From positions 62,001 to 126,000 of the forward strand of contig NZ_VSSO01000006.1 of NCBI RefSeq assembly GCF_008312885.1: DNA of 64,000 nt, in the 5' to 3' direction. The position numbers were made by a program, and so were the translations under genes. Source of the DNA: Lolliginicoccus suaedae (GTDB taxonomy: Bacteria; Actinomycetota; Actinomycetes; Mycobacteriales; Mycobacteriaceae). Under the pieces are notes generated by a model. It made no database searches. It was not told the origin of the DNA and was given only the letters and a program-made list of their open reading frames with translations. Below are positions 1-64,000 of the stretch, piece after piece (position 1 is the stretch's first letter; each line of letters opens with the position of its first letter).

Positions 1-482
1 ACGGCACCAAGGCATTCCTGCCGCACCTCATCGCCTCCGGCGACGGCCACGTCGTCAACATCTCTAGCCTCTTCGGCCTCGTGGCCATCCCGTCGCAGTC
101 CGCCTACAACGCCGCGAAGTTCGCGGTGCGCGGATTCACCGAGGCGCTGCGCATGGAGATGATCACCAACAAGCACCCCGTCGCCGTGACGTGCGTGCAC
201 CCGGGCGGCATCAAGACCGCCATCGCCCGCACCGCCACCGCTGCCGAGGGAACCGACGCGGCCTCGCTCGGTGAGTTCTTCGACAAGCACCTCGCCCGCA
301 CCAGCCCCGAGGCCGCTGCCAAGCGCATCCTCAAGGACGTGCGGCGCAAGCGGGCCCGCAGCCTCATCGGCCTCGATGCGCGCGCCCTCGATATCTTCCA
401 GCGCACCACTGGCGCCGGGTACGAGCGCATCTTCGCGGTCGTGGCGGGCCGCGTGATGAAGAAGGCCGGCCAGGTCTCCTAG
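1..482 (+). CDS. SDR family oxidoreductase, 5' truncated
   Basis: C-terminal 160 residues of a short-chain dehydrogenase/reductase; the start lies before the window. Reading from base 3, the protein shows the SDR core in order: the strand-4 motif VVNISS with the catalytic serine, then YNAAK (Tyr-x-x-x-Lys catalytic pair) and the following GFTEALRMEM helix. The segment HPGGIKT after the active site is the usual nucleotide-contacting PG motif. The C-terminal region after about residue 100 is poorly conserved in this family, so the substrate cannot be told. Expected activity is NAD(P)-dependent oxidoreduction of a small alcohol or ketone in the cytoplasm. It converges on the malic enzyme gene across a strong hairpin. 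Confidence 0.9.
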   Translation, partial: GTKAFLPHLIASGDGHVVNISSLFGLVAIPSQSAYNAAKFAVRGFTEALRMEMITNKHPVAVTCVHPGGIKTAIARTATAAEGTDAASLGEFFDKHLARTSPEAAAKRILKDVRRKRARSLIGLDARALDIFQRTTGAGYERIFAVVAGRVMKKAGQVS

Positions 483-492
483 CCGATCACGA

Positions 493-526
493 CGATGGCC
501 CCCGATCCGAGGATCGGGGGCCATCG
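493..526. terminator. bidirectional terminator between SDR and malic enzyme genes
   Basis: A perfect inverted repeat: 16 base pairs (arms CGATGGCCCCCGATCC and its complement) closed by a 2-base GA centre. It lies 10 bases after the SDR stop and 24 bases beyond the malic enzyme stop, so it can serve both converging transcripts. Confidence 0.85.
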
Positions 527-549
527 CGTTGCCACATGCGAGCGAGCAG

Positions 550-1755
<1,206 letters not shown>

Positions 1756-2156
1756 GTTGAACACTCCTACACTGTCTCGGCCTGGCATTGCCCGGCCGGT
1801 AGCGTTGGCGAACCGCGGGCACGAAACATCGCGGAACGACACTTTGGTCTGTCAGACATTACCCGCACTGCTCGCGCGGAGTACGCGGTACCGCCTCATG
1901 CGGCGCAGGACTCGCGGCAGCGCTGGCCAGCAATTGGATGGTGAGCCTGGTTGCGCTTCACAGCCGGAGAACCTGATGAAGATCGCATCAGTCGGGCTCG
2001 CGCCGCGCAGCAGATCGCGCTGGCCGCGGGGATTACCCGGGCCGCGCCAGCCTGGTGCGGCGATCGTACCTCCGCCTGGGGCTGTGGCACCGGCTTCAGC
2101 CTTCACAGTTTGCCACTCCGCGCCTGCCGCGTTCAACCCGTATACCGCATCGAAAC
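1756..2156. other. non-coding stretch upstream of malic enzyme; possible structured leader
   Basis: About 400 bases with no convincing gene; the overlapping ORFs have no recognisable content. It would form the 5' leader of the malic enzyme mRNA if transcription starts near its far end. It contains local dyads, for example CTGATG at 1973-1978 pairing with CATCAG at 1986-1991, and complementary AGCCGG / CCGGCT segments about 130 bases apart that could enclose a folded domain. It does not match any riboswitch class I could identify. Confidence 0.3.
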
Positions 2157-2603
2157 CTAGCTCCACCACTGCGTGAGCAGCAAGAGAGCTCCCGCTGTGA
2201 GCACCAGCACACTCCAGGATGCCGCGATGGGGCCGCGGGAACGGTCAGCGGCGACCTGAGCCCCCACCGCGATCACCGCCCCGATGGCATGCCAGGCGAT
2301 GGACGCCGGGCCCGGCCCAGCGATCGACCAGTCATCGGAGAACGTCGCCACGAGGCCGACCGCGAGCGCGAGGGCCACGAGTCCTCCCGCCACCAGCCCG
2401 GATGCCCACCGGAGCAGCCGCACCGGCCACGCATCACGGCGCCGCGGCCACCGGTGGCGCTCCTCGTGCTCGCGCGCGGGCCGGGATCCCGGGGCAGGCT
2501 GCCGCGCCCAGAGCAAGGCATCGCGCTCGCGGGCAGAACGCGCCACGGGAACGACATTGTCATCGTCCCCGGGAGCGCCCCCGGTAGCCGGGTAGTACGC
2601 CAC
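2157..2603 (-). CDS. small membrane protein of unknown function
   Basis: 148 residues. The first 60 or so are polar and rich in Arg/Pro; three hydrophobic segments follow (roughly residues 65-87, 95-118 and 128-146), so this is a small integral membrane protein with a cytoplasmic N-terminal tail. GTG start preceded at 5 bases by AGGGGAA. It precedes the malic enzyme on the same strand, separated by the 400-base non-coding stretch, and follows the PHP gene with a gap of 29 bases, so it probably ends the operon that starts near 4651. I do not recognise the family. Confidence 0.7.
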   Translation of the reverse strand: MAYYPATGGAPGDDDNVVPVARSARERDALLWARQPAPGSRPAREHEERHRWPRRRDAWPVRLLRWASGLVAGGLVALALAVGLVATFSDDWSIAGPGPASIAWHAIGAVIAVGAQVAADRSRGPIAASWSVLVLTAGALLLLTQWWS

Positions 2604-2632
2604 CGATTCCCCTTTCGGACAGGCCTGGGCCG

Positions 2633-3490
2633 CTAGCGCTGGATGATCCCTGCGCCGGTCGCGCGGGCGACGAGCTCGTCGAGCTGATCGGCCGCAGTGG
2701 TCCGCGCGCCCAGCGCGATGGTCTTGTTCCCGCCATGGTAGTCAGACGAGCCAGTAGTGATCAGGCCATGCCGGGCGGCGAGGCGCGCGAGGATCGCCGC
2801 ATCCTTCTCCTCATGGTCGGGATGATCGACCTCGAGCCCGGCGAGCTGCCCGGATTCCGCGAGCACGCGGACATGCTCGAGATCGAGCACGCGTCCTCGC
2901 TTGCGCGCGAGGGCATGCGCGAGGACGGGAACCCCACCGGCCGCGCGGACCATCGCTACGGCATCGTCGAGCCAGGTATCGGCCATGCGCGCGAAGTAGG
3001 GGCCGCGCGGCGAGAGGTGATGCAGGAACGCATCCCCGATCGTCTCCACGACACCCAGGTCCAGCAGGGCGCGGGCGAGATGGGGCCGCCCCACCACGTT
3101 CCCGGCTCCGGCGATGATCGCGTCAGGATCGACGGGGATGCCGTCGTCGCGCATGCGCTGGGCCATCAGCCGGATGCGCTCGCGCCGTGCCTGCTGGAGC
3201 CGTTGCCGCTCGGCAGCGAACGCCTCGTGGCCGGGGTCGAACAGGTAGGCCAGCAGATGGACCGCCACCGGGTAGCCGTCCTCGCCATGGCCGAGGCAGG
3301 ACATCTCCATCCCACGGACCAGGGCGAGGCCCGCGGGCAACGCTGCCGCGGCCTCCTGCCAGCCGGAGGTGGTGTCATGATCGGTGATCGCGACCACATC
3401 GAGCTCTGCGCGCGCCGCCGCGGCGATGAGGCCCGCAGGGGTATCCGTGCCATCGGAGGCCGTGGAATGGGCGTGCAGGTCGATGCGCAT
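2633..3490 (-). CDS. PHP-domain phosphoesterase (RNase AM / TrpH-like)
   Basis: 285 residues. The protein opens with MRIDLHAHSTASDGTDTP, the first PHP metal motif (HxH), followed by AITDHDTTSGW (second motif, D-H-D), an internal H in [25 protein letters not shown], and SSDYHGG near the end. This set of metal ligands and the length match the TrpH/YciV group, known as 5'-3' exonucleases or 3',5'-nucleotide bisphosphate phosphatases; which one applies here is inference. The start is the ATG after GAGGTG; upstream reading frame is open but has no family similarity. Same strand and close spacing as the suppressor-of-fused-like gene upstream. Confidence 0.85.
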   Translation of the reverse strand: MRIDLHAHSTASDGTDTPAGLIAAAARAELDVVAITDHDTTSGWQEAAAALPAGLALVRGMEMSCLGHGEDGYPVAVHLLAYLFDPGHEAFAAERQRLQQARRERIRLMAQRMRDDGIPVDPDAIIAGAGNVVGRPHLARALLDLGVVETIGDAFLHHLSPRGPYFARMADTWLDDAVAMVRAAGGVPVLAHALARKRGRVLDLEHVRVLAESGQLAGLEVDHPDHEEKDAAILARLAARHGLITTGSSDYHGGNKTIALGARTTAADQLDELVARATGAGIIQR

Positions 3491-3528
3491 CACCTCATTG
3501 TGCCCGCCTAGCGGCTCCAGGCTCCCGC

Positions 3529-4152
3529 TCAGGTCATCCGCACGGCGGACCGTCCCGGGTCGGTGGTGTCGATGCCTGCTTCGGCCCATGCATCGCGGAG
3601 CGCTCCCGCGCCCTTGATGCGCATCCACGCCGCCTCGGTCGCGGTGATCGGAACGGCGTCGAGGAACTCGACGGGGCTGCTCGGTTCCGGCAGCTCCATG
3701 GGCGGCAGGAGGCTGGCGCCGAGCAGGACCGCGGTGAACGCTGAGCCCGGCCACAGCGGCTCGCTGAGGTCTACGAGCGCATCCTCGGCAAGGATGAGTC
3801 CCTCCACGGCCGGCGCCGCCGAGATGACCGCCAGGGACCGGAGCACCTCGTCGGCACCACCGAGCAGGCGCAGCACGATCTCGGCGCGCGGGCCCCGCTG
3901 CGGGTCGGCGAGCATGTCCGCGGGGTCGCCCATGGGGCTCGCGCTGCACCCGCAGCTCACGTAGTGCACCATGCGGCTCGCGGACGGCCCGTACCGCAGA
4001 ACCGTGATCGGCTCCACCCCGAGGAATGTGACGGAGGCCGCTGCGGGCTCGCCCAGATCGAGCGCCTGGGTAACGTGCGCGCGAACCAGCGCGGGAACGT
4101 CGGGCTGGGCGCCGGATGGGCCAGGATCGGAGAAATCGGGGAAGCTCGGCAT
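3529..4152 (-). CDS. suppressor-of-fused-domain-like protein
   Basis: 207 residues with features of the bacterial SUFU-like family: SASVTFLGVEPITVLRYG-type opening strands, then MVHYVSCGCSASPMG, the RAEIVLRLLGGADEVLRSLAVI helix-strand and a C-terminal VPITATEAAWMRIKGAGAL stretch. In bacteria this domain has no firmly known function. The ATG at 4152 lies 4 bases from the stop of the upstream 17M-like gene, so the two are cotranscribed and probably coupled. No signal peptide or membrane segment is seen. Confidence 0.7.
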   Translation of the reverse strand: MPSFPDFSDPGPSGAQPDVPALVRAHVTQALDLGEPAAASVTFLGVEPITVLRYGPSASRMVHYVSCGCSASPMGDPADMLADPQRGPRAEIVLRLLGGADEVLRSLAVISAAPAVEGLILAEDALVDLSEPLWPGSAFTAVLLGASLLPPMELPEPSSPVEFLDAVPITATEAAWMRIKGAGALRDAWAEAGIDTTDPGRSAVRMT

Positions 4153-4156
4153 GCTG

Positions 4157-4651
4157 CTAGTGTGCGGTACCGCCGGAGAGCGACGCGAGCAGGTCCCGTC
4201 CCTGCTCCGCCGTGCGGGGGTCGCAGAGCACGTCATAGCGCCCCGCGACGAGCTGCATGGTCGATTGGAAATCGCGCTGACCGCGGGATGCCGCGTACTG
4301 CACCGACTGCATGACGACCCAGAAGAGGATGCCGAAGGTGACACCGGTGAGCAGCGCGCCCCATAGCTGCTCGGTGAACAGGCCGATGAGCAGGCCGATG
4401 AAGATGCCGATCCAGGCGCCGGAGACGACAGCGCCACCGATGACGCGCGGCCAGTTGAGGCGGCCCACGACCCGCTCGACCTGCATCAGGTCAACGCCGA
4501 CGATGGTCACATCGCGCACGGGGAATTGATTGTCCGAAAGGTAGTCCACGGCCCGCTGGGCCTCGGCGTAGGTGGTGTAGGAGCCGATGGGCCAGCCGGT
4601 GGGGGGCGTGGGAAGCCCGAGCCGGGCGGCGTTGCTCATGGGGCTGCTCAT
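4157..4651 (-). CDS. general stress protein 17M-like membrane protein
   Basis: 164 residues. N-terminal region (residues 20-60, PIGSYTTYAEAQRAVDYLSD then FPVRDVTIVGVDL) is the 17M/YflT-type domain, then two hydrophobic segments (about 72-92 and 96-118) and a hydrophilic C-terminal domain. Proteins of this class are linked to general stress responses in Gram-positive bacteria, but the mechanism is unknown. ATG start preceded by GAGGAGAC. It is the first gene of the minus-strand group 17M, SUFU, PHP and small membrane protein, and is divergent from the large fusion gene at 4861. Confidence 0.8.
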   Translation of the reverse strand: MSSPMSNAARLGLPTPPTGWPIGSYTTYAEAQRAVDYLSDNQFPVRDVTIVGVDLMQVERVVGRLNWPRVIGGAVVSGAWIGIFIGLLIGLFTEQLWGALLTGVTFGILFWVVMQSVQYAASRGQRDFQSTMQLVAGRYDVLCDPRTAEQGRDLLASLSGGTAH

Positions 4652-4814
4652 TGTTGTCTCCTCGATCGTGAGGGTCCGGTGCGCCCGTGGTCTCCCCCGG
4701 GCGCCGCGTCGCGCTGGTGCTGGTATGCACCCTTTAGTGTCTCAACGATCCGCGCAACTCGTTAGTGCCCGCCGCGGTTGAAATGTGATGGCCATCCCGC
4801 GCCCGACCACTATG

Positions 4815-4833
4815 GTGATACAAGTAGTCTCAC
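4815..4833. promoter_or_regulatory. candidate operator upstream of the thiolase-like fusion gene
   Basis: Imperfect palindrome GTGATAC-N5-GTCTCAC (6 of 7 positions complementary), 28 bases before the ATG of the fusion gene, in the divergent intergenic region. Size and symmetry resemble TetR/FadR-type operators that often control acyl-CoA genes; the regulator is not in the window. Confidence 0.3.
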
Positions 4834-4860
4834 ATACCTCACGATGCGGGAAGGCCGACC

Positions 4861-7827
4861 ATGAACCCCTCACGCCCGACACTCTCGCTACCCTCGCCCC
4901 GGCGCATCCTCGCGCTGCCCGGCCAGCTCATCGCAGCACTCGCCCCCGGCGCCGGCAAGCGCTCCGCCCAGGTTCCCGCGCCCGCCATCACGTTCAGCCG
5001 CGAGTACGCGCACGCGCTCACCGAGCAAGCGCGCATCGAGGCGACGCCGCAAGCCGTCATGGACGCCGTCACCGACCTCGCGCGCTTCGACGAATGGTTC
5101 ACCCTCCACGCCAGCTGGCGCACCCCGCCCCCGACCAGCCTCGCCACCGGCACGACCCTCGCCCAGACCCTCCGCGTCCTCGGCACCCCGATCCGCATGG
5201 AATGGCGCATCACCAGCATCGGTCCGCGCACCCTCGTCCTCGAGGGCGCCGGCCCGCTCAACACCCAGGCCGGGATCGGCGTGAGCGTCACTAGCGCGCC
5301 CCGCGACACCGCGACCCTCACCATCACCAGCGGGTTCCACAGCGACTCCCTCAAGGGGCCGATGGGCGCGCTCGTGGCCCGCGCGCTCAACAACGCCACC
5401 AAGGACTCCCTCGCCCGGTTCCAGGCCATGCTCACCGATGGCGGGAACGCTGCCGCGCTCGCCGAGCGACCCGCCCCTACCATCCCCGGATCCCGGCCCG
5501 AGCCCATCCTCCACCACGCCAGCGGCACCCGCATCGACCCCTGGACACCCGTCATCGTCGGCATCGGCGAGATCACCCACCGGCCCGACGAATCCGGACC
5601 CCGCTCCCCCCTTGAGCTCGCCACCGCAGCGGCCCGGGCAGCGCTCGCCGACGCCGACCTCGACCACCTGCCCGACACGCTCCGCACCCGCATCAGCGCC
5701 GTGCCCAGCACCTCCTGGACCTACGGCCCCCACCACGCCTCACTGATCGCCACCATGCTAGGCACCCCCGGCGCCGACCTCGCCCAGTCCGCGCCCCTCG
5801 GTGGCGACGGACCGCTCCGGCTCACCAACGCTGCCGCCACCGCCATCGCCCGCGGCGAGCTCGACCACGCGATCACCGTCGGCGCCGAAGCCTTCGCCAC
5901 CCTCGCCGAGCACGGCCCGCAGCAATGGGACACCGACCACCACACGCCCTTCGCCCCCCTGCTGCTCGGCTCCGACAAGGAAGGCAACAACGCGGCCGAG
6001 GAAGCCGTCGGCCTGCTCGCCCCAGCCCCCATGTACGCGCTCATGGACAGCGCCCTGCGCGCCAGCCTCCAGCTCGCCCCCCACGAGCACACCACCCGGG
6101 AAGCCCAGCTGTGGTCACGGTTCTCCGGGGTCGCCGCCACCAACCCCGCCGCCTGGCTGCCCGAGCCACACACCGCCGAGCAGATCAGCACCCCCACCGC
6201 CCGCAACCGCCCCGTCGCCACGCCCTACACCAAGCTCATGACCGCCAACCCGGCCGTCGACCAGGGCGGCGCGATCCTGCTGTGCAGCGCTCACGCCGCC
6301 GAGCAGGCCGGAATCCCCCAGGACCGCTGGGTCTTCCCCCACGGCGGCGCGCACGCCACCGAGGAATGGTTCGTCTCCGAGCGCAACGACCTCGCCACGA
6401 TCCCCGCGATAGGACGCATCGGCGACGCGCTGCGCGACCACACCGGCATCGAGCCCGCGAAAGCCGACCACATCGACCTGTACTCCTGCTTCCCCTATGC
6501 CGTGATCGCCGCCGCCCGCGAGCTCGGCCTCGACCCGAGCGACGCCGCGCGGCCTCTCACCTGCACCGGCGGGCTCACCTTCGCCGGCGGCCCGCTCAAC
6601 AACTACGCCACCCACGGGCTCGCCGGAGTGATCCGGGCCGCCCGCCGCGAGCCCGGGACGATCGGGATATCCACCGCGCTCGGCTGGTACGCCACCAAGC
6701 ACGCCGCCACCGCGGTATCCACCACGCCACCCGCCATCCCCTTCACCGACATCGATGCCGCCGCCCGCTGGTCGCGCCCGCCCGCGCGCCCCGCCACCGC
6801 CGAGCACGACGGCACCAGCATCATCGAGGCCTGGACCGTCACCCACGGCTCCGACGGCACACCCGACGCCGCCATCCTCGCCTCGCTCGCCGACGACGGC
6901 ACCCGGATCCTCACCCGATCCACCGACCCCGCGCTGATCGAGCGAGCCCTCGCCGAGGATCTCATCGGCATGGACCTCCTCCGCGACGGCGAGCAAGTGA
7001 CCATCAGCAGCGTCGACGGCGAGGGCTTCGCCCGCGCGGCGGAGCATGCGCGCGCCACCCGCGCCACGCCCGCTCTCCTGCGCGACTGGGATGGGCCCAT
7101 CTGCACCCTCACCCTCAACCGGCCCCGCGCCCGCAATGCCATCGACCTCGATCTCGCGCTCGCCCTCGAGCAAGCCCTCGACGACGCCGAATCCGATCCG
7201 CAGACTCAGGTCGTCATCCTCACCGGCGCTGCCGGGGACTTCAGCACCGGAATGGACCTGCGCGCCGCCGCCCGCGGCGAATTCCCCGTGGCGCCCCGTC
7301 GCGGACTGCTCGGCATCGCAGCGCTGCCACCCGCCCTGCCGACGATCGCCGCGGTGGAAGGACACGCCCTCGCTGGCGGGTTCGAGGTAGCGCTGGCGTG
7401 CGACATGATCGTCGCCGCGCGCGATGCCCGCTTCGGGCTGCCCGAGCCCTCCCGCGGGCTCGTCGCTGCCGCGGGCGGCGTGCTCCGGCTCGCCCAGCGC
7501 CTGCCGCGGGCCTCCGCTCTCGAGTTCACCCTCACGGGCCGCGAGATCCCGGCGGAGCGGCTCCACCAGCTCGGCATCGTCAACCGGCTCACCAAGCCCG
7601 GGCAGGCGCTCAGGGAAGCACGGGTGCTGGCAGGCCAGATCGCGGCGAATGCCCCGCTCTCGCTCGCCCTGACCCGCCGCATCGTCGACGAATCATCCGG
7701 CTGGCCCGCCGAGGAGGCGTTCGAGCGGCAATCCGACATCGCCTCGGAAGCGACTTTCTCCGACGATGCCCAGGAGGGCATGGCTGCGTTCGATGAGCGC
7801 CGGGAGCCGCGATGGACCGGGCGGTGA
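4861..7827 (+). CDS. SRPBCC / thiolase-like (TLP1-type) / enoyl-CoA hydratase fusion
   Basis: 988 residues in three parts. Residues about 45-195 resemble a polyketide-cyclase/SRPBCC lipid-binding fold (IEATPQAVMDAVTDLARFDEWF). Residues about 225-610 are thiolase-like: PVIVGIGEITHRP, GGDGPLRLTNAAATAIARGELD, DLYSCFPYAV and TFAGGPLNNYATHG; the nucleophilic-Cys position of true thiolases is replaced, as in the non-decarboxylating TLP1 group, and about 615-720 fits the extra OB-like C-terminal domain of that group. Residues about 735-985 are a complete crotonase: CTLTLNRPRARNAIDL, GDFSTGMDLRAAARG, IAAVEGHALAGGFEVALACD, GLPEPSRGLVAAAGG and a C-terminal EEAFERQ. Start ATG after GGGAAGG. Expected role: acyl-CoA (lipid or steroid) metabolism. 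These parts are normally separate neighbouring genes in Mycobacteriales. No frameshift is seen at the junctions. Confidence 0.85.
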   Translation: MNPSRPTLSLPSPRRILALPGQLIAALAPGAGKRSAQVPAPAITFSREYAHALTEQARIEATPQAVMDAVTDLARFDEWFTLHASWRTPPPTSLATGTTLAQTLRVLGTPIRMEWRITSIGPRTLVLEGAGPLNTQAGIGVSVTSAPRDTATLTITSGFHSDSLKGPMGALVARALNNATKDSLARFQAMLTDGGNAAALAERPAPTIPGSRPEPILHHASGTRIDPWTPVIVGIGEITHRPDESGPRSPLELATAAARAALADADLDHLPDTLRTRISAVPSTSWTYGPHHASLIATMLGTPGADLAQSAPLGGDGPLRLTNAAATAIARGELDHAITVGAEAFATLAEHGPQQWDTDHHTPFAPLLLGSDKEGNNAAEEAVGLLAPAPMYALMDSALRASLQLAPHEHTTREAQLWSRFSGVAATNPAAWLPEPHTAEQISTPTARNRPVATPYTKLMTANPAVDQGGAILLCSAHAAEQAGIPQDRWVFPHGGAHATEEWFVSERNDLATIPAIGRIGDALRDHTGIEPAKADHIDLYSCFPYAVIAAARELGLDPSDAARPLTCTGGLTFAGGPLNNYATHGLAGVIRAARREPGTIGISTALGWYATKHAATAVSTTPPAIPFTDIDAAARWSRPPARPATAEHDGTSIIEAWTVTHGSDGTPDAAILASLADDGTRILTRSTDPALIERALAEDLIGMDLLRDGEQVTISSVDGEGFARAAEHARATRATPALLRDWDGPICTLTLNRPRARNAIDLDLALALEQALDDAESDPQTQVVILTGAAGDFSTGMDLRAAARGEFPVAPRRGLLGIAALPPALPTIAAVEGHALAGGFEVALACDMIVAARDARFGLPEPSRGLVAAAGGVLRLAQRLPRASALEFTLTGREIPAERLHQLGIVNRLTKPGQALREARVLAGQIAANAPLSLALTRRIVDESSGWPAEEAFERQSDIASEATFSDDAQEGMAAFDERREPRWTGR

Positions 7828-7844
7828 GGCCTGCCTAGGCGCCT

Positions 7845-7879
7845 GGCGCTTGGCGCTTGGCGCTTGGCGCTCGGCGCTC
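7845..7879. repeat. tandem 7-mer repeat (GGCGCTT/GGCGCTC)x5
   Basis: Five head-to-tail 7-base units, three GGCGCTT followed by two GGCGCTC, directly after the stop of the fusion gene and 5 bases before the palindromic element. Confidence 0.85.
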
Positions 7880-7883
7880 GGCC

Positions 7884-7942
7884 GCGAGTGTGCGAAAAAC
7901 GACAGCTCCCGAGCGGAAACGTGTCGCTTTTCGCACCTTCGC
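7884..7942. repeat. dispersed palindromic element, copy 1
   Basis: Inverted repeat with 21-base arms matching at 18 positions (core GTGCGAAAAACGACA / complement with GCGACA) around a 17-base centre. A second copy with the same arm sequence lies at 53790-53848. It sits between two convergent genes (fusion gene and bsaP), so it may also end transcription. Nothing coding is seen in 7828-8013 otherwise. Confidence 0.8.
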
Positions 7943-8013
7943 GGGCTGGGCAGACCCCCGCACACTCGCGGTCCGGGCAGGCCAGCGAGCCACGCGCGAG
8001 AATCCGCCGAGAG

Positions 8014-8346
8014 CTACCGGTAGCCGGCGATCTCGTTGCTGTGGATGCGGCCGTGGCGCGAGCACTGCGCCCACCAGCCGACGGGATCGATCTGCACGAC
8101 CATCCGGCGCCCGCACTGCCCGCAGTAGCGCGGCGGCTCGAGCCCGAGCTGCGCGGCGGACGGGATCGTCGCGTCGGCAGCCAGCTCGCTGCCGGTGTAT
8201 ACGCTGAAGCGCTGCTCGCTGCCGAGCGGCCCGCCGTCGCGCGGAGCGATCTCCTTGGCCGCGGGGACCTTGGCAATGCGCTCGCGCCGGGGAGCGGGCA
8301 CGCGCGGATCTCCGGCCGTGCTGTCCGGGATGCTTGTCATCGTCAC
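8014..8346 (-). CDS. bsaP: biotin synthase auxiliary protein
   Basis: 110 residues. The C-terminal half carries the signature of BsaP (M. tuberculosis Rv1590 family): YCGQCGRRMVVQIDPVGWW followed by AQCSRHGRIH. The cysteines are known in this family to hold an iron-sulfur cluster needed for BioB turnover in mycobacteria. The N-terminal 45 residues are low in complexity. Located directly downstream of bioB, 79 bases after its stop, as in mycobacteria. The GTG start was preferred because AGGAGG lies 8 bases before it; an ATG two codons later is possible. Confidence 0.85.
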   Translation of the reverse strand: MTMTSIPDSTAGDPRVPAPRRERIAKVPAAKEIAPRDGGPLGSEQRFSVYTGSELAADATIPSAAQLGLEPPRYCGQCGRRMVVQIDPVGWWAQCSRHGRIHSNEIAGYR

Positions 8347-8373
8347 CGCTGTGCCCTCCTGCTTGGCTGGAAC

Positions 8374-8406
8374 AGCCCCCTGGCCACCGTGGGCGGCCAG
8401 GGGGCT
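8374..8406 (-). terminator. intercistronic hairpin between bioB and bsaP
   Basis: Perfect 12-bp stem (AGCCCCCTGGCC and its complement) with a 9-base loop, 20 bases after the bioB stop. It is not followed by a U tract in the minus direction, so it may be a partial terminator or an mRNA-stabilising structure that sets the bioB to bsaP ratio. Confidence 0.6.
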
Positions 8407-8425
8407 ATATGCATCACTGATCGTG

Positions 8426-9469
8426 CTAGATGGTGGCGTTGAGCGCCTTGATCGGCATCTCGAGCTCGCCGAGCAGATCGAGATCGGACTCGGCGGGGCG
8501 CCCCAGGGTGGTGAGGTAGTTGCCCACGATCACGGCGTTGATGCCGCCAAGCATGCCCTGCTTGGCACCAAGGTCGCCGAGGGTGATCTCGCGGCCACCG
8601 GCGAAGCGCAGGATGGTGCGCGGCAGCGCGAGCCGGAACGCGGCAATGGACTTGAGCGCCTCGGTCGCGGGCAGCACCTCGAGGTCACCGAAGGGGGTGC
8701 CGGGGCGCGGGTTGAGGAAGTTCAGCGGAACCTCATCGGGCTCGAGGTCGCCGAGCTGGGCGGCGAACTCCGCGCGCTGCTCAAGGCTCTCGCCCATGCC
8801 GAGGATGCCACCGCAGCACACTTCCATGCCTGCTTCGCGGACCATGCGCAGGGTGTCCCAGCGCTCCTCCCACGAGTGGGTGGTGACAACGTTCGGGAAG
8901 TGTGACTTCGCGGTCTCGAGGTTGTGGTTGTAGCGGTGCACGCCCATCGCGGCGAGCTGGTCGACCTGCTCCTGGGTCAGCATGCCGAGCGAGCACGCGA
9001 TCTGGATATCGACCTCGTTGCGGATCGCCTCGATGCCGGCAGCGACCTGCGACATGAGCCGGGCGTCGGGACCGCGGACGGCGGCGACGATGCAGAACTC
9101 GGTGGCGCCGCTCTTGGCGGTCTGCTTCGCGGCCTCGACGAGGCTGGGGATGTCGATCCATGCGCTGCGCACGGGCGACTGGAACAGCCCGGACTGCGAG
9201 CAGAAGTGGCAGTCCTCGGGGCAGCCGCCGGTCTTGAGGCTGATGATGCCCTCGACCTCGACCTCGGGGCCGCACCAGCGCATGCGCACATCATGGGCGA
9301 GCGCGAGGAGCTCCTCGAGCCGATCATCGTCGAGCTGGAGCACCTCGAGCACCTGCTCTGTGCGCAGCGGCACGCCACGCTCGAGCACTTGTTCCCGCGC
9401 GATCGCGAGAATGTCGGTGGCCGCGCCGGGCTCGCCTGTTTCGGTGGTCTGAGCGGGTGCCTGGGTCAC
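8426..9469 (-). CDS. bioB: biotin synthase
   Basis: 347 residues; radical SAM enzyme inserting sulfur into dethiobiotin. Iron-sulfur motif [13 protein letters not shown] (CxxxCxxC), then the SAM region [15 protein letters not shown], the second-cluster ligands in IACSLGML and [16 protein letters not shown], and the substrate-site stretch [12 protein letters not shown]. The GTG start giving M-T-Q-A-P is preceded by GAGGAGAG; the upstream extension of the frame (to 9550) has no family similarity. Followed by bsaP, which supports cluster function. Separated from bioD by 125 bases that may hold its own promoter. Confidence 0.97.
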
Positions 9470-9571
9470 TAGGAGCTCTCCTCTTCGGTGTACTGCGCCG
9501 CACGATCCTATCCCTGGCCGCGCGGGTTTCGGGGGCAGTGGTCCGAGCACCTCGTGACCTGCCCCACGCTA

Positions 9572-9607
9572 TTTCAGTGTGCCTTACCGTCTCACTAAAG
9601 TGTGAAT
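9572..9607 (-). promoter_or_regulatory. possible bioB promoter/operator region
   Basis: Between bioD stop and bioB start. Contains the dyad TCAC-N6-GTGA (TCACTAAAGTGTGA) and a second, separate AGTGTG at 9577-9582. A biotin-responsive TetR-type repressor (BioQ) is known in this order, but the sequence does not clearly match its described operator, so the assignment is weak. Confidence 0.25.
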
Positions 9608-10317
9608 GCTCCCGCCGACGTGTCGCGTCGGCGCAGGTAGGAATCCTGGAATCGCGGCTCGATCCAGCCCCGCGCGGCGCTGGCGAAAGTGTCTCGCTCA
9701 GTGAGCGGCATGCCCGCCGGGATTGCTCCGACGATGGGCGCGCCGGTGATCCCGGGCAGGTCGGTCCGGTTGCAGCGCATGGCGAGATCGGGCTCCGCGG
9801 GCCATGATCCGATCACGATGCCTGCTATGCCGACCTCTCCGTGGCGCAGTGCCTCCACGGTGAGCGCGGTGTGGTTGAGGGTACCGAGGCCGGGCGCTAC
9901 GACGATCACTACTGGTGCATCGAGCGCGCGGGCGAGGTCGCGGAGGGTGAAGCCCTCGGCGCCGAGCTGCACGAGCAGGCCGCCGGCGCCCTCGACGAGC
10001 ACGAGGTCATGCAGCTCGTCGAGCTCCCGCACCGCCGCGATCAGGTCCGGCAGCCGCAGCGGTGGCCGGGAAGAGCGCCGGGCGGCGGTGAGCGGGGCGA
10101 GCGGCTCGGGGTACCGCGCGAGCTCCACGGTGTGGATGCCCGGCACGCGCGCCTCGATCTCGGCGAGATCGCCTGGCTCGTTGTCGTCGATGCCGGTCTG
10201 CGCGGGCTTGCACACCGCGACGCTGGCTCCCGCGTCGTGCGCGATGGCCGCGAGCACGGCAGTGACGGCGGTCTTGCCTACCTCGGTGGAGGTTCCGGTG
10301 ACGATCAGGATGCTCAC
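9595..10317 (-). CDS. bioD: ATP-dependent dethiobiotin synthetase
   Basis: 240 residues. Opens with [21 protein letters not shown], the P-loop of BioD, then [32 protein letters not shown] (Mg/ATP site) and the C-terminal nucleotide-binding IGSWP. Catalyses ring closure of 7,8-diaminononanoate with CO2 and ATP. GTG start; lies 59 bases after bioF in the same direction, so part of the bioA-bioF-bioD operon. Confidence 0.95.
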
Positions 10318-10376
10318 TGTTGCTCCCTGCGCTGGGGTACCTAATGGGGGTTTCCGGGGGGTGTTCCGGGGGTCGT

Positions 10377-11519
10377 CTATCGGGTTTCACCGAGCACGGT
10401 GCGCAGCACCTCCACCACGGTGGCTATCTCGGGCTCGGTGAGGTCCGCCCGCGCGGTCAGCCGGAGCCGCGAGGTACCTGGCGGCACGGACGGCGGCCGG
10501 AAGCAGCCGACGCGCACGCCGAGCTTCGCGCATCGCTCCGCCGCGGCGACCGCGGTGGCGGCGTCCCCGAGCACGACCGAGACCACGGCAGACTCCGGGA
10601 TCTCGGTGACGTCGGCGGCGGCCGCGAGGGCGCGCGCATGGTCGAGCACGGCAGAGGCCCGCTGCGGCTCGCGGCGCAGCACCCGCAGAGCGGCACGCGC
10701 CGCACCAACCGGGGCGGGGGCGAGCCCGGTGTCGAAGATAAAGCTGCGCGCGGTGTTGATGAGGTGGTCGCGGACCCTCTCATCGGCGAGCACCATGCCG
10801 CCCTGGCTGCCTAGTGCTTTCGACAGGGTGAGAGTGATGATGACGTCGGGCTCGCCGGCGAGGCCGCACTCGTGCACGAGGCCGCGCCCACCGTCGCCAC
10901 GCACGCCGATGCCGTGCGCCTCGTCGGCGATGAGGACCGCATCGGTCTGCCGGCAGATCGCGTGCATGGCGCGCAGCGGCGCGAGGTCCCCGTCCGCGCT
11001 GAACACGGAATCGGTGACGAGCAGCGCGCGCTCCTCGTCCCGGTCCTCGAGGGCCGCGCGCATCGCCCCGAGGTCGCGGTGCGCGACGATCACGGTGCGC
11101 GCGCGGGAGAGCCGGCAGGCATCGACGAGGGAGGCGTGGTTGGTGCGGTCGGACACCACGAGGGTGTCGCGGCCGCTCAGCGCGGTCACTGCGCCGAGGT
11201 TCGCGGCGTACCCGGTGGCGAACACCAAGCCGGTGGCGGCACCGGTGAACGCGGCGAGCTCCTGCTCGAGCTGCTCGTGCTCGATGGTGTCGCCGGTGAC
11301 CAGGCGTGATCCCGTGGAGCCCGCGCCCCACTTCCGGACGGCCTCGATGGCGCCGTCGATGACCTCGGGATGCCGCGAGAGGCCGAGGTAGTCGTTGGAG
11401 GCGAGGTCGATCACGGTCTCGTGCGGCTGGCGTGGCCGCAGCACGCGCTGCATGCCCCGCTCCCGGCGCAGCGCTGCCGCGTCGTCGAGCCAGCCGAGGG
11501 GGTCCACGGGGCCGCTCAC
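10377..11519 (-). CDS. bioF: 8-amino-7-oxononanoate synthase
   Basis: 380 residues, PLP enzyme condensing pimeloyl thioester with alanine. Motifs: [70 protein letters not shown] and the PLP lysine in [11 protein letters not shown]. The start is the GTG overlapping the bioA stop (GTGA), which indicates translational coupling; an in-frame ORF extends far upstream inside bioA but is a shadow. Confidence 0.95.
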
Positions 11520-12835
11520 GCGCCCGGCCCGCCGGAGTGGGCCGCGGCGACCGCGACCATCGCTGTGGTGATCGCGGCGAGGTCGCTGGGGGTGCTGATG
11601 TAGGGGGGCATGGTGTAGACGAGGGTCCGGAACGGGCGCAGCCAGACACCGTGCTCGAGGGCGATGTCGGTGGCGAGCTGCATGTCGACGGGCTCGCGCA
11701 TCTCGATCACCCCGATGGCTCCCTTGCTGCGCACATCGACCACGCCTGGCAGGTCGCGGGCCGGGGCGAGCCCCTCCGCGAGCTGCTTCTCGATGCCGGA
11801 CACGGTGGTCGCCCAGTCCTGCTCGAGCAGGAGCTCGGTGGAGGCCACGGCGATGGCGCAGGCCAGCGGGTTGGCCATGAAGGTGGGGCCGTGCATCAGT
11901 CCCCCGGCGGGAGAGTCGCTGATGGTCCCGGCAATCTCGTCGGTGCACAGCACGGCGGCAAGGGTGAGGTAGCCGCCGGTGAGCGCTTTGCCGATGCACA
12001 TCACGTCCGGGGCGATTCCGGTCTGCTCGATGGCGAAGAGGCTGCCGGTGCGGCCGAACCCGGTGGCGATCTCATCGACGATGAGCAGCACGCCGTGCTT
12101 GTCGCAGAGTCGACGCAGGTCAGCGAGGTGGCCGGGATGGTGGAAGCGCATCGAGCCGATGCCCTGCACGACGGGCTCGACGATCACTGCGGCGAGCTCA
12201 TCGGCGTGGGTGGCGATCAAGCGCTCGAGCTCGGCGGTGTAGGCAGGGTCATGCTCGGCGGGCGGGCGTGGCGCGAACACCTGGGGGCGCAGCACATCGG
12301 TCCACATGGAGTGCATGCCGCCGTCGGGGTCGCACACGCTCATCGGGGTGAAGGTGTCGCCGTGGTAGCCGCCCCGCCAGGTGAGGAGCTTGTTCTTGGC
12401 GGGCTTGCCGAGGCTGCGCCAGTACTGCAGGCACATCTTGACCGCGACCTCGATGGAGACGGAGCCGGAGTCGGCGAAGAACACCTTGGTGAGCGGCTCC
12501 GGGGTGATGTCGACGAGCAGCGACGCGAGGCGCGCGGCGGGCTCGTGGGTGAGGCCTCCGAACATGACGTGGGACATGCGGGAGATCTGCGCGTGCGCCG
12601 CAGCGTCGAGCCGGGGGTGCTGGTAGCCGTGGATGACGGCCCACCAAGAGCTCATGGCGTCGATGGCCTCGCGGCCGTCGGCGAGGCGAAGCCGCGTCCC
12701 GCGGGCACTATCGACGACCAGGGGCCGCGTCGTCGGGGGGAACGCGCCGTAGGGGTGCCAGACGTGCGCGGCGTCGGCCTCGCTGATCGCGCGGGCATCC
12801 CACTTCGCGACCCGGGTCTGTGCGTAGTCCACCAC
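11516..12835 (-). CDS. bioA: adenosylmethionine-8-amino-7-oxononanoate aminotransferase
   Basis: 439 residues, class III aminotransferase using SAM as amino donor. [11 protein letters not shown] at the N-terminus and [16 protein letters not shown] are BioA hallmarks; [58 protein letters not shown] and the PLP lysine in [14 protein letters not shown] follow. Starts with GTG GTG at 12835; no Shine-Dalgarno sequence is evident, so it may be leaderless or read from an upstream transcript. First gene of bioA-bioF-bioD. Only 48 bases separate it from the sigma-factor stop upstream. Confidence 0.96.
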
Positions 12836-12883
12836 GATGCACGACAGTATCGCCGCGCGTGGCAGAAATCGAGCCAGGCCGGA

Positions 12884-13921
12884 TCAGGCGCGGCGCTCGC
12901 GGAGCCGCATCTCCGCACCGGAGAGCGCGAGGGGCAGCCCTGCCGCGGTGAAGAGGGCGGTGTCGAAGAAGACGTAGGCGTGGGAGAGCTTGCCCTGGCC
13001 ATCGCCGTCGAGGACCTGGATCTGGAATGCCTCCCACCGGTTGCCGGGCGCGGCGATGTAGACGGCGAGCGCGGGCTGCGCGTTCATGATGACCGGAAGG
13101 GCACGCAGCTCCCCGGGCCCGGCGGGGCATTGCGTGTCGATCAGCGCGCCGATATCGGCGGGCCCCTGGTACCAGCCGAGGAACGGGGGCATCTCCCAGA
13201 TCGCGTCCGCGGTGAAGAGCTCGACGATGGCGGGGATGTCCTTGCGCTCGAGGGCTGCGGCGTAGCGACCGATCAGCTCGCGGGCTGAGTGGTCATCGGG
13301 CTCGGCGAGAGTGTCCTCGTCGAGCGCGAGCTCCGCGAGGTGGGCACGCGCCCGTTGCATGCTGCTATTGACCGACGTGGTGGTGGTGCCGAGTGCATCG
13401 GCGATCTCGCTGGCCTTCCACTGGAGGACCTCCTTCATGAGCAGGGCGGCGCGCTGCCGGGCGGGCAGGTGCTGCAGCGCCGCGATGAGGGCGAGCCGGA
13501 CCCGGGCATGCTCGGTGGCCGCGGTCGCGGGGTCGGCACCAGAGGAGGTAGCCGTACCAGGGAAGGGCTCGAGCCAGGGAATCTCGTTGCTCTGCTCGAG
13601 CGTTGCCCGGGGATCGCTGCGTTCCTGGCCCAGCCCACGTGGCAGCGCGCGAGCCTTGCGGGACTGGCACATGGTCAGGCACACGTTGGTGGCGATCCGG
13701 TGCAGCCACGTGCGCACCGAGGAGCGTCCCTCGAAGCTCGCGTACGAGCGCCAGGCGCGCAGGTAGGTCTCCTGCACAGCGTCCTCGGCGTCATGGAAGG
13801 AGCCAAGCATCCGGTAGCAGTGCGCGAGCAGTTCCCGGCGCAGCGGGGCGAACGCCTCGTCGAGCGTTGTCGCGGCGGGCCGGGAGGGCCCATCCGGATG
13901 GTGATCCAGAGTGGTCGACAT
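12884..13921 (-). CDS. ECF sigma factor with C-terminal SnoaL-like domain (SigG/SigJ type)
   Basis: 345 residues. Region 2 at about residues 15-85 (EAFAPLRRELLAHCYRMLGSFHDAEDAVQETYLRAW, RTWLHRIATNVCL) and region 4 at about 145-200 (LALIAALQHLPARQRAALLMKEVLQWKASEIADALG, then SVNSSMQRARAHL). The C-terminal 130 residues (IGRYAAALERKDIPAIVELFTADAIWEMPPF) form an NTF2/SnoaL-like domain, typical of the SigG/SigJ ECF groups that lack a classical anti-sigma partner and use the tail for autoregulation. The start was set at the ATG giving M-S-T-T-L-D; no clear ribosome site. Same strand as the bio genes and could be cotranscribed with bioA. Confidence 0.88.
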   Translation of the reverse strand: MSTTLDHHPDGPSRPAATTLDEAFAPLRRELLAHCYRMLGSFHDAEDAVQETYLRAWRSYASFEGRSSVRTWLHRIATNVCLTMCQSRKARALPRGLGQERSDPRATLEQSNEIPWLEPFPGTATSSGADPATAATEHARVRLALIAALQHLPARQRAALLMKEVLQWKASEIADALGTTTTSVNSSMQRARAHLAELALDEDTLAEPDDHSARELIGRYAAALERKDIPAIVELFTADAIWEMPPFLGWYQGPADIGALIDTQCPAGPGELRALPVIMNAQPALAVYIAAPGNRWEAFQIQVLDGDGQGKLSHAYVFFDTALFTAAGLPLALSGAEMRLRERRA

Positions 13922-14079
13922 GATGCATACGGTAGTCCGGCGGTCCGACATTCCTGGTGCTTCGGACGGGCGACAACGCAAATTTCACCGGGCCTGGAAA
14001 AGCCGCATTACGTACAAGTCCGGCAATTGCTCACACGGCGTCAGCATGAATCCCGCCCAAGGTATCGTGAATACTCGCC

Positions 14080-16185
14080 ATGAACGCGCCGATCACGCGA
14101 CACTCTGCCACCGACACCCGGATGCCTGCTCCGGCCATGCAGTACCGCTTGGACCTCGACGGGCTGCGCGGGCTCGCGATCCTGCTGGTCGTCGCCTACC
14201 ACGTCTGGGCGCTCGGCGTCTCCGGCGGCGTCGACGTCTTCCTCGCCCTGTCCGGGTTCTTCTTCGTCGGCATGCTGCTGCGCACCATCCGGCGGGGCAC
14301 TGACCTCTCCCCCCTGCCCGTGATCAAGCGGCTCGCCCGGCGCCTGCTGCCCGCGCTGCTCACCGTGCTCGTTGCCACGATGATCGCGGCATACCTGCTC
14401 ATCCCGTTCACCCGCTGGGACGACATCGCGCAGCAACTCCTCGCGAGCGCGGGCTACTACCAGAACTGGTACCTCGCCATCGAGGCCGGCGACTACCTCG
14501 CCGCCGACCCCTCCACCAGCCCATTGCAGCATTTGTGGTCGATGTCGGTGCAGGGGCAGTTCTTCCTCGCCACTCTCCTGGCCACCTACGCCACCGCGTG
14601 GATCGCGCAAGCCGTCGCACGGCGCCACCCCCGCCGCCACATCTGGTCCGCCCGCGCCGCGACCGGCGTCATCCTCGCGGTCACCATCGCCTCGTTCTCC
14701 TACGCCGCGATCCATGTCGTCTCGCGTCCCTCCTGGAACTACTACGACACGTTCGCGCGCACTTGGCAGCTCCTGCTCGGCGGGGCCATCGCCGCGCTCC
14801 TCCCGCTCATCCGGGTGCCCGGCCCCGCCCGGCCCGCGCTCGCCCTCGGCGGCCTCGCCGCCATCGCTTCCACCGGGCTCCTCCTCGACGGGCGCGCCCA
14901 GTTCCCGGGCCCCTGGGCCCTGGTCCCGGTGCTCGGTGCGATCGCGATCATCATCGCCGGGGCGAACGCCACACGCAGCGATCCCGTGCGCGCCCTGCTC
15001 GGCAGTGGGCCCCTGGTGTGGCTCGGGACGCTGGCCTACGCCTTCTACCTGTGGCACTGGCCGATCCTGATCTTCTACCTGATCCATACCGGCAAGCCCG
15101 CCGCGACGATCATCGAGGGCCTCGCGATCATCGCGGTATCGCTGGGCTGCGCGTGGCTCACTCTCCGCTACATCGAGGCACCGCTGCGCTACAGCTCCCG
15201 CAATCCCGCCCCCAGCGAATCCCGTCGCCGCTGGAAGCGCCGCTCCACCTACCCCGCGATCGCGCTCGGTCTCGCCACGGTCCTCATGCTCGCCGCGGCC
15301 GGAGGATGGCTCGGCTACATCGCCAACCGCGATTCCTCGCTCCTCGATCCGCCGGGCTCGCGCACGCACCCCGGCGCCCTCGCCCTCACCGACGCCGCGC
15401 CCGTGCCCGAGGCGCGCATCTTCCCCGACCCGCTCGACATCCAGCAGGACCATCCGGTCACCGCCGAGGACAAATGCATCGCCGACTACTTCACCGCGGA
15501 ACTGATCATCTGCGAATACGGTGATACGAGCGCTTCCCGCACGCTCGCTCTCGTCGGCGGCTCCCACGCCGAGCAGTGGATCAGCGCGCTGCACCCCATC
15601 GGCCTCGCTCGTGGCTTCCGCGTCACCGTCATCGTCAAGATGGGCTGCCCCATGTGGGACGAGCCCGACCCCCGTCACTTCGACGGCCTGCCCTACCCCG
15701 AGTGCCGCGACTGGAACCTCCGCCTCGCCGAGCACCTCGTCGCCACCCAGCCCGGCTTCGTGCTCACCAACAGCACGCGGCCCCTCCACGATGGCACCGG
15801 CGACTTCATTCCCGGCAACTACATCGAGGCGTTCACGGCACTATCCAGCGCGGGGATCAACGTCCTCGGCCTGCGCGACAACCCATGGCTGTGGCCCTTT
15901 CCCGGTCCTGCCGATTGCCTCGCCGGGCGCAACACCCCCGAGCAGTGCGGCGCGCCCCGCAGCACCGTGCTCAAGGCCACCAACCCTGCCGACGAATGGG
16001 CCGAGCAGATTCCCGGCATGGTCTCGCTGGACATGTCCGATGCGATCTGCCGGCCCACCACCTGCCGTGCCGCGGAGGGCAATATCGCGGTCTACCGAGA
16101 CTTCAACCACCTCACCGCTAGCTACGTGCGGTCGATGATCCCGGAGCTTGACCGGCAACTCGGGGACGCCACCGCCTGGTGGTGA
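14080..16185 (+). CDS. OatA-like membrane acyltransferase with SGNH domain
   Basis: 701 residues. N-terminal acyltransferase-3 domain (about residues 20-370) with YRLDLDGLRGLAILLVVAYHVW, GGVDVFLALSGFFFVG, an LWSMSVQGQFF motif and about ten hydrophobic segments; the invariant His is in VVAYHVW. One more transmembrane segment at about 388-411 leads to an extracytoplasmic SGNH-type domain with GGSHAEQW (catalytic Ser) and YRDFNHLTASY (D-x-x-H). This layout matches enzymes that O-acetylate cell-surface polymers. Positionally it matches Rv1565c of M. tuberculosis, which lies next to treX-treY-treZ. ATG at 14080. The TreY-like gene begins 12 bases after its stop. Confidence 0.9.
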   Translation: MNAPITRHSATDTRMPAPAMQYRLDLDGLRGLAILLVVAYHVWALGVSGGVDVFLALSGFFFVGMLLRTIRRGTDLSPLPVIKRLARRLLPALLTVLVATMIAAYLLIPFTRWDDIAQQLLASAGYYQNWYLAIEAGDYLAADPSTSPLQHLWSMSVQGQFFLATLLATYATAWIAQAVARRHPRRHIWSARAATGVILAVTIASFSYAAIHVVSRPSWNYYDTFARTWQLLLGGAIAALLPLIRVPGPARPALALGGLAAIASTGLLLDGRAQFPGPWALVPVLGAIAIIIAGANATRSDPVRALLGSGPLVWLGTLAYAFYLWHWPILIFYLIHTGKPAATIIEGLAIIAVSLGCAWLTLRYIEAPLRYSSRNPAPSESRRRWKRRSTYPAIALGLATVLMLAAAGGWLGYIANRDSSLLDPPGSRTHPGALALTDAAPVPEARIFPDPLDIQQDHPVTAEDKCIADYFTAELIICEYGDTSASRTLALVGGSHAEQWISALHPIGLARGFRVTVIVKMGCPMWDEPDPRHFDGLPYPECRDWNLRLAEHLVATQPGFVLTNSTRPLHDGTGDFIPGNYIEAFTALSSAGINVLGLRDNPWLWPFPGPADCLAGRNTPEQCGAPRSTVLKATNPADEWAEQIPGMVSLDMSDAICRPTTCRAAEGNIAVYRDFNHLTASYVRSMIPELDRQLGDATAWW

Positions 16186-16197
16186 GACGATGGAGCC

Positions 16198-17316
16198 GTG
16201 AGCCCCCCTAGCAGCCCCAGCCGACCAAGCGTGACCAGCGTCTACTGGCCGCGGGTGGCCCCGCCCAGGACCGGGCAGGATGCCACCGAAGCGCTCGCCC
16301 GTCTCCGGGGCCACGCCGATGCCGCGCGCTGCTCCCACGCCGCCGTGCACCCGTCAACCGTCCTCGGCGCGGGCACTGCCGGGCTCACGCGCCTGCTCGA
16401 CGAGCCCGGCACCTCGGCCCGGCTGCTGATCGCGCTCCCCTCGCTCGCCGCGCTGCCAGCCGCAGGCACGCCCGAAGCCAGCGAGCTGCGCCGGGCGCTC
16501 GAGCATGAGCTCCTCGATGGCGTGGTCCTCATCGGCATCGGCACGGTCGATTCCCTCGCCGATGCCACCGCGCGCCTGCGCGCGCTCGTCGGCCGCGACA
16601 AGCTCGTGCTGGTCCAGGCCCCCATGCCCCTGCCCCGCTCCGGCGATCCCGATCTGCCCGCGGGCATCGACGGCACGGTAGCCATCGAGCTCACCCGCAC
16701 CACCGCAGGCGTCCTCGCCGGGCACAACGGTCGCGACCACACTCTCGCCAAGCACTACGTGCCACGCTCCGAGTTCCACCTGATGCGGGCCCACGTCGCG
16801 CGCCACTGGCCACGAACCCTCGTGCCCGCCGGCAGCACCCCGGAGGCGCGGCTCATCGACGCGCTCGGGCCAGGCAGCCCGATCATCACCCACGAGTCGG
16901 AGGGGAGCGGCACGCTGCTGGCCGCCGCGCTCGCCCTGCGCGCAGAGCGGCCCGAGGTTTTCGGCGGAGGGGAGTACGAGCCCCTGTCGGCCACCGGTCC
17001 CCGCCAGACCCATGTCGTCGCGTTCGCGCGCGGCAGGCCCCACGCCCTGCCCGAAGCAATATGCCTCGTCCTGCGATCGCTGAACCACGACATCGCCACC
17101 GATATCGACGACGACCCCGCCGAGTGGGCGCGCACCCTCATCCGTTTCCCGCCCGGCACCTGGCACGATATCGCCACCGACCGGACCATCCACTGCTCCC
17201 CCGACGACCAAGGGGTCAGCATCCCGGACGCGCTGCCGGGCTCGGGCATGGCACTGTACGTGCGTGGCGGCGAGCCCCAACCACCCCCGCGCGAGCTGCG
17301 CCCTCGAACGAGCTAG
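16198..17316 (+). CDS. shortened TreY-like protein (maltooligosyltrehalose synthase remnant)
   Basis: 372 residues, about half the usual TreY length (about 760). The C-terminal third is TreY-like: ALALRAERPEVFGGGEYEPL, ATGPRQTHVVAFARG and RFPPGTWHDIATDR correspond to the end domain of maltooligosyltrehalose synthase. The N-terminal opening VTSVYWPRVAPPRTGQDATE plus a CSHAAVHPS stretch looks like a worn version of the TreY barrel start. GH13 catalytic motifs are not recognisable, so trehalose synthase activity is unlikely. The gene sits beside the Rv1565c-like acyltransferase and near ilvA, where mycobacteria keep treX-treY-treZ. GTG start after GGAG. It has no internal stop, so it may be expressed. 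Confidence 0.6.
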   Translation: MSPPSSPSRPSVTSVYWPRVAPPRTGQDATEALARLRGHADAARCSHAAVHPSTVLGAGTAGLTRLLDEPGTSARLLIALPSLAALPAAGTPEASELRRALEHELLDGVVLIGIGTVDSLADATARLRALVGRDKLVLVQAPMPLPRSGDPDLPAGIDGTVAIELTRTTAGVLAGHNGRDHTLAKHYVPRSEFHLMRAHVARHWPRTLVPAGSTPEARLIDALGPGSPIITHESEGSGTLLAAALALRAERPEVFGGGEYEPLSATGPRQTHVVAFARGRPHALPEAICLVLRSLNHDIATDIDDDPAEWARTLIRFPPGTWHDIATDRTIHCSPDDQGVSIPDALPGSGMALYVRGGEPQPPPRELRPRTS

Positions 17317-17340
17317 AGCAGCGGGCGGGCTAGCCCACCG

Positions 17341-17793
17341 TCACGGACGGAGCATGTTGCGCTGGATCAGCTCGCCCACGGCAGGAAGCGCCTGCACCAC
17401 ATGCTTGTGCGCCTGGCCCCGCAACTGGCCATACAGCTTGACCACGCTCTTGTACGACGAGCCCTCCGCGCGACGATCAACGACAGCGAGCAGCGAATCG
17501 GCGGCCGCGTCACCATGCTGCGCCAGGTACTTGCCGAAATCCTCGGAGCCGTCGGCCTGGAACGCATCCCAGTGCGGCTGCAGGTCCGCGAGGAAATCTG
17601 GCAGGAGCGCCCGCAGCACGGAGTCGACGAATGACGCGTGCACCGCGTTGACCGTCTTGTAGGCACCCTTGATCATCATGCCGCCGGGGCCACGCTTGGC
17701 CTTCACCTCGGCATCGAGCACCGCGCGCGCCTCCGCGACGAACGCATCCCTCGTGCCTTCCGCCAGCAATTCCTCGCGCAACGATCCAGCCAT
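17341..17793 (-). CDS. conserved protein, DUF6918-like
   Basis: 150 residues, soluble, alpha-helical in composition, with RGPGGMMIKGAYKTVNAVHASFVD-type central helix and a C-terminal QLRGQAHKHVVQALPAVGEL stretch. It resembles a small Mycobacteriales family of unknown function (recalled as DUF6918; not verified). Of two adjacent ATG codons, the second was chosen because AGGAGG lies 5 bases before it. Convergent with the TreY-like gene (24 bases between stops) and downstream of ilvA. Confidence 0.65.
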   Translation of the reverse strand: MAGSLREELLAEGTRDAFVAEARAVLDAEVKAKRGPGGMMIKGAYKTVNAVHASFVDSVLRALLPDFLADLQPHWDAFQADGSEDFGKYLAQHGDAAADSLLAVVDRRAEGSSYKSVVKLYGQLRGQAHKHVVQALPAVGELIQRNMLRP

Positions 17794-17896
17794 CATGTCC
17801 TCCTAGTCGCGGCGGCGCCATCGGCGCCAGTACCTCCGGACAACCGTAGCGAATCGCTCCCCCGCCCACGCGGCGACAGGCCAGCGCGAATGGCCC

Positions 17897-19255
17897 CTAG
17901 ATCAGGTAGCGGAAGGCGGGCTTGCCCGGCTCGAGGCGCTCGACGTCCATCCCGGACTTGCGGATCCGTGCGAGCAGCGGCGCGAGCCCCTCCCGCTCAC
18001 CGAGCTCGATGCCGACGAGGGCTCCCCCGGTCTCGCGGTTGTTGCGCTTGACGTACTCGAACATGGTGATGTCGTCATCGGGGCCAAGGACCTGGTCGAG
18101 GAACCGGCGCAGCGCACCGGGCTCCTGCGGGAAGTTGACGAGGAAGTAGTGCTTGAGCCCCATGTGGACGAGCGAGCGCTCGAGGATCTCGCCGTAGCGG
18201 GAGACGTCATTGTTGCCGCCGGAGACGATGCAGACGATGTTCTGCCCGGGCTCGAAGGTCATCTGCTCGAGCGCTGCGGTGGCGAGCGCCCCCGCCGGCT
18301 CGGCGATGATGCCCTCGTTCTGGTAGAGGTCGAGCATGGCGGTGCATACGGCGCCCTCGTCGACCTTGATCAGAGAGAGATCTCCCGGGTGGCTCGGGCG
18401 CGGAACCGACGCGACGAGCGGCAGCGATGCGTGAGTGAGCGCGGTCGCTCCCGCGGCGGCGAGGACGGAGTAGGTGAAGTCGCCGACGCGCCGGACGGCC
18501 GCACCATCGACGAAGGGATCGATGTCGCGGAGCGTGACGGGGCCGTGGGCCGCGAGCGCGGCGATCATCGAGGCCGCCCCGGAGGGCTCGGCACCGACGA
18601 TGGTGGTGCGGGGGGATCGTTCCCGCAGGTAGGTGGTGACACCGGCGATGAGCCCTCCCCCACCGACAGGAACCACGATGGCGTCGAGATCACCGTCGAG
18701 CTCGGCGAGGATCTCGGCGGCGATGGTGCCTTGGCCTGCCGCCGTGCGCGGGTCGTTGAACGGCGGAACGAGGGTGGCGCCGGTCTGCTCGCAATCCTCG
18801 GCAGCGGCCGCGGCGGCCTCGTCGTACGTGGGGCCGGTGATCTTCAGCTGGACGAAGCTGTTGCCGTGCGCTCGGATGCGGTCGCGCTTCTGCTTGGGCG
18901 TGTTGGAGGGCAGGTAGATGCGCCCCTGGATGCCGAGGGCCTTGCAAGCGAGCGCGACTCCTTGCGCGTGGTTGCCGGCGCTGGCGCACACCACACCGGC
19001 GGCGCGCTCCTTGTCGGTCAGTTGCACCATGAGGTTGTAGGCGCCGCGCAGCTTGTAGGAGCGGACCCGCTGGAGGTCCTCGCGCTTGAGCCAGATGTTG
19101 GCGCCGGTGATCTCGGAGAGGCGCTCGCACCGCTCGAGGGGCGTTTCCGCGACGACGCCGCTGATGCGCGCTGCGGCAGCGTCGATATCGTCCGCGGTCA
19201 GCAGCGCCGTGGACGTGGGGGCCTGGAGATCATGAGCAGTTGACACTCGGTCCAT
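17897..19255 (-). CDS. ilvA: threonine ammonia-lyase (biosynthetic)
   Basis: 452 residues. PLP fold-type II: IWLKREDLQRVRSYKLRGAYN (PLP Lys in SYK), ASAGNHAQGVALACK, YLPSNTPKQKRDRIRAHG, the phosphate loop VPVGGGGLIAG and SGGNNDVSRY. The last about 85 residues (HYFLVNFPQEPGALRRFLDQ, FEYVKRNNRETGGALVGIEL) are a single ACT-like regulatory domain, so isoleucine feedback is expected. First step of isoleucine synthesis: threonine to 2-oxobutanoate and ammonia. ATG start at 19255 follows a short hairpin (19281-19296). Confidence 0.96.
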   Translation of the reverse strand: MDRVSTAHDLQAPTSTALLTADDIDAAAARISGVVAETPLERCERLSEITGANIWLKREDLQRVRSYKLRGAYNLMVQLTDKERAAGVVCASAGNHAQGVALACKALGIQGRIYLPSNTPKQKRDRIRAHGNSFVQLKITGPTYDEAAAAAAEDCEQTGATLVPPFNDPRTAAGQGTIAAEILAELDGDLDAIVVPVGGGGLIAGVTTYLRERSPRTTIVGAEPSGAASMIAALAAHGPVTLRDIDPFVDGAAVRRVGDFTYSVLAAAGATALTHASLPLVASVPRPSHPGDLSLIKVDEGAVCTAMLDLYQNEGIIAEPAGALATAALEQMTFEPGQNIVCIVSGGNNDVSRYGEILERSLVHMGLKHYFLVNFPQEPGALRRFLDQVLGPDDDITMFEYVKRNNRETGGALVGIELGEREGLAPLLARIRKSGMDVERLEPGKPAFRYLI

Positions 19256-19342
19256 GCTGCCATCCCGGGTGCACCAGTATCCAGTCGTTGGACTGGTTGG
19301 TCCGTTCCGTGACGTTCCCGGTAGCGTCCCGCGCCCAGGCCC

Positions 19343-19798
19343 TTAGTCGCGAGCGGGCCCTTGGTCGCGCGGGGCGAGGACGAGGACGGGGATGATGCGG
19401 TCGGTCTTGGCCTGGTACTCGTTGTAGTCGGGCCACACCTCGGCGGCACGCTGCCACCAGAGATCGCGCTCCTCGCCCTGGACCTCGCGGGCGTCATAGT
19501 CCTTGCGGTTGGCGCCGTCCTGCAGCTCGACGTGCGGGTGGGCGAGGATGTTGTGGTACCAGGCAGGGTGCCGGGGCGCGCCGCCCATCGAGGCGATGAG
19601 GGCGTACTCACCGTTGTGCTCGACGCGCATGAGGCAGGCCTTGCGCAGGTTTCCGCTCCGTGCACCGCGCATGGTGACAACGACCACGGGCTTGCCGCCC
19701 ATGGTGTTGCCTTCGGCGCCGTCGCTGGCCTCGTAGGTCTCGATCTGCTGGCGGACGAAGTCAGTGGCGGGCGGCTCGTAGGTTCCGGACAGTGGCAT
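19343..19798 (-). CDS. deazaflavin (F420)-dependent nitroreductase family protein
   Basis: 151 residues. Ddn/FDOR-type split-barrel: VVVVTMRGARSGNLRKACLMRVEHNGEYALIASMGGAP, then HPAWYHNILAHPHVELQDG, RKDYDAREVQGEERDLWWQRAAEVWPDY and a C-terminal RIIPVLVLAP. Family members bind coenzyme F420 and reduce enones, nitro compounds or quinones; the substrate here is unknown. ATG preceded by GAGGAGAC. The frame is open for another 470 bases upstream but that part is the shadow of the serpin gene. Confidence 0.88.
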   Translation of the reverse strand: MPLSGTYEPPATDFVRQQIETYEASDGAEGNTMGGKPVVVVTMRGARSGNLRKACLMRVEHNGEYALIASMGGAPRHPAWYHNILAHPHVELQDGANRKDYDAREVQGEERDLWWQRAAEVWPDYNEYQAKTDRIIPVLVLAPRDQGPARD

Positions 19799-19851
19799 GG
19801 CGCGGGTCTCCTCGGTCGGCGGGGCTCGGCGGCGGGATCGGTGATGCGGGG

Positions 19852-21123
19852 TCAGGCGGTGGGGTCGGTGGTGGTGCCGGCGAACAGTGGCATCCCGGTG
19901 GGCTGGTGCATCAGCACGAAGGAGAATGCCTGGTCGGCACGGAAGGTGATCTGCGACTGCGGGGGCATGCTGGTCACTCCGGCTAGGCCGGTGACGGCCG
20001 CGGCCTCGGTGCCGGCCTCGTCGACGGTGATGGTGGCGCGATGGATGGCATCGCTGAGGGTGAAGCCGGGCGCGATGTCGTCGAGGCCACCGAGGTCGGT
20101 GAGGCCGAGCCGGGCGAGCGTGTCGAGCAGCCCGGTGCTGGTATCGATGCGGAACCGGGGCACGGCCACCTGCGCGGATCGCTCGGTGCCGCCGCGCGCG
20201 AGCTCCGCGAGCATTGCCTCGGTGACGGCGGGCGGCGCGGCGGCCTCGTCGGTGGGGTCGAGGGCGATCCACATCACCAGCTCGTCACCGCGGTAGGGCA
20301 GGGCGATGGCCGTCCAGCCTGGCGCCTCGATGTGCCGCACCCGCAGGTTCTGCTTGTTCATCATGGGTGTGGTGACGGTGGCCCCGCCCGGACGGGTGAA
20401 CGGCTCGTCACGAGTCTCGTTCTCGCTGAACTGCACTTGCCATTCGGCCTTCATGTAGGTGGCGTTGGCGAGGACCGCGACGGTGGCGGGGTCGAGCCGG
20501 TCGAACATCTCGGTGATGCGCCCCGCGGTGTTGTCGCTGGCCCAGTCGTTGAGCACTTGCACCGCATCGCTGCTCGCGAAGTCCACCTGTTCGGGCTGGG
20601 CACCGAACTGGTCAGAGAGGGTGTCGGTGAACTCATCGCCGAGGTCGAGCCCCTCTTGAACGAAGAGGCCCTGGGCGAGGGCAACGACCGTGGGTGCTGG
20701 CGGGTCATCGCTGCCACGGGTGGCGCCAGGATCGGTAGGCTCGGGCGGCTCGCTAGTAGTGCCTATCGTGTCGAGCAGATCGCCGTACGCTTGCGCCGGA
20801 GTGGTCCCGGGGTAGCCGAACACGGTGTCGAGCTGCTCAGCGGTTGTGCCGCCTGCTCCCGCGCGAAGCATGGCGAACGCCGTGGCGATGCTCAGCGGGG
20901 AGTACACCGTGTTGGCCTGGTCCTGGCTGGCCAGCTCCTGGCTGAAACGCTCGGTGAAGCGTTGGATCCCATCGCGCGCTGCCTCCACGTCCCCGGCAGC
21001 GCTGCCAGGGACGCTGCTCGGTTCCGCGGGCGCGGACTCGTCGATGCTCCCGCACGACGTGCTCAGCACGAGGGCTGCCGCGGCGCCGAGCATGGCGAGC
21101 CTGCCTGGTGCGATTCTGCGCAT
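19852..21123 (-). CDS. serpin-family serine protease inhibitor, predicted lipoprotein
   Basis: 423 residues. N-terminal signal with a Cys at about residue 24 (LVLSTSCGS) suggests a lipoprotein, though the residue at -3 is atypical. Serpin motifs: NTVYSPLSIATAFAMLRAGA, LANATYMKAEWQVQF, VTTPMMNKQ, a predicted reactive loop DEAGTEAAAVTGLAGVTS ending just before MPPQ, then ADQAFSFVLMHQPTGMPLFAG. Counting 17 residues from the hinge Glu puts P1 near Ser-Met, so a serine protease of elastase-like or subtilisin-like preference is possible (inference). The hinge has small residues at P12-P10, so it should be inhibitory. Lies 44 bases downstream of dnaE on the same strand. Confidence 0.88.
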   Translation of the reverse strand: MRRIAPGRLAMLGAAAALVLSTSCGSIDESAPAEPSSVPGSAAGDVEAARDGIQRFTERFSQELASQDQANTVYSPLSIATAFAMLRAGAGGTTAEQLDTVFGYPGTTPAQAYGDLLDTIGTTSEPPEPTDPGATRGSDDPPAPTVVALAQGLFVQEGLDLGDEFTDTLSDQFGAQPEQVDFASSDAVQVLNDWASDNTAGRITEMFDRLDPATVAVLANATYMKAEWQVQFSENETRDEPFTRPGGATVTTPMMNKQNLRVRHIEAPGWTAIALPYRGDELVMWIALDPTDEAAAPPAVTEAMLAELARGGTERSAQVAVPRFRIDTSTGLLDTLARLGLTDLGGLDDIAPGFTLSDAIHRATITVDEAGTEAAAVTGLAGVTSMPPQSQITFRADQAFSFVLMHQPTGMPLFAGTTTDPTA

Positions 21124-21167
21124 GTCCGCTCCCGTGCTGTGGGGTGCCGTGGTCGTTCTTCCTATTC

Positions 21168-24100
21168 CTACCCCAGGCAGCCTGGTCCGAGGAGTGCTTT
21201 GAGGTCGCCCATGAGCGCCGACGATGGGGCCACTCGATAGTTGTCGTCGAGCTTGAGGGTGGTGGTGCGGTCCCCGGCGATGAGCCGCACGTGCACGTCG
21301 GCGCTGCCGGGATGGCGGGTGAGGACTTGCTTGAGCGCGCCGACCTTGTCCGGAGTGCACAGCCGGGTGGGCATGGTCAGCGCGATGGGCTGGGCCACGC
21401 CAACGTCGGAGAGATCGGGCACCACCAGATCATTGGCGATGATGGAGAGCCGATCATCCTGGCGCTTGAGCCGCCCCTTGACGAGCACGATGGCGTCCTC
21501 GGTGACGTCCATGCCGTAGAGGGAGTAGGACTGCGGGAAGAACATGATCTCGATGCCGCCCTCGAGATCCTCGAGCTGAGCGGCTGCCCAGGGCTGGCCG
21601 TTCTTGTTGACGCGCCGGGTGACGGAGGCGAAGATGCCACCAACGGTGACCTGGGCGCCGTCCTTGATGGTGCCGTCGAGGATGGCAGTGATCGGCGTGT
21701 CGGTCTGGGCGGCGAGCAGGTGCTCGATTCCGTTGAGCGGATGCCCGGAGACGTAGAGGCCGAGCATCTCGCGCTCGAGGGCGAGGCGGTGCTTGGTGTC
21801 CCATTCCTCATCCGGGACCTTCACCTCGAAAACGCTGGTGACGTCCTCCGCATCGTCGCCGCCGAAGAGGTCGAACTGGCCCATCGCCTGGGCCTTCTTG
21901 GTGCTCATCACGGCATCGACGGCATCGGAGTGGATGTGGACGAGCCCCTTGCGGGGATGCTCCATGGAGTCGAACGCGCCGGCCTTGATGAGCGATTCGA
22001 CGGCCTTCTTGCCGCAGGCGGCGGCATCGACCTTGTTCAGGTAGTCGGAGAACGACGTGTAGTGCCCCTTCTCGGTGCGGCCCTCGATGATCGCGGAGAC
22101 AACATTGGAGCCGACGTTGCGAACGGCATTGAGCCCGAAGCGGATGTCGTCGCCGACGGAGGTGAAGTTTCGCTCGGACTCGTTGACGTCCGGAGGCAGC
22201 ACCGTGACACCGATCTTGCGGCAATCGGACAGGTAGATAGCAGCCTTGTCCTTGTCATCACCGACAGAGGTGAGCAGCCCCGCCATGTACTCGGCGGGGA
22301 AGTTCGCCTTGAAGTAGGCGGTCCAGTAGGAGACGAGCCCGTACCCGGCGGCGTGGGACTTGTTGAACGCGTAGCCGGCGAACGGGAGGATCGTGTCCCA
22401 CAGTGCCTTGATGGCGGCCTTGCCGAAGCCGTTGTCCTGCATGCCCTTCTCGAAGCCCTCGAACTCGGCGGCGAGCACCTCGGCCTTCTTCTTGCCCATG
22501 GCGCGCCGGAGGATGTCGGCGCGCCCGAGGGAGTACCCGGCTACCTTCTGAGCGATCTGCATGATCTGCTCCTGGTAGACGATCAGGCCGTAGGTCTCCG
22601 AGAGGATCTCCTTGAGGGGTTCCTCGAGCTCGGGGTGGATCGGCTTGACGGGCTGGCGGCCGTTCTTGCGGTCGGCATAGTCGTTGTGGGCGTTCATGCC
22701 CATCGGGCCGGGGCGGTAGAGCGCGAGCACGGCGACGATGTCCTCGAACCCGGTGGGCTGCATGCGGCGCAGCAGGTCGCGCATGGCCGAGCCGTCGAGC
22801 TGGAACACCCCGAGGGTGTCGCCGCGGGCAAGCAGCTCGTAGGCCTTGGGGTCGTCGAGGGCGAGCGTGTCGAGATCGATGTCGATGCCGCGGTTGGACT
22901 TGAGGTTGTCGATGGCATCGCCGATGACCGTGAGGTTGCGCAGGCCGAGGAAGTCCATCTTGAGCAGGCCGATGGCCTCGCAGGAGGGGTAGTCCCACCC
23001 GGTGATGATCGCCCCGTCCTGCGCGCGCTTCCACAGCGGGATCGATTCCATCAACGGCTCGGACGACATGATGACCGCGCAGGCATGCACGCCGGCATTG
23101 CGGATCAGGCCCTCGAGGCCGAGCGCGGTCTCGTAGATCTGGCGCACCTCGGGGTCGGTCTCGATGAGGGCGCGCACCTCGGCGGCCTCCTTGAACCGCT
23201 CGTGCTGGGGGTCCATGATGCCGTGGAGCGGGATGTCCTTCGCCATGACGGGCGGCGGCAGAGCCTTGGTGATCCTGTCGGCGACGCCATAGCCGGGCTG
23301 CCCGAGCGTCACGCGCGCGGAATCCTTGATGGCGGCCTTGGTCTTAATGGTGCCGAAGGTGATCACCTGCGCGACTCGATCGCTGCCCCACCGCTCGGTG
23401 GCGTAGCGCACCATCTCGCCACGGCGGCGATCATCGAAGTCGATATCGATATCGGGCATGGAGACGCGCTCGGGGTTGAGGAACCGCTCGAACAGCAGCC
23501 CGTGCGGGATCGGGTCGATGTTGGTGATGCCGAGCGCGAACGCCACGAGCGAGCCGGCCGCTGAGCCACGGCCGGGCCCCACCCGGATGCCTACTTCCTG
23601 GGCGTGCCGGATGAGATCGCCGACGACGAGGAAGTAGGCGGGGAAGCCCATCTGGATGATGACGTCGAGCTCGTACTCTGCCCGCCGGGTGTAGTCCTCG
23701 GGCACGCCGGACGGGAAGCGACGCTGCAGGCCCTCGTGGACGCTGCGCGCGAGGAAGCTGCCCTGCGTCTCGCCCTCGGGCACGGGGAAGACGGGCATGC
23801 GATCACGGTGCTTCCACACGTCCTCGTAGGATTCGACGCGCTCGGCGATGAGCAGCGTGTTATCGCACGCCCCGGGGACCATATCGTCCCAGGCAGCACG
23901 CATCTGCTCGGCCGACTTGAGGAAGTAGCCATCGCCGTCGAACCGGAAGCGATTGGGGTCGCTGAGCGTCTTGCCGGTCTGCACGCACAGCAGCGCCTCA
24001 TGGCTCTTGGCCTGGTCCATCGTCACGTAGTGGCAGTCGTTGGTGACCACCGGCGGGATGCCAGCCTTGCGCCCCACCTCGAGCAGTCCGTCGCGCACCC

Positions 24101-24710
24101 GCCGCTCGATGGAGATGCCATGATCCATCAGCTCGAGGAAGAAGTTCTCCTTGCCGAAGATCTCCTGCCACTTCGCCGCGGCCTCGAGCGCCTCCTTGTC
24201 ATGGCCGAGCCGCAATCGGGTTTGCACCTCGCCCGACGGGCAGCCCGTGGTGGCGATGATGCCCTCGGAATACTGCGCGATCAGTTCCGCGTCCATGCGC
24301 GGCCACTTGCCGAGCTGACCCTCGATCGATGCCAGCGAGGACAGGGTGAACAGGTTCCGCAGCCCCGTCGCGTTGCGGGCCACCATCGTCATGTGCGTGT
24401 AGGCGCCGCTGCCGGACACATCATCGGACTTCTGCGACGGCTCGCCCCACTTGACCCGCTTGAGGTTGAACCGGGACTCCGGCGCCACATAAGCCTCGAT
24501 GCCGATGATGGGCTTGATGCCGGCCTTCGTCGCCACGTTGTAGAAATCGCTCGCGCCGAACATGTTGCCGTGGTCGGTCATGCCCACCGCGGTCATGCCG
24601 AGCCGCTGCGCCTCCGCGAACAGCGGCTTGACCTTTGCCGCTCCATCGAGCATCGAGTACTCGGTGTGATTGTGCAGATGCACGAACGATCCATGCTGCG
24701 AACCAGCCAC
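21168..24710 (-). CDS. dnaE: DNA polymerase III alpha subunit
   Basis: 1180 residues, replicative polymerase of the DnaE1 type. N-terminal PHP domain ([18 protein letters not shown]; mycobacterial DnaE1 uses this domain for proofreading), polymerase core with [18 protein letters not shown] and [13 protein letters not shown] (catalytic aspartates, near residue 420), [25 protein letters not shown], helix-hairpin-helix region, and an OB domain near residue 1010-1090 ([13 protein letters not shown]). The GTG start giving M-A-G-S-Q-H is preceded by GAGGGG. The frame is open upstream into the rarD gene but without similarity. Confidence 0.97.
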
Positions 24711-24754
24711 GTATGCCCCTCGGTCCCGCCGACTCCTGATGTGACGCCCCCACT

Positions 24755-25699
24755 CTAGGCGGGGGCACCGACACTTCGCATGCGCCTCGCCCGCCGCCCC
24801 CGGTAGCGCCGCACCAGGTCCGTGGTGAGGATGGCGAGCGCGAGCCAGATCAGCGCGAAGCCGAGCCATCGCGTGAGCGGCATGTCCTCGCGCAGCACGA
24901 TCACTCCCCAGGCCATCTGCAGGCTCGGGGTGAGGTACTGCAGCATTCCCATGGTGACCAGCGGCACGCGCTGCGCGGCGCCAGCGAACAGAAGCAGCGG
25001 GATCGCGGTGACCGGCCCCGCCGCGATGAGCAGCAACGCGTGCGGCATGCCCCCGTCGAGGAAGCTCCCCTGGCCGTGGAGCGCGAGCCAGCCCAGCAGC
25101 ATCAGCGCGAAGGGCGCGGCCACGAGCGTCTCCCCCGCCACGCTCTGCCGCGGATCGATCGGGATGAGCTTCTTGGTGACCCCGTAGAGCGCGAAGGAGA
25201 ACGCGAGGCTCAAGGCGATGTACGGCGGATATCCGTAGTCGAGCGTCAGCACGAGCACCGCGATCGCGGCGAGACCGAGCGCCACGGCCTGGGCGCGCGA
25301 GAGGCGCTCGCGGAAAACGATCACACCGATGAGGACGCTGACGAGCGGATTGATGAAGTACCCGAGAGCGGTCTCCACCACCCGGCCGCTGACGACTCCA
25401 TAGATGTACATGCCCCAGTTGATGCTGATGAACAACGATGCCGCCGCGACGAGCGCCCAGTTGCGGGCACCCATCCGGAGCAGCGCCCGGCCCTGCCCCA
25501 GGACCAGCACCACTACGAGCATGAGCAGCATCGTCCACACGATGCGGTGCGCGAGGATCTCCACTGGCGCGGCGAACGCCAGCAGCCCGAAGAATGCGGG
25601 GAACAACCCCCAGCAGGCATAGGCCGACGCCCCGAGCAGCACTCCACGGGGATCCTGCGCGGGGGGCTCGGGAGAGGCCTCGCGCTGCGCGCGCGTCAT
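24755..25699 (-). CDS. rarD: EamA-family transporter RarD
   Basis: 314 residues, ten predicted membrane segments. RarD features: [66 protein letters not shown] and [21 protein letters not shown]. Substrate unknown in this family. The ATG giving M-T-R-A-Q was chosen; it starts 8 bases after the stop of the upstream small protein. C-terminal end is Arg-rich and cytoplasmic. Confidence 0.88.
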
Positions 25700-25707
25700 G
25701 CCATGCC

Positions 25708-26334
25708 CTATCGGGCCCGCACCGCGAACGCGCCCCATCGGGAATCGGCGGGCAGCGCCTCGACGCTGGCCACCCCCGGCCGGCCCGCTACCCCGCCCAG
25801 CGCGCCAAGAGGTGCGTGGACGACAACGCCAATAATGCACGCGCAACCGGGGCCAAGCGGCTGGCTATCAGGCAGCTGGGCATCAAGCATTTGGGCATCA
25901 AGGTCGCCCCCCTGCTCCCGCAGCAGCGAGATGCCTCGAGCCACGCCCTCGCGGAAGGCGGCCCCATCGTCACTACCCGGCGCGGGCGCTGGCAGGCTCA
26001 CCGCTGGATCACTAGCCAGTGCGCCGTTGCCACCCCCATCAAGGACGAGCCGGGAGGCGCGCGTCCCCGCGACGACCGCAGCAGCGGTGGCCGCATCGAC
26101 CGGCTGCTCCGGCAGCACGAGCGCCCAGCGGGGTTGCTCGTCCCCAGCGGGATCGAGCGTTGCCGCCGCCCGCTGCCGGTACTCGTCGAGCGGCTCGCCC
26201 GCGGCGGGCCCGAGCGCATCGGTCGCCACCGGAAGCGGCGGCACCGGATTGAGCGCGCCGACCACCGCTGCCCCGGCGAGCGCCACTGCGAGCACTGCCA
26301 CGACAAGCAGGATATTCGTCGCCCGCTGGCGCAT
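25708..26334 (-). CDS. putative secreted or membrane-anchored protein of unknown function
   Basis: 208 residues. One N-terminal hydrophobic segment (residues 8-28, [20 protein letters not shown]), then an Ala/Pro/Gly-rich extracytoplasmic part with one cysteine pair (GPGCACIIG) and no recognised domain. Its ATG overlaps the rluD stop by one base (TGATG), so it is coupled to rluD, and rarD follows directly. No lipobox. Function not recognised. Confidence 0.65.
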
Positions 26335-27260
26335 CAGTGCTCCCGCAGCACATCAAGGGCATGCTGCAGATCATCCGGGTAGTCGCTGGTGATCGTCATC
26401 CACCGGCCGTCCGCCGGGTGCGCGAACTCCAGGGTGCAGGCGTGCAGCCACTGCCGCTGCAGGCCCAGGCGCTGCGCGAGCCGCGGATCAGCACCGTAGG
26501 TGAGATCGCCGCAGCAGGGATGCTTCAGCGCGGAGAAATGCACCCGGATCTGGTGGGTGCGCCCGGTCTCGAGATCCACGCTGAGCAGGCTCGCCGCCTG
26601 GAACGCCTCGAGGGTGTCGTAGTGGGTGACGCTGTGCTTGCCATCGGCACGCACGGCGAACTTCCAGTCGTTGCTCCCGTGCCGACCGATCGGGGCATCG
26701 ATGGTGCCGCTGCTCGGATCGGGATGGCCCTGCACCAGGGCGTGGTACTGCTTCTTGACGGTGCGCTGCTTGAACGCCCGCTTGAGCAGGCTGTAAGCGC
26801 GCTCGGACACCGCGACCATCATCACGCCGGATGTGCCCACGTCCAGGCGATGCACGATGCCCTGGCGCTCCGGGGGCCCCGAGGTGGAGATGCGATATCC
26901 GGCCGCGGCGAGCCCCCCGAGGACGGTGGGCCCCTTCCAGCCGACGCTGGCGTGGGCAGCGACACCCACGGGCTTGTTCACCGCCACCAGGTCGCTGTCG
27001 GCATACAGGATTGTCATCCCCTCGACGGGCTCGGGCCTGTTCTCGGGCTCCCGGCGCGGCTGCGGCAGGTGGACCTCCAGCCAGGCACCGGCATGCAGCT
27101 TGTCGGACTTGCCCGCCGCGGCGCCGTCGACCAGGACCGCGCCCTCCTCCGTCATCGTGGCGATCACCGTGCGGGAGAGGCCGAGCAGGCGTGACAGCCC
27201 GGCATCGACCCGCATGCCCACGAGACCATCGGGCACGGGCATCGAGCGCGTGTCCATCAT
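26334..27260 (-). CDS. rluD: 23S rRNA pseudouridine synthase, RluD family
   Basis: 308 residues. N-terminal S4 RNA-binding domain ([21 protein letters not shown]), linker, then the catalytic domain with [18 protein letters not shown], the active-site motif [12 protein letters not shown] (catalytic Asp), [11 protein letters not shown], and [19 protein letters not shown]. Expected to modify uridines of 23S rRNA helix 69. Its ATG overlaps the lspA stop (ATGA); the rluD-lspA pairing is typical for actinobacteria. Confidence 0.94.
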
Positions 27261-27862
27261 GCTTCCTCCCCCTGCTCAGTCTTCTCCGGCGCTGGCTTCT
27301 CCTGGGCAGTCTTTTCGTGGGCTGCCTTGGACGACCGGTGGCGCGTGCCATCGGGCTCCACGCCGATCACGGTCAGCAGCACCAGCAGGATGGCGCCGCC
27401 CACGATCGCCGGATCGGCGACATTGAACACCGGCCAGACACTGCCGTCCGGGGCCAGCAGGGACAGGAAGTCCACGACGTGCCCCTGGAAGCCCCCGGGC
27501 TCGCGGAACACGCGATCGACGAGGTTGCCGAGCGCTCCACCGAGGATCGCGCCAAGACCGATCGCCCAGGGCAGGGAACGGATCCGGCGGCTCGCCACCA
27601 CGATGACCACCGCCACGAGCAGCGTGATGGCCGATAGCAGCCAGGTAAGGCTCGTCGCCATCGAGAACGCCGCCCCAGGATTGCGGTGCAGCGTCAGGTA
27701 CAGCAGCCCTCCGAGAACGCGAACGGGCTCGCGCTCCTCGAGGAAGCGCACGGCAAGGATCTTCGTGGCAAGGTCGAGGACGAGCACGCCGAGGCCGAGG
27801 GCAATGATGGTTCGGGCCCGGCGCGGATGGGCCTGCACGGGGTCGGTGGGTTGTTCGCTCAC
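27257..27862 (-). CDS. lspA: lipoprotein signal peptidase II
   Basis: 201 residues, four membrane segments. Conserved boxes [33 protein letters not shown] and [13 protein letters not shown] hold the two catalytic aspartates. Removes the signal peptide of prolipoproteins such as those predicted in this window. A charged tail of about 30 residues (repeats of the type [12 protein letters not shown]) extends beyond the last membrane segment and is longer than usual. GTG start at 27862 taken for M-S-E-Q-P-T; another in-frame GTG lies 6 bases upstream. Confidence 0.93.
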
Positions 27863-27963
27863 CCCCACATCATCCACTATCGGCACCGCATCCTTCCACG
27901 TCGCGATCGCCCGATCGCGCAGAGCAGTAGGGAATAAGCCGGTTGGTGCACTAACCTCGCATT

Positions 27964-28971
27964 GTGGACCCACGTTCTCCAGATCCCGACGCCCCTGCGG
28001 CGCGATCACCGGTTCCCCACGGGCACTCGGCGCATCGCGCGGCCCGGCCGCGTGGCCGGAAGTGGGGCACGGTTGCCCTGGGTATCGTGCTCGCCGCGGC
28101 CGCTGTGCTGCCCGCCGCGTGCTCGACGGGCCAGGACGATGCCGGCGATGGCTCCGCCGAGCGGGTCACCGTCACGTTGCCGGTGCCACCCACGACGGTG
28201 ACGCTGCTGGACCCGGGTGCCGAGCCGCGCGGTGTCCTCGCCTACCAGCTCGTGCACGGCACCGAGTCGGAGCACCTCATCACGGCACGGTCGACCATCG
28301 CGCAGGTGCTCGGGGGCGATCCGGAGCAAGATTTCTCCCGCCCCGAGGTGACGCTGCCCCTGACCGCGCGCATCGGCGCGAGCAATGCGATGGGACAGAA
28401 CGTCACCCTCACCGTGGGCGACGCGACGAGCCCCGATGACAGCACCCGGGCCGCTCTGCAGGATGCCCCCGGCTCCGAGGCCACCCTGCGCATGTCGCTG
28501 AGCGGGGCCGTGCACGAGCTGACTCTCTCACCGAGCCCGGCATCGAATGACACCGCCCGCGAGGCGCTCGAGCACGCGCTGTTCCAGACCGTCTATGGCG
28601 TTGGGGTGATGCCCAGCGAACCAGTCGGCATCGGTGCCCGATGGCTGATCGAGCAGCCCATCGAGAGCGCCACGGACATCGTTCAATCCACCACCGTCAC
28701 CCTGCGGGAGAAGACCGACGACGTGCTCGTGCTCGATGTGTCGGTGAACCAGCAGCCGAGCCTCGAGTACTTCGATACCCCCGGGGCCGGACGGCTGCTG
28801 ATCGATACGTTCTCGAGCAATGGTTCAGGCACGATCACCGTTGACCTGGAGAAGCCGCTGCCGGTCTCGGGCCAGGTCGAGGTCCGCGGGGAGCAGCAGT
28901 ACTCCGACCCGGCCACCGGATTCACGCTCCAGCAGCGCACTGGCATCGCGCTGAACTGGTCGCAGCCCTGA
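27964..28971 (+). CDS. predicted lipoprotein, DUF6263-like
   Basis: 335 residues. A polar Arg/Pro-rich start of about 33 residues is followed by a hydrophobic signal region ending in LPAACS (lipobox, Cys near residue 53), so the mature part is outside the membrane. The body has repeated beta-strand patterns (VLVLDVSVNQQPSLEY, GSGTITVDLEKPLPVSGQVEV) and ends at FTLQQRTGIALNWSQP, like the DUF6263 lipoproteins; no function is known. The GTG start has no clear ribosome site and may be leaderless; a start nearer the signal is possible. Convergent with the MTB12-like lipoprotein. Confidence 0.75.
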   Translation: MDPRSPDPDAPAARSPVPHGHSAHRAARPRGRKWGTVALGIVLAAAAVLPAACSTGQDDAGDGSAERVTVTLPVPPTTVTLLDPGAEPRGVLAYQLVHGTESEHLITARSTIAQVLGGDPEQDFSRPEVTLPLTARIGASNAMGQNVTLTVGDATSPDDSTRAALQDAPGSEATLRMSLSGAVHELTLSPSPASNDTAREALEHALFQTVYGVGVMPSEPVGIGARWLIEQPIESATDIVQSTTVTLREKTDDVLVLDVSVNQQPSLEYFDTPGAGRLLIDTFSSNGSGTITVDLEKPLPVSGQVEVRGEQQYSDPATGFTLQQRTGIALNWSQP

Positions 28972-29025
28972 GGTCACCTCATCGCGCGACCATCTGCAGC
29001 ACGACGAGCAGCAGCACGGAGAGAG

Positions 29026-29060
29026 AAGCAGGCCCCGCGAGCGAATCGCGGGGCCTGCTT
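29026..29060. terminator. bidirectional terminator between two lipoprotein genes
   Basis: 15-bp perfect stem (AAGCAGGCCCCGCGA and complement) with loop GCGAA, followed on the plus strand by TTCC. It lies in the 120 bases between the convergent stops. Confidence 0.88.
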
Positions 29061-29094
29061 CCTGACGTCGAAGGACGTCTTAGTTCCTGGCTTC

Positions 29095-29607
29095 TCAGCC
29101 GCAGAGGTCGGTCTCGAGCGCGAACGACGTCACGAAGTTGCAGGCGTCGTCGCGGGAGAGCTTCCAGCGGCCGTCCTCGGCCACGAAGAAGAGGCTGCCG
29201 GTGTTGGCGGGCTGGTCCGGCGAGATCTGCAGGGTGAAGTTCGCGCTCAGCGTGCACTCATCGAGAGGGAACACGGCATCAGGCGTGTCGGGGATCTCGT
29301 ACTGGATGTCGGGGTTCTTGCCCGCTTCCTCGGACAGCTGCGACCACAGCTCGGGGTCGTCGCCACCACCCTCGATGAGCATTGCCTTCTCATCCTCGGG
29401 CACGGCAGGATCAAGTGCCTTGTTGAGGATCTCGAGGAGCTCGGGCCCGGTGGGGATGTCACCCTCCGGAACCTCGCACTGCGCCGAGGGTGCAGCATCG
29501 TTGGTCTGCGCGGGGCCCTCGGACGTGCCGCCGTCCTCTGATCCGCATGCAGTCAGCATCAGCGCTGGTGCAGCGATGCCCACGACCATGATGTTTCGCA
29601 ATTTCAA
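29095..29607 (-). CDS. predicted lipoprotein, MTB12-like
   Basis: 170 residues. Signal IMVVGIAAPALMLTACGS contains a canonical lipobox (LTAC, Cys at about residue 21). The mature part has an acidic N-terminal segment, a helical region (TGPELLEILNKALDP, DPELWSQLSEEA), then strands ending in FFVAEDGRWKLSRDDACNFV, which resembles the C-terminal pattern of the mycobacterial low-molecular-weight antigen MTB12 family. Cysteines late in the sequence may form a disulfide. Function unknown. ATG start. Confidence 0.7.
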   Translation of the reverse strand: MKLRNIMVVGIAAPALMLTACGSEDGGTSEGPAQTNDAAPSAQCEVPEGDIPTGPELLEILNKALDPAVPEDEKAMLIEGGGDDPELWSQLSEEAGKNPDIQYEIPDTPDAVFPLDECTLSANFTLQISPDQPANTGSLFFVAEDGRWKLSRDDACNFVTSFALETDLCG

Positions 29608-29767
29608 TGCAGTGTCCTTTGCATCTCGTCTCAGGTCTACCGCCTAGGTGCGGGCACCGAGCGGTGACACGGTCTGGCTCTCGCTCGATACTACTGGGTG
29701 GGCTGGCCTGTTCCGTGCCGCGGCGCGGGTATCCACACGCGATTCTTACTTTTTGCCTTACGCGGCT

Positions 29768-29817
29768 AGGCCAGCGGGGGCCGGGCCAGCGAGCAGGTCT
29801 CCCCCGCCCGCTGGCCT
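29768..29817 (-). terminator. candidate terminator downstream of ileS
   Basis: 11-bp arms (AGGCCAGCGGG and complement) around a GC-rich 28-base centre, 7 bases after the ileS stop. No U tract follows in the minus direction, so strength is uncertain. Confidence 0.5.
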
Positions 29818-29823
29818 GCCCTG

Positions 29824-32800
29824 CTAGCTGTCCCTGGTGATCAGCGCCCACGCGCCGTCGCCCACATCGCGATGGCGGCCGGGCGTGATCCCTTCCGCAT
29901 CGGTGATACTCAGCACAGTCGCGAGGACCTCGCCCGCGATCAGGTCGCGGTGGCGCTCCGCCCAGGCGAGCCGGTGCTTGGGAACCGCTAGCTCGACGGT
30001 AATGCGGTCGGAGATCGCGAGATCGAGGGCCCGGCGGCATTCCTGGAGCTCACGGATGCGGTCCTTCGCCCAGCCCTCGGACTCCAGGTCCTCGGTCACG
30101 TCGAGATCGAGTACTACCAGCCCAGCCCCGCCCGGCAGCGCAGCGGTGGACTCGGGCTCGGCCGCGACGAGCCGCTGGGTGAACTCGCCGGGCTCCAGGG
30201 TGATCCCCGCCGCGGTGACGGTTCCGTCCGGGTTGGCCGTCCAGTCACCGGACTTGACCGCCCGGATGACGGTCTGCACCTCCTTGCCGAGCCGCGGCCC
30301 CGCGGCCCGGGCATTCACGGCGAGCTCGAACCTGCCGTGGATATCGACATCGGTGGTCAGGTCGATGTGCTTGACGTTCACCTCGTCAGCGATGATGCCG
30401 GTGAACGGGCGCAAGCGGTCAGCATCCTCGGCAGCGATGGTGAGCGACGCCAGGGGCAGGCGCACCCGCAGCTTCTGGGCCTTGCGCACGCTGAGCACCG
30501 CGGAGCACACCGCCCGCGATTCGTCCATCGCCGCGACGAGCTCCCCGTCGAGCGGCACCTCATCGGCGCCCGGCCAGTCCTGCAGGTGCACCGATTCCCC
30601 ACCGGTGAGACCGCGCCAGACGACCTCGCTCATCATGGGCAGCAGCGGCGCCGCGAGCCGGCAAGTGATCTCCAGCACGGTGTGGAGGGTGTCGAACGCC
30701 TCCGGATCAGCATCCTGCCCGGCCCAGAAGCGGGCCCGCGACCGGCGCACGTACCAGTTGGTGAGCGCGTCGCTGAACAATCGCAGCGCATCGCAGGCGG
30801 TGGCGATGTCATTGCCATCGAGCGCCTCGGTCATCACGTCGCGGGTATCGCGCAGCTTCGCGAGGATGTAGCGGTCGAGGACATGCTGCGAGCCGGTGCG
30901 CCAGGTGGCCTGCCGGTCGGCGTAGAGCCGCAGGAAGCTCCAGGCGTTCCAGATGGGCAGCTGGGCCTGGCGGACTCCCTCGCGGATGCCCTGCTCGGTG
31001 ACGATGAGGTTGCCGCCCCGCAGGATCGGCGAGGACATGAGGAACCAGCGCATCGCATCGGAGCCATCGCGGTCGAAGACCTCGTTGACGTCGGGATAGT
31101 TGCCCTTGGACTTGCTCATCTTCAGCCCGTCATCGCCCAGCACGATGCCGTGCGCCACGACGGTGCGGAACGACGGCGAGTCGAACAGGGCGGTGGCGAG
31201 GACGTGGAGGGTGTAGAACCAGCCGCGGGTCTGCCCGTTGTACTCGACGATGAAATCACCCGGGTAGTGGCTCTCGAACCATTCACGGTTCTCGAACGGG
31301 TAGTGCACCTGGGCGAACGGCATCGAGCCGGACTCGAACCAGCAGTCAAGGACCTCGGGCACGCGGCGCATCATGGACTTGCCGGTCGGATCGTCCGGGT
31401 TGGGACGGACGAGCTCGTCGATCTGCGGGCGGTGCAGGTCGGCGGGGCGCACGCCGAAGTCACGCTCGAGATCGTCGAGCGAGCCATACACGTCGATGCG
31501 CGGATAAGCGGGGTCGTCGGAGCGCCATACCGGGATGGGGCTGCCCCAGTAGCGGCTACGGCTGATCGACCAGTCGCGCGCGCCCTCGAGCCACTTGCCG
31601 AACTGCCCATCGCGGATGTGCTCGGGCACCCAGGTGATCTGCTTGTTCAGCTCGACCATGCGGTCACGGATCGCGGGCACGTCGACGAACCAGGACGAGA
31701 CGGCCTTCTGCATCAGCGGGGTGTTGCAGCGCCAGCAATGCGGGTAGGGGTGGTCGTAGGTCTCGTGGCGCAGGAGTATCCCGGCGTTCTTGAGGTCAGC
31801 GATGATCGGCTTGTTGGCCTCGAACACCTGCAGCCCGGCATAGGCGGGTACCTCGCTGGTGAACTCGCCGCGCTCGTTGACCGGTACCACCACCTCGATG
31901 CCTGCGGCGTCGGTGATCAGCTTGTCGTCCTCGCCGAACGCGGGCGCCATGTGGACGATGCCGGTGCCGTCGCTGGTGGTCACGTAGTCGGCCGCAACGA
32001 TCTGGTGCGCGTTGGGCCGGCCGACGAAGAACGAGAACGGCGGATCGTAGGTGATGCCCAGGAGCTCGGCACCGGTGTGGCGGGAGACGATCTCGGGGTG
32101 CTTGCCCAGCTCGCGCGCGTAGTGCGCCAGGCGCGCCTCGGCCAGCAGGTAGCGCTCGCCGTCCTCCGCGCGCACCTGCACGTAGTCGATGCCAGGGTGC
32201 ACCGAGATCGCGAGGTTCGACGGCAGGGTCCACGGCGTCGTGGTCCAGATCAGGGCGCTCGCGCCATTGAGGATGCCGTCGCCGACCTTCGACTCGTGCA
32301 GGGGCATCGCCACGGTCACGGCAGGATCCTGCCGCATCTTGTAGACGTCGTCCATCTTGGTCTCGGTGGCGCTGAGCGGAGTCTCGCAGCGCCAGCAGTA
32401 CCACAGCACCCGGAAGCCCTCGAAGATCAGGCCCTTGTCCCAGAGCGACTGGAACGCCCACATCACCGACTCCATGTAGTCGGTGTCGAGGGTCTTGTAG
32501 TCATTGTCGAAATCGACCCAGCGTGCCTGCCGGGTCACGTAGTCGCGCCACTCCTGGGTGTAGCGCAGCACCGAGGTGCGGCAGGCGTCGTTGAACTCGG
32601 CGATGCCCATCGAGTCGATCTCCGACTTGTGGGTGATGCCTAGTTGCTTCTCGGCCTCGACCTCGGCGGGCAGCCCATGGCAGTCCCAGCCGAAGCGGCG
32701 CTCGACCTTCTTGCCGCGCATGGTCTGGAAGCGGGGCACGAGATCCTTGACGTAGCCGGTGAGCAGGTGCCCGTAGTGCGGCAGGCCGTTGGCGAACGGG

Positions 32801-33045
32801 GGCCCGTCGTAGAAAACGAACTCCGGGGCGTCCGCGCGCTGCTCGATGCTGCGACGGAAGGTGCCCTCGGCGTCCCACTGGGCAAGAACGGCCTTCTCGA
32901 GATCGGGAAACCGCGGCGAGGCATCCGCTGCCCCGGGATAGGCGACCATGGGGTAGGAACCTCCGGGCGCTGCTGCTCCCGTGCCCGCGCTGTCGCGCGC
33001 CGCGCTCGTGCTGCCTGCTGTGCTTCCGGTACCGGTGTCGGACAC
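29824..33045 (-). CDS. ileS: isoleucyl-tRNA synthetase
   Basis: 1073 residues from the chosen start. Class I synthetase: [16 protein letters not shown] (HIGH site), editing domain with [14 protein letters not shown] and [26 protein letters not shown] (KMSKS site, near residue 640), anticodon-binding C-terminus. Of the possible starts, the GTG at 33045 has AGGAG 7 bases before it; an ATG at 32949 would give the usual 1041 residues but its GGAGG lies 11 bases away. The upstream leader carries T-box elements, so translation should respond to uncharged isoleucine tRNA. Neighbour of wag31, as in corynebacteria. Confidence 0.95.
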
Positions 33046-33109
33046 CACTCTGCTCCTCGTGCCTGCGGCCGTGCGGCCTGCATGGTGTAACCCTGGCACG
33101 GGGACGATG

Positions 33110-33285
33110 CGTGCATCCTGCTGCGCGCACCGCGGTACCACCCCGCTTGCGGGACGCATGCGCGCCCCGCCTCTCTGCGTTGGCTATGACGGGCCATCCC
33201 GTTCGGGTCTACTGGGCTGATCGTGCCGCGCGGAGGCCGCCTGATCAGCTGTTCTTCCGAAGGCTCCCCGGTGATCGCCGGATCA
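33110..33285 (-). promoter_or_regulatory. T-box riboswitch leader of ileS (actinobacterial translational type)
   Basis: Reading the minus strand: a specifier candidate ATC (Ile codon, 33273-33275) in GGCGATCACCGGGGAGCC, followed by the conserved TTCGGAAGAAC, a middle stem with CCGAACGGG / CCCGTCATAGCC, and the T-box core GGGGTGGTACCGCGG at 33130-33144, which pairs with the free tRNA 3' end. This is the arrangement known for ileS in Mycobacteriales, where the switch exposes or hides the ribosome site. The rest of 33046-33413 holds the leader's 3' part and, at 33365-33380, a small hairpin after wag31. Confidence 0.88.
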
Positions 33286-33413
33286 ACGCCATTGCTCATC
33301 CCGGCGCATCGTGCTCATGACGTCGTGCTCATGCGCGATCGCCGGGGACGGGCTTGATGATACGGCACCCGAGCGGGTGCATGCCAGCGTCCGGGACGGC
33401 CGTGGCGCGGGAG

Positions 33414-34118
33414 TCAGGAGGCGTTGTTGACCAGGCCCGGTGCCTCGCCCGGAGCCTCGGTGGCATCACGATCCTGCTGGTCCGCGCTTGCTCCCCGGCC
33501 CTGCTGGGCCGGCGCTCCCGATGAGGTGAGGTCCTCGAGCTGTGCCTCGAGGTATGCCTTGAGGCGCACGCGATACTCGCGCTCGAAGGTACGCAGTTGG
33601 TTGATCCGGCCCTCGAGGGTGGTGCGCTGCTCGGCGACCGATGCGAGCAGGTCGGCGTGCTCCTTCTCGGACTCCGCCCGCAGCGCCTCGGCCTTCTCGG
33701 TGGCGCGCGAGACGATGAGGTCGGCCTTCTCCCGCGCATCGGTCACCATGGCCTCGGACTTGTCCCGGGCCTCGGTGGTCATTGCCTTGGTCTCCTCGCG
33801 CGCCCGGGTCAGCAGGGATTCTGCTTCCTCCTGCGCGTCCGAGGTGACGCGGTCAGCGACCGCTTCGGCATGATCGATGATCTTGATGGCGCGGGCGCTG
33901 GGCGATTCCCGGTCCCCGGTGGCGGCCTGGGCGCCCGCGACCGATTCCTCGAGGCTCGATACCCGCTCGGAAAGGTGGGCGTTCTCCTCGCCGAGGCGGG
34001 TCAGCTCCTGCTCCACCAGCTCGAGAAAGGCGTCGACCTCGTCCTCGTCATAGCCACGCTTGCCCAGCGGGGGCTTCTTGAATGCGACATTGCGCACATC
34101 CGAAGGAGTAAGACGCAT
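33414..34118 (-). CDS. wag31: DivIVA-domain polar growth protein Wag31
   Basis: 234 residues. N-terminal DivIVA domain [33 protein letters not shown], then a long coiled coil (about residues 30-70 and 85-190; heptad-rich [20 protein letters not shown]), and a short acidic/Gln-rich tail. Marks cell poles and directs peptidoglycan insertion. ATG chosen at the domain start; GAGG lies 8 bases upstream. The weak palindrome GCACCCG-AG-CGGGTGC at 33365-33380 follows it. Confidence 0.95.
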
Positions 34119-34211
34119 CTGCTGTACCTCGCCTTCCTCTCGCGCACCGACGGGCCCGGCACGATGCGAGAGCCCTCCCGGCACGCTCATGCCGATGATC
34201 CGGGCAATACC

Positions 34212-34511
34212 CTACGCGAGACCCGCGGCAATGGCGCCGAGGACATTCTGGAGGATCGCGATTCCGATCAACAGGATCAGCACGGACAGATCGAGACGCA
34301 CGCTCCCGAGCGTCAGCGGCGGGATCATCCTGCGCAGGAAGCGGATTGGTGGGTCAGTCGTCATGAAGATGAACTCGAGGATCACCACCACTGGGCCGGA
34401 TGGCCGCCAATCGCGGGCGAACATGCGAATGAACTCAACGACCACCCGCGCGATCAGCAACAGCGAGTAGATGAACAGCAGCGTCGAGAGCGCGGAGAGG
34501 ATCAGCACCAT
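34212..34511 (-). CDS. YggT family membrane protein
   Basis: 99 residues with two membrane segments (about 5-25 and 72-97). Conserved PPIRFLRRMIPP after ILEFIFMTTD is the YggT motif. Located between sepF and wag31 as in all Mycobacteriales; likely envelope- or division-linked, function not established. Confidence 0.9.
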   Translation of the reverse strand: MVLILSALSTLLFIYSLLLIARVVVEFIRMFARDWRPSGPVVVILEFIFMTTDPPIRFLRRMIPPLTLGSVRLDLSVLILLIGIAILQNVLGAIAAGLA

Positions 34512-34575
34512 GCCGTCACTCTGCCTGAATTCGCCGGTAGGAACAAACCATGTTGCAGCCCGCTCGGCGCCACCC

Positions 34576-35244
34576 TCACCTGCCCTGGTTCAGGCTGGTC
34601 TCCGCGATCCGGCGGCGGTCCTCGGCCGAGACATCAATGTCGGCCGGGGAGAGCAGGAAGACCTTCGAGGCGACCTTCTCGAAGTTGCCATTGAGCGCGA
34701 ACGCGCAGCCACCGGCGAAGTCGAGCACCCGCTTGGCATCAGCGCCAGGCATGTCGTTGAGGTCCATGATGACCGGGATGCCGTCGCGGAACTGCTCGCC
34801 GATGGTGCGGGCCTCGCTGAAGTCCCGGGGGCGCAGCGTCGTGATCTTGGCCAGCACGCTCACGTCCTCTGCGGGTGCTGCCATCCTGCGATCGGGCTCG
34901 CTGCGGCGCGGCGGGGCCACGGGGCGCGGGGGCTGGACACGATCGAAGTCCTCGACGGCGGGCGGGGGCGCCATGGGGCGCATCTGGCGGGGATCGCCAC
35001 CGAAGCGATCGCGGTCGTAGGGATCGCGCTCGAAGCCACCCTGGGGCGGGAACGGGGCAGGCTCGGGACGCCGCTGCGAGGGGACGTAGGTGCCGGGCCG
35101 GTATCCGGTCGGCTCGTCGAAGCGTCCGGGCGGCAGGTCACGACGGCCGCGGCCGCGCTGATCCACGTCGTCGACGTAATCGTCCTCGTACTCCGCGGGG
35201 GGCACGAGAGCGAAGTACTCCTTGATCTTCTGCATTGCGCTCAT
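34576..35244 (-). CDS. sepF: cell division protein SepF
   Basis: 222 residues. An N-terminal amphipathic membrane-binding helix (MSAMQKIKEYFALV), a long Pro/Arg-rich disordered linker (residues 20-130) and the C-terminal SepF domain with VIMDLNDMPGADAKRVLDFAGGCAF and EKVASKVFLLSP. Anchors FtsZ to the membrane and is essential in mycobacteria, which lack FtsA. ATG preceded by AGGAAGG. Confidence 0.95.
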   Translation of the reverse strand: MSAMQKIKEYFALVPPAEYEDDYVDDVDQRGRGRRDLPPGRFDEPTGYRPGTYVPSQRRPEPAPFPPQGGFERDPYDRDRFGGDPRQMRPMAPPPAVEDFDRVQPPRPVAPPRRSEPDRRMAAPAEDVSVLAKITTLRPRDFSEARTIGEQFRDGIPVIMDLNDMPGADAKRVLDFAGGCAFALNGNFEKVASKVFLLSPADIDVSAEDRRRIAETSLNQGR

Positions 35245-35349
35245 GGATTGACCTTCCTGGGGCGACGAGGAGGCATGGCCTGGTCGATGGACGTGGCCCG
35301 GAGCGGGCACCGTTCGTGATGGCGGGGGAAGCCGGTTCACCATTGATGG

Positions 35350-36093
35350 TTACGGCGAGGTTATCGGCCTCGGCCCTAACAATGCGGTACCGACACGCAC
35401 ACAAGTTGATCCATGGCGTATTGCGATCGGGGCATCCGCCGACATTCCCGCCGAGAGCGTGGTAGCGAACGGGAAGGTCGCGACGAACCGGTCATGGACC
35501 TGCCGCAGCCTGGCGAACTCCTGCTCGGTGTCGCTGCCCAGCGGTGGCACGGCCATGAGCCCAGCGAGCTCGAGCCCGGGCAGCGCCGCGACGATCTCGC
35601 CGAGCCGGGGCAAGTCTTCGATGCGGGCGCCGCCGCGCGACGGATCGCCATCGAGGCTGACCTGCAGGCAGACCCGCAGCACAGTGTCGCGCTCGCGCGC
35701 GTCGAGAGCGGTGGCTGCTGCTCGCGACAGAGCGCGCGCGAGCTTCTCATTGTCCACGGACTGGACCACGGCGGCCCACCGGACCACATTGCTCGCCTTG
35801 TTGCGCTGGAGCCGACCGATCATGTGCCAGGCGATCGGCGCGCCAGGCTCAGCGAGGGCGAGCTCCTCCGCCTTCGGCCCGGCCTCCTGCGCGCGGGACT
35901 CACCGAGCTCGGCGCACCCGAGCAGGCGCAGGATCCGCGCATCGGAGGCGGGGAAGAACTTCGTCACGGGCAGCAGCTGCACGCTCCCGGCTGGCCGGCC
36001 CGCCTCGCGGCAGGCCTCGGCGATGCGTGCTCGCTGGTCGTCGAGGGCTTTGGCGATCTCGTGGGCCCGGGGCGTCTCGAGGATGTTGCTCAC
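35350..36093 (-). CDS. YggS-family PLP homeostasis protein
   Basis: 247 residues. Alanine-racemase-like fold I with VQLLPVTKFFPASDARIL (PLP Lys in VTK), GESRAQEAGPKAEEL, AWHMIGRLQRNKASNVV, LELAGLMAVPPLG and SAGMSADAPIAIRHGSTCVRVG. Binds PLP without enzymatic activity and buffers the vitamer pool. GTG start overlaps the pgeF stop (GTGA), so it is translated with it. Conserved position in the division cluster. Confidence 0.93.
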   Translation of the reverse strand: MSNILETPRAHEIAKALDDQRARIAEACREAGRPAGSVQLLPVTKFFPASDARILRLLGCAELGESRAQEAGPKAEELALAEPGAPIAWHMIGRLQRNKASNVVRWAAVVQSVDNEKLARALSRAAATALDARERDTVLRVCLQVSLDGDPSRGGARIEDLPRLGEIVAALPGLELAGLMAVPPLGSDTEQEFARLRQVHDRFVATFPFATTLSAGMSADAPIAIRHGSTCVRVGTALLGPRPITSP

Positions 36094-36800
36094 GATGCGG
36101 CATCCTGCCAGATGACCGAGGCAAGCCTTCCGGTCGGAGCCTCCCTGCGGTGGCTGAACAGGTCCGCGCACTCGATGGTGCAGCGCGGGTCGCGCCGGAT
36201 GCGCGCAACGCCAAGGGCCTCGAGCTGCTCATGGAGCCCGTTGGGCAGATCGAGCGCGGGCGTGCCCCAGCTGGTCTCGGCGGCGCTGCCGGGCAACCGG
36301 GCACTGACCTCGTCACGCATGGATGCGGGCACCTCGTAGCACTGGCCGCATGCTCCTGGCCCGAGGTACGCCTCGATGGCGCCCGCGGTCGCCCCGAGAC
36401 CGATCATCGCGGTCACGGTCTCCCGCGCGATGCCGTCCTCGGCGCCCTTGCGCCCGGCATGCGCGGCACCGATGATCCCAGCGGAGTGGTCGGCGAGCAG
36501 GATCGGTATGCAATCGGCGGTCAGCACGGCCAGGGCGAGGCCGGGCACGTCGGTGACCACCGCGTCAGTGCTGGGCAGGGGGCCGTCAACGGGCTCCCGC
36601 ACCACGGCCACGCGCGTGCCATGCACCTGGTCCATCCAGACTATGCGGGATGCTTCCATGCCCATCAACAGCGAGAGACGCCGCCGGTTCTCGGTCACGA
36701 GTTCCGGGGCGTCTCCCACGTGCACACCAAGGTTGAGGGATTCAAAGGGAGCTGGCGACACTCCACCGTGGCGCGTGGTGATGAGCTGGTGGATGGTCAT
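36090..36800 (-). CDS. pgeF: peptidoglycan-editing factor PgeF (laccase domain, DUF152)
   Basis: 236 residues. Zinc-site motifs: MDQVHGTRV, VLTADCIPILLAD (Cys ligand), AAHAGRKGAEDGI (His ligand) and LGPGACGQCYEV. Homologues clear wrongly incorporated amino acids from muropeptide precursors or act on purine nucleosides. The ATG giving M-T-I-H-Q was chosen: GGGGAG precedes it. Between ftsZ and yggS, as in Mtb (Rv2149c). Confidence 0.9.
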   Translation of the reverse strand: MTIHQLITTRHGGVSPAPFESLNLGVHVGDAPELVTENRRRLSLLMGMEASRIVWMDQVHGTRVAVVREPVDGPLPSTDAVVTDVPGLALAVLTADCIPILLADHSAGIIGAAHAGRKGAEDGIARETVTAMIGLGATAGAIEAYLGPGACGQCYEVPASMRDEVSARLPGSAAETSWGTPALDLPNGLHEQLEALGVARIRRDPRCTIECADLFSHRREAPTGRLASVIWQDAAS

Positions 36801-36877
36801 CGTCGCTCCCCTTGGTTCCGCACGGCCTTGGCTCGATTGTGCCACCTGCCTTCGCAGTGCCGCGCGGTCCCGTAGCG

Positions 36878-38116
36878 TCAGCGCATGAAGTCAGGGACGT
36901 CCAGATCGGGATCATCATCGATGAAACCGTCGTTGCCACGACTACGTCCACGACTGACGGGGACCTCATCGCGGCGGCCTGGCACGTCGCCCCGCCGACC
37001 GCGGTCAGGCACGGATGGCAGGTCTCCGCCGAAGCGTCCACCGCGGCCCGAGCCGTAGTCACGGTCCCGGCCGAGATCCGGGCCGCTGCGACGGCCAGGC
37101 TGCTCCGGCTGGCGGGCAGCTGCCTGCCGCTGGGGCTCGCGCCGCTCGTCGCGGGCGCTGCGCGCCGCGGGAGCACCGTCGAATCCTGCCGCGATGACAG
37201 TGATGCGCACCTCGTCGCCGAGCGAGTCATCGATGACCGTGCCAAAGATGATGTTCGCATCGACGTGCGCGGCCTCCTCCACGAGGCTCGCGGCGTCGTG
37301 GATCTCGAACAGGCCGAGATCGGAGCCACCTGCGATGGAGAGGAGCACGCCGTGCGCGCCGTCCATGGAGGCCTCGAGCAGCGGGGAGTTGATCGCTGCC
37401 TCGGCCGCCTTGACCGCACGGCCCTCGCCGCGGGAGGAGCCGATGCCCATCAGTGCCGTTCCGGCACCGGACATCACTCCCTTGACGTCGGCGAAGTCGA
37501 CGTTGATCAGGCCGGGGGTGGTGATGAGGTCAGTGATGCCCTGCACACCGTTGAGGAGCACCTCATCGGCGGAGCGGAAGGCATCCATCAGGCTGACAGC
37601 GGCGTCGCCGAGCTGGAGCAGCCGGTCGTTGGGGATCACGATGAGGGTGTCGCAGGTCTCGCGCAGCGCGGCGATGCCAGCCTCGGCCTGAGCACCGCGC
37701 CGCTTCCCCTCGAAGGAGAACGGCCGGGTGACCACGCCGACGGTGAGCGCACCGAGCTTTCGGGCGATGCTCCCGACGACTGGCGCGCCGCCAGTGCCGG
37801 TTCCACCACCTTCACCGGCGGTGACGAAGACCATGTCAGCGCCCTTGAGCACTTCCTCGATCTCGTTCTTGTGGTCTTCGGCTGCCTTGCGACCGACCTC
37901 GGGGTCTGCTCCAGCGCCGAGTCCTCGGGTGAGTTCTCGGCCGACGTCGAGCTTGACGTCGGCATCGCTCATCAGCAGTGCTTGTGCATCCGTGTTGATG
38001 GCAATGAACTCAACTCCTTTGAGTCCTGCCTCGATCATTCGGTTGACAGCGTTGACCCCACCGCCGCCGATGCCGACGACCTTGATAACGGCGAGGTAGT
38101 TGTGCGGGGGCGTCAT
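36878..38116 (-). CDS. ftsZ: cell division protein FtsZ
   Basis: 412 residues. Tubulin-like GTPase: [20 protein letters not shown], the GTP signature [35 protein letters not shown], then a C-terminal linker rich in Arg/Gly/Asp (about 310-395) and the conserved C-terminal peptide [13 protein letters not shown], which binds SepF and FtsW. Start ATG with GGAAGG upstream. Has its own promoter region (see 38185-38224) and is cut off from ftsQ by a terminator. Confidence 0.98.
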
Positions 38117-38184
38117 GGGCTCTCGCCTTCCATGTGTCTTGCTCTATCAGCGTTCTACGGGACTTTCGGCAGGAAGCTTGGGAT

Positions 38185-38224
38185 CTAACCCTCAACCTCA
38201 ACCATAGGGTTAGAGTTATGTCAA
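38185..38224 (-). promoter_or_regulatory. ftsZ promoter with inverted repeat
   Basis: On the minus strand a TTGACA (38219-38224) is followed by a perfect 8-bp inverted repeat CTAACCCT-N13-AGGGTTAG (38185-38213) lying where the spacer and -10 region would be. No clean -10 hexamer is visible, which would fit a regulated promoter. Confidence 0.5.
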
Positions 38225-38361
38225 GTACCTGACTGCCGGAAACGCTAGGCATCACGGATGCGCAACGCCATTAGGCGCGCCGATACCGCACAGTTATTTC
38301 TTCCTGCCGAAACCTTGTCCTCCGATCAGCGGGCACCAGCGCGCCACGACGAGCACGACAA

Positions 38362-38392
38362 GGCCCCCGCGCCACCATCTCGCGCGGGGGCC
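38362..38392 (-). terminator. terminator downstream of ftsQ
   Basis: 11-bp perfect stem (GGCCCCCGCGC and complement) with a 9-base loop, followed on the minus strand by CTTGTCGT; 11 bases after the ftsQ stop. It divides the mra/mur/ftsQ unit from ftsZ. Confidence 0.75.
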
Positions 38393-38403
38393 AGCACCAC
38401 CGA

Positions 38404-39087
38404 TCAGCGAATCACCGGCAAGCTCGGGCTCGAGACGTCATACACCTGCCCCGGCTGCGTCAGCAACGCCTCCGCCACCCGGGCCTTGTACGCCGAATCC
38501 CCTGCATCCCCCCAGATCACGGTCCTGCCATCGGTCAGGAGGAGCTGCACATCGACCCGCGAGCCCGCACGAGCCTCCTCGACCATTCCGCGCATCTCCC
38601 CCGCCAGCGACGCCAGTACATCCAGCGCGGCGCGCGTCGCCGGATCATCCTCGCCAGGCTCCTCGGTGACCAAGCGCGGCAGGCCTTCCGGCGGCGGCTC
38701 CACCGCGAAAACAACACCCCCAGCGTCCATCAGGTGGGAACCGCCAGGGCCATCGAAGAACACTGCCGGCACGCGCTCAACGACCTCGACGCGCAACGTC
38801 GACGGCAGCACCCGCGAGACCCGCGCCTCGGCCACCTTCGGTATTCCGGCGACACGAGCAGCGACCTCATGAGTATCGACCTGCAGCAACGGCGTGCCCT
38901 CCGCGACGTCGATCACCCCACGCACCGCTTCCTCCGGGACCGACGGGGCAGCCTGGACCTCGACCGAGCGCACCGACAGCAGCGAGCTGAACCACGCCAC
39001 CGCGAATGCCCCTGCCAGCAGGCCCACGACCAGCAATCCCGCCAGCACGAACCGCCAGCGGTGCAGGAAGGAACGAACCGCCGTCAC
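38404..39087 (-). CDS. ftsQ: cell division protein FtsQ
   Basis: 227 residues. Short cytoplasmic tail, one membrane segment (about 14-34), then the POTRA domain ([43 protein letters not shown]) and FtsQ beta domain ([31 protein letters not shown]). Bridges cytosolic and periplasmic divisome parts. GTG start overlaps the murC stop (GTGA). Confidence 0.94.
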
Positions 39088-40589
39088 CGGCCCTCCCGGG
39101 CACCCTCGCCTGGCCGCGCGAGGTTGCGCCGCGACCGGATCCCATCGAGGATCACCGGGCCCAGCATCGTCACATCGCCCGCGCCCATCGTCAGCACCAG
39201 GTCACCGGGGCGCGCGAGCCCCGCCAGCTGCACCGGCAGCTCCGACACATCAGGCTGGTAATGCACCGGCTTGGTGACCTGCCGCGCGATGAGATCACCC
39301 GTCACGCCCGGCCTCGGCTCCTCGCGCGCGCCGTACACATCGAGCACGATCACCTCGTCCGCGAGATCGAGCGCCGCGGCGAACTCGGTCGCGAAGATCT
39401 CGGTCCGCGAGTACATGTGCGGCTGGAAGACCACTACGACCTTGCCGGTCGGATACTCCGGGGCGGCGGCCTTCTCCTCGGCGATCATGTCCTGCGCGGC
39501 GCGCAGCACGGCCCGCACCTCGGTGGGGTGATGCGCGTAGTCGTCATACAACCGCACGCCCGCCTCCCGGCCCACGTACTGGAAGCGGCGACGCACTCCC
39601 CCGAACCCCTCGAGGCCCTCGAGCACCTCATTGGTGGGAGCGCCGATCTCACGGGCGGCGAGCAGCGCCGCGAGCGCATTGAGCGCCATGTGCCTGCCGG
39701 GCACGGCCAGGCGCATCACCACCGGCTCCTCGGCCCCTGCCAGCCGGACCTGGCCGACCCCGCCACCATCGCGGGCCTCCCAGCCCAGCAGCTCCGCACC
39801 GAGCTCCACCCCGCCGAGCGGCTCATCGGTGGAGCCATAACCGACCACCCGGATGCCCCGGGCAGCCGTGCGCACGGCGAACTCGCGCGACCCCGGATCC
39901 TCGATGCAAGCGACGACCACGCCGCCCTCGACCACCCGGTCCGCGAAGGAGTCGAAGATCTTCACATACGCCTCGGCCGAGCCGTAGTAGTCGAGATGAT
40001 CCGCCTCCACATTGGTGACGATCGCTACCCGCGGCTCGTAGCGGAGCAGGGAGCCGTCGCTCTCGTCCGCCTCGGCGACGAAGATGCCACCGGTACCGTG
40101 GTGAGCATTGGTGCCGGCCTCGTTGAGCTCGCCACCGACCGCGAACGAGGGATCGAGATGGCAATGCTGCAGCGCCACCACCAGCAGCGAGGTCGTCGAC
40201 GTCTTGCCGTGCGTGCCCGCGACGAGAACCGGATCGCTGCCCTCCATCAGCTGGGCGAGAACATCGGGCCGATACGTCGTGGGGATGCCGCGCCGCTGCG
40301 CCTCGAGAAGCTCGGGATTGTCCTTCTTGATCGCGGCCTCGGTGCTCACCACCAGCGTCGGTCCGCCCTCGAGCAGGTCGAGCGCGGACGCGTCATGGCC
40401 CACACGGACCGACGCGCCGCGCGCGCGCAGGTCAAGCAGCACCCGGCTCTCCTTAGCGTCCGAGCCGGAGACCTCCGCGCCCCGCGCGATCAGGATGCGA
40501 GCGATGCCCGACATCCCGGCGCCACCGATCCCGATCATGTGGACGCGCTGGAGCTGCTCGGGCAGTTCCACGCCATTCGACCCCGTCAT
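39084..40589 (-). CDS. murC: UDP-N-acetylmuramate-L-alanine ligase
   Basis: 501 residues. Mur ligase: [18 protein letters not shown] (UDP-binding), ATP loop [41 protein letters not shown], and C-terminal [15 protein letters not shown]. Adds the first amino acid of the stem peptide. ATG overlaps the murG stop (ATGA). Confidence 0.96.
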
Positions 40590-41716
40590 CCGACCCGTCC
40601 TCTCGCCACATCCATGACTATCCGAGCGACCTCTCCGGCCGCTGACCTGTGCCCCGCGCGCGCCGCGGCCCGCCCCATCCGGGACAGCGCCTCCGTGTCA
40701 GTGAGCAGTGGTACCACCGTATCGAGCACGAACTGCTTGGTGAGCCCGGCATCCTTGACGATGATCCCGCCGCCCGCCTCGGCGACCGGCCGGGCATTGA
40801 GCTCCTGCTCCCCGTTGCCATGCGGGAGCGGCACGTAGACCGCGGGCAATCCCACCGCGGAGACCTCCGCCACGGTCATGGCGCCCGAGCGGCACACCAC
40901 TGCATCGGCGGCGGCGTAGGCAAGATCCATCCGGCTCAGGTAGGGCACCGATACGTATCGGGGGCCGCTCGTCGCTTCGGGCAGCTCCAGGCTGTTCTTC
41001 GGCCCATGCGCATGCAGCACCCCGATCCCGGCGGCGGCGAGCTCCGGGGCCGCTGCGGAGATGGCCTCGTTCAGCGACCGCGCGCCCTGGGAGCCACCGA
41101 ACACCAGCAGCGTCGGGGCATCGGGATCCAGCCCGAAGTGCTCCCGTGCCTGCGCGCGCAGCGCGGCCCGGTCGAGCGAGGTGATCGACGAGCGGACCGG
41201 GATGCCCACGATGCGCCCACCAGGCAGGCCCGAGTCCGGGAACGCCGTGAGGACCGCTGCCGCGCGGCGGGCACCGACCTTGTTGGCCAGGCCGGCGCTC
41301 GCGTTGGCCTCGTGCACCACGATGGGGATCCTGCGGCGACGGCGCAGCATGCCGGGCCCGGCAGCGAGGTAGGCCGGCAGGGAGACATATCCGCCAAACC
41401 CGACCACGACGTCCGCCTCGGCCTCGTCCATCGCTGCCCGGGTCTGCTTGATCGCGCGCCGCACGCGCAGGGGGAGATCGATCATCTGCCTCGATGGCTT
41501 CCGTGGCAACGGCACCGGAGGGATCAGCACCAGGGGGTAGCCGCGTTGCGGCACCAGCGTCGTCTCGAGCCCCCGCGCGGTCCCGAGGGCGGTGATGCGG
41601 ATCGTTGGATCGAGCTCGCGCAGCGCATCGGCCACGGCCATCGCCGGCTCGATGTGCCCCGCGGTGCCCCCGCCGGCAAGCACGACGGACAACGTGGGCT
41701 TGCTTGTTCCGTTCAC
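40586..41716 (-). CDS. murG: UDP-GlcNAc:lipid I GlcNAc transferase
   Basis: 376 residues, GT28 family. [20 protein letters not shown] (G-loop), [80 protein letters not shown] and [17 protein letters not shown]. Makes lipid II at the inner face of the membrane. GTG start with GAGGAAT upstream; 36 bases after ftsW. Confidence 0.96.
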
Positions 41717-41752
41717 TGCGCTGATTCCTCCTCGACGTCGATCACTGTTCCG

Positions 41753-43339
41753 CTAGTAGCCGCGCGTGCTCCGCCTTCGTGGCGGCTCCCCGTAGTGGGG
41801 GGCGCCCGCCCGCGGGTCGGCGGGGCGGTGGGGCGCCCGGTAGCGACGCGCCTGGGGAGCGCCGTTGCCGGGAATGGCGGGCCCGTAGCGGTGCTCGCCG
41901 TGGAGATGATCGCTGTGGAGATGATCCTGGTAGCGGGGCGCCCGTGCGGCTCCCCCTCGTCCGGGGGCGGCACCGCGCTGGCGTGCCTCGCCATAGGGGC
42001 CGGGGGCCGGCGGCATCGATTCCCATGGGGCCACGGGCATGGCCAGGCCGGGCCCGCCTGCGTAGGGGTCGGGACGGCGAGGCGCCGGCCGCGGCGGGTT
42101 GTACTTCTCGGGGAGCGGCAGCCGCAGGAACCGCGGTACCCGGCTCCGCCGCGCCGCTACCTGTGACGCGGCGATCGCCTCCGGCTCGTGCCGGGCCGCG
42201 CTGGCCATGATCCCGAGCATGAACAACGTCAGCACCGCCGAGGTTCCGCCCGCCGAGATCAGCGGCAGCTGCAGGCCCGTGACCGGGAGCAATCCCACGA
42301 CGTAGCCGAGATTGATGAAAGTCTGCCCGATCACCCACACCGTGGAGGTCGCGACGAACAGCCGGAGGAACGGATCGACCGAGCGGGCCGCGATGCGCAG
42401 TCCCGTGTAGATGAAGAGCCCGAAGATGCCGATGACCGCCGCGGCGCCCACGAAGCCGAGCTCCTCGCCGATGATCGCGAAGATGAAGTCATTGTGGGCC
42501 TCGGGCAGGAACTTCCACTTGGCGCGGCTCTGCCCCAGGCTGGTCCCGAAGAGCCCACCGTCGGCAAGCGCGAACTGCGACTGCCGGGCCTGGTAGCTCG
42601 CCCCCAGCGGATCATCATCGGCGTTGAGGAACGACGTGAGGCGTCTCGTCCGGTATCCCTCGGCGAAAGCCATGACCACCGCGATGGACAGGACAGCGCC
42701 CACGCCGACCACGAAGTATCCCAGCGGCAGCCCGGCGAACCACAGCAGCGCGAGCAGGATGAAGAACAGCACGACCAGCGTGGAGAAGTCCGGTTGCAAT
42801 GCCACGAGAGTGAAGATGACGAGCGCTCCGGGAACCAGCGGGAACAGCATGTCCCGCGAGCTCCGGGTACGCACCGCGCGCTCGCCGAGGAGCACCGCGC
42901 CCCACAGGGCGAGCGCGATCTTTGCCATCTCCGAGGGCTGGAACGCGAAGCCCGCTAGCTGGAACCAGCTGCGCGCGCCATTGACCGTGACACCGATCCC
43001 CGGTACCAGGACGAGCGCGAGCATGATAGTGGACACGACGACGCCGAGGAACGCCGTGCGCTTGATGAACCGCACCGGCAGGCGCAGTGCCACGTAGAAA
43101 GCGATCCACCCGACCGTGATGAACATGAGCTGCCGGATGAACATCGAGTACGCCGAACCGGATCGGGTGTACTCGGAGACGCTCGACGCGGAGAGCACCA
43201 TGACCAGGCCGAGGATCGATAGCAGGGCCGAGATGGACAGGATCAGATGGAACGACGCCATCGGACGGTTCAGCCATGCCCCGAACCTGGCGGATGCCGC
43301 ACCGATCACGCCTGGTTGGCCAGCGCGTTGCGCGGTCAT
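41753..43339 (-). CDS. ftsW: lipid II polymerase FtsW (SEDS family)
   Basis: 528 residues. About ten membrane segments between residues 30 and 395, with SEDS motifs FAFQPSEMAKIALALWGA, LVALQPDFSTLVVL (catalytic Asp region), FLPEAHNDFIFAIIGEELGFVG and LPVTGLQLPLISAGGTSAVLTL. The last about 130 residues are cytoplasmic, rich in Pro, Arg and Gly, with a His-rich patch DHLHSDHLHGEHRYG. The ATG was chosen by its one-base overlap with the murD stop (TGATG); the frame is open upstream inside murD. Confidence 0.95.
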   Translation of the reverse strand: MTAQRAGQPGVIGAASARFGAWLNRPMASFHLILSISALLSILGLVMVLSASSVSEYTRSGSAYSMFIRQLMFITVGWIAFYVALRLPVRFIKRTAFLGVVVSTIMLALVLVPGIGVTVNGARSWFQLAGFAFQPSEMAKIALALWGAVLLGERAVRTRSSRDMLFPLVPGALVIFTLVALQPDFSTLVVLFFILLALLWFAGLPLGYFVVGVGAVLSIAVVMAFAEGYRTRRLTSFLNADDDPLGASYQARQSQFALADGGLFGTSLGQSRAKWKFLPEAHNDFIFAIIGEELGFVGAAAVIGIFGLFIYTGLRIAARSVDPFLRLFVATSTVWVIGQTFINLGYVVGLLPVTGLQLPLISAGGTSAVLTLFMLGIMASAARHEPEAIAASQVAARRSRVPRFLRLPLPEKYNPPRPAPRRPDPYAGGPGLAMPVAPWESMPPAPGPYGEARQRGAAPGRGGAARAPRYQDHLHSDHLHGEHRYGPAIPGNGAPQARRYRAPHRPADPRAGAPHYGEPPRRRSTRGY

Positions 43340-44853
43340 CAGGGCCGCGCCTCCGCGCTGACTGCCTCGGCGAAGCTGCGACCGCGATGACCATAGTCGC
43401 GGAACATGTCGAGGGAGGCCGCCGCCGGCGCTAGCACGATGGCATCGCCTGGCCGGGCGAACACGCGCGCGGCAGCGACAGCCTGGTGCATCACCACGTC
43501 CGCGCTCGCCTCGCCAGCGGCGAGCCCAGGGATATCGAGCGAGGGCGCGAGCGCGCTCGCGGGGTTGATCAGTGTCGCGGTCACGAGTCCATCGTGGCCT
43601 GCCGCGACCTCGACGACCGGAACCTCGGGCGCGTGTCGCTGTATTGACTCGATGATCGCGGCCCGATCGGCGCCCATCACGATGGCAGCGGCGAGCCGAT
43701 CCCGGACAACTGGCACGAGCTCCTCGACCGAGGCTCCCTTGAGCAGTCCGCCAGCGATCCACACCACGCGCTCATAGGTCGTCAGCGATGCCTCCGCGGC
43801 ATGCGGGTTGGTGGCCTTGGAATCATCGACGTAGCGGATGCCCGCCACGGTCGCGATGATCGCGTTGCGGTGCGGCCCGGTCTCGTGGGCGCGCAGGCCC
43901 TCGGCGATTGCGCTCGCCCCGATGCCGATGGCACGGGCCAGCGCGGCCGCGGCGAGCCCATCGAGCACGCCGGGACGGCCGCCTGGCCGCACCTCTGCGG
44001 CGGGAAGCAGCACCAGCCCATCGCCGAACGCGCGATCAACGAGCTGGCCGTCCTCTATGCCCAGCTCGCCCGGCGCGGGCGAGCCCAGGCGGAAGCCCAC
44101 GATGCGCTCCGCGGTGGCGCGATCACCAAGCTGGCCAGCCACCGGGTCATCGAGGCCCAGCACACCGACACCCCCGGTGACGGCCTGCAGCTTGGCAACG
44201 GTGTAGGCGTCCATCCCGCCATGCCAGTCGAGATGGTCCTCGGCGATGTTGAGGATGACCCCGGCCGCGGGCCGCACCGATGGGGCCCAGTGCAGCTGGA
44301 ACGAGGAGAGCTCGATGGCGAGGACATCGTTGCGCTCGCCGGGCTCGCCCCCGGTGCCCGCGGCGAGCGCGTCGAGCAGGGGCAGGCCGATATTGCCGCA
44401 GGCGGCGCTGCGCAGGCCCGCGGCCCGCAGGATCGACTGGACCATGGTGGTCGTCGTGGTCTTGCCGTTGGTGCCGGTGATAGCGAGCCAGGTGCGGGCG
44501 GGCCCCAGGATGCCGGACTGGTCCAGCCGCCAGGCCAGCTCGACATCGCCCCAGACGGGCATGCCACGCTCGGCGGCACTGGCGAGCAGGGGCGCGTCGG
44601 GCCGCCAGCCGGGGCTGGTGACAACGAGCCGGGCGCCATCGAGCACCGCACCGGGAACATCGTCGGTGCCGGCGAGCAGGATGGCGGTGGCGCCGAGCGA
44701 CACGGCTGGCTCGAGGGCCTCCTGCCGGGTATCGACGATCCGGACGTCCGCGCCGAGGCGCAGCAGGGCACGTACCGTGGCAATGCCCGAGACGCCTGCT
44801 CCCGCCACGACGACAGGCTCGCCCGCGAGCTCAGCGATGGATGGCATGTCCAT
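43339..44853 (-). CDS. murD: UDP-N-acetylmuramoylalanine-D-glutamate ligase
   Basis: 504 residues. VVVAGAGVSGIATVRALLRLG, LAITGTNGKTTTTTMVQSIL (ATP loop), AIELSSFQLHWAP, LNIAEDHLDWHGGMDAY, IRYVDDSKATNPHAAEASL and VWIAGGLLKGASVEELVP are the MurD series; LAPAAASLDMFRDYGHRGRSFAEAV ends it. Adds D-glutamate. Starts 3 bases after the mraY stop. Confidence 0.96.
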   Translation of the reverse strand: MDMPSIAELAGEPVVVAGAGVSGIATVRALLRLGADVRIVDTRQEALEPAVSLGATAILLAGTDDVPGAVLDGARLVVTSPGWRPDAPLLASAAERGMPVWGDVELAWRLDQSGILGPARTWLAITGTNGKTTTTTMVQSILRAAGLRSAACGNIGLPLLDALAAGTGGEPGERNDVLAIELSSFQLHWAPSVRPAAGVILNIAEDHLDWHGGMDAYTVAKLQAVTGGVGVLGLDDPVAGQLGDRATAERIVGFRLGSPAPGELGIEDGQLVDRAFGDGLVLLPAAEVRPGGRPGVLDGLAAAALARAIGIGASAIAEGLRAHETGPHRNAIIATVAGIRYVDDSKATNPHAAEASLTTYERVVWIAGGLLKGASVEELVPVVRDRLAAAIVMGADRAAIIESIQRHAPEVPVVEVAAGHDGLVTATLINPASALAPSLDIPGLAAGEASADVVMHQAVAAARVFARPGDAIVLAPAAASLDMFRDYGHRGRSFAEAVSAEARP

Positions 44854-44856
44854 GGA

Positions 44857-45939
44857 TCACAGGCCCCCTGATGTGGCGACCCATTCGCCGTAGAACAGGC
44901 CAATGCCGAGCGCGCACGCGATGGCGGTGAGCAGCCAGAACCTAATGATGACCGTGGTCTCGGCCCAGCCGCCGAGCTCGAAGTGGTGATGGAACGGGGC
45001 CATGCGGAACACCCGCCGCCCGGTGGTGCGGAACACCGCGATCTGGATGACGACGGACAGGAACTCGGCGACGAAGATCGCGCCGACGATGATCATCAGC
45101 AGCGCGGTGCTCGTGGTCAGGGAAACGCCTGCGATGAGGCCACCGAGCGCGAGGGATCCGGTGTCGCCCATGAAGATCTTCGCCGGGGCGGCGTTCCACC
45201 AGAGGAAGCCGATGCACGCGCCACCGGCGGCGGCGCACAGGATGGCGATGTCGAGCGGATCCCGCACGTGGTAGCAGCCCGCGGTGATCTCGTTCGCGCA
45301 GGAGTTCCGGTATTGCCAGAAGGTGATGATCACGTAGGCGCCCACCACCATCGCAGTGGTGCCGGCGGCTAGCCCGTCGAGTCCGTCGGTGAAGTTGACC
45401 GCGTTGGACCAGGCCGTGACCACGAAGTACACGAAGATGACGAACAGGATCGCGGACATCGACATCGTCGAGATCTCACGCACGTAGGACAGGTTGGGGC
45501 TCGCGGGAGTGAGCCCCTCCTCGTTGCGGAACCGCAGCAGGAGCACGCCGAAGATCAACGCCGCGGCGAGCTGGCCCACCAGCTTCGATGTCTTGTTCAG
45601 GCCAAGGTTGCGCTGCTTGCGGATCTTGATGTAGTCATCGAGGAAGCCGACGCCACCGAGCATCGTGGTGAGGCCGAGGACCACGATGCCCGACGCGGTG
45701 GGCCCATCGCCATCGAGCCCGAAGCCGAAGAGGTGCGAGCCGAAGTAGCCCACCCAGATGCCCGCCACGATGGCGATGCCGCCCATCGAGGGGGTGCCGC
45801 GCTTGGACTGGTGCGATTGTGGCCCGTCGACGCGGATCTCCTGGCCAAAGCCTTGCTTCGAGAGGATCCGGATCAGCACCGGGGTGAGCAGGATGGAGAC
45901 CGCGAGGGCCAGCCCGCCCGCGATCAGGATCTGTGTCAC
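44857..45939 (-). CDS. mraY: phospho-N-acetylmuramoyl-pentapeptide transferase
   Basis: 360 residues, ten membrane segments. [34 protein letters not shown] (acidic pair for Mg), [35 protein letters not shown] and [17 protein letters not shown]. Forms lipid I on decaprenyl phosphate. GTG overlaps the murF stop (GTGA). Confidence 0.97.
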
Positions 45940-47480
45940 TGGATGTTCTCCGTTCCGTCCGCGGACTCAGTGGCAGGAGCTGCCGGGGCATCAGCGATCA
46001 GCGCTTCCGCGACCGTCCACAAGCCCACTGCTTTCGATGCCTTGACCAGGACGATGTCACCGGGCGCGAGCTCATCCCGCAGGATGGACAGCGCTGCCTC
46101 GGCATCATCGACGAGCATTGATTCGTTGTTCCAGGAGCCCTCCATGACGGCTCCCTGGTGCATGGCGTGCGAGGGGCGACCCGTTCCGACCACGATGAGC
46201 CTGTCGATCAGCAACCGGACCGCCTGGCGCCCGATCAGGTCATGCTCCACCACCGACTCGTCGCCGAGCTCGCCCATCTCGCCGAGCACGGCCCAGCACC
46301 GCCGCCGCTGCTGCCCGCCGCGGCCCATCGTGACCAGGGCCTTCAGCGCGGCTCGCACCGCATCCGGGTTGGCGTTGTAGGAATCGTTGATGACCATCAC
46401 GCCATCCGCGCGCTCGGTGACCTCCATGCGCCGCCCCGAAGCGCCCTTCGCGCCGGCCAGCGCGTCCGCCACCTGCTGCAGCGTCGCGCCGCACTCGAGC
46501 GCCACCGCGGCCGCGCACAGCGCGTTGGTCACGAGGTGCTCGCCATGGACAGCGAGTCGTACCGGGATCTCTCCCGCAGGGGTGACCAGCTGGAAGGTGG
46601 CGCGCGCCTGGTCATCGAGAACCAGATCGACCGCCCGCACCTGTGCCTTCTCCGACTGCCCCACGAGCACGACCCGCGCCGTGGTTCGCTCGGCCATCGC
46701 TGCGACGAGCGGATCGTCAGCGTTGAGGATCGCGACTCCGCCCTGATCGGCCGGTGGCAACGATGCGGGCAGCTCGCCCTTGGTCCGCGCGATCATCTCG
46801 CGGCTGCCGAACTCACCGAGGTGGGCGGTGCCAACGTTGAGCACAATCCCGATCCGCGGCGGGGCCGTCTCCGCGAGCGCCGCGATGTGGCCCGGCCCGC
46901 GTGCTGACATCTCCAGCACGAGGAAATCGGTCGCGCTCGTCGCCCGCAGCGCCGTCCAGGGGTGGCCGATCTCGTTGTTGAACGAGCCCGGCGGCGCTAT
47001 GACCGCACCGAGCGGCGCCAGCGTCGCGGCGATCAAGTCCTTCGTGGAAGTCTTCCCGGCAGAGCCAGTGACCCCCACAACGGTCAGGCCATGGTCACGG
47101 GCGAGCTCATCCACGCTCGCGCGGGCGAGCCGGGCGAACGCCTCGAGCACCGCGGCGCCCGAGCCATCGGTGTCATGCTCGAGCGCCATGGCCGTGCCCG
47201 CCCATTCCCCGCCCTGCTGTCCCGATACCGCAGGAGCCACGATGGCTGGCACCCCGACCGGGCGCGCCGCGAGCACCGCGACCGCGCCCGACTCGACAGC
47301 ACGCGCGGCGAACTCGTGGCCGTCGACGGCCGCGCCGGGCAGCGCGAGGAAGAGATCGCCCTGCTCGATCTTGCGGGAATCGAACTCCACGGTGCCGGTG
47401 ACCTCCACCGAGTCGTCCGGCGCATCATGCAGCTCACCGCCAACGACCTCGGCGATCCGTCGCAGCGTCATCGGGATCAT
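45936..47480 (-). CDS. murF: UDP-MurNAc-tripeptide-D-alanyl-D-alanine ligase
   Basis: 514 residues. [37 protein letters not shown] (ATP loop), [39 protein letters not shown] and [19 protein letters not shown]. Adds D-Ala-D-Ala. ATG overlaps the murE stop (ATGA). Confidence 0.96.
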
Positions 47481-49075
47481 CGCACGTCCTCGCTCGCCGT
47501 GGCCCGGAGGATCTCATCGATCGCCCCGGCCAGCTCCACCCTGTCATCGAACGGCTGCTTCACGCCCTTCGCTTCCTGTCCCGATTCGTGGCCCTTGCCC
47601 GCCACGACCACAACGTCATCACCCACGCCATGAGCGTGGACCCACCGCACCGCCTCGGCTATGGCCGCGCGCCGATCGCCAGTCTCCGCGATGAGAGCAC
47701 GCTCCTCCTCCGGCACCTGCCGCGCCCCCGCGAGGACCTCGGCCCGGATAGCGGCCGGATCCTCATCGCGAGGATTATCGTCGGTCACCACAAGGAGATC
47801 GCTGCCGCGGGCCGCCGCTGCCCCCATCGGTCCGCGCTTGCCGGTATCCCGGTTACCACCAGCGCCCAGCACCAGGACGATCTTGCCACGAGCCTGTCCG
47901 CGCAGCGTGGCGAGCACCGCCTCCACCGCGCCAGGCTTGTGCGCGTAGTCCACCACCGCGAGAAACGACTGCCCACGATCGACCCGCTCCATCCGGCCCG
48001 GCACCTGCACGGTCTCCAGCCCCCGCGCGGCAGCCGCGGCATCCACCCCAGCGGCATCGAGCAGCGCGAGAGCGAGCAGCGCGTTGGCGACGTTGTAGCG
48101 GCCCGGGAGGAGCACCGTGACGGGATACTGATCGCCGGAAGCGGTCTCGGCGACGAACGACTGCACCCCGACACCCGTGACCTCGGGCGCGCGCGCGACC
48201 CAGTTCGCTGGTTGCCCGTCCGCGGAGACGGTGGTGACCTCCCCAGCGGCGCGCTCGGTCATGCGGCTGCCCCAGTCATCGTCGACGCAGATCACCGAGG
48301 AGCCCGGTGCGGGGCGCGACCGGCCGTCGAAGAGCTGCGCCTTGGTGCCGAAGTAATCGTCGAGGTCCTTGTGGAAATCCAGGTGATCCTGGGACAGGTT
48401 GGTGAACCCGGCCACCGCGAACCGGCAGCCATCGACGCGCCCGAGCGCGAGGGCATGGCTGGAGACCTCCATCACGACGTGGCTGATGCCGCGCTCGATC
48501 ATCACGGCGAGCAATGCCTGCAACTGGGGGGCCTCGGGGGTGGTGAGCGCGCTGGCGATGGGCTCCCCGGCGATGCGTGTCTCGACCGTGCCGATCAGCC
48601 CCGCCTTGTGCCCGGCCGCGGCGAGGCCGCCCTCGACGAGGTAGGCGGTGGTGGTCTTGCCCGAGGTTCCGGTGATCCCGATGAGGGTCAGCTGGTCGGA
48701 CGGGTTGCCAAAGATCCGCGCGGACACGGTGCCCAGCACCGAGCGCGGTGCCTCGTGGAGCAGCAACGGCACCTGCACGCCCGCCTGCTCGATGAGCTCC
48801 GCCCCGGCGGTGTCGGTGAGCACCGCGATGGCACCGTTCCCCACAGCCTGGTCAATGAACGACGCCCCATGCGCCCGCGCGCCAGGAAGCGCCGCGAACA
48901 GGTCCCCGGGACGAATGTCCTGGGCGCGCAGCTCCACGCCCGCCACGGCCAGATCGTCGGGCGCCTGTCCCCCGCTGGCGGCGAGGGTAGCGTCGGCGAG
49001 GCTGGCTAGCTCGGTCAGGGGAACGGGGGCGAGGGTAGTGGGGCGCGGAGTCCTCGTGTGCTGTCCGTGGGCCAC
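47477..49075 (-). CDS. murE: UDP-MurNAc-L-Ala-D-Glu:meso-diaminopimelate ligase
   Basis: 532 residues. ITGTSGKTTTAYLVEGGL (ATP loop), TTPEAPQLQALLAVM, VVMEVSSHALALGRVDG, FTNLSQDHLDFHKDLDDYF, VVDYAHKPGAVEAVL and VVTDDNPRDEDP; the DNPR motif marks meso-diaminopimelate rather than lysine specificity. GTG start giving M-A-H-G-Q was chosen, with GAGGAG 8 bases upstream. Separated from pbpB by 173 bases containing a 22-base duplication and a hairpin. Confidence 0.96.
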   Translation of the reverse strand: MAHGQHTRTPRPTTLAPVPLTELASLADATLAASGGQAPDDLAVAGVELRAQDIRPGDLFAALPGARAHGASFIDQAVGNGAIAVLTDTAGAELIEQAGVQVPLLLHEAPRSVLGTVSARIFGNPSDQLTLIGITGTSGKTTTAYLVEGGLAAAGHKAGLIGTVETRIAGEPIASALTTPEAPQLQALLAVMIERGISHVVMEVSSHALALGRVDGCRFAVAGFTNLSQDHLDFHKDLDDYFGTKAQLFDGRSRPAPGSSVICVDDDWGSRMTERAAGEVTTVSADGQPANWVARAPEVTGVGVQSFVAETASGDQYPVTVLLPGRYNVANALLALALLDAAGVDAAAAARGLETVQVPGRMERVDRGQSFLAVVDYAHKPGAVEAVLATLRGQARGKIVLVLGAGGNRDTGKRGPMGAAAARGSDLLVVTDDNPRDEDPAAIRAEVLAGARQVPEEERALIAETGDRRAAIAEAVRWVHAHGVGDDVVVVAGKGHESGQEAKGVKQPFDDRVELAGAIDEILRATASEDVR

Positions 49076-49103
49076 GTGCCCGCTCCTCTCGATCCGTTGC
49101 GTC

Positions 49104-49147
49104 GTGCTGTCCTGGCAGGGGCCGGGTGCTGTCCTGGCCGGGGCCGG
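49104..49147. repeat. 22-base tandem duplication between pbpB and murE
   Basis: Two adjacent 22-base units starting GTGCTGTCCTGGC and differing at one position, in the pbpB-murE gap. The following 49143-49160 can form a GCCGGGC-GCGT-GCCCGGC hairpin that may weaken read-through from pbpB. Confidence 0.8.
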
Positions 49148-49248
49148 GCGCGTGCCCGGCATTGCGAAACGTTACCGCCCCGCCCCGCGGCTCACACAGC
49201 GCCCGCGGGAATCGGCGGAATCGTCACTGGCTCGCGTGCTCGTGCTGC

Positions 49249-51129
49249 TCACAGTCCTGGCGCGCTGGTATCGAGGACCAGCCGGGGCGCCTCGGGCGAG
49301 AGCGGCACGTTATCGCGCTGGAGCAGCCAGGAAGCGACCGTGCTGAACAGTGGGGCCGCCGATGTGCCGCCACCACCGTCGACGCCTCGCACTGGCGCAT
49401 CGAGCATGATCGCGATGACGTAGCGGGGGTCCTCGGCCGGGGCCATGCCCGCGAAAGTGATCCAGTGCAGCGAGTCCGAGTAGCAGCTGCAGTCGGGATC
49501 CACTTGCTGGGCGGTGCCCGTCTTGCCCGAGACCTGGTACCCGGGCACTGCGGCCGGCGCGCCCGTTCCTTGCTGGTATCCCATCGGGTCGGACTGGACG
49601 ACGCTGCGGAACATGTCGCGCACGATCCGGGCCGTCTCGGGGCTCACCACTTCGACTGGCTCGGGGGGCGTGGGCTCGGTGCGGTTGCCCGAGGGATCGA
49701 CGAACGCGTTGATGATCCGCGGCGGGATGCGTACGCCATCATTGGCGATGGCCTGGTAGATGCCGGACATCTGCAGCAGGGTCATGGACATGCCTTGCCC
49801 GATCGGCATGTTCGCGAAGGTGCCCCCGCCCCAGGTATCCAGCGGAGGGACCATGCCGACGCTCTCGCCGGGCAGCTCGATACCGGTGGGCAGGCCCACC
49901 CCGAAGCGCCAGAGCATCTCCGCGAAGCGCTGCTCGCCGATGCGCTCGGCCAGCATCAGGGTGCCGACGTTCGATGACTTCCCGAACACGCCCGTGGTCG
50001 TGTAGGGGACCACTCCGTGCTTCCAGGCATCCTTCACCGTTACCCCGGCCATATCGATCTCGCCATCGACCTGCAGCACCTCGTCGGGCGAGGTGAGCCC
50101 ATCCTCGATGGCCGCCGCGGCCGTCACGATCTTCGCGACCGAGCCCGGCTCGAAGGGGGTGCTCACCGCGGGATTGCCGAGGACCGAGACCTGGTTCTCC
50201 GGGGCCGCGAGACCGAGCGCGGGGTTGAACGTGTCATCGTTGGCGATCGCGAGGACCTCGCCGGTGGTCGCGTCCTGCACCATGATGGAGCCGGCGCGCG
50301 CGCCGGAAAGGTCTACTGCCCGCTCGATCTGCTGCTGCGCGAAGAACTGCACATCATTGTCCAGGGTCAGCTCTATGGTGACGCCATCCTCGGCAGGCAC
50401 CACATCGCGCGTGCTGCCAGGAATGACGGCGCCATCCTCGCTACGGTCGTAGGTGCGCGAACCATTGCGCCCGGCGAGCTGCGCGTCCATGGATCGCTCC
50501 AGCCCCAGCAGCCCATGACCGTCCCAGCCGGTCGAGCCGACGACATTGGCCGCGAGCGCCCCGCCGGGGTACTGGCGGATGTCCTGCCGCTCCGCGCCCA
50601 CCTCGGGATACTCCTCCCGGATGGCGGTGGCGACGGCCGGATCCACATTGCGCGCGAGGTAGACGAAGGTGACGTCGCTGAAGATCTGGCGGCGCAGGGC
50701 CCGCTCGGTGATCCGCCCCTCGAGAGCCTCGGACACGCCACCGGCGATCTCCCGCAACCGCGCGTCGGGATCAGGCGCCTCGGGGTCGAGCTCCTGCTGC
50801 TGCTCGAGCTGCTCGCGGATGCGTTGCGGCTGGAAGGTCAGCGCGCGTGCCTGCGTGGTGAACGACAGCATGGCACCATCGCGATCGGTGATGGCACCGC
50901 GCTTCGCCGGGTCGATCAGCGACACCGTCCGCTGCAGCGCGGCCTGCTCCGAGAGCTTGCTCGCCGAGATCCCCTGCACATTGATCAGTTGCAGGACGAT
51001 CAGGCCAAGCGCAAGGGACATGGCGAACCCAGCGATGCGATAGCGCGGCCCCGCGGTGGTGGGGCGGGCGGCACTGCGCCGGGGTCGCTTCGGGCGTTGT
51101 CGGTGTGCTTGCGGACGGCCAGTCGTCAC
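49249..51129 (-). CDS. pbpB: septal transpeptidase PBP3 (FtsI/PbpB)
   Basis: 626 residues. Arg-rich cytoplasmic tail, one membrane segment (about 30-50), the PBP dimerisation module (RGAITDRDGAMLSF), and the transpeptidase domain with PFEPGSVAKI (active-site SxxK), KSSN in VFGKSSNVGTL and VSGKTGTAQQ. Cross-links septal peptidoglycan with FtsW. GTG overlaps the ftsL stop (GTGA). Confidence 0.96.
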   Translation of the reverse strand: MTTGRPQAHRQRPKRPRRSAARPTTAGPRYRIAGFAMSLALGLIVLQLINVQGISASKLSEQAALQRTVSLIDPAKRGAITDRDGAMLSFTTQARALTFQPQRIREQLEQQQELDPEAPDPDARLREIAGGVSEALEGRITERALRRQIFSDVTFVYLARNVDPAVATAIREEYPEVGAERQDIRQYPGGALAANVVGSTGWDGHGLLGLERSMDAQLAGRNGSRTYDRSEDGAVIPGSTRDVVPAEDGVTIELTLDNDVQFFAQQQIERAVDLSGARAGSIMVQDATTGEVLAIANDDTFNPALGLAAPENQVSVLGNPAVSTPFEPGSVAKIVTAAAAIEDGLTSPDEVLQVDGEIDMAGVTVKDAWKHGVVPYTTTGVFGKSSNVGTLMLAERIGEQRFAEMLWRFGVGLPTGIELPGESVGMVPPLDTWGGGTFANMPIGQGMSMTLLQMSGIYQAIANDGVRIPPRIINAFVDPSGNRTEPTPPEPVEVVSPETARIVRDMFRSVVQSDPMGYQQGTGAPAAVPGYQVSGKTGTAQQVDPDCSCYSDSLHWITFAGMAPAEDPRYVIAIMLDAPVRGVDGGGGTSAAPLFSTVASWLLQRDNVPLSPEAPRLVLDTSAPGL

Positions 51130-51860
51130 GGTTGCTCTGCGCTGTTCTCCGGTGGTTGGTTCACGGCGTTCGGGGTGCCGTCCGGCCCGGGAACGACGGG
51201 GTTCAGCGTCTCCACGGGCACACCATCGATACCCAGCGCTGGCAGCTGGCCAGGCGTTGGCAGCTCATCGACAGGGATCGGCACCACTACCTCGAGCTCG
51301 CGCTCCGCCGAGCCCGACCGAGGACCAGTCTCGGACGGATTCGCAGGCTCGATATTGAATGGTGGCAGTGGCGAGCCCGAAGCAGCCGTAGGCTCGCCGT
51401 GGAGGGTCACGGTTCCATCCGCGGCGACCGTCAGGTAGGCCGGGACGGGAGCGGGAATCATCCCGAGCTCGCTGGCAGCTTGGGCGAGCGCGGGCGCGGA
51501 GCGGCCGAGCGCGACGTCACGAAATAGCGCCTCCCGCGTCTCCGACAGCTTCTTGGTCTCGAGCTTCTGCTCGGATATCTGGTAAGCCTGCTGCGCTGCC
51601 TGAGTGGAGAGCAGCAAGGTGAGCGCGAGCCCAGCGACGAGCATCGCGATGATCAGCGCGACGAACGGGATGCGGCTGGCCTGGCTGCGCACCACGCTCG
51701 CGATCTGCGTCCTCGATGACCCTCCGGCCGCGCCGCCATCCCTGCTGGAGCGACGCTCGTATGCCCGCCGCGCGGCAGGCGAGAGCCCCGACCCTGGACC
51801 TGGCCTGCTGCCGCGCCGCGGGGAATCCTTGCGCTTGCGTGGCGGGGTGAAGGTCGTCAT
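51126..51860 (-). CDS. ftsL: FtsL-like division protein with long C-terminal tail
   Basis: 244 residues. A basic N-terminal tail of about 65 residues, a membrane segment (about 65-88, [20 protein letters not shown]), and a short coiled coil ([22 protein letters not shown]), the FtsL/FtsB hallmark; position between rsmH and pbpB agrees with Rv2164c. After residue 130 there is an Ala/Pro-rich extracytoplasmic tail of about 110 residues, longer than the core. ATG overlaps the rsmH stop (ATGA). Confidence 0.85.
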
Positions 51861-52849
51861 GCGTCTCTCCTTGCGATCCGTTCAGCGGCCCGGAGCCTCA
51901 CGGGCACCGCTCGGGGATTGGATGCGGCCTCCGCCTCGTCCGCCCGCTCCGCTCCACGCGTGAGCAGCCGGAACTCGGGGCCAGCGCCAGGTAGCTCGAC
52001 GGGCAGGCCCGGCGGGGTCCGGGAGGCGCATCGATCGGCGAGCGCCCGCTTGACCATGCGATCCTCGAGCGAGTGATAGGACATGATGGCGATCCGGCCG
52101 CCGATGCGCAGCGAGTCGAGCGCCGGCCCGAGAACCTCGCGCAGCGAGTCGAGCTCACCGTTGACCTCGATGCGCAGGGCCTGGAACGTGCGCTTCGCGG
52201 GATGCCCGCCCGTTCGCCGGGTCGCTGCGGGGATGGCCCGGTACAGCAGCTCCACGAGCGGGCCACTGGTGGTGAACGGCTCCTGCGCGCGCTGCTTGAC
52301 GATCTCCGCAGCGATCCGGCGCGCGAATCGCTCCTCGCCATACATCGAGAGGACCCGCGCGATGTCGGCAGCGCTGTAAGTATTGACCACATCCGCCGCT
52401 GTCAGTTCCGACGTGGTGTCCATGCGCATGTCGAGCGGCGCGTCCGTCGAGTACGAGAAGCCCCGGTCCTGCTCATCGAGCTGCATCGAGGAGACGCCGA
52501 GGTCAAGGAGCACCGCTGACACCGCGGAACCGGCGATCCCCGACTCCCGCAGGGCGTCGTCGATACCGTCGAAACGGGTATGGACGAGATGGATGCGATC
52601 GCGGAACGGTCGCAGGCGCTCGCCAGCGAGCCGCAGCGCGTTCGTATCACGGTCGAGCCCGACGAGGACCAGCTCCGGAAACTCCATGAGGAATCGCTCG
52701 GCATGTCCTGCGAGTCCGAGCGTGCCGTCGACCAGGACCGAGCCGGGTGGTTCGATCGCGGGGCCCAGCAGCTCGACCGCCCGGTCCGCCATGACCGGGA
52801 GGTGACGCTCGGCGGTCTCGCGATGATGCTCGGGCATCGGATCGCTCAT
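51857..52849 (-). CDS. rsmH: 16S rRNA (cytosine-1402-N4)-methyltransferase
   Basis: 330 residues. [31 protein letters not shown] (SAM loop; GT-LG-GH), [52 protein letters not shown] and [19 protein letters not shown] with TAGGAG 5 bases upstream. The 233 bases separating it from mraZ hold no gene. Confidence 0.96.
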
Positions 52850-53082
52850 GCACGCTCCTACACGAATGACGGCGGGGGGATCGCTGAAGGCTCGGGGCAC
52901 ACGCGGTGATGGTTCGCGACCAGGAGTGGCGGATTCTTCATCGTGTGCGGCGTGGTCCCCATCCGGTAAGAGCACCTGGCGTTGGGGAAGTACGTCAGGG
53001 GCCGAACCGGATAGAGGCCACGCCGCACCTGGCTGGTCGCTATCCGCTCGTGTGCCGACACGGGCATCAATCACTGCAGTCG
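52850..53082. other. mraZ-rsmH spacer
   Basis: 233 bases between the mraZ stop and rsmH start; no gene, terminator or clear promoter is visible. Confidence 0.6.
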
Positions 53083-53514
53083 CTACAGAATTTCTTTCAA
53101 CACCTCGTCCGCTGCTGTCGAGTAGCCCTCCTCGTTGTCCGAGAGATAGCTGTCCCATGCGGTGGAGTCCCAGATCTCGATGAAATCGACGGATCCCACC
53201 ACCACGCATTCCTTCTGCAAGCCAGCCCATCGCCGGTGTGCCGACGAAATGCTGATCCGCCCCTGCGCGTCGAGGTGCTGCTCGTCCGCTCCTGCGGCCA
53301 GGCCTCGGATGAACGCGCGCGCGCTCGGGTCACTCCTCGACATCGCGGAAGCCTTGCGCGCGAGCTCCAGGAACTCGGCGCGCGGGTAGACAGAAAGACT
53401 GTGATCCTGGCCCTTGGCCACCATCACCCCTCCTGCCAGTAGTTCCCGGAACCGAGCCGGAAGCGTCAGTCGTCCCTTGTCATCAAGCTTGGGCGTGTAC
53501 GTGCCGAAGAACAC
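53083..53514 (-). CDS. mraZ: transcriptional regulator MraZ
   Basis: 143 residues, two SpoVT/AbrB-like repeats: [24 protein letters not shown] and [18 protein letters not shown]. Represses the mra/dcw cluster by binding direct repeats in its own promoter. GTG start with AGGAGG 10 bases upstream. First gene of the cluster. Confidence 0.96.
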
Positions 53515-53558
53515 GTCGTCGACACCTCCTCAACACGCAAGCCCAGGTGATTCACCCT

Positions 53559-53598
53559 CGTGTTCCACCGGCCACCACGTTACCCCACTTTCCCCCAC
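53559..53598 (-). promoter_or_regulatory. MraZ operator boxes
   Basis: Four GTGG boxes spaced exactly 10 bases apart on the minus strand (GTGGGGGAAA, GTGGGGTAAC, GTGGTGGCCG, GTGGAACACG), 45 bases before the mraZ start. Tandem 10-base-spaced boxes are the known MraZ target. Confidence 0.85.
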
Positions 53599-53730
53599 CT
53601 GCAATCAATTACAGACGTGTTGCCAACGAAAACGGAGGATAAGCTCAGCTAGCGGGATCGAGGCATGGTGGGGAGGATTCGGTCGCCCCCGCGCCGTCGC
53701 CGCTCCGGCGTCTCGGCTGCGGTGCTTCGC

Positions 53731-53799
53731 GCGTTGCAGCGCCGCGACTGTGCGCGTTGCAGCGCCGCGACTGTGCGCGTTGCAACGCCGCGACTGTGC
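53731..53799. repeat. 23-base tandem repeat, three units
   Basis: Three adjacent 23-base units beginning GCGTTGCA and ending CGCGACTGTGC (53731-53753, 53754-53776, 53777-53799; one difference in the third). The last unit runs into the left arm of the palindromic element. Confidence 0.9.
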
Positions 53800-53848
53800 G
53801 AAAAACGACAGGTCCAGGCCGAAAACCTGTCGCTTTTCGCACACTCGC
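53790..53848. repeat. dispersed palindromic element, copy 2
   Basis: 23-base arms with two mismatches around a 13-base centre; arm core GTGCGAAAAACGACAGG. The arms match copy 1 at 7884-7942 almost base for base, while the centres differ, which suggests selection on the stem or mobility of the element. Confidence 0.85.
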
Positions 53849-53935
53849 GCCCCGAGGGCCGACCGCCCCGAGTACCGACGGCGCCCCGAGGGCCGACCGC
53901 CCCGAGTACCGACGGCGCCCCGACCGCCGACCGCG
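53848..53935. repeat. 34-base tandem repeat, two units plus partial third
   Basis: Units 53848-53881 and 53882-53915 are identical (begin CGCCCCGAGGGCC, end CCGACGG), followed by a degraded third. Together with the 23-base repeats and the palindrome they fill the otherwise gene-free 53600-54015. Confidence 0.85.
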
Positions 53936-54015
53936 CGAGGTGGCCGAGCACAGCATCCCCGCGCCGCCCGTGGGAGAAAGTGGGGAACCCTGGAGCTCGG
54001 CCAGGAACGACAAGA

Positions 54016-54044
54016 CCGGGCCCAGCTGCAATAGCTGGACCCGG
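54016..54044 (-). terminator. terminator downstream of the DUF3040 gene
   Basis: 12-bp stem with one mismatch (CCGGGCCCAGCT type) and a 5-base loop, followed in the minus direction by CTTGTCGTTCC; 30 bases after the DUF3040 stop. Confidence 0.75.
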
Positions 54045-54074
54045 CATGAACGTGGCCGTGAGGCGCGCGGTGGA

Positions 54075-54497
54075 CTACTCCTCGAAGCGCTTGCGGAACC
54101 GTTCTTCCATCCGCTGGGAGAAGCTGCCCGACGTGCGCTTCGGTGGCTTCTTCGTCGTCCTGCCCGGCGGTGGCGCGGGCGCATCCGGCTTGTCGCCCTC
54201 GTTCCCCTCGGTGGAATTATGCTTGCCCAGCAGCGCCCAGACGCCGGTACCAAACATCACGAGGAAGCCAAGGAAACTGACGGCCGGGAAGCCTCCCACC
54301 ATCAGGACCGGAAGGGCGAGCCCGGCGATGAGCAGGACAAGACCCACGGCGAACAGCGCGATGAACTGCATGCGCCGACGCGTCGACGGGCCCCTCGTTC
54401 CCGCGGAGCGCACCTGGGAGGCAAACTTTGGATCCTCCGCGTAGAGCGCGCTCTCAATCTGCTCGAGCATTCGCTGCTCGTGCTCGGAGAGTGGCAC
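54075..54497 (-). CDS. DUF3040 membrane protein
   Basis: 140 residues. LSEHEQRMLEQIESALYAEDPKFASQVR is the DUF3040 signature, followed by two membrane segments (about 45-62 and 67-85) and a basic C-terminal tail. Conserved upstream of mraZ in Mycobacteriales (Rv2169c in Mtb); function unknown. GTG start with GGAGGG upstream. Confidence 0.9.
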   Translation of the reverse strand: MPLSEHEQRMLEQIESALYAEDPKFASQVRSAGTRGPSTRRRMQFIALFAVGLVLLIAGLALPVLMVGGFPAVSFLGFLVMFGTGVWALLGKHNSTEGNEGDKPDAPAPPPGRTTKKPPKRTSGSFSQRMEERFRKRFEE

Positions 54498-54695
54498 GGT
54501 CCCTCCCCCGCACTTGATGGTGATAGCCGCACCGGTGGTGGCGGCGGGCTCCTGATTCGGACAAGAACTTACCACTATGATAAGGCGTTCCGCCGCCACT
54601 TACCACACGGATCACCTGTGCGATTTGTCGCACCAGCGACAAATCGACCACGCGAGCCGCCCATGCGAGCCCCACGGATCCGGTTGGCCATCGCG

Positions 54696-55127
54696 TCACG
54701 CGCTGCGCGCCACATCGACATGGCGATGGACCGCATCGACGAACTCGCCGGCGAGCACGAAGAGCGCATCAGCCTCCGCCTCCGTCACAGGCCGTGCGCT
54801 GCCGGCATCGACGATGGCGCGGCGCGTCGAGTAGGGCGCGATCCGCGCCGCCCAGTCATCCCACGGAGAGCCTTCCGCCGCCAGCATCGCCCACGCGCTC
54901 CGGGGGCGCCGCCTCCTGCTGCGCGGGACGCTGAGCAGGATCACCGCGCCCGCGGCACGCAGCGCGGCGAGGTAGGAGGCACGGAACCGCTCCTCCGCGG
55001 TCTCGGCGAGCCCCGCTTCCGCGCACAGTGCGTCAGCCCTGCGCAGCATGGACCGGGCCTGCGCGGAATCGGGCACGGGGCCCGCATGCCTGTCACAGGA
55101 CAACCTACGGCGCGTTTCCGGGCGCAT
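54696..55127 (-). CDS. SAV_6107-family HEPN-domain protein
   Basis: 143 residues, helical. ARSMLRRADALCAEAGLAETAEERFRASYLAALRAAGAVILL and a C-terminal AEADALFVLAGEFVDAVHRHV match the actinobacterial SAV_6107 HEPN-like family; the usual RxxxxH RNase motif is not evident. Commonly encoded near DUF3040. ATG chosen because GGGAGG lies 7 bases upstream. Divergent from the GNAT gene. Confidence 0.75.
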   Translation of the reverse strand: MRPETRRRLSCDRHAGPVPDSAQARSMLRRADALCAEAGLAETAEERFRASYLAALRAAGAVILLSVPRSRRRRPRSAWAMLAAEGSPWDDWAARIAPYSTRRAIVDAGSARPVTEAEADALFVLAGEFVDAVHRHVDVARSA

Positions 55128-55345
55128 GCGCCAGCCTCCCTTCCCGCCGGGCAACCCGGCGCGCGGCGATCGCGAAGCCCGCCAAGCAGCCAGTAGGATC
55201 GACCGAGAGCCTGGGGCTGAAGGTCGAGCCGCGATTCCAGCAGGACGAGCTGCGGCATCGAACCCATGTTCGATACAACCACGATAACGCGCAGGCCTGA
55301 CACTTTTCCCTGTCCATTCCCCGCCTCCCGAGGACCGCTACCACA

Positions 55346-55945
55346 GTGCAGCAGCCGTACGTCGCCGATCTTGCCCCTGAACAGATGCGCGACCGCCTCC
55401 ACGAGGCGCTCTCTATCTATGTCCGCGCCATGGGGTACCCCGCGTCCGTCGCCCGGCGGCGAGCCCCGATGTGGGCCGAGCACGCGCTGCGCCCCGGCTG
55501 GCGCGCGGCCGCCGTCCTCGCGCCCGCCGCCGAAGAGGACCATGCCGCCCTCCGTGGCACGCTGCTCGGCATCGCCTACGGCTATACGGGAGCCAGCCAC
55601 CAATGGTGGTACGAGCAGGTCCATCGCGGCCTTTCCCGCGCACGTGGCAGCACAGCCGCCGAGCAAGTGCTCGAGGACTACTTCGAGCTCACCGAGCTGC
55701 ACATCCATCCCTCGGCACAGGGCCAGGGGCTTGGCGATGCCCTGCTCGGCCAGCTCCTGGGCGGATGCCCGGCATCCCGGGTGCTGCTCTCGACCCCGGA
55801 AGTGGTGGGCGAGGCCAACCGCGCATGGCGGCTCTACCGGCGCCGTGGCTTCGAGGACGTGCTGCGGGATTTCCGGTTCGACGGGGACCCCCGGGCTTTC
55901 GCCGTGCTCGGCCGTGCCCTGCCACTCACGATGACTACCGCATAG
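55346..55945 (+). CDS. GNAT family N-acetyltransferase (Rv2170-like)
   Basis: 199 residues. The acetyl-CoA site is ELTELHIHPSAQGQGLGDALLGQLL (Q-x-x-G-x-G/A), followed by NRAWRLYRRRGFEDVLRDF. By position it corresponds to Rv2170 of M. tuberculosis, described as a lysine acetyltransferase; target here unknown. GTG start, GAGG upstream. Followed by the CrtO-like gene after 11 bases. Confidence 0.85.
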   Translation: MQQPYVADLAPEQMRDRLHEALSIYVRAMGYPASVARRRAPMWAEHALRPGWRAAAVLAPAAEEDHAALRGTLLGIAYGYTGASHQWWYEQVHRGLSRARGSTAAEQVLEDYFELTELHIHPSAQGQGLGDALLGQLLGGCPASRVLLSTPEVVGEANRAWRLYRRRGFEDVLRDFRFDGDPRAFAVLGRALPLTMTTA

Positions 55946-55956
55946 GCTCGGGCATC

Positions 55957-57540
55957 GTGAGCGACGCCATCATCATCGGATCCGGCCACAATGCTCTGAT
56001 CAGCGCCTGCTACCTGGCCCGGGAGGGGTGGCGGACCACGGTCCTCGAGAGCGATACCGTCATTGGCGGCGCGGTATCGACGGTCGAGCGCTTCCCGGGG
56101 CATCGCGTCGATCGAGGGTCGTCGGCCCACCTGATGATTCGTCACAGCGGAATCATCGAGGACCTCGGCCTGGCGCGGCATGGCCTGCGCTACCTGGAGT
56201 GCGATCCGTGGGCATTCTCCCCCGCCGAGCCTGGCACCGGGGAACCCGGAATCGTGTTCCACCAGGACCTCGACGCCACGTGCGACTCGATCGATCGCGC
56301 GTGCGGGACCCGGGACGCGCGCGCCTACCGGGCCTTCGTCCAGGACTGGGCACCGCGCAGCCAGAAGGTGATGCGCGCGTTCGCGCGACCACCGGCACCG
56401 TCCTCTCTCATCAGATCGTTCTGGGGACTCGAGACCGACGGCGACCCCGCCCAGCTCTCGCGGGACTTCCTCGCCAGCGGTGATGCTCTTCTCGACTACT
56501 ACTTCGACAGCGAGCGGCTCAAGGCAGCGCTCGCCTGGTTCGGCGCCCAGTCCGGCCCGCCCACGTCCGAGCCGGGCACCGCACCGATGGTGGGGTTCGC
56601 AGCACTCATGCATACCCTGCCCCCAGGTCGCGCGGTAGGGGGCAGTGGCGCGCTCACCGAGGCCCTCGCCGCGCGCTTGCGGGAGGAGGGTGGGCGGATC
56701 CACCTCGGTGATGCCGTCGATTGCCTGGAGCGCGACGGCCACGAGTGGGTCGCGACCACCGCATCCGGCAAGCAGCACCGCGCCGCGACCGTCATCGCGG
56801 GATGCCACGTGCTCACCACTCTCGGGATGCTCGCGCGCGGCGGCTACGACGAGGAACGGCTCGATACGTGGCGGCGCCGCATCCGGGTGGGCCCTGGGCT
56901 TGGCATGGCGGTGCGCCTCCGATCCTCGGCCCTGCCGTCGTATCCCTCCGCGGGGACCGCCGGGGATTCCGTGCTCGCAGGCCTGCAGCTCCTCGCCACG
57001 GATCGCTCCCACCTGCGGCGGGCCCATGGCGCGATGCTCGCCGGGGATCGTGCCGAGCGTCCCGTCGCCCTCGCGATGACCTTCAGCGCGATCGATCCCA
57101 CGCTGGCCCCGCCCGGCGAGCACCAGCTCACCCTGTGGTCCCAGTGGCAGCCCTACGAGCTGCGGGGAAACGACTGGGATGATGTCGCCGAGCAGGAGTC
57201 CGACCGGATCATCGCGGAGCTCGAGCGCTACGCGCCCGGCCTCACCGGCGGGCTGCTCGACCGCTACGTCCAGACACCCAAGCTGCTGGCCAGCGAGCTG
57301 GGCCTCATCGGCGGCAACGTGATGCACGTGGAGATGGGGCTCGACCAGATGATGCTGTGGCGACCAGTGCCGCCGCTCGCGCAGCACCGGTTCCCGGCAG
57401 CCCCTGGCTTGTACCTCACCGGGGCATCGACCCATCCGGGCGGGGGCGTCTCCGGGTTCAGCGGGCGCAGCGCGGCCCGGCTCGCCCTCCGCGATGCGCG
57501 GTTCGGGCACCTGCGGCAACGGCTCGCGTGGCCACGGTGA
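55957..57540 (+). CDS. CrtO/CrtI-family FAD-dependent carotenoid oxidoreductase
   Basis: 527 residues. N-terminal FAD fold AIIIGSGHNALISACYLAREGW, EDLGLARHGLRYLECDPWAF, a central VGGSGALTEALAARL loop, and the C-terminal GLYLTGASTHPGGGVSGFSGR. The ending (GAS-HPGGG) fits the CrtO beta-carotene ketolase / PYROXD2-like branch rather than phytoene desaturase, but the two cannot be separated by eye. The GTG stop-side overlap with the next gene (GTGA) shows coupling to the hydratase. Confidence 0.75.
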   Translation: MSDAIIIGSGHNALISACYLAREGWRTTVLESDTVIGGAVSTVERFPGHRVDRGSSAHLMIRHSGIIEDLGLARHGLRYLECDPWAFSPAEPGTGEPGIVFHQDLDATCDSIDRACGTRDARAYRAFVQDWAPRSQKVMRAFARPPAPSSLIRSFWGLETDGDPAQLSRDFLASGDALLDYYFDSERLKAALAWFGAQSGPPTSEPGTAPMVGFAALMHTLPPGRAVGGSGALTEALAARLREEGGRIHLGDAVDCLERDGHEWVATTASGKQHRAATVIAGCHVLTTLGMLARGGYDEERLDTWRRRIRVGPGLGMAVRLRSSALPSYPSAGTAGDSVLAGLQLLATDRSHLRRAHGAMLAGDRAERPVALAMTFSAIDPTLAPPGEHQLTLWSQWQPYELRGNDWDDVAEQESDRIIAELERYAPGLTGGLLDRYVQTPKLLASELGLIGGNVMHVEMGLDQMMLWRPVPPLAQHRFPAAPGLYLTGASTHPGGGVSGFSGRSAARLALRDARFGHLRQRLAWPR

Positions 57541-58412
57541 CCTCTCCCCTGCTTGCTGGGCGCTGGCTCGCTGGCCTGGCGGTGCTGCTATCGGTCGCCG
57601 CGGTCCTTGCCCAGATCGTCTTTCCCCTGGCCGAGGGCAGCGCGGCCGATGCGGTGACCGCGCTCGTGGTGGTGCTCCTCGCCGGCGCGGCCCTAGTGCA
57701 TGCCCTCGCTTCCCGCGGTGCCGTCTTCGCGCTCGCCCTGCTGGTCGGTGCGGCCGGGGGCGGACTTGCCGCCGAGGCAGTTGGCGTCGCAACGGGCTTC
57801 CCGTTCGGCTGCTACGACTACGCCCTCGACCGTCTCGGCCCCGCCGTCGCCGACGTCCCGGTGATCGTGCCGCTCGCATGGGTGGGCGGAAGCTATCCAG
57901 TGTGGTGCGCCGCCTCTGCGGTGGTGTCCGTGCTGCCCCGGCACCGCCGATGGATCCGCGTGCCGCTCGCGGCGGCCACCATTGTCGCGTGGGACCTGTA
58001 CCTCGATCCGCAGATGGTGACGGCCGGCTACTGGACCTGGTGCGCGGAAGGCCCGGCTCTGCCCGGTTTTCCCATCCCGCTGTCGAACTATGCGGGATGG
58101 GCGCTCGTGGCGCTATGCATCACCTTGCTCCTCGCGGTCACCGATCGCGCCCCGTCGCCCACGCCGCGGACCCGGATGCGGCGCGACGCGGCTCCCCTGG
58201 CTCTGTTCGCCTGGACGTGGCTGGGCTCTGCCCTCGCGCACCTAGTGTTCCTGCCTGACCTGCGCCTTTCAGCAGCATATGGATTCGTCGGCATGGCCAT
58301 CACGGGGGTGCCACTGCTGCTCGCTGCTCGCCGGATCCGGCCCTGGAGATCACGGATGCACGGCAAACCCGCCGACCCTCGCGCGCGGCGCTCCAGCGAC
58401 CTGGCACGATAG
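57537..58412 (+). CDS. CruF-like carotenoid 1',2'-hydratase (DUF422)
   Basis: 291 residues, seven to eight membrane segments. EAVGVATGFPFGCYDYALDRLGP, VPVIVPLAWVGGSYPVW, ATIVAWDLYLDPQMVTAGYWTW and IPLSNYAGW are the DUF422/CruF signature. Family members add water to the psi end of an acyclic carotenoid. Starts within the stop of the CrtO-like gene; lppM follows 4 bases after its stop. Confidence 0.85.
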   Translation: MTSPLLAGRWLAGLAVLLSVAAVLAQIVFPLAEGSAADAVTALVVVLLAGAALVHALASRGAVFALALLVGAAGGGLAAEAVGVATGFPFGCYDYALDRLGPAVADVPVIVPLAWVGGSYPVWCAASAVVSVLPRHRRWIRVPLAAATIVAWDLYLDPQMVTAGYWTWCAEGPALPGFPIPLSNYAGWALVALCITLLLAVTDRAPSPTPRTRMRRDAAPLALFAWTWLGSALAHLVFLPDLRLSAAYGFVGMAITGVPLLLAARRIRPWRSRMHGKPADPRARRSSDLAR

Positions 58413-58416
58413 CCCT

Positions 58417-59100
58417 GTGTCTCAAACCGCATTGCCTCGGCGCGCGCGCACCGTCGTCGCCACGTTGCTCGTCGCCACGTTCGCCCTGCTCCTCTCCGGA
58501 TGCCTGCGCGCTGACGTCGATGTCAGCATCAATAGCGATGATCGCGTGTCGGGCCGGATCGTCGTTGCCCAGCGTGGCGCGGGCGACGACTTCGCGGGAC
58601 CGCAGTTGCGCATCCAGGATTCCCTGCGCACCCGGGCCCGGGTCCAGCCGTGGACCGACGAGGGCTTCGTGGGCAGCGAGCTCATCTTCAGCGATCTCAG
58701 CTTCGCCGATTTCCGGCAGCTCGCCCAGACCAGCAGCGACGTACCGGGCAGCTTCGATGTGCGCCTGGTCCGCAATGGCTCGGACGTCACCCTGACCGGG
58801 CGCGCCGATCTGCGGAACATCGGCGAGGACGCGCAGATTCGCATCTCGGTGACCTTCCCGTCCTCGGTGAACTCCACCAACGGGGACCAGACGAGCAATC
58901 GTTCGGTGACCTGGACCCCGACCGCGGGGCAGCTTTCGACGTTCCGCGCCGAGACGAGCTACACCGACCCGAACACGCGCAGCTTCGCCGGCTGGGCGGG
59001 CTTCGTGATCGGCGGCAGCGTCGCCGCCGCGGTCGTGGTGGGCGCGCTCGCGTGGTTCAGCCGGAACCGCTCCCCCAAGCCGGGCGACCTCGTTCACTGA
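58417..59100 (+). CDS. lppM: lipoprotein LppM
   Basis: 227 residues, the same length as M. tuberculosis LppM (Rv2171). Signal ATLLVATFALLLSGCLRADV with lipobox LSGC (Cys at 29), an extracytoplasmic beta domain (VSGRIVVAQRG, FSDLSFADFRQLAQ, DVTLTGRADLRNIG) and a C-terminal membrane anchor (about 192-213). In Mtb it is linked to phosphatidylinositol mannoside handling and phagosome arrest; its role here is inferred only by homology. One base before the glycosyltransferase start. Confidence 0.9.
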   Translation: MSQTALPRRARTVVATLLVATFALLLSGCLRADVDVSINSDDRVSGRIVVAQRGAGDDFAGPQLRIQDSLRTRARVQPWTDEGFVGSELIFSDLSFADFRQLAQTSSDVPGSFDVRLVRNGSDVTLTGRADLRNIGEDAQIRISVTFPSSVNSTNGDQTSNRSVTWTPTAGQLSTFRAETSYTDPNTRSFAGWAGFVIGGSVAAAVVVGALAWFSRNRSPKPGDLVH

Positions 59101-59101
59101 C

Positions 59102-60250
59102 GTGCCGGCCCAGCGATGGCTAGCAGCGATCGGTGCCTCCACCGCGGCCGCGCTCCTCGCGATGACAGTGCTCAACGCTGCTGCCGCCCCCCGTGCGCGC
59201 CGGGGCCAGAGTGGTCGGCGCAACGTCACGGTATGCATCCCGGCGAGGAACGAGCGCCACACGCTCCCCTTCCTGATCGCCGATCTCCGCGAGCAGGAGA
59301 CGGGCCACGACCTTCGCGTGCTCATCCTCGACGACGCGTCCACGGATGGCACGGCCGCGGCAGCGCAAGAGGCCATTGGCAACGATCCGCGGTTCACGGT
59401 GCGCACCAGCCAGGACGAGCCACCCCCGGGGTGGGTGGGCAAGCAGTGGGCATGCCAGCGCCTCGCCGACGATGCGGCCCGTGACAAGTCTGGGCTACTC
59501 GTCTTCCTCGATGCTGACGTGCGCCTCTCCCCGGTTGCGCTCGACTCGGCGGTGCATGCGCTCGAGGAATCCTCTGCAGGCCTGGTGAGCATCTGGCCGC
59601 ACCAGGTCACCGGCAGCGTTGCCGAGAACCTGCTCCAGCCATTGCTCGCCTGGTCCTGGCTCGCAATGGTTCCGGTGCGGCTGGCGAACCGGAGCCTCCG
59701 GCCCTCTCTCGCCGTCGCATGCGGCCAGTTCCTGGTGACCAGCACCGATGCCTATCGATCGATCGGCGGCCACGCGCGAATTCGCGGCTCCCTCGTCGAC
59801 GACCTCGACCTCGCCCGCGAGTACCGCCGCAACGGCCACCGAACCGCTGTCGTGCTGGGCGGCGCGGTCGCGAGCTGTCGCATGTACTCCAGCGCGCGCA
59901 CGCTCCGCGAGGGATACGGCAGGTGGTTGGGCCATGCTTTCGGGGGAAGGGCCAGCACCACAATGGTGCTCGCCGGCATCGTCGCGACCCAGGTCCTCCC
60001 TGTGCTGCTCTTCCGTGCCCGCGACCCGCGCGCGCGAGAGCTCGCGCGCGTTGGCTACGCATTCTTGGTGGCGTCCCGGCTCGTGGCGAGCCAGGTGGAG
60101 CGAGGTGCCAGGCTGCAATGCACCCGGATAGCCAGCGCCGTCGCGCACCCTGCGGGAGCTGCCGTGGTGATAGCGCTGGTGCTCGACTCGCGCGCGCGCC
60201 ATCGGCGCGGCCAGGCGACCTGGCGGCAAAGGCCGCTCCGGCTGCCGTGA
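59102..60250 (+). CDS. GT2 family glycosyltransferase (carotenoid-associated)
   Basis: 382 residues. One N-terminal membrane segment, then GT-A domain with VTVCIPARNERHTLPFLIADLREQ, VLILDDASTDGTAA, VFLDADVRLSPVAL (DxD) and GSLVDDLDLAREYRRNG; C-terminal membrane segments near 295 and 345. Similar to HpnB/CruC-like enzymes; with CruF next door a sugar transfer to a hydroxylated carotenoid end is likely (inference). GTG start one base after lppM. Confidence 0.82.
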   Translation: MPAQRWLAAIGASTAAALLAMTVLNAAAAPRARRGQSGRRNVTVCIPARNERHTLPFLIADLREQETGHDLRVLILDDASTDGTAAAAQEAIGNDPRFTVRTSQDEPPPGWVGKQWACQRLADDAARDKSGLLVFLDADVRLSPVALDSAVHALEESSAGLVSIWPHQVTGSVAENLLQPLLAWSWLAMVPVRLANRSLRPSLAVACGQFLVTSTDAYRSIGGHARIRGSLVDDLDLAREYRRNGHRTAVVLGGAVASCRMYSSARTLREGYGRWLGHAFGGRASTTMVLAGIVATQVLPVLLFRARDPRARELARVGYAFLVASRLVASQVERGARLQCTRIASAVAHPAGAAVVIALVLDSRARHRRGQATWRQRPLRLP

Positions 60251-60295
60251 TGGCCGCGCCCCGCAGGGACAGGCGTGGCATCGCTCGGGCGCGGG

Positions 60296-61315
60296 CTAGC
60301 GCAGATGAGCTCGTGGAAGGCCAGGCGTTATGCCTATATGTATGTGATCCCGGTGGACATCGTCCGAGAAGAATCCCTTGCGCGTTCCGTTCAAGTCGAT
60401 CGGCCCGCCCACTTCCGTAGCTCCGAGGCTAGCGGCGCGGCGCATGAATACCTCGACGAGTCCCGCTTCCATCTCGGGGCTCACCACCTTGATGCCATTG
60501 ATCTCCCTGATATCGACGGCCCGGCCAACCGCGTGATTGGACACCCGGTTCGTCGGGAAGACAGTCTGGATATGGCCGGTGTGCATGACCTGAACGGAGA
60601 AGGTGTATTCACGCGCTAGTCCGAGGAGGACGTTCAATAGTGGGTCATGCATCCTTCCCGAACGGATGTCGACCAAGGAGGGCCCGGAGAGGGTGATCCG
60701 TGGCTCGGAGAGGACAGCGAGGGAGGGACCAGAGAGAATGCCGACAGGTGTTCCTAGCGTAGTAAGCGGGTTGATTCTCTCGACTTCCCACAGAGCTCCC
60801 CGACGGCGCACACGAACATCAAGAGCAAGCTGACGGGTCGTGGCTTCTTGCGGTAGCGCCAGATGCTGGCTGAACAAGGTAATGACGGCAGCCTGGTCGC
60901 CCGACAGTCCGCCATATTGCGGATAGACCACTGCGACTGTGCTTTCCCTGGCATCCTCGACGTGGAGCGCGGCGGCGGATTCGGTGGCTCCGGGCGACGC
61001 CCCCGCAGCTGCAAGGCTCTCGGTACTGCTGCCGCCCGGCCCCCATGATCCGGCTGTTTCGATGAACGCCGCCGCCGTCCGCTTGATCTCCGGGGATACC
61101 TCTCCCGGTCCCGGTATCCAGTGACTGGCACCCGCCGACAAGGGGCGCGGAGGAGGCGCAAGAGTTGCCAGCCCGTCGGCGGGCTGCCTGCCTGCCAGCG
61201 TCGGCGCCGGGGAGCCTTGATCGGTCAGGAACGAGCCACCGGCTGCGCAGCCTGCTACTGCCCCGGCTGGCAGGGTGGCGATCAACGCCAGAAACCGTCG
61301 GCGATCCAGATGCAT
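60296..61315 (-). CDS. Tat-type lipoprotein with M15/LAS-like peptidase signature
   Basis: 339 residues. DRRRFLALIATLPAGAVAGC combines a twin-arginine motif and a lipobox (Cys at about 23). The C-terminal third holds VSNHAVGRAVDI (H-x-x-G-x-A-x-D zinc half-site) and VHRDHIHIG (second half-site), typical of LAS metallopeptidases such as D-Ala-D-Ala carboxypeptidases. The middle 150 residues have no recognised domain. Likely extracytoplasmic cell-wall or peptide hydrolase. ATG start; convergent with the glycosyltransferase. Confidence 0.7.
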   Translation of the reverse strand: MHLDRRRFLALIATLPAGAVAGCAAGGSFLTDQGSPAPTLAGRQPADGLATLAPPPRPLSAGASHWIPGPGEVSPEIKRTAAAFIETAGSWGPGGSSTESLAAAGASPGATESAAALHVEDARESTVAVVYPQYGGLSGDQAAVITLFSQHLALPQEATTRQLALDVRVRRRGALWEVERINPLTTLGTPVGILSGPSLAVLSEPRITLSGPSLVDIRSGRMHDPLLNVLLGLAREYTFSVQVMHTGHIQTVFPTNRVSNHAVGRAVDIREINGIKVVSPEMEAGLVEVFMRRAASLGATEVGGPIDLNGTRKGFFSDDVHRDHIHIGITPGLPRAHLR

Positions 61316-61324
61316 TGCTCCGCC

Positions 61325-61981
61325 CTAGCTCCTGGCATTCAGCTGGGTCCGGTATAGCCGGACTTTCCCGTGGTCCCGGGTTGCTAGCTCGCTGACGGGG
61401 GTCCAGCCGAGGTGTTCGTAGAACCGCGCTGCGCTGGAGTTGTCCGAGAATATGACCAGCTCGGCGGAACTCGCACCAGCCTGTCGGCACTGCGCTGCGA
61501 ATTCCCTGACCAGCGCGGCGCCAGCACCTTGCCCGCGAAGAGTGTCGCGCACGGCGAGATCCGACAAGACGGCGACCCGCGGAGCGACGCCATCAGGATC
61601 TGCGACAGGCCTCGAGCTCCCGAGGATTCGCTTTGTCCACGGCACGGCCCGCGAGCGTGCGAAACGGAGCAAGAGGGCGGGCCGCATCATCAACGACAGT
61701 GCGCCCTGCAGGAGGAGCAAGGCGAGGCTGCGCCGGTTGCCCAGCACGGCACGAGTGTGCGCGTCGTGATCCGTGGATCCCAGCAGAAAACCTGCGACGC
61801 CACCATTCGCGCTGCGATCAACCGCAACGAGGAACACCACATGAGGCGAGGCCAGCGCGGCGCGATGCCAGCGCCGCATGAAGCTCCTACCGAGCGCGGG
61901 AAACAGCCCCTGGGGCAGAAGCGTCATGTGTGTTCGTGCAGTCGCGTCCATGTCTTCTGCTGTCGCCCAGCGAATCAGCAC
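61325..61981 (-). CDS. GNAT family N-acetyltransferase
   Basis: 218 residues. LIRWATAEDMDATARTH start, a long insert (AHTRAVLGNRRSLALLLLQGALSL), then VAVLSDLAVRDTLRGQGAGAALVREF (acetyl-CoA motif) and LVIFSDNSSAARFYEHLGW. Substrate unknown. GTG start chosen because CCGGAG lies 5 bases upstream and the family begins here. 9 bases before the lipoprotein, probably cotranscribed. Confidence 0.8.
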   Translation of the reverse strand: MLIRWATAEDMDATARTHMTLLPQGLFPALGRSFMRRWHRAALASPHVVFLVAVDRSANGGVAGFLLGSTDHDAHTRAVLGNRRSLALLLLQGALSLMMRPALLLRFARSRAVPWTKRILGSSRPVADPDGVAPRVAVLSDLAVRDTLRGQGAGAALVREFAAQCRQAGASSAELVIFSDNSSAARFYEHLGWTPVSELATRDHGKVRLYRTQLNARS

Positions 61982-62213
61982 GCTGCTCCGGCTTGCTCCG
62001 CAGGGCTCCACCAGCAACTCCTAACAACAACGGAAGCAAGCGGTGCGTGCGACGCAGCGGTCCTGATAGGCAGATCCTGCGCCGCACAGGGTCTGGCGCA
62101 GGCAACAGCCAGCAGCTTCCAGGCTCCAACGTGATGAGAATCCCGGGGACTCTTCATGTGCTACCGGCAGGGTACGTGAGAGCCGCCGAGTCCGCTGCTG
62201 CTGCCGTGACTGG

Positions 62214-63170
62214 CTAGGCCGGCACTGCTGCCATGCCGAGGTTCGACAGGACCTCGCGGGTGGCCTTGGCGAAGTTGAGCGTGCAGAAATGCAGGCAGGG
62301 GGCCTCCTCGGCGATCAGCCGCTCGCACATCGTGGTGGCGAGCTCCATGCCGACCTTGCGAACCTCGGCCTTGTCCTCCTCCGGCCCGTTGCCGGCGGCG
62401 CGGGCGAGACGCTCCTCGATGCGGGAGGGGATCTGGGAGCCGGAGAGCTCCACGATCTTGCGCACCTGCCGCAGCGAGGTGATCGGCATGATGCCGGGGA
62501 TGATCGGCTTCTCGCCCTGGACGGGATCGGCCGCGACGACCCGATCCCGCAAGCGCAGGTAATCGTCCACCTCGAAGAACATCTGGGTGATCGAGTACTC
62601 GGCGCCCGCGCGGAGCTTCCCCAGGAGGAACCGGGTGTCCTCCTCGAGCGACGCGGCACGATAGTGGCCCTCGGGGAAGGACGCCACCCCGACGTGGAAG
62701 TCACCGAGCTCGCGGATGAGCCGCACCAGTTCCTCGGCGTACTCCAGGCCCTGCGGGTGCTTCACCCAGTTCCCCAGCGGATCGCCCGGCGGGTCCCCAC
62801 GCAGCGCGAGCAGGTTGACGATCCCGCGGTCGGCATAGGACCCCACGAGCCCGCGCAGCTCGTCGAGGCTGTGGTTCACGGCGGTCAAGTGGGCTACCGG
62901 CAGCAGGGTGGTCTCCTGCGCGAGCTGCCCAGCGATGCGCACGGTGCGGTCGCGGGTCGATCCGCCCGCGCCGTAGGTCATCGAGACGAAAGCCGGGTGC
63001 ATCTGCTCGAAGGTGCGCACGGCGCGCCACAGCCGCTGCTCCTCGACCTCGTTGCGAGGTGGATAGAACTCGACCGAGAACGGCGTTCCGCCGCGGTGCT
63101 CGCGGATGCGCTCGACGATCGATGGTGTCCGGCTGGTTCGCTCTGTCGACTGACTTGCCCTGATTGCCAC
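62214..63170 (-). CDS. metF: methylenetetrahydrofolate reductase
   Basis: 318 residues. FSVEFYPPRNEVEEQRLW, FVSMTYGAGGSTRDRTVR, LLPVAHLTAVNHSLDEL, VNLLALRGDPPGDPLG, GVASFPEGHY, ITQMFFEVDDYLRLRDRV and PGIMPITS are the MetF series. Matches Rv2172c in position. No Shine-Dalgarno is visible; a TATGCT just upstream and GTG codons at 63170/63176 suggest a leaderless transcript. The 232 bases down to the GNAT gene show no feature. Confidence 0.93.
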   Translation of the reverse strand: MAIRASQSTERTSRTPSIVERIREHRGGTPFSVEFYPPRNEVEEQRLWRAVRTFEQMHPAFVSMTYGAGGSTRDRTVRIAGQLAQETTLLPVAHLTAVNHSLDELRGLVGSYADRGIVNLLALRGDPPGDPLGNWVKHPQGLEYAEELVRLIRELGDFHVGVASFPEGHYRAASLEEDTRFLLGKLRAGAEYSITQMFFEVDDYLRLRDRVVAADPVQGEKPIIPGIMPITSLRQVRKIVELSGSQIPSRIEERLARAAGNGPEEDKAEVRKVGMELATTMCERLIAEEAPCLHFCTLNFAKATREVLSNLGMAAVPA

Positions 63171-63331
63171 ACACACAGCATACGGATTCCGTCGAGCGGT
63201 GACCGTGACGGAGCGCACCGCCCGCTGGCGCGGCTCCATGTCGCCCATCCGCGGGCCGGTCGCTACTCTGGTGCGCGGGTTCGGCCCGACAACGACAGGA
63301 GCCTGCGCTGAGCACACATCGAGACGCACTC

Positions 63332-64000
63332 GTGGCGCGCGATCTGCCGCCGCTGGTGACCAGTGCGCTGCAGGCGTTCTTCGCCTCGCGCAGGCCCCTC
63401 GTGGAGCCGATCGGGCCGGCCTACGCCACGGCGGTGGCACGGCTCGAGGCCTTCGTGCTCGATGGCGGCAAGCGGGTGCGCCCGATGTTCGCGTGGCTGG
63501 GCTGGGCCGCGGCAGGCGGCGATCCCTCCGGGCCTGATGCCGAGCAGATGGTGACCGCGTGCGCGGCGCTGGAGCTCGTGCAGGCGTGCGCGCTGATCCA
63601 CGACGACATCATCGATAACTCCGCGACGCGGCGCGGCCGTCCCACGGTGCATGTCGGGTTCGCCGCCGATCATGCCGACAACGGATGGTCCGGCAGCCCC
63701 GATCGCTTCGGAATGGCCGCGGGCATCATCACCGGCGACCTTGCTCTCGCCTGGGCTGACGATATGTTCTCCGGCTGCGGCCTGCCCGGCCCCGCGGTGG
63801 AGCGCGCGCGGCCTGTGTGGGCGGCCATGCGCACCGAGGTGCTCGGCGGGCAGCTGCTCGATATCGTCGCGGAGGCGTCCGGTGATGGTCGGCGCGGGAC
63901 GGCCGAGCTGATCAATCGGTTCAAGACCGCCGCCTACACCGTGGAGCGGCCGCTCCACCTTGGTGCCGCGATCGCGGGGGCCGAGGCCCCGCTCATCGAT
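63332..64000 (+). CDS. trans-polyprenyl diphosphate synthase, 3' truncated
   Basis: First 223 residues of an isoprenyl diphosphate synthase; the gene continues beyond the window. LDGGKRVRPMFAWLG, the first Asp-rich motif LIHDDIIDNSATRRGRPTVH, and GQLLDIVAEA are visible; the second Asp-rich motif lies outside. By position it is the idsA2/GGPP synthase of the Rv2173 locus and could supply carotenoid precursors. No good ribosome site precedes GTG 63332; a CTG at 63308 has AGGAG 6 bases upstream and would add eight residues in frame. Confidence 0.9.
   Translation, partial: MARDLPPLVTSALQAFFASRRPLVEPIGPAYATAVARLEAFVLDGGKRVRPMFAWLGWAAAGGDPSGPDAEQMVTACAALELVQACALIHDDIIDNSATRRGRPTVHVGFAADHADNGWSGSPDRFGMAAGIITGDLALAWADDMFSGCGLPGPAVERARPVWAAMRTEVLGGQLLDIVAEASGDGRRGTAELINRFKTAAYTVERPLHLGAAIAGAEAPLID

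Follow-up and report, generated by a model that had tools for sequence, protein, structure and literature searches.

A putative lipid-anchored inhibitory serpin with a constrained reactive loop downstream of dnaE in Lolliginicoccus suaedae

Introduction

The role of bacterial serpins has been called enigmatic (PMC8233489), and their target proteases have been said to remain elusive (PMC10090351). Among the described systems, miropin, the Tannerella forsythia serpin of PDB entry 5NCS (PMC8233489), has been suggested to be a safeguard, in T. forsythia, against secreted serine proteases (PMC4404884), and the serpins of Clostridium thermocellum (Kang et al. 2006) have been proposed as regulators of a subtilisin-like protease that the bacterium itself makes (PMC6718151). 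Thermopin and aeropin are reported to inhibit chymotrypsin, and chloropin to inhibit thrombin and KLK7 (PMC10090351). Membrane-anchored prokaryotic serpins have been noted before by Spence et al. 2021, where the inhibitory hinge motif, P17-P9, is given as ExGTEAAAA (PMC8233489). Our own literature search, mostly outside subscription journals, found no report on a Mycobacteriales lipoprotein serpin, on serpin P1 preference across prokaryotes, or on a bacterial serpin-HtrA pair.

The present study follows up a preliminary description of a lipoprotein serpin gene in a 64,000-nucleotide stretch of the Lolliginicoccus suaedae genome, hereafter the window. Our comparisons suggest that this gene encodes an ordinary serpin, probably inhibitory and lipid-anchored; it is a further case of an already known protein kind.

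Results

The serpin gene occupies 19852..21123 on the minus strand, exactly where the preliminary description had placed it, with its ATG start codon at 21123 and its stop codon ending at 19852, and encodes a predicted lipoprotein of 423 residues. PF00079 matches the protein at full length (profile positions 3-370 of 370, E 7.5e-76, 256.2 bits against a cut-off of 27), up to residue 421 of 423, and has no other match in the whole genome; an NCBIfam search of the protein returned no match. Against the PDB, phmmer found 195 sequences at E<=0.001, headed by conserpin, a consensus design (8.1e-44). A profile of 13 related serpins (the seven of the dnaE-linked clade described below and six others) again placed conserpin first, with 5ncs in 12th place (2.8e-75). 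It is on homology to these 195 PDB sequences that we base the predicted serpin fold of the window protein; the AlphaFold model, computed from a shallow alignment of six rows (the window protein and five relatives), has a pLDDT of 47.6. Across six aligned serpins, N71, S75, P76, S78, W228, E369, G371, A374-A376, F400 and P421 are invariant. Residue 151 is Gln in Lolliginicoccus and Asn in its sister genus, a difference which we count against the inhibitory, lipid-anchored reading. Alignments also delimit a Pro/Asp-rich insertion (residues 122-144; 20692..20760, minus strand) ahead of the ALAQGLF-bearing strand, presumably between helix D and s2A in serpin nomenclature, that is present in all seven linked orthologues and shorter in other serpins of the family.

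The sequence, together with the signal peptides of its orthologues, predicts a signal peptide at residues 1-23 (21055..21123, minus strand). Lipobox scans place the putative lipidation site next to it, at Cys24 (21052..21054, minus strand), and this cysteine is aligned in all seven linked orthologues. The lipobox itself, LSTSC, is atypical in having Ser at both -1 and -3; relatives carry CTAGC or LATAC at the aligned position. Both Lgt and LspA are encoded in the genome, the lspA gene (27371..27790, or G000:C6:89371-89790; minus strand; PF01252, 8.0e-34) lying further upstream of the serpin. The lipid anchor proposed in the preliminary description is consistent with these features, and the serpin is probably held by lipid outside the cell membrane. 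In a motif scan, run without a false-positive control and varying with the start codon chosen, a lipobox was present in 26 of 30 family serpins and 29 of 40 phylum serpins, so that a lipoprotein serpin looks usual in the phylum; under a looser rule, three more of the 30 family rows pass.

The hinge, EAGTEAAAV (P17-P9, residues 369-377; 19993..20019, minus strand), identified from the sequence and alignments, contains the GTEAAA noted earlier as inhibitory in type and agrees with the ExGTEAAAA-type pattern. It leads into the bait, TGLAGVTSMPP (P8-P4', residues 378-388; 19960..19992, minus strand). Counting 17 residues from P17 Glu369 puts P1 at Ser385 and P1' at Met386, close to the Ser-Met site first predicted, and relatives with a loop one residue longer, GVT/AMPP, would instead put P1 at Thr384 and P1' at Ser385. 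Both candidates are small residues, and the loop length is canonical with either (17 residues from Glu369 to Ser385, or 16 with P1 at Thr384). The preliminary description had named hinge loss in orthologues as speaking against an inhibitor; the hinge is intact in all seven dnaE-linked orthologues and degraded in four of 30 rows from the wider family.

These four degraded hinges belong to L053 and L055 in genus g46 and to L054 and L056 in genus g19, with forms such as EKGTASDSAT and ERGTAGFADT; in g19 they occur alongside intact ones of other species. The four serpins are candidates for lost inhibition. Another set of serpin-like proteins, from G065, G136, G159, G169 and other genomes, mostly of genus g22, matches PF00079 only in two pieces (about profile positions 7-175 and 255-370) with the middle unrecognised, and these are possibly non-inhibitory derivatives.

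Could the window protein likewise be a non-inhibitory lipoprotein with a serpin fold, for example a chaperone or a binding protein? The degraded family hinges and the g22 matches in separate pieces give this idea some footing, as does a Streptomyces clade described as deviating from the inhibitory core (PMC8233489). We nevertheless regard it as improbable for the window protein, which keeps its hinge, its loop length and the core residues compared in the alignment, and in which the loop is under strong constraint.

Serpins had been described at the outset as uncommon in bacteria. We found PF00079 matches in all four genomes of the genus, in 67 of 301 family genomes (66 of them above the cut-off) spread over 17 of 31 genera, and in 64 of 396 sampled phylum genomes. 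In this phylum serpins are scattered, yet they are not rare.

On the minus strand the genes around the serpin run lspA, rluD, a gene for a 208-aa protein, rarD, dnaE, serpin, an F420-dependent reductase-like gene, ilvA and DUF6918. The dnaE gene (21168..24728, minus strand; the stretch taken as query) lies immediately upstream on the same strand, 44 bp away, which bears out its earlier placement, and adjoins the serpin in the six other linked genomes at 88.7-98.1% identity. The F420-dependent quinone reductase-like gene (19343..19798, minus strand; PF04075, 1.1e-46) lies 53 bp downstream; it adjoins the serpin in six of the seven linked genomes and is absent in G002. Co-transcription of the serpin with its neighbours is possible from this arrangement. 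A promoter scan of 19200-21400 gave no promoter-like site, and the same region holds two terminator-like sites, the first within the serpin gene, the second in the dnaE-serpin gap on the opposite strand. The order dnaE, serpin, ilvA, DUF6918 is the same in four of four genomes of the genus and in three genomes of the sister genus (g40), which were picked because of their serpin matches. The seven dnaE-linked serpins form one clade (SH-aLRT 100 in a quick tree, the fuller search being unfinished). Conserved gene order and a single clade of seven argue for vertical inheritance. Of the named relatives, Lolliginicoccus lacisalsi (85%) and L. levis (83%) come closest.

A mobile or viral origin of the serpin was considered as well and rejected. 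All 105 plasmid records matched it at less than 60% identity. The viral contigs searched contained no serpin relative (one stretch fitted the pattern, none was confirmed), and a PHROG search of the serpin gave no match.

Secreted proteases encoded nearby had been put forward as something to look for. A Pfam scan of nine window genes around the serpin, two of them without a Pfam match, revealed no serine protease, and the same was true of ten serpin-adjacent genes at five loci of other genera; LspA is the only peptidase seen near the serpin. The other genomes of the dnaE-linked clade were compared with the window genes only, a comparison in which an extra gene there could be missed. At the five other-genus loci, the upstream neighbour of the serpin is an alanine-racemase-fold enzyme in four and a flavin-dependent oxidoreductase in the fifth.

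A second, full-length DnaE that is DnaE2-like (about 28% identical) is encoded at most about 10 kb from the serpin in eight of 14 non-linked loci fetched as stretches of 14-20 kb (L065, L066, L068, L069, L072, L073, L074 and L077), divergently to the serpin in seven of the eight; in L066 the serpin has an imuB-like IMS gene as its neighbour. That a different DnaE paralogue stands beside the serpin in each lineage is perhaps chance together with shared descent.

Two further features of the window were recorded. A 372-aa protein (16198-17316, plus strand) without a Pfam match adjoins a SucT-like acyltransferase; of malto-oligosyltrehalose synthase models it matches the final portion alone (best 1.3e-14, profile 728-818 of 838), and it may be a stand-alone TreY C-terminal domain. 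An mraW RNA (RF01746; 52933-53036, minus strand; 74.1 bits) is the sole Rfam match in the window.

In the alignment of the seven orthologues, the loop from P17 to P4' has a mean column identity of 0.905 versus 0.589 in the remaining mature protein, and one other non-overlapping segment of 20 is as conserved. For the bait alone (P8-P4') the value is 0.896, reached by 9 of 357 other segments; with four divergent sequences added, 12 of 357 segments are as conserved. In three within-genus contrasts the bait codons show 19 synonymous and 0 nonsynonymous differences, against 332 and 364 in the body (Fisher p 1.0e-6 pooled; 0.076, 0.009 and 0.004 singly), these being raw counts uncorrected for multiple hits and two of the contrasts possibly sharing branches, as the quick tree leaves the branching of L002-L004 unresolved. 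Three of 357 other 11-codon segments are as low in nonsynonymous differences. Between the two genera, 2 of the 11 bait residues differ (Leu/Val at P6 and, by count, Met/Leu at P1'), and both differences are conservative. Judged by these comparisons, the bait is among the serpin's more constrained pieces and under purifying selection. Such constraint is not general: in genus g19 the bait has changed faster than the body (2 synonymous and 10 nonsynonymous differences versus 129 and 140, p 0.04; identity 0.41 versus 0.67), in genus g11 the contrast is not significant (10 and 4 versus 204 and 201, p 0.17), and in phylum family f54 identity is 0.38 in the bait versus 0.47 in the body.

These figures also bear on whether the loop is kept for structural reasons such as packing or insertion, in which case its conservation would be uninformative about the target and compatible with the other readings. 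The conserved stretch takes in the P3'-P4' prolines, which are common in other loops, and conservation stops just after them; the same stretch, however, varies in the sister lineages g19 and f54, and we hold a purely structural cause to be doubtful.

For the phylum, we compared 40 full-length or nearly full-length serpins, one each from 40 of the 64 matching genomes. In the 39 readable loops (L128 was left out), a small residue (T, S, G or A) occupies P1 in 35 and P1' in 37, compared with 7 at P4, 9 at P3, 19 at P2, 25 at P2' and 23 at P7; at P3' and P4', Pro is the commonest residue. In the family, 26 of the 30 rows were read, the four with degraded hinges being left out, and P1 is small in 24 and P1' in 15. 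Outside the phylum, eight of the nine loops read by script, from a total of 11, have a small P1; among the non-phylum loops, P1 is T in L027 and Glu in the second serpin of L026. L138, in a wrong frame, and L025 fell outside the script's nine, and the L025 loop, read by eye, gives Leu. These nine include seven of eight plasmid serpin loops, all with a small P1, in a sample that leans towards the window serpin, which served as its query.

Among candidate own targets, the genome holds four trypsin-family matches, of which, by eye from the sequence, two are HtrA-like and one MarP-like, the fourth being weak (6.3e-4), and two subtilases. None of these genes is on contig C6, which carries the serpin: the HtrA-like lie on C3, the MarP-like on C2, and the subtilases on C1 and C2. 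None of the three loci read in the own genome is a counterpart of the signal-peptide-bearing trypsin-like protein of G002 (L086).

Discussion

A small P1 suits elastase-, HtrA- or subtilisin-like cleavage. From the features above we infer inhibition, lipidation, cleavage site and target of the window serpin in the following form. The protein would be secreted and held by its lipid on the outer side of the membrane, where its exposed loop would be offered to a protease as a substrate. A serine protease preferring small residues, of the elastase, HtrA or subtilisin kind, would cut Thr384-Ser385 or Ser385-Met386, whereupon insertion of the hinge into the main sheet would trap the protease as a covalent complex. 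We consider such a membrane-anchored suicide inhibitor, directed at a small-residue-cutting protease that stays constant, the probable reading, though with reserve. Several results count against it: the weaker rank of the bait in identity, its two between-genera differences, the outcomes for g19 and g11, and the want of an adjoining serine protease gene. The reported chymotrypsin, thrombin and KLK7 targets of thermopin, aeropin and chloropin also count against it, and they show that a small-P1 rule leaves cases out (PMC10090351).

The preliminary description had suggested that the serpin may shield the cell surface, and a shield against competitor or host proteases of the elastase or subtilisin kind is a possible, though not a likely, alternative. 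The lipobox implies a fitting place outside the membrane, the small P1 fits the cleavage preference, and the Bifidobacterium longum serpin and the siropins inhibit elastase-like host proteases (PMC5127057, PMC8233489). An arms race, on the other hand, would predict changes in the bait, and none of its amino acids changed in the three within-genus contrasts; one constant foreign protease would still be compatible with this. A conserved bait points to a constant target rather than a shifting set of foreign proteases. For the suicide inhibitor preferred here, an own envelope protease seems somewhat more likely than a changing foreign set, although loop conservation does not by itself imply that the target is the cell's own: a later paper on miropin explains its conserved loop by proteases of the host and of neighbours (PMC7296668). 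Taken together, the evidence leans moderately towards a constant, perhaps own, target.

A wider proposal can be offered only tentatively: many small-P1 prokaryotic serpins may regulate their own HtrA-, elastase- or subtilisin-like envelope proteases, with the pair in Lolliginicoccus and its sister genus being tightly locked, and the serpin would then be a brake on envelope proteolysis and not a shield. With a single-copy, vertically inherited serpin, a steady bait and few candidate own proteases, this lineage makes the own-target idea directly testable.

Miropin, like the window protein, is a bacterial serpin of the inhibitory kind whose loop is reported to be conserved (PMC7296668). It differs in coming from another phylum, in its bait and in being host-associated. 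Thermobifida fusca, the source of thermopin, is an actinomycete. Thermopin (Group U, Spence et al. 2021), likened here by description, is an inhibitory serpin too (PMC8233489), but it has a C-terminal tail (PMC8233489), whereas the Pfam match of the window serpin reaches almost to its last residue, and it inhibits chymotrypsin (PMC10090351). The B. longum serpin and the siropins, again likened by description, are bacterial inhibitors of elastase-like proteases, to which a small P1 would fit (PMC5127057, PMC8233489); they belong to gut bacteria, and their shown targets are host enzymes. The C. thermocellum serpins, set beside the window serpin by description, differ in being cellulosome-linked. 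The constant bait of the window serpin would suit an own target that stays constant, an idea put forward for these serpins and in part for miropin (PMC6718151, PMC4404884).
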